From Candidatus Pacearchaeota archaeon (lineage in GTDB: Archaea; Nanobdellota; Nanobdellia; Pacearchaeales; GW2011-AR1), in contig JAUYJY010000013.1 of NCBI GenBank assembly GCA_030699205.1, forward strand, positions 1 through 36,303: a stretch of DNA of 36,303 nt. Direction: 5' to 3'. The notes under the pieces were generated by a model, which searched no databases, was not told the origin of the DNA, and worked only from the letters and a program-made list of their open reading frames with translations. A program made the translations under genes and the position numbers. Positions 1-36,303 of the stretch are shown in pieces (position 1 is the first letter of the stretch; the number at the start of each line of letters is the position of its first letter).

Positions 1-169
1 TATAGATAATTCTGATAATTGGAACACTATTTGTCCAGAATTCTCTATCTGTACAATTCTGAAAACAATTGTGCTAATCGGCAGAATTGTCCATATTTTG
101 AACAGTTTTTTGTTCTTCCGCTAATAGTCTAAGACAAATACCGTTCAATTATAAATGTCTTAGACTACA
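1..169 (+). repeat. Dispersed paired-hairpin element, B+C modules (truncated by window start)
   Basis: tatagataattctgataattggaacac...cagaattgtccatattttgaacagttttttgttcttccgctaatagtctaagacaaataccgttcaattataaatgtcttagactaca; matches the copies at 7468, 9016 and 35733. Confidence 0.95.
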
Positions 170-191
170 GAAAGGAAATTGTAAGAAGAGG

Positions 192-869
192 TTAGTATTC
201 TTTATGAATTAGATTGTAAAACGATTCTGCTTTTTTTCCTATTGTTTTTTTTAGTTCTTCTTCTGATGCGTTGAAGATGCTTTTTAATGATTTAAATTGA
301 TTGAGCAAGGATTTTGCTGTTGAGGGTCCGATTTGAGGGAAGCCCTCTAAAATATATTGTAATTGTTCTTTTTCTGTGAGGAATATTTTTGTTGCTCTTA
401 TTCCATGAGTTTGTGGTGATTTGATTTGCTTTTTTGCTAAAACTTCGAGGTATTTTGCGGTGTCTTTTTCATTTAAGGTGAATATTATGGGGGTTTTGAA
501 ATCTCTTATTATTGAGAGAATGAATCCGCGAAATGCATTTTCATGTAAACTTCCAATGTATAGGTTTTCGTTTTCAAGACCTTCAAGAATTAGAATTGGA
601 TTTGGATATTGTTTTAATTCTAAGAGCTGGGAAATGATGCGCTTGTTTATTATTGATGATTTGAAATCCGAGAGGGTTTTTCTTTCAATTGCAAAGTCAT
701 TTATAATATAATCTCCAACGGGAAGCTGTTTGAATTCCATTTCAAAACCAAGAGATTTTAAAATAGAAGGAATTAGGGAATTTTTCTCCCTATTATCTAT
801 TATTATTTTTTGTTTTGCGGTTTTTTGAGGGAGTTTTTTCTTGGAAAAGATGTTTAATAGTTTTGGCAT
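192..869 (-). CDS. ERCC4/XPF-type nuclease with C-terminal HhH region (Hef nuclease half)
   Basis: IIIDNREKNS...GDYIINDFAIERKTLSDF (ERCC4 nuclease motif) and FPQIGPSTAKSLLNQFKSLKSIF (HhH); directly downstream of the Hef-like helicase ORF. Confidence 0.85.
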   Translation of the reverse strand: MPKLLNIFSKKKLPQKTAKQKIIIDNREKNSLIPSILKSLGFEMEFKQLPVGDYIINDFAIERKTLSDFKSSIINKRIISQLLELKQYPNPILILEGLENENLYIGSLHENAFRGFILSIIRDFKTPIIFTLNEKDTAKYLEVLAKKQIKSPQTHGIRATKIFLTEKEQLQYILEGFPQIGPSTAKSLLNQFKSLKSIFNASEEELKKTIGKKAESFYNLIHKEY

Positions 870-872
870 TTT

Positions 873-2471
873 TTATTTAAAATCTTCGAGGGTTATTGAA
901 GATTTTTGGAGGTCATTGTTTTTTAATTCTTCTTTTAACTCTTCTTTCAAATCGGCCTTTACATTTGAAATGATTTTATGCATTTTCTTTTCTCTTGCAG
1001 ATGAGGCATAGTGGTGTATTTCATCTCTTGTGTTTTTAGTTACCATTATCTTTAATTTTCCGGGCATTAGTCTTGCTGTTCTGCCAGCACGCTGGATTTT
1101 TCTAATTGCGGAAGGTATTGGTTCATAAAAATAGACCGCATTGACTTCTGGAATGTCAAGACCTTCTTCTCCGATGGAAGTTGCACATAAAATATTTATC
1201 TTTCCCTCTCTAAAGTCTTCAATTATTTGTTTTTGTTCTTTTTGCGACATTCCTGATGTTTTGTTTGAGGTGCTTATTTTTTTTGTCTGTCCTACAAATA
1301 CAGAGGCGTTTATTTTTTTTAGTTGATTTAGGTTTTTTGCAATTGTAGACGCTGTTTCTCTAAATTGAGAGAAAATTATTATTTTGGCTTTTTCCTCTTC
1401 TGCGAATTCTTCTGCAATTAGGGTTTTTAGTTCTTCTATTTTGGGATGTTCTATTTGTTTTGAGATTAGATTTTCTAAGAGGTTGAAGGCAAGAGAAAAT
1501 TCGGGGGAATTAACAAGGGTTTGAACTCCCTTTGACTTTTTTTGCTCTGCTTGTTTTTTTAATCCAATAAGGTATTCTTTTAAGCCAGACAGGGTTTGGG
1601 TTTCGAGCAACTCAATGGCGTGAGATATTTTTATTGCCTGTGCAGTTAGGGACATTCCAATCATCGCTTGAAAGTTTTTTCCCCGTGATGTTGGGGTGAC
1701 CTGAGATGCAAGACGGGATTGGAGTTTAAGAAGAGTTATTTTGTTTGAAGGACCAAACAGAATATTTCGGTTTCTTAACTGGCTTACTTTTTTTTCGTAT
1801 AGTGTTTGCAGAAGGATGCGGATTTCCTGAAATTCTGCGGGGAAAGGGACTTCTATTTTTTGGAATTCTAATTCCTGAAGATAGGGTTTAACGTCGGGGG
1901 AGTCGCGAGTGCGGATTTCTACTTCATCGACAGAAAGGTTTTTGCAGATTTGTTTTACTTTTATTTGTTCGGAGCCGGGGGATGCAGTCAATCCGAGAAT
2001 TAGCTGGTTTTCTGCCTGTTGTTTGTATTGCTGTGCTATTTTATTGTAATCATAGTTTTTTAAACATCTGTGGGCTTCATCTATTACTAATAAAGACACA
2101 GATTTTAAATCATATAGGCCGTTTTGAAGGTCATTTGCAACGCATTGAGGCGTTGAAAAAACAATTTCTGCTGAATTCCATAGTTTTTGTCTTGAGCTTG
2201 CAGGGACTGAGCCTGTGAATAATTGAAGATCTGCGAATAATTCCGGGAGATTTTTCTTAAAAGATTCCATGTGTTGTTCTATTAAGGGTTTTGTTGGTGC
2301 GAGAATTAAGATTTTTTTTAGGGGGTGTTGTTTTAATCTATGAACTGAAAGCATCAATGCTATGAGTGTTTTTCCAATTCCTGTCGGTAAAACTACTAAT
2401 GTGTTTTGATTTTTAGCTGTTTCAAAAATGGCTTTCTGATAATCTCTTGGAATCATTTTAATTTCTTTCAT
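873..2471 (-). CDS. Hef/FANCM/MPH1-type SF2 helicase
   Basis: PRDYQKAIFETAKNQNTLVVLPTGIGKTLIA, LLVIDEAHR, GLTASPG, ATSIGEEGLDIPEVNAVYFYEPIPSAIRKIQRAGRTAR. Confidence 0.88.
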   Translation of the reverse strand: MKEIKMIPRDYQKAIFETAKNQNTLVVLPTGIGKTLIALMLSVHRLKQHPLKKILILAPTKPLIEQHMESFKKNLPELFADLQLFTGSVPASSRQKLWNSAEIVFSTPQCVANDLQNGLYDLKSVSLLVIDEAHRCLKNYDYNKIAQQYKQQAENQLILGLTASPGSEQIKVKQICKNLSVDEVEIRTRDSPDVKPYLQELEFQKIEVPFPAEFQEIRILLQTLYEKKVSQLRNRNILFGPSNKITLLKLQSRLASQVTPTSRGKNFQAMIGMSLTAQAIKISHAIELLETQTLSGLKEYLIGLKKQAEQKKSKGVQTLVNSPEFSLAFNLLENLISKQIEHPKIEELKTLIAEEFAEEEKAKIIIFSQFRETASTIAKNLNQLKKINASVFVGQTKKISTSNKTSGMSQKEQKQIIEDFREGKINILCATSIGEEGLDIPEVNAVYFYEPIPSAIRKIQRAGRTARLMPGKLKIMVTKNTRDEIHHYASSAREKKMHKIISNVKADLKEELKEELKNNDLQKSSITLEDFK

Positions 2472-2536
2472 AATAATCTTGGATGGGGGATATAGTTAAG
2501 GTTTTTGGTTATTGGGGAATTTATTCGAGTTTTATG

Positions 2537-2599
2537 TCGAAGTTGCTGATGCAGATGGATGCAACTTCGAGCACAAGAGAATTGCTTACTCTTGCAATT
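2537..2599. other. Two tandem perfect inverted repeats (10-bp and 6-bp stems)
   Basis: TCGAAGTTGC(2537-2546)/GCAACTTCGA(2561-2570); AATTGC(2580-2585)/GCAATT(2594-2599). Confidence 0.7.
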
Positions 2600-2633
2600 A
2601 AAATTTCAAGACGAAACGAGAGGGACTTTTTGA

Positions 2634-2726
2634 TATAGCAGAAGACAAAATATTTTGAACAGTTTTTTGTTCTTCCGCTAATAGTCTAAGACAAATACCT
2701 TTCAATTATAAATGTCTTAGACTATA
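2634..2726 (+). repeat. Dispersed paired-hairpin element, A+C form (93 bp)
   Basis: TATAGCAGAAGACAAAATATTTTGAACAGTTTTTTGTTCTTCCGCTAATAGTCTAAGACAAATACCTTTCAATTATAAATGTCTTAGACTATA. Confidence 0.97.
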
Positions 2727-2728
2727 GT

Positions 2729-3367
2729 TTAGACTAATAAAATTGAGTAGGTTGCAAAAATTAGGGTAATTGCTGCAAGAGTTGCGTAAATAACGCGGGA
2801 GCCAAAAAATATCTGCGTTCCATCCAGTTTTGAAATTGGGAGGAGGTTGAAAAATGCATAATATGCGGCTAACTTTGATAATGTGCTTAAATCAGCAAAC
2901 CAATATCCTATGAAAGAGATTAATAGAACTGCAATTATTCCTGCCGCACCGATTAATGAATTGTGGAAGTCAGTCATTTCTGTGAAACTCATATGCCCAA
3001 ATCTTCTTGCCGCACGTCTTTTTAGTGCACGAGTTTCATAGGTTAGGAATGTAAATATTTTGAAGTAGCCGAGTGTAAAAATGGTGAAAAAAATTGGGAG
3101 GATTATTCCCATTGGGATGCTTTTTTTTAAGTGCCATGCGGGGCGGAAGCCGAAACGTTTCCATTGCCAGAGTTCATGCTGTACATTGGAGTCTAACTGC
3201 AAGGCAATTATTTTTTTACCAAGAATATTTCCGCAGATGATAATAAATGAGAAAAGGAGGAGAAGACCGAGAGAAGAAATATCAAAGGAGATTAATTCAT
3301 TAAATCCTGAGATGATTGTCATTGCAAGGATGGCTATTATTATCTGCAATAATTCTTGTTCTTTCAT
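2729..3367 (-). CDS. Multi-pass membrane protein, M50 (site-2 protease)-like, possibly inactive
   Basis: Hydrophobic segments; FFNLLPISKLDGTQIFFGSR resembles the M50 N-x-x-P-x-x-x-LDG motif; no HExxH motif seen. Confidence 0.55.
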   Translation of the reverse strand: MKEQELLQIIIAILAMTIISGFNELISFDISSLGLLLLFSFIIICGNILGKKIIALQLDSNVQHELWQWKRFGFRPAWHLKKSIPMGIILPIFFTIFTLGYFKIFTFLTYETRALKRRAARRFGHMSFTEMTDFHNSLIGAAGIIAVLLISFIGYWFADLSTLSKLAAYYAFFNLLPISKLDGTQIFFGSRVIYATLAAITLIFATYSILLV

Positions 3368-3504
3368 AATTAAAAATGGGGGCAGTTTTATATAAAGATT
3401 TGCCTGTGAATTGAGAGCATTAATGCAGTTTAATATATTTGTTTGCCAAACGTAAAGTATAAATAGTGTTTATAGTAATTTCTTATATGTTAAGAATAAA
3501 AAAG

Positions 3505-3792
3505 ATGGCGGAAGTGATTGGGAGGCATGTTTATACTTCTGATGGGGATTATTTTGGACAGATTGAAGATGTAAATTTGTTGGATAATAAAGTTGATGGC
3601 TGGAAAATTAAGATAGGAAGCGGGTTTATGAATCTTCTTGGGGGAGCGAGAGGAGTTATTATTCCACAGCAGTTTGTAAGGGCTATTGGGGATATTTTTA
3701 TTGTTAATCGGGCTTCTTTGCCTGCGGGAGAAGAAAATATAGATGTTTCTTCGGAGATGAATTTGGAAAGACAGGGATTTGATGGTTTCTAA
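3505..3792 (+). CDS. PRC-barrel domain protein
   Basis: MAEVIGRHVYTSDGDYFGQIEDVNLLDNKVDGWKI; ORF track starts at 3466 but ATG at 3505 is the more likely start. Confidence 0.75.
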   Translation: MAEVIGRHVYTSDGDYFGQIEDVNLLDNKVDGWKIKIGSGFMNLLGGARGVIIPQQFVRAIGDIFIVNRASLPAGEENIDVSSEMNLERQGFDGF

Positions 3793-3984
3793 TAAGTTAA
3801 ATTAAATGTAGTGTGGGGGGGTTGAATGGTATTGTTGTTGATGGGGATGATTTGAATAATTTTAATTTGAGTTGTTATGTTTTGTTAAGTTGTTTGATAA
3901 ATTTAATTTAGTGGGAGGTTTTATGGTTTTGTTTAATGAATTGTAATCTTTTTTGTAATTGTGGGAAAATGAGGTTAGTATAAA
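3790..3984 (+). other. C-depleted intergenic tract
   Basis: No C on the + strand from 3790 to 3947 and only one C (3948) up to 3984. Confidence 0.85.
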
Positions 3985-4080
3985 CCCAATTTGTTATTGA
4001 TGTATTATTAGAAGTATGGATTAAATTGTGATAAAAGTTTATATAGTATTAAAGATAAATAAAATTGATGAAAAGAAGGT

Positions 4081-4593
4081 ATGAATAATATGGCGACAAT
4101 ATTTACGAGCCCCTTTTTTGTAAGTTATTTACTTCCTTTTATTTTGGTTTTTACGGTTGTTTTTGCGATTTTGCAGAAGTCTGGGATTTTAGGGAAAGAT
4201 AAAAAACAGATTGATGCAATAGTTGGGTTTGTAATCGGATTGATTGTAATTTCTTTTGCAAACGCAGTTGGAATAATTAATAGTTTACTTCCATTTCTGG
4301 CAGTTGCAGTTGTTGTAATTCTTGTGTTTTTGATTTTGCTTGCGATGGTTTATGTGGGTGCCGATGGAAAGTTTGAAATTCCTAAAATCTATAAGGTTTC
4401 AATTGGTGCTCTTGCGGCTATTACCGTCTTGATTGCCGTCTTGATTGTGACGGGGGCGTGGGATTACCTTGTAAATACATGGTTTGGAGGAGCTTCAGGG
4501 GAAGGGGGAATAACTAATTTTATTTTTATAATTCTTGTTTTGGTCGTTATAGGTTTTATTGTTTGGCCTAAAGATAAAAAGGATAAACCATAG
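4081..4593 (+). CDS. Multi-TM membrane protein, paralog 1 of a local family
   Basis: YLLPFILVFTVVFAILQKSGILGKDKKQIDAIVGFVIGLIVIS; same pattern in ORFs at 4793 and 6893. Confidence 0.75.
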   Translation: MNNMATIFTSPFFVSYLLPFILVFTVVFAILQKSGILGKDKKQIDAIVGFVIGLIVISFANAVGIINSLLPFLAVAVVVILVFLILLAMVYVGADGKFEIPKIYKVSIGALAAITVLIAVLIVTGAWDYLVNTWFGGASGEGGITNFIFIILVLVVIGFIVWPKDKKDKP

Positions 4594-4653
4594 ATAAAAA
4601 CATTTTGGGATTAATGAGTGACTGAGATTAAAATGAGGGGTTAAGTTTTGGAA

Positions 4654-4746
4654 TATAGCAGAAGACAAAATATTTTGAACAGTTTTTTGTTCTTCCGCTA
4701 ATAGTCTGAGACAAATACATTTCAATTATAAATGTCTTAGACTATA
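4654..4746 (+). repeat. Dispersed paired-hairpin element, A+C form (93 bp)
   Basis: Same as the 2634 copy with AGTCTGAGACA and loop AT variant. Confidence 0.97.
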
Positions 4747-4792
4747 AAAGGAAATTAGAAACATATTTAAATAACTCTTGAGTGTTTTGGAT

Positions 4793-5377
4793 ATGATAAG
4801 TGGTGTGATGTCGGCGTTTAGTTTTATGCAGTTGTTTTCTTTGTATGATTTGTACAATTCATGGGAGAATGTCGGGGTGTTTGATTTTTTCCTTCCAATG
4901 TTATTGATTTTTGCAGTTATTTTTGGAATTTTAATTTCAACGAAGGTTTTGGGTGATAACAGGGGGATTAGTTTTATTATTGCGATTGCGATTGCTTTGA
5001 TGGCTATGAGACTCAGTATAGTTTCGCAGTTCTTTACTTTGGTGTTTCCTGGATTGGGTATTGGAATTGCAGTTTTAATTGTGGTTTTGATTATGGCTGG
5101 GCTGTTTATGAGCAATGCAAATTATAGGACTTGGCTTCCCACTTTCTTTTGGGGCGGAATTGTTATAGGGTTGATAATAGTTATTGCTGTTTTGAATGAT
5201 TTTGCATGGTTTGGAAGTTATTGGTGGCAGGCAAATTGGGTTTCTGTTATTTGGATAGTTATCGTTGGTGTTATTCTTCTGCCTTTGCTTTTGCCTAAAG
5301 ATACAGATAAAGAATTTGCTGCGAAAGAAGCGAGACATCAATTACCAATGAAGCATATTAGGCAAGATAGTCCTTGA
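4793..5377 (+). CDS. Multi-TM membrane protein, paralog 2 of a local family
   Basis: FDFFLPMLLIFAVIFGILISTKVLGDNRGISFIIAIAIALMAM; track start is TTG 4778, ATG at 4793 with TATA-like ATATTTAAATA about 27 bp upstream. Confidence 0.72.
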   Translation: MISGVMSAFSFMQLFSLYDLYNSWENVGVFDFFLPMLLIFAVIFGILISTKVLGDNRGISFIIAIAIALMAMRLSIVSQFFTLVFPGLGIGIAVLIVVLIMAGLFMSNANYRTWLPTFFWGGIVIGLIIVIAVLNDFAWFGSYWWQANWVSVIWIVIVGVILLPLLLPKDTDKEFAAKEARHQLPMKHIRQDSP

Positions 5378-5446
5378 TTTTTTAGATTTAGTTGTTTGAT
5401 GGCGTTGTCTACTTAAAGTCATTTTGTCCTAAATTATTAAAATAAC

Positions 5447-5539
5447 TATAGCAGAAGACAAAATATTTTGAACAGTTTTTTGTTCTTCCGCTAATAGTCT
5501 AAGACAAATACCTTTCAATTATAAATGTCTTAGACTATA
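5447..5539 (+). repeat. Dispersed paired-hairpin element, A+C form (93 bp)
   Basis: TATAGCAGAAGAC...GTTCTTCCGCTAATAGTCTAAGACA...TGTCTTAGACTATA. Confidence 0.97.
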
Positions 5540-5580
5540 ATATTGGAAAGAATAGTTTAATTTTTGTCAATAATAATTTG

Positions 5581-5760
5581 ATGTGTGGTTTGGAGATTTT
5601 TGGTTTTTGGGGGTTTGTGGTTGGGGAGATGGGGCTTGGGAGATTGAGGGTTTGTGGTTGGGGATTTTTGGTTTAGTGGATTTTAGATTTTGGGCTTGAG
5701 GGGGGGGTTTTTAGGGAAGAGGTTTAGAGAAGGGAGAGAAAATTTAGGGAGGGTGGATTT
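5581..5760 (+). other. G/T-rich, C-depleted intergenic tract with G-quadruplex-capable motif
   Basis: Only two C residues on the + strand in 180 nt; GGGG-AGAT-GGGG-CTT-GGG-AGATTGA-GGG at 5623-5650. Confidence 0.8.
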
Positions 5761-5950
5761 AAATTTAGTTCATAAGGGGTGAAGGGATACACTAAGAATA
5801 AAGGGATTACATAATTATCAATTGTGGGATTATTTTATTGTTCTTGATTTCTATGTTATCTCATGTCTTGCAAAGAGATTTTATTGAAAACCAAGGTGGA
5901 TTTTTCTTAATAAAGAAGAATAAAAGAATAAAAGAATAAAAGAGGTGTTA

Positions 5951-6709
5951 TTAAATACACGCCCCATTGGAGCATATTGAGGTCATCCCATTCGCACAGC
6001 TTGAACCCCAACTATATGAATAACCTCCAGAACAATAATACTCGACTATCGTGGTGTTACTTGTGCAATAATCACTATAGCTATAATAGCTCTGATTCAG
6101 GTACCCGCTTACCTCTCCAAATATTGTTAGAGCATATCCTCCATCTGTATCAAAACAGGTGTTTAGGGTTGAATAATCTACCACTGCATAAACTTGTGCA
6201 ATTCTTCCGCCATACTTTGAACTGTATGATTTCATACCAGCTTCAAGTGCATCAACTTGTGCAATAGTCCATGCAGAACCTGTTGAGGGATTTGTTGTGT
6301 AAACCTCGCTATAATAATCATAGTTTGATGTCAATCCTTTCAGAGAACCAATGTAGTTTATGCCGTTTGATCTGACTAAAGGCTGAAATTGATATCTCGC
6401 AGGATTGTATCTCTGGCCATGGAAATATAGTGTTATACTATTGATTATTTCATCAGTTAATCCAGTATCCTGAAATACGAAGGATTCATATTTGTTTTTT
6501 GAATTAGTGTATAAATTATCCTGTATATCTGATATATTTTCACTTACACATTCCCATTCTGACGAACCAGAACTACAACCAGAATTAGCCCACTCAGAAT
6601 AATCTCCTTGTGCATTTGGCCTAATTGTTAATGTATCTGCACTGGCAATGCTTGTTAAAATCAATGTTGAAGCGAATAGAATTCCTAAAAAAATTAATTC
6701 TTTTTTCAT
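5951..6709 (-). CDS. Secreted Cys-containing surface protein with signal peptide
   Basis: MKKELIFLGILFASTLILTSIASADT signal peptide; C-terminal CFDTDGGYALTIFGEVSGYLNQSYYSYSDYC...C...C...C. Confidence 0.7.
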   Translation of the reverse strand: MKKELIFLGILFASTLILTSIASADTLTIRPNAQGDYSEWANSGCSSGSSEWECVSENISDIQDNLYTNSKNKYESFVFQDTGLTDEIINSITLYFHGQRYNPARYQFQPLVRSNGINYIGSLKGLTSNYDYYSEVYTTNPSTGSAWTIAQVDALEAGMKSYSSKYGGRIAQVYAVVDYSTLNTCFDTDGGYALTIFGEVSGYLNQSYYSYSDYCTSNTTIVEYYCSGGYSYSWGSSCANGMTSICSNGACI

Positions 6710-6892
6710 TTTTTACCCCCTTTCATTTTATGTTCTTTGTAATTTATCACTAATCTATATAAGGATATATGTTCTTTATGCATCTGAATTTTTTAGGATA
6801 AACTTAATAGACTTGCAGAATGGGGTAATAGGTTGTTACTTTATAGTTAAGATAACCGAAAGGTTTAAATATGGTTGTTTAGTTTATTTTTT

Positions 6893-7402
6893 ATGGCAGA
6901 AACAATTGCTGTTGGGTACTTATCGCCTGTATTGGCTTTCTTAGTTGTTTTTGTAGTTCTTTTTGCGATACTTATGAAGACAAAATTGCTGGGTGATGAG
7001 AAATTAATACAAATTTTAGTTTCTTTTGTTGTTGCTAGTATTTTTGTTGTTTCAGATAATTTGAGGAGTTTTGTGCTGGAGATTGTTCCTTGGTTTGCTG
7101 TTTTGTTGATGCTGCTGTTTTTTATATTAATATTTGTTAATTTCTTGGGAAAGGGAGAAATTGCAGGGAAGGGAATTGGATGGGTATTTATTGTGTTGAT
7201 GTTTTTTGTTTTTATAGGAGTTGGGTTTAAGATTTTTGCGGGGGGATTTGCACCTTATCTTCCAGGGTACTTTTATGGATACGAGGGAAATCCCGCTTTA
7301 CTTGGATTTACTGATTGGCTTTATTCTCCAAGGATAGCAGGGGCAATTATTTTGTTAGTTGTTGGGGGAATTGTTAGTTGGTTTTTAGTGAAGAAAGGTT
7401 AA
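6893..7402 (+). CDS. Multi-TM membrane protein, paralog 3 of a local family
   Basis: YLSPVLAFLVVFVVLFAILMKTKLLGDEKLIQILVSFVVASIFVVS; track start 6875, internal ATG at MAETIAV is more likely. Confidence 0.72.
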   Translation: MAETIAVGYLSPVLAFLVVFVVLFAILMKTKLLGDEKLIQILVSFVVASIFVVSDNLRSFVLEIVPWFAVLLMLLFFILIFVNFLGKGEIAGKGIGWVFIVLMFFVFIGVGFKIFAGGFAPYLPGYFYGYEGNPALLGFTDWLYSPRIAGAIILLVVGGIVSWFLVKKG

Positions 7403-7467
7403 ACTTTTTCATATAAAGTATATGAGTTTGTGTAGCTACAACATTTAAGAGTATACTGCCTAAGATA

Positions 7468-7653
7468 TATAGTAGAAGACAAAATATAGATAATTCTGAT
7501 AATTGGAACACTATTTGTCCAGAATTCTCTATCTGTACAATTCTGAAAACAATTGTGCTAATCAACAGAATTGTCCATATTTTGAATAGTTTTTTGTTCT
7601 TCCGCTAATAGTCTAAGACAAATACAGTTCAATTATAAATGTCTTAGACTATA
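7468..7653 (+). repeat. Dispersed paired-hairpin element, A+B+C long form (186 bp)
   Basis: TATAGTAGAAGACAAAATA-TAGATAATTCTG...CAGAATTGTCCATA-TTTTGAATAG...GACTATA. Confidence 0.97.
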
Positions 7654-7692
7654 CTATGAAGTCATTCAAGCATTATGAGTTAGAGTTACTGA

Positions 7693-7731
7693 AAGTTGGG
7701 AATTAAAAGATTTAAGTTGGGAATTAAAAGA
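7693..7731 (+). repeat. Short tandem direct repeat, 2 copies
   Basis: AAGTTGGGAATTAAAAGA at 7693-7710 and 7714-7731. Confidence 0.85.
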
Positions 7732-7738
7732 GTTACTT

Positions 7739-8476
7739 TTATTTTTTAGTGGTGGTTTTTTTAGGTTTTTGATGGGCTTTTAAATCTGGAAGGGCTTTAC
7801 TGAAAGACTGCTGGGTTGCAATGAGTTCTTTTTTGATGTCTTCTATGTTTGTAACGTAGTCACCCACTTTTCTTAATACTGAAGATTGAAGGATATCTAT
7901 TGTTTTTTCTATTCTTTTCAGGCGTTCTTCTATTGAGTCTGTTTTTGATTCAATTGTTGTTTTGAAATCTATTACTTTGTCTATTTTTTTTCTTATTTCT
8001 CCTAATTTTTCGGATACGACTTGTTCTGAAATTTCAGTGATTGTATCAGGGCTTATTGATGCGGGTGCATATCCATATTCTCCGTAATTCTCTGTGTAAT
8101 TTGACTGATTTGGATATTGGTTTTCATATTGTTCTGTTTGGTTTGGGAGGTATTCAGATATTTCCTGTGTCTTTGGAGAAGTTTGCATTATTGACTTTTG
8201 CATACCAGAAACTTCTTGCTGGCCCGGAAATTGAGAATTTTGTGCATCTGGATTTTGAAATTGTTCGTCGTTGTTTTCTTCCTGATATTGCACTTCAGGG
8301 TCTTGCTGAATTTGGTTTTCTTCTACTGGTTGTTCAACTGCGGCCTTTATTTTACTTTGCGATAGTGCTTCTGAAATCTCTTTATAAGAAATTCCCTGTT
8401 CTTGAAGGGCTTCGACTATTTGATTTTCCTGCATTCCCTGTTCATACATTTTTTTTACTTCTTCTAATACTGACAT
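7739..8476 (-). CDS. Coiled-coil protein with Gln/Asn-rich linker, function unknown
   Basis: N-terminal helical MSVLEEVKKMYEQGMQENQIVEALQEQG, Q/N-rich middle, C-terminal coiled coil IEERLKRIEKTIDILQSSV. Confidence 0.65.
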   Translation of the reverse strand: MSVLEEVKKMYEQGMQENQIVEALQEQGISYKEISEALSQSKIKAAVEQPVEENQIQQDPEVQYQEENNDEQFQNPDAQNSQFPGQQEVSGMQKSIMQTSPKTQEISEYLPNQTEQYENQYPNQSNYTENYGEYGYAPASISPDTITEISEQVVSEKLGEIRKKIDKVIDFKTTIESKTDSIEERLKRIEKTIDILQSSVLRKVGDYVTNIEDIKKELIATQQSFSKALPDLKAHQKPKKTTTKK

Positions 8477-8481
8477 TTTAT

Positions 8482-8796
8482 TTATTTTAAATGGGGTTTA
8501 AATATATCAAACTGCCTTTGTAAAATCATTAATTCTTCCTTTCTTGCCGTTTCTGAAAGATGTTCTGAAATTCTTTTTAAGAATTCCTGCATTTGAAGAT
8601 TTTCTTGTTTTATTTTTAATACGGCTTTTTTTAATTCCTGAATTTCTTCTAAAATTGTTTCTCTATCTTCTATTAAATTTTTCCCTACTAAAAGTGTTCT
8701 GTCTTTTAGGAGTCTTTGTTTTTCTTCTATATCTCTCAATCGTGTGTTAACTTCTGAGAAATATTGCTGTTCTGCTGACTCATATGCCTCTTCCAT
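8482..8796 (-). CDS. Coiled-coil protein, function unknown
   Basis: Heptad-rich, ends 5 bp before the 7739..8476 gene on the same strand; likely same transcript. Confidence 0.65.
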   Translation of the reverse strand: MEEAYESAEQQYFSEVNTRLRDIEEKQRLLKDRTLLVGKNLIEDRETILEEIQELKKAVLKIKQENLQMQEFLKRISEHLSETARKEELMILQRQFDIFKPHLK

Positions 8797-8837
8797 GTCT
8801 TTTAAAAGGGCATTGAGTTTAAAATACTTGTTGTTTA

Positions 8838-8930
8838 TATAGCAGAAGACAAAATATTTTGAACAGTTTTTTGTTCTTCCGCTAATAGTCTAAGACAAAT
8901 ACCTTTCAATTATAAATGTCTTAGACTATA
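8838..8930 (+). repeat. Dispersed paired-hairpin element, A+C form (93 bp)
   Basis: Near-identical to the 2634 copy. Confidence 0.97.
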
Positions 8931-9015
8931 TTCTTTAACATTCGTTAAAATCTAAGGACTTTTGATTAGAGATTTTTGATATTGATTTTTTGGGAGTTAT
9001 AAAAGGTTTTGAAAT

Positions 9016-9201
9016 TATAGTAGAAGACAAAATATAGATAATTCTGATAATTGGAACACTATTTGTCCAGAATTCTCTACCTGTACAATTCTGAAAACAA
9101 TTGTGCTAATCAACAGAATTGTCCATATTTTGAACAGTTTTTTGTTCTTCCGCTAATAGCCTAAGACAAATACCTTTCAATTATAAATGTCTTAGACTAT
9201 A
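9016..9201 (+). repeat. Dispersed paired-hairpin element, A+B+C long form (186 bp)
   Basis: Near-identical to the 7468 copy (TCTACCTG, AATAGCCTAAGACA variants). Confidence 0.97.
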
Positions 9202-9300
9202 GAACCAAGTCAAGTTATGATGTTAAACGTCGTAGGGCGATAACTTTTGTTTGCGTAATGTTATTTCGGAGTTTTTATCCACAAGACAAGACTTTGGAGG

Positions 9301-9393
9301 TATAGCAGAAGACAAAATATTTTTAACAGTTTTTTGTTCTTCCGCTAATAGTCTAAGACAAATACCGTTCAATTATAAATGTCTTAGACTATA
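9301..9393 (+). repeat. Dispersed paired-hairpin element, A+C form (93 bp)
   Basis: Near-identical to the 2634 copy; loop variant CG. Confidence 0.97.
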
Positions 9394-9414
9394 TTAAAGA
9401 ACAATAAAATAAAT

Positions 9415-10374
9415 TTACATTCTTTCCAGTTTAGAAATTCTCTTTTCAATTGAAGGATGTGTTGCAAATATTCCTGAGATTTTCTTTTTTAATGGGTCTG
9501 AAATAAATAATGGGGCTACTGCCTTTGGAAACCTATGTTTATCTTTTTCTGAAACTTCCTGAGATTTAATCTTTTTTAATGCAGAAATTAATCCGGGAGG
9601 ATATCTTGTGAATTTTATGCCTGAAGCGTCTGCCCCAAATTCCCTTTTTCTTGAAATGGCAAGGGAAACTAAATTTGCCGCGATTGGTGCAAGAATTGCA
9701 AAAACAATTCCTAAAATTATAAGAAATATCTGCACCCTGCCATCTCTGTCTCTGCTATTTCCTGAAACTGAAGAAAACCATAGGCTTCTTAGAAAAATTT
9801 GAGCGATTATTGAAATCATCCCAATTAAGACTGCAGTTAATGTCATAAATCTTATATCATAGTTCGCGATGTGGGACATTTCATGACCTATAACTCCTTC
9901 TAATTCTTGTTTGTTTAACCTTTCTAAAGTACCTGAAGTAACACAAATAACTGCGTGTTCTGGATCTCTTCCCGAAGCAAAAGCATTAATTTGATGAGAT
10001 TCCATCACATAAAGTCTTGGCATTGGAAGCCCTGAAGCAATGGACATATTTTCTGCCGCATTATAAAACTCCCTGTGTGTTGTTTGAGACGCGGGTTTTG
10101 CTTTTACTGAAGCTAAAGCAATTTTATCCGAGTTATAATAACTAATTAAAATATAAGAAAGAGAAAAAATAATTGCAACTATCATTATAACAAAAAAGTA
10201 TGATGGGTCTAAGATTGCTGAAATGATATACCCTAAAATTATGAAAAACACAAAGATAATTATTATTAAAAAAAAAGATTTTATTTTATTTTTTTGAATC
10301 TCATCCTGAAATGAAATCTTCTCTGCCATTATTTCATATAGAGATTTATGTATAAAAGCGTTTGCAAACTCCAA
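9415..10374 (-). CDS. htpX: HtpX-family membrane zinc metalloprotease (M48)
   Basis: GVIGHEMSHIANYD (HExxH), LVSLAISRKREFGADASG, FATHPSIEKRISKLE. Confidence 0.93.
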   Translation of the reverse strand: MEFANAFIHKSLYEIMAEKISFQDEIQKNKIKSFFLIIIIFVFFIILGYIISAILDPSYFFVIMIVAIIFSLSYILISYYNSDKIALASVKAKPASQTTHREFYNAAENMSIASGLPMPRLYVMESHQINAFASGRDPEHAVICVTSGTLERLNKQELEGVIGHEMSHIANYDIRFMTLTAVLIGMISIIAQIFLRSLWFSSVSGNSRDRDGRVQIFLIILGIVFAILAPIAANLVSLAISRKREFGADASGIKFTRYPPGLISALKKIKSQEVSEKDKHRFPKAVAPLFISDPLKKKISGIFATHPSIEKRISKLERM

Positions 10375-10385
10375 TTTTTATGAAA

Positions 10386-10459
10386 TATACAGCAGAAGCA
10401 TTAAATAATCTTAAGCTTCCGCTACGTCAAGAACGCTGACAATTGCGTTCTTGATATAT
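10386..10459 (+). repeat. Diverged relative of the paired-hairpin element
   Basis: TATACAGCAGAAG...CTTCCGCTA keeps hairpin-1 ends of the main family; second hairpin TCAAGAACGC/GCGTTCTTGA is a perfect 10-bp stem of unrelated sequence. Confidence 0.65.
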
Positions 10460-10487
10460 TTAAAAACCTCTTAAACCAATTAACAAA

Positions 10488-10799
10488 ATGAGCGGTGAAA
10501 ATCTGTTTTATACTCTAGAAAGAATAAAGGAACTTGAAGCGAAGGGAAAAAATGCAAAAGAGGAAGAGATTATTGAATATATTGAGATGACCGAAAACCC
10601 TAAAATCTATTCCCTCGAGGATTTAAAGCAATATCATGAGTATGTTAGAAAAATAATATTGAATACTCAGGAAGTTCAGGATAAATTGCTTTCTGAATTA
10701 AATAAAATTTCTTCTCCATCAAGTTTTGAACAAATAAAAGAAATAGTGACTAGAATCTGTGAAAGAGATATTTTTACTGACAATTATGTTAATAGATAG
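10488..10799 (+). CDS. Hypothetical protein (103 aa)
   Basis: Complete ORF with ATG. Confidence 0.55.
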   Translation: MSGENLFYTLERIKELEAKGKNAKEEEIIEYIEMTENPKIYSLEDLKQYHEYVRKIILNTQEVQDKLLSELNKISSPSSFEQIKEIVTRICERDIFTDNYVNR

Positions 10800-10831
10800 T
10801 TTGGTGTGGATTTGAACTAATCACCAAAAGT

Positions 10832-11389
10832 TTAATCAAATTTTACTTTGGGAATTGCTCTTTCTTCTTTTGGAATTTGTAAAAATGGTTTTTGGGCTTT
10901 GTTGTAGAGTCTTGCAAAAATCACTCCCGGGAATGTTGTGCAAGTATTATTATATGAAAGAATAGAATCATTATAAAATTGTCTTGCATAAGCAATTTTG
11001 TCTTCTATTACAGACAATTCATTTTGCAGTTGAAGGAAATTTTCGTTAGCACGAAGTTTTGGATAATTTTCAGCTATTGCAAAGATTGATTTTAATGCAG
11101 TTTCTAATTGAGAACCCGCCTTCATTTTTGCAGGAAGAGTTTGAGCACCAAGAAGGGCTTTCCTCGCATCGGTTACTTCCTTTATTATATTTTTTTCATG
11201 TTTCGCATAGCCCTTTACAGATTCTAATAAATTTGGAACTAAATCCGCTCTTTTTTTCAATTGAACATCAATTTGCGATAGGGAATTATCTATTCTATTG
11301 CTTAATACAACAAGCCGATTAAAATAATATATAAAAACTAAAACTATCAAAATCGCAATAGATATTATCCACCAAATCATATTTATCAA
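10832..11389 (-). CDS. lemA: LemA family protein
   Basis: YYFNRLVVLSNRIDNSLSQIDVQLKKRADLVPNLLESVKGYAKHEKNIIKEVTDARKAL...ARQFYNDSILSYNNTCTTFPGVIFA. Confidence 0.92.
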   Translation of the reverse strand: MINMIWWIISIAILIVLVFIYYFNRLVVLSNRIDNSLSQIDVQLKKRADLVPNLLESVKGYAKHEKNIIKEVTDARKALLGAQTLPAKMKAGSQLETALKSIFAIAENYPKLRANENFLQLQNELSVIEDKIAYARQFYNDSILSYNNTCTTFPGVIFARLYNKAQKPFLQIPKEERAIPKVKFD

Positions 11390-11440
11390 AGTTTATGGAG
11401 ATTTATAAAGGTTTTTATATTCTATTAGATTTATTTTTTT

Positions 11441-11812
11441 ATGAATCAGATTACCAAAACTGCAGTTACTTTTGGAATATTAATTCTTCTGCTTTTTGGA
11501 TTGTATTTGTTTGCTAATTGGTTTTCTAAAACTACAGGGTATGTTTTAGGGGAGGATGAGAAGATTAATCTTGCACAATGTCTTGCAGGAAAGAAATCTG
11601 TTTTTTATATCTCCTCTACTTGTCCTTCCTGCGATTTAGAAAAAGAGTTGTTTGGAGAAACCGCATTGAAATTTTTAGAGATAAAGGAATGCAGGGCGAT
11701 TGAAGAATGCCCTGAGGGGGGAGTTCCTGCTTGGGAGATAAATGGAGAAATATACTATGGCTTTAAAAAATTAAGCGAATTAATTCAGATTTCCAAATGT
11801 AATGTGGAATGA
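11441..11812 (+). CDS. Membrane-anchored thioredoxin-like protein (CPSC)
   Basis: N-terminal TM segment, SVFYISSTCPSCDLEKELFGE, EGGVPAWEINGEIYYGFKKLSEL (cis-Pro region). Confidence 0.7.
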   Translation: MNQITKTAVTFGILILLLFGLYLFANWFSKTTGYVLGEDEKINLAQCLAGKKSVFYISSTCPSCDLEKELFGETALKFLEIKECRAIEECPEGGVPAWEINGEIYYGFKKLSELIQISKCNVE

Positions 11813-11827
11813 GATTTTATTGTGAGA

Positions 11828-11919
11828 TATAGCAGAAGACAAAATATTTTGAACAGTTTTTTGTTCTTCCGCTAATAGTCTAAGACAAATACGTTCAATT
11901 ATAAATGTCTTAGACTATA
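11828..11919 (+). repeat. Dispersed paired-hairpin element, A+C form (92 bp)
   Basis: As the 2634 copy but one nt shorter in the loop (AATACGTTCAATT). Confidence 0.97.
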
Positions 11920-11962
11920 GTTGGCATCCGGATTAAAATACATAAACTTATAAGCCAACTAT
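11917..11962. other. 9-bp inverted repeat abutting and overlapping the repeat copy
   Basis: ATAGTTGGC(11917-11925)/GCCAACTAT(11954-11962). Confidence 0.65.
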
Positions 11963-11991
11963 TAATTTAATTATTGTAAATCCTGTTTAAA

Positions 11992-13317
11992 ATGGAAAAA
12001 TTTAGAAATTTAGGGATTCCTGAAGAGATTTTGAAGGCAATAAAAGAAGCCAAGTTTGAAAAACCTAGTGAAATTCAGGAAAAGTCTATTCCCTTAATTT
12101 CTAAAGGACTTGATATTATTGGAGAGTCTGCAACTGGTTCGGGTAAAACCCTTGCTTTTGGTGTGGGGATAATTAATAAAATTGAAAGGGGAAAGGGAAT
12201 ACAGGCATTAATTTTAACACCTACGAGAGAACTTGCATTGCAAGTTTCAAGTTCATTGGAGTTTTTTTCTAAATATAAACCATTTGAGATTGTTACAATT
12301 TATGGGGGTGTTGGGATTGATAATCAGATTAAAAAACTTAAAACTGCAGAGGTTGTCGTCGGGACTCCTGGAAGAATTTTAGACCATTTACAAAGAAGGA
12401 CAATAGATTTTATGAATTTAAAGATTTTAGTCTTGGATGAAGCAGACAGAATGGTTGATATGGGTTTTGTTAGAGATGTTGAGAAAATAATTGGGCAATG
12501 TCCAATAAAAAGACAAACTCTGCTTTTTTCAGCAACTATTTCTTCAGAAACAGATTATATTGCAAAGAAATTTATGAAAAAACCTGTTGAAGTCCGGGCA
12601 GAGAGCCGTGTGGATGCAACAAAATTAACTCAAATTTATTATGATGTGGATAATAAAATAAAGTTTTCGGCGTTAGTTACATTATTAAAAAATGATAGGA
12701 CTGGTTTGGTGATGGTTTTCTGCAACACGAAAGCGAATACAGATTTTGTTGCAAAGAATTTGAAGTTTGCAGGAATTGATGCTCATGCGATTCACGGGGG
12801 ATTCTCGCAGGAAAAAAGAGAAAGGGCACTTAAAAGTTTTCACTCAAAATACGCCCACGTCTTGGTCTGCACGGACGTCGCAGCAAGAGGGTTGGATATT
12901 AAAAAAGTGTCACACGTTTATAATTATGACTTGCCTAAAGAACCAAACCAATATATTCACAGGGTTGGGAGAACTGCACGTGCGGGAGAAGAAGGGAAGG
13001 CAATTAGTTTAGTTTCAAGTAGGGACTATGATAATTTTGCCAATATTCTCAATAAACTTGGAATTAATATTATAAAAACCGAATTACCTAAAATAGACCG
13101 AATTAGGATTAGATGGATGGCGGAAAAAAAAGAGTTTAGGCGAGGTGGCTCTGGAGGAAGATTTGGAGAGCGTCAGAATGGGGGAAGTTCAGGAGGAAGA
13201 TTTGGAGAGCGTCAGAATGGGCGAAGTTCTGGAGGAAGTTCTGGAGGGAGTTACAGAAGGATGGGTTCAAATAATAAAAGCTCTGATAGAAGAGGTTCAG
13301 GGAATAGAAGAAGATGA
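11992..13317 (+). CDS. DEAD-box RNA helicase with Gly/Arg/Ser-rich C-terminal tail
   Basis: Q-motif, SATGSGKT, PTRELALQ, VLDEADRM, LLFSATI, HRVGRTARAG; tail GGRFGERQNGGSSGGRFGERQNGRSSGG. Confidence 0.95.
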   Translation: MEKFRNLGIPEEILKAIKEAKFEKPSEIQEKSIPLISKGLDIIGESATGSGKTLAFGVGIINKIERGKGIQALILTPTRELALQVSSSLEFFSKYKPFEIVTIYGGVGIDNQIKKLKTAEVVVGTPGRILDHLQRRTIDFMNLKILVLDEADRMVDMGFVRDVEKIIGQCPIKRQTLLFSATISSETDYIAKKFMKKPVEVRAESRVDATKLTQIYYDVDNKIKFSALVTLLKNDRTGLVMVFCNTKANTDFVAKNLKFAGIDAHAIHGGFSQEKRERALKSFHSKYAHVLVCTDVAARGLDIKKVSHVYNYDLPKEPNQYIHRVGRTARAGEEGKAISLVSSRDYDNFANILNKLGINIIKTELPKIDRIRIRWMAEKKEFRRGGSGGRFGERQNGGSSGGRFGERQNGRSSGGSSGGSYRRMGSNNKSSDRRGSGNRRR

Positions 13318-13642
13318 ATTGTTCCTATAAAAAGTATTGTCTATGAGAGAGTGAAAATAAAACTGGATTATCAGGAGAATTATATTTAAAATATCAAAAG
13401 ATGTCTATTTCTTGCATGGGGAGATTTACCTCGATATTTATTATACAATCTTGACCTTTCTCCACTAAATTCTATAATCTTAATATCTCGATGGTTCCCC
13501 AATTTATAAGATTACTTGAGCTATTCATTTGCCTACGCCAGGGATAATCTTTAAACCTGGATAGAACATTGAGTTATACAATATTTGGTCTTGGGCTTAC
13601 GATAACGCAAAGTTTATCAAGTTTTAATTATCACTCTTGTTT

Positions 13643-14374
13643 ATGCTCAAAAAATCATATTTTGTTAATGAAAGCGAAATACGGAAATATAACATTCAAA
13701 ATATTGAAGTAAATATTGAAGTAACTCCACATGTTTTTCCGCCTCCAAAAAACAACCCAATAACCTCAGAATACATGAAAATAAATGGGGGCGAGTCAGT
13801 TATTGACATAGGAACTGGTTCAGGCATTTTAGCTATACTGGCCGCAAAACTTGGCGGCATTGTTTCAGCAACGGATAATGATAAATATGCCCTTGAATTA
13901 AGCAAGAAAAATGCAAGAGAAAATAATGTTACAATCTCTTTTGCGCTTGGAGACTATTTTGCCTCTTTTCATAATAAATTTGATGTAATTATTGGAAATT
14001 TATCACAAACTATATTACCACCAAATTATAATAAAATGCCCCAGTTATATCGGTTTGTTGATGGAGGAAAAGAAGGTAATACACATATTATTGAGCTGCT
14101 AAAAAGAGCAAAAAAACATATGCATAAAAGTTCAAGATTATATGTAAATATTTTTACCATATCTGATTATCAAAAAACTATTGAATTAATGAACAATCTA
14201 TACAATGTGAAAATTCTTGCTAAACAATCTGAACCGGTAAAAGAATTTGTAGAAAATAATATTGATTTTTATAGATCTTTAGAGAAAACTGGAAAAATCA
14301 AAATTTATTTTGATGAAAGTGAAAACACTTGGATGGCAGAACAGATTTTTTGCGAATTAACTTTGAATAATTGA
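13643..14374 (+). CDS. Class I SAM-dependent methyltransferase (PrmA/HemK-like)
   Basis: VIDIGTGSGILAILAAKLGG motif I and DVIIGNLSQTILPP motif IV-like. Confidence 0.75.
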   Translation: MLKKSYFVNESEIRKYNIQNIEVNIEVTPHVFPPPKNNPITSEYMKINGGESVIDIGTGSGILAILAAKLGGIVSATDNDKYALELSKKNARENNVTISFALGDYFASFHNKFDVIIGNLSQTILPPNYNKMPQLYRFVDGGKEGNTHIIELLKRAKKHMHKSSRLYVNIFTISDYQKTIELMNNLYNVKILAKQSEPVKEFVENNIDFYRSLEKTGKIKIYFDESENTWMAEQIFCELTLNN

Positions 14375-14598
14375 TCATACTTGACGCCAAAGACCAAACG
14401 CTAAAGGGGATGCTGTGCTTTCGCTCCACTGCGTTACGCTCACCATCTTATAACAAGGGATATAAGGTTTAGCCCTCGGCTCGGGCTTCACCCAAATTTT
14501 TCTTCCACTTTGTTCCAGAAAAACTTTGTATGTCCCTGACGTTTTGGAGATACTGCGATTAAGATAAGATTTATTAATTGATTTTAGTTTTTATTAAT

Positions 14599-15744
14599 AT
14601 GGATGAGATATATTTGGATAATATTGCGACAACTCGGGTGAATGAAAAAGTTTCTAAAGTTATTTCTGATTCTTTATTGATTAATTATGGAAATCCCGGT
14701 TCCCCACATTGGATTGGAGAGAAGGCATTTAAAGAGATGACGAGAGTTCGGGTGGAAGTAGCAATAGAAATTGGATGCAAGGCACATGAAATTGTTTTTA
14801 CTTCTGGAGCAACTGAATCTAATAATCTTGCTCTGCAGGGAGTATTTATGGCAAATAAAAATAAGAAAAATAAGATTATTATTTCGGAAATAGAACATCC
14901 TTCGATAAGCAAAGTTTGTGATTTTCTTGCAGAGAATGGGGCGGTGATTAAACGCATTGGGGTTGATTCAGAAGGTTTTGTTAATTTAAAAGAATTGGAA
15001 AATGAAATTGATTCTAAGACTTTGGTTGTAAGTATAATGCATGTAAATAATATTTTTGGAACAATACAAAAGTTGAGGGAAATTGGAAAAATATGCAAAA
15101 AGAAAGGGGTTTTGTTTCATACGGATGCGGTTCAGGGTTTTGGAAAGTTAAATATTAATGTGAGGGATTTAGGAATTGATATGTTTACAGCTTCGGGACA
15201 TAAAATTTGTGCAGGAAAGGGAATTGGATTTTTGTATATTGGAGAGGATGTTAAAATTTCTCCTTTAATTGTTGGAGGGGGGCAGGAAATGGGTTTTAGA
15301 AGTGGAACGGAAAATGTTCCTGGAATTGTTGGATTTGGAAAAGCTCTTGAATTAGTAAAGAAAAAAGATTGGAGGAAAGTTGAGAAAACAAGAGATTTAT
15401 TTATTTCTGAACTGGAAAAAATTGGGGGAAGAATTAATGGGGTAAAAGGTAAAAATAGAATTTTTAATAATATTCATGTGAGTTTTGTTGAAAATGAAAA
15501 TTTAAAAAAAGAATGGAGTTCGGAAGATTTAATTTACAGATTATCTCAAAAAGGCATTTATGTTTCTGCAGGGAGTGCATGTAATTTAAAAAAAGCAAAT
15601 GAAGATTTGATTTTGAAAGCAATTGGATTAAAAGATAAAGAAATTATGAAGAGTATTAGAATTGGCTTATGGGATGAATTATCAGACAAGAAAGTCGAGG
15701 AAATTGTTAAAAAAATTGATAAACTCATTAAGGGATTTGATTAG
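14599..15744 (+). CDS. Cysteine desulfurase (NifS/IscS family)
   Basis: IYLDNIATT, GNPGSPHW, VFTSGATESNNLALQG, HTDAVQGFGK, SASGHK-like TASGHKICAGKG, SAGSACN. Confidence 0.93.
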   Translation: MDEIYLDNIATTRVNEKVSKVISDSLLINYGNPGSPHWIGEKAFKEMTRVRVEVAIEIGCKAHEIVFTSGATESNNLALQGVFMANKNKKNKIIISEIEHPSISKVCDFLAENGAVIKRIGVDSEGFVNLKELENEIDSKTLVVSIMHVNNIFGTIQKLREIGKICKKKGVLFHTDAVQGFGKLNINVRDLGIDMFTASGHKICAGKGIGFLYIGEDVKISPLIVGGGQEMGFRSGTENVPGIVGFGKALELVKKKDWRKVEKTRDLFISELEKIGGRINGVKGKNRIFNNIHVSFVENENLKKEWSSEDLIYRLSQKGIYVSAGSACNLKKANEDLILKAIGLKDKEIMKSIRIGLWDELSDKKVEEIVKKIDKLIKGFD

Positions 15745-16113
15745 GAGTGTATATTTTATAGGTGTTTGATACATTTACGGACTAAATTTTAAGGGTTATT
15801 ACAAAGGACTTAAATTTTTCCTCTTGTTACAATATTAGATAAGATGAGGAAAATAATATGGGCAACTAAATTACAGGCACTATTATCTTAGTAATTTTAA
15901 ATAATTTATTATTTATAGATATTATTTTGTTATTAACATCTGCTTTTTGCAATCTTGGTGCGGTGAAAATATTTTGTCTTTGCACTAATCACCAAGTATA
16001 CAATTCGGATAACTTCAGAAAGCTAAGTAGCAAATTTGCAAATATTTATTAAATCAGTTTTACAATGATGGTGCAGGTAAAAGTTTTTATATAACCATAT
16101 TTATCAGAAAATC

Positions 16114-16947
16114 ATGGAAGAGGTGAAAGTTGAAAAGAAAGGTGGCGTGGAGCCGAAGGTGTATTCTCATTCAAGACTTTGGCTTTATGAAAATTGCCCT
16201 GAATTTTATAAAGTGAAATATATAGATAAACTTCCTATTGAAATGCCTGTGCATATGGCTCTATTTTTAGGAAAGGCGGTGCATGATAGTTTGGAGTGGT
16301 TATATCATCAGGTAAAAAATAGAGATGTCAGCATTGATGAATTAATTGAGAATTTTACTGATGAGTGGATAAGCAGTTTTTCTGAAGATATAAGAGTTGT
16401 GAATGGGGATGAGAAAGAGCTGTATAATCGGGGAATTAAATTTTTAGTTGATTATTATACAAAACATTATCCGTTTAAGGAAAATGTTGTTGCTATTGAA
16501 AGAAAAATTTTGTTTCCTCTTGATGAAAAAGGAGAATATATGATTCAGGGATATATTGATAGGCTTGATTTAAATAATGGAATTTATGAAGTCCATGATT
16601 ATAAGACTAATGCTTATTTGAAAAGGCAAGAGGAGATTGATAAAGATAGACAGCTTGCATTATATCATCTGGGATTGAAAAATGAATTTGGAAATGATAT
16701 TCAGGTTAAATTAATATGGCATTTTTTATCGTTTAATATGAGTATTACTTCTCAAAGAACAGAATATGAACTTGAGAAGTTAAGGAGAGACACATTAAGT
16801 TTAATTAAAGAAATTGAAAGCACGACGGAATGGCCTGCGTGCGGAAAAAAGTTTTGTGATTGGTGTAATTTTAAGGAAGAAAATAATATAAACTATGAAC
16901 AAATTTCACAGGACGTTTATAAATTGAAGAATTTATCTTTTTCTTAA
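16114..16947 (+). CDS. RecB/Cas4-like PD-(D/E)XK nuclease with predicted Fe-S cysteines
   Basis: SHSRLWLYENCPEFYKVKYIDK, GKAVHDSLE, GYIDRLDL...YEVHDYKT (PD-D/ExK), C-terminal CGKKFCDWCNF. Confidence 0.82.
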   Translation: MEEVKVEKKGGVEPKVYSHSRLWLYENCPEFYKVKYIDKLPIEMPVHMALFLGKAVHDSLEWLYHQVKNRDVSIDELIENFTDEWISSFSEDIRVVNGDEKELYNRGIKFLVDYYTKHYPFKENVVAIERKILFPLDEKGEYMIQGYIDRLDLNNGIYEVHDYKTNAYLKRQEEIDKDRQLALYHLGLKNEFGNDIQVKLIWHFLSFNMSITSQRTEYELEKLRRDTLSLIKEIESTTEWPACGKKFCDWCNFKEENNINYEQISQDVYKLKNLSFS

Positions 16948-17226
16948 ACTTGATTTTTTTGCCTTCTTTATTTTGGATTTTTGAATAATCTTTTGAGACT
17001 TTTTATTTCCTAAATTTATTTCAGAGAATAAATAAATGTATAATATTTCTAAAATACCTAAGGTATTTACAACTAAAAGAACTATAAACCAAATAGGGGA
17101 GTTCTTTCTTGCCGATTTCCATAATGCAAGTGCCTTCCAGAATAAAGTCCATAGAATAACAATGAATATCAGCCATAGTGGAATGCCAGCATAACCGAGA
17201 GCTTCTGCAAATAATTCCGATGCCAT
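16933..17226 (-). CDS. Small membrane protein, DUF5652-like
   Basis: LWTLFWKALALWKSARKNSPIWFIVLLVVNTLGILEILYIYLF. Confidence 0.7.
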   Translation of the reverse strand: MASELFAEALGYAGIPLWLIFIVILWTLFWKALALWKSARKNSPIWFIVLLVVNTLGILEILYIYLFSEINLGNKKSQKIIQKSKIKKAKKSSLRKR

Positions 17227-17436
17227 ATAGGATTATAGAATTTTTGATTTAAATAGTTTTGTGATGTGGATTTAATAAAAATAATTGAGATATTGTTTAA
17301 TTTGAGGGTTTGGGGGATTGGAAGAGTTAGAAATAGGCAAAGGGGATAAAAAATAGTTGCTTTGCACTAATCTCCAAAGTTTATTTTCATAAACGAACTT
17401 TAATTTAAAAAGGGAATTAAAACAATTAGTTTAGGA

Positions 17437-17529
17437 TATAGCAGAAGACAAAATATCTTGAACAGTTTTTTGTTCTTCCGCTAATAGTCTAAGACAAATA
17501 CCTTTCAATTATAAATGTCTTAGACTATA
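17437..17529 (+). repeat. Dispersed paired-hairpin element, A+C form (93 bp)
   Basis: As the 2634 copy (AATATCTTGAAC variant). Confidence 0.97.
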
Positions 17530-17570
17530 TAAAAGCTTAAATAGGGAGATGATTTTTAGGTCTTACAAAT

Positions 17571-17612
17571 ACAATTTGTTGTGTTTTTTTGCTGTTAGCT
17601 ACAATATATTGT
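17571..17612 (+). promoter_or_regulatory. Two tandem NrdR-box-like palindromes upstream of nrdR
   Basis: ACAATTTGTTGT (17571-17582) and ACAATATATTGT (17601-17612), 30 bp apart. Confidence 0.75.
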
Positions 17613-17635
17613 ATTAACTTGGAAGTTAAAATAAC

Positions 17636-18076
17636 ATGATGTGTCCTTTTTGCACCCACGCCGAAACGAAAGTTACGGATAAGAGGGATGTGGGAAGGAT
17701 ATCAAGAAGGAGAAGGGAGTGTTTGAAATGCGGGAAAAGATTTTCTACGCATGAACGGATTGAACTAAGTGAGATGAAGGTTATTAAAAAGAGCGGAGAA
17801 AAAGAACTTTTTGACCGCTCAAAAATAATCTTTGGAATAAAAAAAGCCTGTGAAAAAAGACCCGTAGATGATGAGACAATTGAAAAAATGGTGAATATGA
17901 TTGAACAAAAAATCAGGAAGAAGGGAATGATTGTTAAGAGCAACCAGATTGGAGAAATGATCTCTAAAGAACTTAAGAAAATTGATAATGTTTCATATAT
18001 TAGATTTGCGTCTGTTTACAGAGATTTTGCGGATATTTCAGATTTTAGAAAGGAATTGAGGGAGTTGAAAAAATAA
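17636..18076 (+). CDS. nrdR: Ribonucleotide reductase transcriptional repressor NrdR
   Basis: MMCPFCTHAETKVTDKRDVGRISRRRRECLKCGKRFSTHER zinc ribbon and ATP-cone KKSGEKELFDRSKIIFGIKKACEKRPV. Confidence 0.95.
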   Translation: MMCPFCTHAETKVTDKRDVGRISRRRRECLKCGKRFSTHERIELSEMKVIKKSGEKELFDRSKIIFGIKKACEKRPVDDETIEKMVNMIEQKIRKKGMIVKSNQIGEMISKELKKIDNVSYIRFASVYRDFADISDFRKELRELKK

Positions 18077-18137
18077 ATTTCAATGTTTCCTTAAAACTAT
18101 CTAAGAAGATAAATAGGGTATAAACAAAAGAGGATAA

Positions 18138-21100
18138 ATGAAAGAAGAAGTGTTTGGGAATGAAGAAAAATTTGTGCTGGAACAGAAAAGTCCTGCAGAA
18201 CAGATTGTACCATTGCAAATTGAAAGATATTTTACTAAAGAAGATTTGAACCATTTTGAATATGGGTTGAATGGGAAACCATTAAATTGGGTTGCTGAAG
18301 ATGTGAGTTTTACTGATGATAGGGGGAAAGTTATTTTTACTCAAAGAGGAGTTAAAAAACCTGAATTTTGGAGCAGTCTTGCATTGAAGGTTGTTGCGAG
18401 CAAATATTTCTGGGGAGACCAGGCAAAGGGCGAGAGAGAAAATTCAATTGAAAAGTTGATTGGAAGAATTGGAAGATTTATTAAAAGACAATCTTTATCA
18501 CAAAAATATTTTGATGAAAAAAAAGCAGAGATATTAAAGAATGAAATTGAAGCAATTTGTTTAAATCAGCTTGCGGTATTTAATTCTCCTGTCTGGTTTA
18601 ATGTGGGCATTCAGGAATATAATAAAAATGCGGGAGGGGTTTCTGCTTATGTCTGGGATTCTAATACTGATGAGATAATAAAGGCGGAGAAAACAATGGA
18701 CAGACCTCAGTGTTCTGCATGTTTTATTCAATCTGCGGAAGATGATATGGATGCAATTCTTGCACTTCAAGTTTCAGAAGGAAATTTATTTAAGGCAGGA
18801 AGCGGGACAGGAACAAATAGAAGTCCGTTAAGAAGTTCTAAAGAAAAACTAACGGGCGGAGGAAGAGCTTCAGGGCCTGTTTCATTTATGAAAGCTTATG
18901 ATGCATATGCAGGGGTTATAAAATCCGGAGGGAAGACAAGAAGGGCGGCGAAGATGGAAATATTGAATATAGAACATCCAGATATTATAGATTTTATAAA
19001 TGCGAAACAAAATGAGGAAAAAAAGGCTTGGGCTTTAATTGAAGAAGGATATGATGGAGGAATGAATGGAGAAGCTTATGAAACTGTTGCTTTCCAGAAT
19101 TGCAATATGTCTGTCAGGGTCACAGATGAATTTATGAATGCAGTTAAGAATGATGGAGAGTGGAAAACAAAGCTGGTGAAAACCGGAGAAGTTTGCGAAA
19201 CTTTTGAAGCAAAAGAAATATTAAATAAAATTGCAGGGGGAACTTATATATGCGGAGATCCAGGGATGCAGTTTGATACTATAATAAATAAATATCATAC
19301 CTGCAAGAATTCTGGGAGAATAAATGCGAGTAATCCTTGTGTTACTGGAGACACTAAAGTCTTGACTAAAGATGGGCGCTGGAGAAGAATTGATTCCTTA
19401 ATTGGAAAAGAGATAGATATCTTGACAAATACTGGAATTATCAATAAATCTCAGATAAATGGTTCTTTTATGACAGGGACAAAACCAGTTTATAGGCTTA
19501 CAACGAAAAATGGTTATGAAATAAAACTTACTTCGGACCATAAAGTTTTCACAATCAATCGAGGTTTTGTGCCTGCTTTTGAACTCTCTCGGGATGACAG
19601 AGTTTTAATTCCTGGTCTAGAAGTTGCTGAAATAAATGAGCCAGAGGATAAAACGTTTTTCCAGATGTTGGGAGTTTACCTTGGAGATGGATGTGGAGGG
19701 AATGTAAATAACAATAGAGGAATCCAAATAACCATGGATAAGCAAAAAGAATCTGGAATTTTATCTAGCTTTGCTGAATATGTCTCGTCAAATTATGAGA
19801 GAATGACTCATAAAACTTCACCAGCGAGTGTTCAAATTACAAAAACCTCTGGAAAATATGTTATAACTAACAATAACTTAATTAGCAAATTTAGGGAATT
19901 TGTGGACCTATCCCTATTAAGTTATGAAAAATGTTTCTCTGAAGAAATGTTCAATTTATCATTGGGTGAACAAAAATATGTTCTGCAAGGGCTATTTACA
20001 GCTGATGGAACTGTTGCAAATTATGGAAGTAAGTCACAGTATGTTGCTTTAGATTCTACTAGTTTGAAATTGTTGAAAGATGTGCAAATTATCTTATTGG
20101 GTTTTGGGATTAAAAGCAAGTTATACAAGAATAGAAGGGCTGGAAAGGGTATTGCAATGCTCCCAGATGGAAATGGCAACTTAAAAGAATATAAAGTTAA
20201 AGAAGTCCATTCATTGAGGATTTCTAGGTCGGGTAGACTCAAGTTTGAGAAGCTTATAGGATTTATGCATGAATCTCCTAAAAATAACAAATTAAAACTT
20301 TTGAACAGTAATATTGGAGTTTATGAAGATAGGCCATTTGATTTAATTGAATCTTTAGAATATGTGGGAGAAGAAAAGGTTTATGATTTGACAGAGCCCC
20401 TGACACACACCTTTGTGGCTAATGGAATCACAGTTCATAATTGTAGCGAATACATGTTCCTGGACGATTCTGCGTGTAATCTTGCAAGCATAAACTTAAT
20501 GAAATTTAGAACCAGAGAAGGAAAGTTTGATGCGGAGAGTTTTAAGCAGGTTGTTAAAAGATTTATTATTGCAATGGATTTGTTTGTTGATGGTTCAAGT
20601 TATCCTGGGGAAGAGATAGCAAGAAATTCAAGAGATTTTAGGCCATTGGGATTAGGATATGCAAATCTTGGTGCTTTATTGATGTCTCTTGGTCTTCCAT
20701 ATGATTCGGAAGAAGGAAGGGCTGTTGCGGCGGTAATTACTGCAATAATGTGCGGGGAAGCATATAAAACATCCGCACAGCTTGCGGGAGTTGTCGGGCC
20801 ATTTCCCAGATATGCAGAAAATAGTGAATCGATGTTAAATGTGATAAAAATGCATAGAGACCATGTGAAAGACATTAATGTTAATAAAATTCCATCGGAT
20901 TTAAGATATTTAATTAATGATGCGTGGGATTCGTGGAGTGATGCTGTTGAAATCGGAGAAATAAATGGTTTTAGAAACTCACAGGCGACGGTTCTTGCTC
21001 CCACGGGAACTATTGCATTTATGATGGACTGCGATACAACTGGAATTGAGCCGGATATTGCTTTGGTAAAGTATAAAGTTCTTTCTGGAGGGGGAATGCT

Positions 21101-22088
21101 TAAGATAGTTAATAGGGGGGTTGCCCTTGCGTTGCAAAAGCTTGGATACGATGATGTGGAGATTAAGGAAATTATAGATTATATTGACAAGGAAGAAACT
21201 ATTGAGGGTGCACCTGGATTGAAAGATGAACATCTTGCGGTGTTTGATTGCGCCTTCAAGGCCACTAAGGGGAAGAGAAGTATATACCATAAGGGGCATA
21301 TATTAATGATGGCGGTAACACAGCCATTTATTTCAGGAGCGATAAGCAAGACAATTAATATGCCTGAACATTCAACTATTGAAGATATTGCTGATGCTTA
21401 CATTGCTTCATGGGAAAATAATCTGAAAGCTGTTGCAATATATAGAGAAAATTCAAAGAGAAGCCAGCCATTAAATACTCAAAAGACGGAGGGAGAGAGA
21501 GTTTCAAGAGAAGCAGTAAATAAAGGAGAGAGGGTAAGACTGCCTCAAACACATAAATCTATCACACATAAGTTTGAGATTGCAGAACATGAGGGTTATT
21601 TGACTATTGGATTATATGATGATGGAAAGCCGGGAGAAATATTTATCACAATGCATAAGATTGGCTCTACCATCAGAGGATTGATGGACTCTTGGGCAAC
21701 ATCTGTTTCATTAAATTTGCAGTATGGTATTCCTGTGGATGTATTATTCAGCAAGTTTAGGCATCAGAAATTTGAGCCAGCCGGTTTTGTGAAAAACCAA
21801 AATGGCGGAAAACTTGATGAAAAGACAATTACAATAAGAACTGCTTCTTCTTTAGTTGATTATGTTGCACAATTTATGTTAAATAATTTTGGTGCAGGTG
21901 CTGGAAAAATAGAATTTGAAATTAAACAACTGGAAAAACCGAAGGAAGAACAAAAAGATTTGAAATTGTATTCTGCAGATGAAGGCATTATCTGTCCAAT
22001 ATGTGGAGGTTCTGCAAAGAGAGTTGGGAATTGTTCGTTAGTTTGCACAGATTGTAAGCAGACGACAAGGAGTGGTTGCGGGGAGTAA
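18138..22088 (+). CDS. nrdJ: Adenosylcobalamin-dependent (class II) ribonucleoside-diphosphate reductase, with intein
   Basis: [73 protein letters not shown], C-terminal [18 protein letters not shown]. Confidence 0.95.
   Translation: [1316 protein letters not shown]
19338..20441 (+). other. Intein (368 aa) with LAGLIDADG homing endonuclease, inside nrdJ
   Basis: [21 protein letters not shown] start; SDHKVF block B; [9 protein letters not shown] and LQGLFTADG endonuclease motifs; [22 protein letters not shown] end. Confidence 0.95.
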
Positions 22089-22188
22089 TGTGTTAGTGTA
22101 TAAATGTAATTAGTTTACTCATTTACCTCATTTCATTTCGCTGGGGGGCTTTGCGTGAGTTTCAATTTGCCTTCGACTTGATAGATTT

Positions 22189-22204
22189 AACTTCGGGGGA
22201 AGTT
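22189..22204 (+). terminator. Possible hairpin terminator downstream of nrdJ
   Basis: AACTTC-GGGG-GAAGTT followed by TTAT; about 100 bp beyond the stop. Confidence 0.3.
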
Positions 22205-22552
22205 TTATAATTAAAACATTCAAATAACAAACTCTGATAAAAATCCCCAACTTTAAATCTTTATCATAATTTTTTCTTAATTCCTAACATATTCCTCGTT
22301 TTTTCCCAGATATTTTCAAATCTTTTTATCGCTTGCTTCGTTTATCTTAATAAAAAATCCGTGTATATTTGGCTGTTTTTTGGGGGTGGTTATTCGCTTA
22401 ATGGGTGTTGCTTGGCTTCGCCCAAATTGAGATTTCGCCCTTCTGGTTACTTGCTTCGTTAAAATCATAAAAGAGAAAACGCACAAAATTGCTACGCAAC
22501 TTTGCCTAATAAAATTTTAACGAAATTGCTAAAACAAATTTTTTGCGAAAGA

Positions 22553-23086
22553 CTACTTGTCTGTGAATTGCCATCTGCTGAAGTCAATTAGATATATTTG
22601 CTCCTTTTCTGGAACCCAAAGAGTATTTTCCCAACCCATTGCGTCAGAAGGTCTTATACCTAAGCCTTCTATTTTATCTCTTTCTGTCGCAACTAATTCG
22701 TCCACTCTTTTATGTAATTCTGGTCGCAAATATTTAGGATGTGGGACAGAGCCATTTATGTATTCCATAACAAATGCTGGAAATCTTCTCGGAAACCAAA
22801 GCTCTGTCCATTCTTCATCAGATGGATTTTTTAACATAAAAACTCCATAAGGTTTTGGAACAGATACTCCATTTTCATATAATTTTTTGCAAATTTCGTA
22901 TTCGTTTTGAACTTTCTCTCCTTTGGGACTCACTTTGCAAAACCAATCTGTCCAATCTCTCGCCCATTCAAATTTTGCCACTTTATCTTCTGATATTCTA
23001 TAAAGTGGGCCGTCAGCTCCGCTAAGGCATATTGCTTCCATTCTTTCAGTATCCATATTTGGGCGAGCGATTTTGTTTTTTCTCAT
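22553..23086 (-). CDS. Protein-kinase-fold / aminoglycoside phosphotransferase-like protein
   Basis: PLYRISEDKVAKFEW, YEICKKLYENGVSVPKPYGVF, FPAFVMEYINGSV, LIDFSRWQF. Confidence 0.55.
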   Translation of the reverse strand: MRKNKIARPNMDTERMEAICLSGADGPLYRISEDKVAKFEWARDWTDWFCKVSPKGEKVQNEYEICKKLYENGVSVPKPYGVFMLKNPSDEEWTELWFPRRFPAFVMEYINGSVPHPKYLRPELHKRVDELVATERDKIEGLGIRPSDAMGWENTLWVPEKEQIYLIDFSRWQFTDK

Positions 23087-23149
23087 GAAAATGGCAATAT
23101 TTTGTCGTTTTTAAGTCTTTCGCTTTGTAACTACTAAGAAGTAAAGATA

Positions 23150-23440
23150 GTTTCAGCTACGCTGCGAAATCGGCTGAGAACGAAATCTTAACTCACGAGG
23201 TCGCTTCTTGCTCCACTCGTGTCTCACTCTTTCAGAGTTCGGTCAAGCAACAGCAGATTAAGAGGTTACATTACCTTGCAGTCATTCCACCCAAATCCCT
23301 TCGGGACTTCTCTTAATCGTGATGTTGCCAGACTGCGTCTAAATTAAGAATTCTCTCCCGCCCAATAGGAGAAATTGTTGTCAGATGTGAGTCGCCTTAG
23401 TTGCTTACGCGACAAATAGTCTGAAACTTCGTTTCAGAAA
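23150..23440. other. Noncoding hairpin-rich, locally GC-elevated segment
   Basis: CAGC-TAC-GCTG, TCCC-TTC-GGGA, GTCGC...GCGAC and CTGAAAC-TTC-GTTTCAG (23421-23437); no ORF over 60 aa in the track. Confidence 0.45.
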
Positions 23441-23534
23441 TTTAAGTCAATAAATAAATGTTCTTAATAGAGAAAAATAAAAAACTGAAAAAATTTATAA
23501 GAATGTTTAAAAAGAAAGCATTTTTTCAATTAAT

Positions 23535-23846
23535 ATGGCAGATAGAAAAAATTCATTAGATGTTCAGATTGATTATAATAGAATGGTTGATTTGGAAGGA
23601 CATGAAGGTAGAGAAAGAGGGAGACTCACTCAAAATCTAAGAGTAGCACTTAGGCAGGCAGGTATTGAGACTCACGCTCAACTTGTTAAAAGCTATTGTG
23701 AGTCTCTTGGAGAACATATTAGCGACTCAAGAAATGGAGAATGGAATCCTATTTATTTTCTCAGATATAGAAGAATGGCTGGAAATGATTCTAGAGAATT
23801 GATGTTTAAATATATGGTCGCAATGGGAATAAAACTGCCTCGTTAA
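23535..23846 (+). CDS. Hypothetical protein (103 aa)
   Basis: Complete ORF, ATG start. Confidence 0.5.
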   Translation: MADRKNSLDVQIDYNRMVDLEGHEGRERGRLTQNLRVALRQAGIETHAQLVKSYCESLGEHISDSRNGEWNPIYFLRYRRMAGNDSRELMFKYMVAMGIKLPR

Positions 23847-23883
23847 TAATTCTAAAAAAAGTCACCAAAAAATATTTAAGCCC

Positions 23884-23897
23884 ATTCTATATAGAAT
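23884..23897. promoter_or_regulatory. 14-bp perfect palindrome upstream of the antitoxin-like ORF
   Basis: ATTCTATATAGAAT; lies between a TATA-like AAAATATTTAAG and ATG 23902. Confidence 0.55.
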
Positions 23898-23901
23898 AAC
23901 T

Positions 23902-24057
23902 ATGGAAATGATAGAAATACCAAAAACAGAATACGAAAGAATGAAGCATCAAATAGCTAAGCTTAGAGAATTGGAAAAAATAGATTTTGATTTAATTAGG
24001 CAATTCAAAGACAGCTTAAAAGATGTTAAGGCAGGTAGAATAAGAAGAGTTGCTTAA
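23902..24057 (+). CDS. Small antitoxin-like protein (51 aa), absent from the ORF track
   Basis: MEMIEIPKTEYERMKHQIAKLRELEKIDFDLIRQFKDSLKDVKAGRIRRVA*; short basic-ended helical protein adjacent to a RelE-like toxin. Confidence 0.65.
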   Translation: MEMIEIPKTEYERMKHQIAKLRELEKIDFDLIRQFKDSLKDVKAGRIRRVA

Positions 24058-24371
24058 CTCTCTTTTAATAGTTTCTCTAAATATTCTTTATACTCGTCAA
24101 AGTTGTCAATTATATGGTTTATTGTTGCTTGTTGGTCTTTCTTTCCACCAACTGCGATAACAAGCACAGCTTGGAAATCATCATAAACTAAATAATAAAC
24201 TCTCTTCTCCTTTATCCTTTTTTCTCTTAAATGTCTGTATTGTAATTGGTCTCCAACATAAGGATTTTCTTTTAGTTGTAAAAATATTTTTTGTATCCTC
24301 TCTTGTTCATCTTTTGATAATTTTTCAGTTTCTCTATCAAAACTTTTAGTTGTGTAAACTGCATAAGCCAT
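24054..24371 (-). CDS. RelE/ParE-superfamily toxin
   Basis: YAVYTTKSFDRETEKLSKDEQERIQKIFLQLKENPYVGDQLQYRHLREKRIKEKRVYYLVYDDFQAVLVIAVGGKKDQQATIN. Confidence 0.78.
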   Translation of the reverse strand: MAYAVYTTKSFDRETEKLSKDEQERIQKIFLQLKENPYVGDQLQYRHLREKRIKEKRVYYLVYDDFQAVLVIAVGGKKDQQATINHIIDNFDEYKEYLEKLLKES

Positions 24372-24391
24372 AAATCAAATAACTTTAGCAA

Positions 24392-24541
24392 TTATAAAAA
24401 CTCTTCTTTTTTAGGAAAGAAGAAGCAAAAAGTGCGTGTCTCTCGAATGCATGGCCCACCTAAAGAACATCTCAAAATCTCCTCCCTTTCCCTCAACATA
24501 TTCCAAATCTTCTTCAAATTATGCACAATCGCAACAATATT
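24392..24541 (-). pseudogene. Possible transposase C-terminal remnant
   Basis: Minus-strand frame NIVAIVHNLKKIWNMLREREEILRCSLGG..., preceded by an in-frame stop; xxHNLKKIW resembles the C-terminal ends of DDE transposases. Confidence 0.35.
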
Positions 24542-24614
24542 TGTTTAATTGATAAAGGCAGAAGCCAGTTTTGGTTTTTGAAAGAATCTTTATAAGTCAT
24601 TTTTCCCTCTTTTT

Positions 24615-24631
24615 GTCGGTATTTTACCGAC
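24615..24631. other. Perfect 7-bp stem hairpin
   Basis: GTCGGTA-TTT-TACCGAC. Confidence 0.6.
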
Positions 24632-24772
24632 GATGTTTAGTTGACTTATCGAAGCTGTTTTAGTATTTGGAGGTTGAGGGATTATGGGGCGGGCTGAAAG
24701 ATTAAGAGGTAAATTTTCACTCTTTCTAAATCCAATTCTTCTTTTAGAAAAAGAAGCAAAGGAGGTGAGTTC

Positions 24773-25480
24773 TTACTTGTCTTGTGCCCCTATTTTCCAA
24801 AGCAATTCAAATTGTTTCTGAAATTGATTTGATACTTGTTCGCTAGTAATTAGTATTGCATGAGGTATTGTTCCCCAAATTAATATCGCAGTTTTGTTTC
24901 CATAAACTATTGTAGTTACAGGAGAAACGTGTTCATCAGGAATAATTCTAAATTTGGCGTATGCCACTTTTCTTAGCTCTTCTTTTATCTCTGTTTGTAA
25001 TATTCTTGATTTAATTTTTAGAGTTTTTTTCTGGTTTTGAAATTGAATGAAATCGTGTTCCATTACTTCAAAAAATTTTCCAGATGAACCAAAGGCAACG
25101 TATTCTTTGTAATTTAGAATATCCCAAAGAATTGTTTTTATTCCTTTTTTTCCTTCGTAGATTTCAAATAATTCTTCTTCTTGTTTCTTTAGGTTCGCTA
25201 GTTTTTGAGCAACTTCCTCCGCTTTTTTCTGTTGTTCTTGATAATATTTGATTATCATTTCAGGCTTCGTAGCCATAAAACTTTTCACGTTTGCTCCAAC
25301 AGTGTAAGTTACAAAGCCTTTTGCCAATAATCTATTTAATGCATCGTATGTTGTTGTTCGATTAACTTGGACATTCTTACTAATTACGCTTGCAGTTGTT
25401 TTTCCATGTTCATTTAAGTAAAGGAAAATCTTTGATTCTGCTGCCGTCAAACCTAAGCTTTCAAGTTCTTTAGTAATCAT
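24773..25480 (-). CDS. TrmB-family transcriptional regulator
   Basis: MITKELESLGLTAAESKIFLYLNEHGKTTASVISKNVQVNRTTTYDALNRLLAKGFVTYTVGANVKSFMATKPE; ATG at 25480 preferred to track start 25531. Confidence 0.88.
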   Translation of the reverse strand: MITKELESLGLTAAESKIFLYLNEHGKTTASVISKNVQVNRTTTYDALNRLLAKGFVTYTVGANVKSFMATKPEMIIKYYQEQQKKAEEVAQKLANLKKQEEELFEIYEGKKGIKTILWDILNYKEYVAFGSSGKFFEVMEHDFIQFQNQKKTLKIKSRILQTEIKEELRKVAYAKFRIIPDEHVSPVTTIVYGNKTAILIWGTIPHAILITSEQVSNQFQKQFELLWKIGAQDK

Positions 25481-25569
25481 ATCAATACCTAATGGAAAGT
25501 CATATATAAACTTTATTGTTAGTATCCACACAACAACATTTTAAATACTTATGAAGTTACTATTAATAC

Positions 25570-26208
25570 ATGAATAAACTTGAACAAATCATTAAACATG
25601 AACTTCAATATCATGCAGTCAGTTCGTTGGCTCAACTTAGCTTAGCAACTCCGATATTTGCGTTGTATGAAACAACTGTTGCAAACATGACGGTAGAACA
25701 ATCTCTAAGCACCAGATATTGGGCTACAGCAATAACTTTCGCGGGCGTAGGATATTTAGATGAAAAAGTCAGAAATTATGTAAGAAAAAAACTTGATATA
25801 ACAGATCAAACCGAAGAAAAAAGACAGAAAAAAATTGATAGGCGAACTAAAATGGTTTTCAATACTGTAAGAGCAGGAGTTACATATCTCCTAGGGTTAA
25901 AAGGAAGAGACCCAACAAAACTTCTCAGGGGAGTTGGACTTGGTGTAATCTATGGAAGATTGTTTGGTGCACGATCAGGATATATGATGGACTTATACAA
26001 AGACTTATCTGGTCTAACCCCTTCAAGAAGAATTCCAGAAAGAATTAGAAATCTAAAATCCAGAACAAAAAAGCTCTTGATGGCAGGTTTAATCGCGGCA
26101 TCAATTGGAACAACAGCAGGAATATACAAAATAATTCCTCCAGCAAAAGAATACATTATGGATAAATGCGAACAAGTAATGGATGAACAAGTAATTGAAA
26201 ATAGATAA
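25570..26208 (+). CDS. Membrane protein, possibly AlaE-like
   Basis: PIFALYETTVANMTVEQSLSTRYWATAITFAGVGYLDEKVRNYVRKK resembles the AlaE family; divergent from the TrmB-like regulator. Confidence 0.4.
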   Translation: MNKLEQIIKHELQYHAVSSLAQLSLATPIFALYETTVANMTVEQSLSTRYWATAITFAGVGYLDEKVRNYVRKKLDITDQTEEKRQKKIDRRTKMVFNTVRAGVTYLLGLKGRDPTKLLRGVGLGVIYGRLFGARSGYMMDLYKDLSGLTPSRRIPERIRNLKSRTKKLLMAGLIAASIGTTAGIYKIIPPAKEYIMDKCEQVMDEQVIENR

Positions 26209-26290
26209 GTAATTGCAAAATAATCATTAAGGTTTGTCTATTAAAATCAATCGCCATAAAAAATATAAATCTCTTTATCTTTTTTCTTAT

Positions 26291-26764
26291 ATGGATAATT
26301 TGATAAAATTGCCTAAAATAGAACTTGAGTTAAAACAAACTGCGAAGGGTTTTTGGTATGTGGGAAGCTTAAGGATAAATGCTGAAAATACTTCTGAATT
26401 TGATAATCTTCTTTCATATGCTCTGGAAAGAGTAAATGAAAAGCTTAATGAATTAAATAATATTTCTGAAATGCCAAAAAAGGACACGAAAGATAAAAAG
26501 AATGATAAAGAAGAATATTTATTTAATGTTGAAGAACAAAAATTATTTGATAATTTGAGAAGCCTTAGAAATTTGCTTGCAAATAAAGAGGGCCTCCCGC
26601 ATTATATTATTTTCCATAATTCTGTTTTAAAGAAGATTGTTAGAGAAAAACCGAGGACAAAAGAAGATTTAACCAAAATAATTGGGGAGAAAAAGTTTAA
26701 AAAATATGGGGAATTAATTAAAGAGCTTATGGAAAGAAATCCTTCTGAAGTTAGAGGATTATAA
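26291..26764 (+). CDS. HRDC-domain-like protein
   Basis: EEQKLFDNLRSLRNLLANKEGLPHYIIFHNSVLKKIVREKPRTKEDLTKIIGEKKFKKYGELI; ATG at 26291 preferred. Confidence 0.7.
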   Translation: MDNLIKLPKIELELKQTAKGFWYVGSLRINAENTSEFDNLLSYALERVNEKLNELNNISEMPKKDTKDKKNDKEEYLFNVEEQKLFDNLRSLRNLLANKEGLPHYIIFHNSVLKKIVREKPRTKEDLTKIIGEKKFKKYGELIKELMERNPSEVRGL

Positions 26765-26994
26765 TAATCTTTAAAGTTTACTACTTCACTTAAATTGTGA
26801 CTAAGATTTCCCGAAGTCATTCAGGCATTTTGTCTTTTATTCTGTAAGCGAGATTTTATAGGGGAACAAGAAAATTTAACTCAAAGTATCTGCTTGGCTT
26901 TCTGCGTTCTTTTTTTACTTCATCAGCAATTTTTTTTGAATGAAAAAAACAGGGTTAACAAAACATTTATTAAGGGTTTTTTCCGAATTTGTTT

Positions 26995-27312
26995 ATGGCA
27001 GGAAAAATTAAGATTTTAAATTCGGAAAGTTTTAATGATTTTATTGGGAAGGGAAATGTTGTTGTTGATTTTTACGCAGACTGGTGCGGGCCTTGTAAGG
27101 TAATGGCCCCTCATTTTGAAAAGGCATCTGAAGAAATTGAAGAGGTCAAATTCGCAAAGGTTGATGTTGATAATAACCAAGAACTTGCGATGAGATTTGG
27201 AGTGATGAGTATTCCTACAACTATTTTCTTTAAAAATAAAGAACAAGTTGATAGATATACCGGTGCTATGAGGTTTGAGGATATTAAAGAAAGAGTTGAA
27301 AAAAGTTTCTAG
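26995..27312 (+). CDS. trxA: Thioredoxin
   Basis: VVVDFYADWCGPCKVMAPHFEKASEE, MSIPTTIFFKN. Confidence 0.93.
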   Translation: MAGKIKILNSESFNDFIGKGNVVVDFYADWCGPCKVMAPHFEKASEEIEEVKFAKVDVDNNQELAMRFGVMSIPTTIFFKNKEQVDRYTGAMRFEDIKERVEKSF

Positions 27313-27356
27313 TTAATTTTAAATAACAATTAATTCTATTTTTAATGTTGTGTTAC

Positions 27357-27506
27357 GGTCCCGTAGCTCAGCCTGGTCAGAGCACTGGACTCTTACTACA
27401 AGCTTTTCTAGAAGAAAACCTTCTAGGAATTCAAAAGACCAATTTAGTCAGTAAGCTGATGATAGGAGAGATCCAGGTGTCGGGGGTTCAAATCCCCTCG
27501 GGGCCA
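27357..27506 (+). tRNA. tRNA-Lys(CTT) with a 75-nt intron (27396-27470)
   Basis: Acceptor GGTCCCG/CGGGGCC, D-arm GCTC/GAGC, anticodon stem CTGGA/TCCAG with loop CTCTTA|A, T-arm GGGGGTTCAAATCCCC; BHB-like CTCT/GGAG helix with 3-nt bulges TA|C and AG|A. Confidence 0.9.
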
Positions 27507-27525
27507 TTTATACTTGGGGGATTTG
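27491..27525 (+). repeat. 35-bp direct repeat, copy 1 (tRNA 3' end plus flank)
   Basis: AATCCCCTCGGGGCCATTTATACTTGGGGGATTTG. Confidence 0.93.
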
Positions 27526-27581
27526 AACACTGCACGAACCTTCGGTTCGCTGGCCTTCGCTTCAAGAGGTGAAGCTTCAGG

Positions 27582-27616
27582 AATCCCCTCGGGGCCATTT
27601 ATACTTGAGGGATTTG
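27582..27616 (+). repeat. 35-bp direct repeat, copy 2
   Basis: AATCCCCTCGGGGCCATTTATACTTGAGGGATTTG; one mismatch to copy 1. Confidence 0.93.
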
Positions 27617-27651
27617 CAAAGACTTAAAAGGTGCAATTTTATTTGTTAATT

Positions 27652-28101
27652 ATGAGTGATAAAGACCCTAAAGAGCTGAAAGCGATTAGTTTATTGAAAA
27701 GAAATCTCCGGGTGCGTTTTTCCTTGTTTGATGAGGGTCATCAGGTTGATGCACGTGCTTTTGATAATGGGGAATTGTGGGTTGGGTATTCTGCCGGAGG
27801 ATTTGATGAAGAAGGAAGACATGGGGGAACATATTTTGATTTGAATTTAAGAGAAAATGTTTGCTATTTACTCCACATTGAATTGCAGAAAAAATTTAGG
27901 GGGAGGGGTTTTGGATGGAGGTTATATCAAGCAGTGCAGGAATTTGCAAGAAGTATGGGGAGCAGAGTAGTGAGGCAGTTTCCTTCCGGAGGGTTTTTTG
28001 CTGGAGAAGAACTCAAGGAATCAAGGAGAGATTATCTCGTAAGAAGAGGATATGGGTTGGTTGGAGATAATCCTGATGGGGAAGTTGAGCTTGTTCTGTA
28101 A
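27652..28101 (+). CDS. GNAT-family N-acetyltransferase
   Basis: HIELQKKFRGRGFGWRLYQAVQEFARSMGSRVVRQF (acetyl-CoA binding motif). Confidence 0.75.
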   Translation: MSDKDPKELKAISLLKRNLRVRFSLFDEGHQVDARAFDNGELWVGYSAGGFDEEGRHGGTYFDLNLRENVCYLLHIELQKKFRGRGFGWRLYQAVQEFARSMGSRVVRQFPSGGFFAGEELKESRRDYLVRRGYGLVGDNPDGEVELVL

Positions 28102-28205
28102 TTTTTCCGAAAAGACAAAAAATCGGAAGATTTAAAAACCAATTTTTGCAATCTTTTATTATCCCACAGTCATCAATGATATTTTAGTGGTGCCAACTAT
28201 AGAAA

Positions 28206-28412
28206 ATGCACATACTCCAACCAAAACACATTAAATTGAAACCGGAAGAGGTAAAACAACTGACTTCTAAATATAATATCTCTGTGTCTCAGTTACCGAA
28301 GATAAAAATGACCGACCCTGCGATTCCCGAAGGAAGTCAGATAGGAGACATAATTAAGATTGAAAGGAATTTTGGAGATAAATTAAGGGTCTATTTTAGA
28401 GTGGTTGTATGA
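28206..28412 (+). CDS. rpoH: DNA-directed RNA polymerase subunit H (Rpo5)
   Basis: LQPKHIKLKPEEVKQLTSKYNISVSQLPKIKMTDPAIP...GDIIKIER; overlaps rpoB start. Confidence 0.93.
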   Translation: MHILQPKHIKLKPEEVKQLTSKYNISVSQLPKIKMTDPAIPEGSQIGDIIKIERNFGDKLRVYFRVVV

Positions 28413-31400
28413 AAGCAGAGAAACATCTTTTAGTTAAAAAATATCTTGAACAGCATTCCTTAGTTGAATCTAACGTAAGAAGCTTTAATGATTTTATAAA
28501 GAATAAAATGCAGCAGATTGTGAATGAAATAAATGATAATCTTTCACATGATGAAGTTGAAATTAAATTTGGAAAGATTAGAATTGGAAAACCAAACATT
28601 ACCGAAGCTGATGGGAGTGTGAGTGCGATTACGCCTGTCGAAGCTAAGTTGAGAACCCTTACATATTCTGCACCAATTCATGCAGAAATTTCAGTTAATT
28701 ATGGAGAAAATTCCGATAGCTCTGAAGTTGAAATTGGAAGAATTCCAGTTATTGTTAGAAGTGATATCTGCAACACATATGGGATGAGCAAAGAAGAATT
28801 AAGGGAGAATTATATGGATCCTCTTGATCCGGGGGGATATTTTATAATTAACGGGAATGAAAGGATAATGGTTATGACCGAAGACCTCGCACCTAATCAG
28901 CCATTTATTGAAGAAGGCAGAAGAGGTTTGACCTTGAGAGTTTTTTCTCAAAGGGGCCCTTATAGAATTCCAACAACTATTTCCGAAACAGGTGAGGGAA
29001 TTTTAGATGTAACATTTAGCAGACTCAGAAATATTCCTGCAATTGTTTTAATAAAAGCTCTTGGTCTGACAAAAGAATCAGATATTGCAAAACAAATTGG
29101 AAGAGAAGAAGACAGCATTATTGTTAATTTTTATGAATATGCAAAATTACAAACACCGAGAGATGCTTTGCTGTTTATGGCAGAAAATTCGGGAGTGCAA
29201 GGAACAGAAAAGGAAGTATTGGACAGAATAAAACAAAGAATAGATTCTTACTTTCTCCCCCATATCGGATTAGATAAAGAATCAAGAATTGAAAAAGCAG
29301 TTACACTATGTAAATTAATTAAGCAGTTTTTGAGTGCTAAGGAAAATAATAATTTGAGAACGGACAAAGACCATTATGCAAACAAAAGAGTAAAACTTTC
29401 AGGAGACCTGTTATCTGATTTGTTTAGAGTTAATATGAATATTCTTGTCAAAGATATCCAATATACCTTGCAGAAAGTTGCAAAGAGAAAAAAGTTTTAT
29501 TCTGTAAAGACCGTTGCTAAATCTACTTTATTTACACATAGAGTTGAAAGTGCTATTGCTACGGGCTCTTGGATTGGAGAGAGATCAGGAGTTACACAAA
29601 ATATGTCTAAAAATAATTATTTGGATATGTTATCTTCTTTGCAGAGAGTTTCAAGTATGCTTCCTGGAGAACAGGAGAACTTTATGGCGAGAACATTACA
29701 TCCAACCCATTATGGAAGATTTTGCCCTACTGAAACTCCTGAAGGGACGGAAGTTGGTTTGAGAAAAAATCTTGCACTTTTATCTCAAATTTCTACTGCA
29801 GTGCAGTTTGATGAGAAAAAAATAGTTAAGTTCTTCAAGGACATTGGGCTTAATGAGGAAAATGGAAGAGATGTTTTCTTTAATGGAAGATTTGTTGGAT
29901 TGTCTGAAAATCCGGAAGATTTTGCGAACAAAGTAAGAGAAGGAAGAAGGAGAGGAGAACTTCCATGGCAGTTGGGTGTGTCAAGTAATAGCCCTACAAA
30001 TTCAGTTGTTATTTCTACTGAAGTTGGGAGAGTTTTAAGGCCTTTAATTGTTGTTAATAAAGGAGTTAGCCAGATTAATGATGAACATCTTGTTCTCTTG
30101 GAACAGGATGAAATTAAATGGGAAGATTTGATTAAGAAAGGAATTATTGAATATATTGATGCATCTGAAGAAGAGGATGCACTTGTTGCACCGGAACAGG
30201 AAGATATTACCGGAGACCATACGCATTTAGAAATTGATTCAATTGGTATTTTTGGGTTGGTAACTTCTTTAGTTCCGTTTGGAAACCATGACCAGTCTGC
30301 AAGACTTAACAGGGGGAGTAAAACATTAAGGCAGAGCCTTGGAATTTATGCGGCAAATTATTTAGTCAGATTAGATACTAACTTATCTATTTTACATTAT
30401 CCACAACACCCTATTGTTAGAAGTTTTACTTATGACGCCCTTAATATTTATCCCGCAGGACAAAATCTTGTTGTTGCGGTAATTCCTTATGAAGGATATA
30501 ATATGGAGGACTCTGTTGTCTTAAATCGGGGGAGTATTGAAAGAGGACTTGCAAGAAGCACTTATTTCAAACCATATAGGACGACAGAATTAAATTATGC
30601 CGGAGGATTAAAAGACGAGATTACCATTCCGGATAAAGATGTTTCAGGTTATAGAACTGAAGAATCATATAGATTTTTAGAGGATGATGGAATTGTGTAT
30701 CCCGAAGCAGAGCTTTCTTCTAATGAAGTAGTTATTGGTAGAATAACTCCGCCCAAATTTCTTTCTGAAGCTAAAGATATTAGTATTCAGTCAAAGAAAG
30801 AAGGGAGTATTTCAATTAAACAAGGAGAAACAGGAAAGATTGACGCTGTTTTTGTTACTGCAGACAGCGAAGGAAATAAAATTGCACAGGTAAGAGTTAG
30901 AGATTTAAGAATCCCTGAACCAGGAGATAAGTTTTCTACACCTCACGGACAAAAAGGAGTTGTTGGAATGTTAGCAGACCCAAAAGATGTCCCATTCACA
31001 TCAAGAGGGGTTAAGCCGGATTTAATATTTAATCCTCACGGACTTCCAAAAAGAATGACTATGGGATATATGATAGAAGTTCTTGCTGGAAAGGTTGGAG
31101 CAATAAGGGGTAAATTTATAGATGGAACTCCGTTCTCGGGAGAAAAGGCGGAAGATTTAGAAAACCAGCTGAGAGAAATGGGTTTTGATTTTGAGGGAAA
31201 GGAAACAATGTATGATGGAGTCAGCGGGAGAAAAATGGATATGAAAATTTATATTGGAAATATGTATTATTTAAAACTTGGAAGAATGGTGAAGAATTTG
31301 ATACATGCAAGAGCATCAGGAAAGGTTGCATTGCTTACGAGACAGCCAGTAGAAGGACGTTCAAGAGGTGGTGCATTAAGACTTGGTGAAATGGAGCAAC

Positions 31401-31654
31401 AGGCATTAGTAGGGCACGGAGCTTCATTGTTATTAAAAGAAAGATATGATTCGGATAAGACTACAATTTATATCTGCAAAAAGTGCGGGGCGTTGGGAAT
31501 AAAAGATACAATAAGAAATAAAATGTATTGTCCTGTATGCAGCAGCAATGAAATTGAGCCGATTGAAGTGTCATATGCATTCAAACTTTTAGTTGAAGAA
31601 CTTTTAGGTCTTCACATATTAACTAAATTTGAATTAAAGAATAAATACGAATAA
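28409..31654 (+). CDS. rpoB: DNA-directed RNA polymerase subunit B (unsplit)
   Basis: FIINGNERIMV, LHPTHYGRFCPTETPEGTEVGLRKNLAL, YEGYNMEDSVVLN, GDKFSTPHGQKGVVG, C-terminal zinc ribbon. Confidence 0.97.
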   Translation: MKAEKHLLVKKYLEQHSLVESNVRSFNDFIKNKMQQIVNEINDNLSHDEVEIKFGKIRIGKPNITEADGSVSAITPVEAKLRTLTYSAPIHAEISVNYGENSDSSEVEIGRIPVIVRSDICNTYGMSKEELRENYMDPLDPGGYFIINGNERIMVMTEDLAPNQPFIEEGRRGLTLRVFSQRGPYRIPTTISETGEGILDVTFSRLRNIPAIVLIKALGLTKESDIAKQIGREEDSIIVNFYEYAKLQTPRDALLFMAENSGVQGTEKEVLDRIKQRIDSYFLPHIGLDKESRIEKAVTLCKLIKQFLSAKENNNLRTDKDHYANKRVKLSGDLLSDLFRVNMNILVKDIQYTLQKVAKRKKFYSVKTVAKSTLFTHRVESAIATGSWIGERSGVTQNMSKNNYLDMLSSLQRVSSMLPGEQENFMARTLHPTHYGRFCPTETPEGTEVGLRKNLALLSQISTAVQFDEKKIVKFFKDIGLNEENGRDVFFNGRFVGLSENPEDFANKVREGRRRGELPWQLGVSSNSPTNSVVISTEVGRVLRPLIVVNKGVSQINDEHLVLLEQDEIKWEDLIKKGIIEYIDASEEEDALVAPEQEDITGDHTHLEIDSIGIFGLVTSLVPFGNHDQSARLNRGSKTLRQSLGIYAANYLVRLDTNLSILHYPQHPIVRSFTYDALNIYPAGQNLVVAVIPYEGYNMEDSVVLNRGSIERGLARSTYFKPYRTTELNYAGGLKDEITIPDKDVSGYRTEESYRFLEDDGIVYPEAELSSNEVVIGRITPPKFLSEAKDISIQSKKEGSISIKQGETGKIDAVFVTADSEGNKIAQVRVRDLRIPEPGDKFSTPHGQKGVVGMLADPKDVPFTSRGVKPDLIFNPHGLPKRMTMGYMIEVLAGKVGAIRGKFIDGTPFSGEKAEDLENQLREMGFDFEGKETMYDGVSGRKMDMKIYIGNMYYLKLGRMVKNLIHARASGKVALLTRQPVEGRSRGGALRLGEMEQQALVGHGASLLLKERYDSDKTTIYICKKCGALGIKDTIRNKMYCPVCSSNEIEPIEVSYAFKLLVEELLGLHILTKFELKNKYE

Positions 31655-31655
31655 A

Positions 31656-34600
31656 ATGGAAAGAGATATAATTAAAAAACAAGTTAAAGCGATGAAGTTT
31701 AGTTTGATTAGTCCTGAACAGATTAAGAAGATTAGTTCTGCGAAGATTATCACGCCAGAGCTGTATGATATTGACGGATTCCCTGTTGATGGGGGTTTAA
31801 TGGATTTGCGTTTGGGTGCTATTGACCCCGGAGTTAGATGTAGGACGTGCGGAGGAAGATTGAAAGAGTGCCTTGGACATCCGGGAAGCATTGAACTTGC
31901 AAGACCTGCAATACATATAAAATATGTTCCGCTAATTGAATTATTTTTGAGAAGTTTTTGCCATAAATGCGGGAAGCTGACTCTTGACGAAGAAAAACAG
32001 AAAAAATATGGTCCTGCGGAAAGGGCAAAAAAGGCAAGAGATAAGAAGAAATGTCCTTTCTGCGACGAGGAAAGAGAAAAGGTGAGACTTGAGAAACCAA
32101 CCTCGTTTTATAGAGGAAGGAAGAGAATTTTCCCTAATGAAATAAGAGATTTGCTTGTGCAAATTTCAGATGAAGAAATTATGAAGATTGGAGTCAATCC
32201 TAAAACTTGCAGACCGGAGTGGGCAATTCTTGCACAATTATTAGTTCCGAGTGTTACTGTAAGACCAAGTATTACATTAGACAGCGGAGAAAGAAGCGAA
32301 GATGACCTTACACACAAGATTTCTGATATAATCAGGGCGAATCAAAGGCTTTGGGAAAACCTTAATGCCGGAGCACCAGAAGTAATTATAGAAGATTTAT
32401 GGGATTTGCTACAATATCACATTACAACTTTCTTTGACAACAATATTTCTAAAATACCTCCCGCAAGGCATAGAAGCGGACAGCCTTTAAAGACGATTAC
32501 AGAAAGAATAAAAGGAAAAGAGGGAAGGATTAGAAAAAATCTTGCAGGAAAGAGAGTTAATTTTTCTGGAAGAACAGTTATTTCTCCAGACCCTTTCCTT
32601 GAAATTGATGAAGTTGGAATCCCGTTGGAGATAGCTAAGATAATTACAGTTTCTGAAGGGGTGACAAGCCTGAATCTTGAATATGTTAAAAAATTAATAA
32701 TGAAAGGCGGGGAGCACCCAGGAGCAAATTACATTGTCAGACCTGACGGGAAGAAGAAAAGAATTACGGAAGATTTGAAAGAAGAATTGTGCAATGAAAT
32801 TCAGGCAGGATATAAAGTTGAGAGGCATTTAGTTGATGGAGATATTGTCTTGTTTAACAGGCATCCTTCACTTCATAAACAAAGTCTTATGGCCCATTAT
32901 GCAAAAGTTCTTCCATATAAAACGTTTAGATTGCATCCAAGTGCAGTATTTCCATATAATGCGGACTTTGATGGTGATGAGTGTAATATTCACTCGCCAC
33001 AGAATGAGGAGGCAAGGTCTGAATCTGTCTCCTTGTTGAATATTAAGCATAATATAATTTCTTCAAAGAATAATACAAACCTTGTGGGAAGTATTTCAGA
33101 TGCATTAACGGGAGATTACCTTATCGGAAAAAATGTTTTTGATAAACCAAATGCAGACCAAATGTTATTTTCTACGGGAATAATAAACAATTTAAAGAAA
33201 AAAGAAATTACTGGTGCAGAAATATTTGAACAAATTCTTCCTGAAAAATCAAATATTATAGTTCCAAGGGAAATTCTTGGATCAAATACGTTTGGTTCTG
33301 GAAAAGGAGAGATGGTCAAGTATATTGACAAAAACTTTGGAAGAGATATGGCGGTGAAAGTTATTAAAAGAGCATCTACTCTCGGTGTTACATATTTGAC
33401 AAGACACGGATATACTATTTCATTGAGAGACCTTGATGTTTCTCAAAAAGTTAAAGATATAACTAAGAATGTTATCGATGTTGCTGAAAAGAAAACTAAA
33501 AAAATAATTGAAGATTTTGAAAATGGAAAGTTTCAGCTTATCCCTGGAAAGAATGCTCATGAATCTATGGAACTTAATATTTCCCGGACGTTGAATGAAG
33601 TTAGAACGGAACTTGGAAAAGTCGTAAAAGATAATTTTCCAAAAGAAGGGAATGTCAGCAATATGATGACTCCCGGCGGGGGAGGAAGCATTCTTAACAT
33701 TACACAAATAGGGTGCAGTGTTGGACAACAAACTTTGTGGAATAAGCGTATTGAATTTGGATACTCTGGCAGAACATTGTCTCATTTCAGGAAGGGAGAT
33801 TTAAGTCCTGCCGCACGAGGATTTATTAAATCTTCATTTATTGATGGATTAAAACCTTCAGAATTTTTCTTTGGAGCAATAACCGGAAGAGATGGTTTAA
33901 TGGATACTGCTTTAAGAACTCCAAAGTCTGGATATTTATATAGGAGATTGGTAAGTGCATTGCAAGATCTTAAGTTAGAATATGATGAGACTGTGAGGGA
34001 TGCGTCTGAAAATATAATTCAATTTATGTATGGGGGAGATGGAAAAGATGTTTCAGGACTGCATTTAAATAAAAAGGTCCCTCCAGGAGAAGCGGTGGGA
34101 GTTATTACGGCACAAAGTTTTGGGGAAGCATCAACACAGATGGTTTTGAGAACATTCCACTCTGCAGGTGTTGCAGAAATGCAGATTACCTTAGGACTGC
34201 CAAGACTTATAGAAATATTTGATGCAAGAAAGGGACCATCAACACCTACAATGGAGATATATATTGATAAGGAAAATAATAATGAAAAAGATGCAAGAAG
34301 TATTGCTGAAAAATTGAAAGAATTTAAAGTTGAAGAAATCTCAGAAGAAATTAAAATGGACTTTAGCGGGAAAAAAATAGAAGTTAAATTAGATAATAAT
34401 TCATTGAAGACGGTTCATTCAGGAGTTCAGAAGATAGTTGACAGGCTTAATGAAAAAGGATTTGATGTTAGAACTAAAGATAATAAGATTATATTGGATA
34501 CTCCAGATTTAGGGTTTAGGGAAATGTATAAACTTAAAGAAAAATTAAGAAAGACAATTATCTCCGGAGTTAAAAATATTTCGCAAGTTATTGTTGCAAA

Positions 34601-35096
34601 TAGGGAAAAAGATTTTGTTATACTGACGGCAGGAAGCAATTTGAAAGAAGTTCTTGAGTTTAAAGGAGTAGACAGGGATAGAGTATTTACAAATAATCTT
34701 CATGAAATTGCGGATGTTCTTGGTGTTGAAGCGGCAAGACAGGCAATTGTTAATGAAATTCAAAAAGTTCTTGATGGACAGGGATTAGATATTAACGAAA
34801 GGCATCTTGATTTAATTTCAGATGCAATGACAAGTTCAGGAGTTGTTAAGGGAGTTACAAGAATGGGAATTATTTCTAACAAATCAAGTATTTTTGCAAG
34901 AGCTGCATTTGAGACTCCTGACAAGCAGTTTGTCAATGCAACAATACAGGGAAAGAAAGATATTTTGGCGTCGGTGATTGAAAATATTATGCTTAATCAA
35001 CCAGTTCCTGTTGGAACCGGTCTTCCCGGATTGCTTGTTAAAGTTACAGGTCCTTTGATTAATAAGAAGATTAAAAGGAAGTCTTCAAATAAATAA
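31656..35096 (+). CDS. rpoA: DNA-directed RNA polymerase subunit A, unsplit A'-A'' polypeptide
   Basis: VRCRTCGGRLKECLGHPG, YNADFDGDECNIH catalytic motif, and A'' sequence (GEAVGVITAQSFGEASTQMVLRTFH...GPLINKK) in one ORF. Confidence 0.97.
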   Translation: MERDIIKKQVKAMKFSLISPEQIKKISSAKIITPELYDIDGFPVDGGLMDLRLGAIDPGVRCRTCGGRLKECLGHPGSIELARPAIHIKYVPLIELFLRSFCHKCGKLTLDEEKQKKYGPAERAKKARDKKKCPFCDEEREKVRLEKPTSFYRGRKRIFPNEIRDLLVQISDEEIMKIGVNPKTCRPEWAILAQLLVPSVTVRPSITLDSGERSEDDLTHKISDIIRANQRLWENLNAGAPEVIIEDLWDLLQYHITTFFDNNISKIPPARHRSGQPLKTITERIKGKEGRIRKNLAGKRVNFSGRTVISPDPFLEIDEVGIPLEIAKIITVSEGVTSLNLEYVKKLIMKGGEHPGANYIVRPDGKKKRITEDLKEELCNEIQAGYKVERHLVDGDIVLFNRHPSLHKQSLMAHYAKVLPYKTFRLHPSAVFPYNADFDGDECNIHSPQNEEARSESVSLLNIKHNIISSKNNTNLVGSISDALTGDYLIGKNVFDKPNADQMLFSTGIINNLKKKEITGAEIFEQILPEKSNIIVPREILGSNTFGSGKGEMVKYIDKNFGRDMAVKVIKRASTLGVTYLTRHGYTISLRDLDVSQKVKDITKNVIDVAEKKTKKIIEDFENGKFQLIPGKNAHESMELNISRTLNEVRTELGKVVKDNFPKEGNVSNMMTPGGGGSILNITQIGCSVGQQTLWNKRIEFGYSGRTLSHFRKGDLSPAARGFIKSSFIDGLKPSEFFFGAITGRDGLMDTALRTPKSGYLYRRLVSALQDLKLEYDETVRDASENIIQFMYGGDGKDVSGLHLNKKVPPGEAVGVITAQSFGEASTQMVLRTFHSAGVAEMQITLGLPRLIEIFDARKGPSTPTMEIYIDKENNNEKDARSIAEKLKEFKVEEISEEIKMDFSGKKIEVKLDNNSLKTVHSGVQKIVDRLNEKGFDVRTKDNKIILDTPDLGFREMYKLKEKLRKTIISGVKNISQVIVANREKDFVILTAGSNLKEVLEFKGVDRDRVFTNNLHEIADVLGVEAARQAIVNEIQKVLDGQGLDINERHLDLISDAMTSSGVVKGVTRMGIISNKSSIFARAAFETPDKQFVNATIQGKKDILASVIENIMLNQPVPVGTGLPGLLVKVTGPLINKKIKRKSSNK

Positions 35097-35147
35097 AGCG
35101 AAGGATTTATATAGTAAATTGCAAAATTAGTTTTAAGTTCTACAAAT

Positions 35148-35567
35148 ATGGCAACGATAAATATGCAGACAATGAGGTATATTAATCTTTTAGATGATGT
35201 TGCGAGAGTTAAGGCGAGAAAGTGTTTTGTTTATAATAATGTCATCTACTTTGCTGTCCATCCAAGATTTCTTTCTAAGGCAATTGGCCAGGGAGGGAGA
35301 AATTTGAGAATAATCGGAGAGAGGTTGGGAAGAAGAGTTAGGATAATAAGGGATGTTTCTGCAAATCCTCGTGCGATTGAAAGCTTTATTGGTTCTATTG
35401 TTTCGCCTGTTGAATTTGTTTCTTTAGAGATTAAAGATGGTATTTTTATTTTAACTGCCGGCTCGAGGACAAGAGCTGCGAGCTTAATTGGAAGAAATAA
35501 AGTCAGGCTTGAAGAATTGAATAAAATCATAGAAGATTATTTTGGAAGAGGTCTGAGGATTATTTGA
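35148..35567 (+). CDS. nusA: NusA-like KH-domain transcription factor
   Basis: AIGQGGRNLRIIGERLGRRVRII and SLIGRNKVRLEELNKII; position after rpoA. Confidence 0.9.
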   Translation: MATINMQTMRYINLLDDVARVKARKCFVYNNVIYFAVHPRFLSKAIGQGGRNLRIIGERLGRRVRIIRDVSANPRAIESFIGSIVSPVEFVSLEIKDGIFILTAGSRTRAASLIGRNKVRLEELNKIIEDYFGRGLRII

Positions 35568-35624
35568 TTCTTTTTGAGAGTGTGTGGATTGTCAGGTATT
35601 TATTATTCCTGAGAAAATTCAAAG

Positions 35625-35901
35625 TATAGCAGAAGACAAAATATATAGCAGAAGACAAAATATTTTGAACAGTTTTTTGTTCTTCCGCTAATAGTCTAAG
35701 ACAAATACAGTTCAATTATAAATGTCTTAGACTATAGATAATTCTAATAATTGGAACACTATTTGTCCAGAATTCTCTATCTGTACAATTCTGAAAACAA
35801 TTGTGCTAATCAACAGAATTGTCCATATTTTGAACAGTTTTTTGTTCTTCCGCTAATAGTCTAAGACAAATACAGTTCAATTATAAATGTCTTAGACTAT
35901 A
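35625..35901 (+). repeat. Composite dispersed element, modules A-A-C-B-C (277 bp)
   Basis: Left-end unit TATAGCAGAAGACAAAATA duplicated at 35625 and 35644; C ends 35736; B begins TATAGATAATTC at 35733; second C ends 35901. Confidence 0.95.
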
Positions 35902-35965
35902 GATTGTTTAAGGCAAAAAATCAATATGAAGAAAGCTTTAAAAACCAGTTTTTTCTAACGCTACT

Positions 35966-36303
35966 ATGGGTTTAATGAACGCAAAGAAATTTATTAAAAA
36001 TCGCAGAAAGTTTAGATGGAATGATAAAACTTTCAAGGCGAGAAAATTAAAGCTTAAAGAAAAATCAGATCCTCTTGGGAAATCGCATCAGGCAAAGGGA
36101 ATTGTTATTTCAAAGTTCCAAAAAGAAGCTGCACAGCCTAACTCGGCTATGAGAAAATGTTGCAAAGTTCAATTGGTTAAAAATGGACAACAGGTTGGAG
36201 TTTTTATCCCGGGTAATTTAGCACAGAAATTTGTTGATGAACATGATGAAGTTATTATTGAAAGAATTGGGGGGAAGCAAGGAAGATCTAAGGGAGATAT
36301 TAG
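35966..36303 (+). CDS. rps12: Ribosomal protein uS12 (archaeal S12/S23), truncated by window end
   Basis: Manual translation MGLMNAKKFIKNRRKFRWNDKTFKARKLKLKEKSDPLGKSHQAKGIVISKFQKEAAQPNSAMRKCCKVQLVKNGQQVGVFIPG... Confidence 0.95.
   Translation, partial: MGLMNAKKFIKNRRKFRWNDKTFKARKLKLKEKSDPLGKSHQAKGIVISKFQKEAAQPNSAMRKCCKVQLVKNGQQVGVFIPGNLAQKFVDEHDEVIIERIGGKQGRSKGDI

Follow-up and report, generated by a model that had tools for sequence, protein, structure and literature searches.

A composite repeat in a Candidatus Pacearchaeota archaeon very probably arose when one small non-autonomous mobile element inserted at a TA of another

The window analyzed here is the whole of a 36,303-nt stretch, contig C59. 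The archaeal assembly to which it belongs comprises 68 contigs and 0.93 Mb, with an estimated completeness of ~86%. At 35625–35901 it carries a composite repeat, flanked by an ORF without a Pfam match (35148–35567) and a ribosomal protein S12/S23 gene that starts at 35966, with RNA polymerase Rpb1-type domains directly upstream of the interval. Five units follow each other in the composite: A (35625–35643), A (35644–35662), C (35663–35736), B (35735–35827), and C (35828–35901). The A-A-C-B-C order that a sequence-only reading had given for this locus is thus correct. The same units recur along the window as AC copies at 2634–2726, 4654–4746, 5447–5539, 8838–8930, 9301–9393, 11828–11919 (with a 1-bp deletion), and 17437–17529; as ABC copies, in which B lies at the loop TA of AC, at 7468–7653 and 9016–9201, where segmentation agreed with the A-B-C order read earlier; and as B plus C at 1–169, the remainder of which was lost at the contig start. 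All eleven of the eleven element clusters are on the plus strand; genes lie on both strands. The window also contains a 39-bp unit (TCTGGAGGAAGATTTGGAGAGCGTCAGAATGGGGGAAGT) repeated three times in tandem at 13150–13266, inside an ORF at 11992–13317. In the region 27357–27616, a tRNA gene match at 27357–27506 spans 150 bp for a 71-position model and thus probably contains an intron, and a 35-bp direct repeat (27491–27616; 97% identical, copies 91 bp apart) overlaps and follows this match.

The genome-wide count of A ends was 57 + 67 (~124) in 0.93 Mb, compared to 0 + 1 for a reversed control pattern, indicating that copies are far more numerous than expected by chance. Segmentation of 278 kb of stretches around copies, from which all tallies by type were taken, yielded 59 A-C, 14 full A-B-C, about three dozen cut ABC, 2 lone B, and 3 A-A-C-B-C copies. 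The cut ABC copies are mostly truncated at contig ends, and the ABC counts are therefore approximate. A and the initial portion of C base-pair into a hairpin (HP1), and the remainder of C forms a second hairpin (HP2; z-score −6 versus shuffles). Thus, A is not a unit by itself, and the earlier treatment of A and C as separate modules does not hold: A makes up the initial 19 bp of an AC element, split off where B lies between. The plan of AC is TA-[TAG...HP1...CTA]-A-[TAG...HP2...CTA]-TA, with 89 bp within the two TAs. Both AC (89 bp) and B (91 bp) are short and non-coding and have inverted repeats as ends, the generic features of MITEs. The identity of HP1 to the reverse complement of HP2 is 32/46 for AC, 31/45 for family F2, 30/46 for L171, and 31/49 for B; none of 2000 shuffles reproduced this likeness for AC or for two other families, and 1 of 2000 did for B. 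Complementarity between the HP1 and HP2 loops (9–10 bp) was significant in 3 of 18 sequences (the AC ‘TG’ haplotype, L169, and L171), and we dropped it as a general feature, as it was weak or absent in the other 15. No Rfam model matched over the elements, and no viral contigs carrying the AC core were found. Two AC copies are altered in HP2. At G000:C37:207–709 (L110) a ~405-bp insert breaks the loop; its ends are CTTGACTTCGCC/GGCGAACTCAAG, it contains TTTCAA repeatedly, and it apparently represents a further family of mobile elements. At about 965–1042 of G000:C33 (L108) the stem carries a short direct duplication (TTTCAATTATAATGTCTT repeated).

Among intact AC, ABC, and A-A-C-B-C copies with both flanks, TA lies directly outside the terminal TAG and CTA in 73 of 73, and the remaining flank positions carry at most ~0.4 bit. 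We found paralogous empty sites for four copies: C4:4108 (in contigs C39, C37, and C51, with 82, 82, and 80 bp aligned without gaps at 91–94% identity), C11:14984 (in six contigs; this copy sits within another hairpin-doublet element), window 9301 (in contigs C62, C21, C13, and C3, with 1–2 gaps), and window 2634 (in contig C6). Each empty site has a single TA, showing that insertion converts TA to TA-element-TA, an outcome that would look the same whether a 2-bp TA was duplicated or the element brought one TA along. The sequence-only reading had placed all junctions at TATA or TATAG. The B-to-C junction reads GTCCA-TA-TTTTG and the A-to-B junction of ABC reads AAAA-TA-TAGATAA, and what they have in common is the TA dinucleotide. 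When breakpoints were compared across the segmented copies they were indeed restricted, but to TA and not to TATAG.

B is a second, independent mobile element and not part of AC. Two lone copies exist, at C16:3271–3363 and C35:4576–4668, the second of which splits a methionine sulfoxide reductase A (msrA) gene: the frame that includes B stops at ...KKKIV*, and joining the C35 flanks less 93 bp restores the msrA frame, which ends ...LKKKIVTAIEKYTTYVKAEEYHQKYVMKTGRNVC*. When compared with solved MsrA, the joined protein gave an alignment that spans the junction (best E 1.4e-21); the query used differed from the DNA in its first five residues and lacked one E of LREEEKK, but matched the DNA in the junction region. 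Another 16 genomes of the order contain relatives of B, the full-length ones being 74–83% identical, and the four that we inspected are all standalone with TA on both sides. In the present genome, B is found on AC copies of many haplotypes, AC and ABC have C haplotypes in common, and diversity is lower in B than in the adjoining C (pi 0.008 vs 0.042); B thus seems to have arrived after AC diversified. Amplification of ABC from a single origin is disfavored by the C haplotypes common to AC and ABC.

Resolved into whole elements on the plus strand, the composite begins with the left part of an outer element (35625–35645; A, TATAGCAGAAGACAAAATA, plus TA), ahead of an inserted 89-bp AC (35646–35734; TAGCAG...GACTA), for which folding and covariation give two hairpins and which has TA on each side. 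B follows inside the outer AC (35735–35827; 91 bp, TAGATAATTC...GTCCA, plus TA), and the right part of the outer element (C, 35828–35901) ends in ...GACTA-TA. Removing the inner 89 bp with one TA leaves a 186-bp ABC with 3 mismatches compared to the copy at 7468, and removing B (93 bp) from ABC leaves a normal AC. The A-A pair is therefore the edge of a nested AC and not, as first read, a tandem duplication of A. We propose that a separate 91-bp B entered AC at the TA that opens the HP1 loop, yielding ABC, and that an 89-bp MITE-like AC would then have entered the TA between A and B of this older ABC, yielding TA-element-TA; an enzyme supplied in trans would recognize the hairpin ends and insert them at TA. 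Because one nested insertion into ABC yields A-A-C-B-C, neither template switching nor stepwise accretion is needed. The earlier proposal of non-random, site-restricted joining thus survives in part: every boundary is a TA, intact copies read TA-element-TA throughout, and the same TA of AC carries B in ~50 copies, but the units are the whole elements AC and B and the route is one nested insertion. The composite is real, and accretion of three modules is not what built it; we put the probability that small non-autonomous mobile elements inserted at TA, one within another, at roughly 88%.

The choice of site counts against this nested TA-insertion reading. ABC contains 21 TAs, and the three A-A-C-B-C copies use the same one, the HP1 loop start (AAAATA), with ~50 B copies at the matching TA in AC; free insertion at TA predicts less site specificity than this. 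Also against the reading are the searches for a mobilizing enzyme, which gave none with matching ends, the ambiguity of the TA duplication, and the non-significant orientation trend in other genomes. Either one preferred TA was hit repeatedly, or copies exchanged sequence by gene conversion. Exchange of this kind is also the basis of a rival account, in which the composite was assembled from AC and ABC copies by recombination or template switching, through gene conversion or slippage at TATA. The C haplotypes common to AC and ABC are consistent with it, as is the low diversity of B relative to C, which suggests that copies may exchange sequence, and the composite can be drawn as an unequal joining. 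Nonetheless, one normal AC insertion explains the A-A and C-B junctions exactly, with TA on each side, and single insertions elsewhere have the same junction; we consider recombination an improbable origin for A-A-C-B-C.

Still more improbable is an assembly artifact joining different repeat copies. Many contigs break off 141 bp into an ABC, a sign that the assembler has trouble with these copies, and in the composite the right half, from B to the outer C, has stretches in common with other ABC copies. Against an artifact, a piece of the left flank together with A, A, C, and the start of B fits in ~141 bp, and the A-A-C-B-C order occurs at two further loci (C30:8605–8881 and C13:1–255), so the arrangement is not unique and an assembly error is unlikely. 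The inner or outer C haplotypes differ among the three composites, which are thus not plain copies of each other, although conversion could blur this distinction.

The hairpin-doublet plan extends beyond AC and B. Other families of the same plan are present in this genome at C11:29114, C24:2420, C40:21055, and C13:404, and six stem pairs have changed on both sides across families, compared to 0 of 500 shuffles. A covariance model built solely from real copies detected the architecture, with different sequences, in at least 17 of the 190 genomes that represent the order; the richest of them gave ~20 or more matches, and the ends are mostly TATAG...CTATA; as 22 candidates were scored per genome, these counts are lower bounds. 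One AC relative was found in G188, a genome from the same family as that of the window. A weak match to the hairpin-doublet model at 10388–10456 of the window (ACAGCAGAAGCATTAAATAATCTTAAGCTTCCGCTA...) resembles the second family, at C24.

Orientation of the elements is strongly biased in this genome. Neighboring copies on a contig were concordant in 69 of 85 pairs (expected 42.2, SD 4.6), as were 31 of 40 neighbor pairs when only intact copies were counted, and net orientation per contig correlated with GC skew (rho 0.76, p 7e-8, 36 contigs). The skew is present in noncoding DNA too (+0.19 on the element strand). No link to gene direction was seen, with neighboring-gene arrangements of 20, 16, 15, and 10 over four types. 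The three IS200 genes have the same orientation as the elements on their contigs. In other genomes the orientation trend (17 of 28 loci, Wilcoxon p 0.08) was not significant. Because orientation tracks the G-rich strand, by convention the leading strand, these results suggest that insertion is coupled to replication, where replication direction is itself inferred from GC skew.

We weighted two routes of mobilization equally. One tentative possibility is a Y1-type HUH mechanism, in which a TnpA/RAYT-like enzyme would move REPIN-like doublets via the lagging-strand template and insert them 3′ of TA without true duplication. The orientation along GC skew is consistent with this route, as are the inverted hairpin doublets like those of REPINs (PMC3116915), an A·C mismatch conserved in HP1 of several families, a solo HP1 at C30:6241 and a solo HP2 at C55:9586 that resemble REP singlets, and the higher frequency of Y1 genes in architecture-bearing genomes (13 of 17 vs 58 of 173 others, p 9e-4). 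However, the REP-type GTAG foot is absent, and replication-oriented insertion is seen in other IS families (PMC5371812), weakening the strand bias as proof of a single-strand mechanism. DDE_3 and Y1 searches of this genome and 190 genomes of the order returned IS630 and IS200 elements, and none of the ends examined matched. We detected no Y1 gene with these hairpins on its flanks. The Y1 genes examined belong to IS200-type elements; for the three Y1 hits in G000, the ends that were read are IS200-type, and the resident IS200 copies have hairpins that differ from those of the elements.

The other route, held with the same tentativeness, is that of an IS630/Tc1-mariner-like DDE transposase. On this view the elements would be MITEs of the ordinary sort, whose terminal inverted repeats are palindromic and whose insertion duplicates a 2-bp TA target. 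TA on both sides of every intact copy and the terminal inverted repeats accord with this route; DDE_3 genes are enriched in architecture-bearing genomes (5 of 17 vs 5 of 173 others, p 6e-4); and the pneumococcal RUP offers a precedent, a 107-bp repeat with terminal inverted repeats like those of IS630-Spn1 (PMC3049150). The genome also harbors an IS630 element of 1080 bp (L140, G000:C46, about 1438–2517) with TA-flanked terminal inverted repeats (GAATCCGAACATTTT) and a transposase split over two ORFs. The repeats of this resident IS630 are unrelated to the AC and B ends, however, and DDE_3 genes occur in 10 of 190 genomes, compared to at least 17 with the architecture. Strong bias toward one replication strand would not be expected of IS630, which also counts against a DDE route. 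Both the Y1 and the DDE_3 enrichment may reflect mere mobile-element load, and at ~86% completeness an autonomous partner may be missing from the assembly.

Several known systems share features with these elements. REPINs likewise consist of two imperfect inverted hairpins, which may instead fold together into a single long one, and they too occur in many copies, with singlets, in families specific to one genome (PMC3116915). Unlike REPINs, the elements here have ~45-nt hairpins and TA-restricted insertion, a TAG/CTA foot (TATAG...CTATA in the AC family and most relatives) rather than GTAG/GTGG, and no linked RAYT gene that we could find. RUP of Streptococcus pneumoniae is similar in its ~100-bp length, terminal inverted repeats, target duplication, and more than 100 copies, and pneumococcal repeats insert into each other, as the nested elements do here (PMC3049150); RUP repeats resemble those of IS630-Spn1, whereas no matching IS was found here, and the likeness is one of features, with no sequence relation claimed. 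BOX of S. pneumoniae has a comparable A-(B)-C look with the middle unit present or absent (PMC3049150), but the middle unit here is an independent mobile element that also occurs alone and in other genomes. Members of the IS200/IS605 family and their derivatives also have hairpin ends, and their orientation follows replication (PMC6006769, PMC5371812), which the GC-skew correlation suggests for the elements of this genome; the elements differ in having TA on both sides, and no TnpA with these ends was found. We found no report of MITE-type elements in Pacearchaeota among open-licence papers. The elements are new families of a known, MITE/REPIN-like kind, with a strand and site preference that is unexplained.

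Such elements have been little described in tiny archaeal genomes, and here they break the short-read assembly, as many contigs end inside ABC. In prokaryotes, MITEs are usually associated with one of two kinds of machinery, DDE transposons that duplicate TA or HUH systems that act on single strands, and one class here shows marks of both. A bolder idea, which we regard as unlikely, is that an undescribed transposition system is widespread in Pacearchaeota-type archaea: it would insert hairpin doublets at TA in a replication-strand-specific manner, prefer the loop-start TA of another doublet and stack there, and rely on an enzyme that recognizes single-stranded hairpins, as for REPINs, but targets TA. 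Because empty sites, standalone copies, and nested copies coexist in one genome, the question of the mobilizing enzyme is testable.
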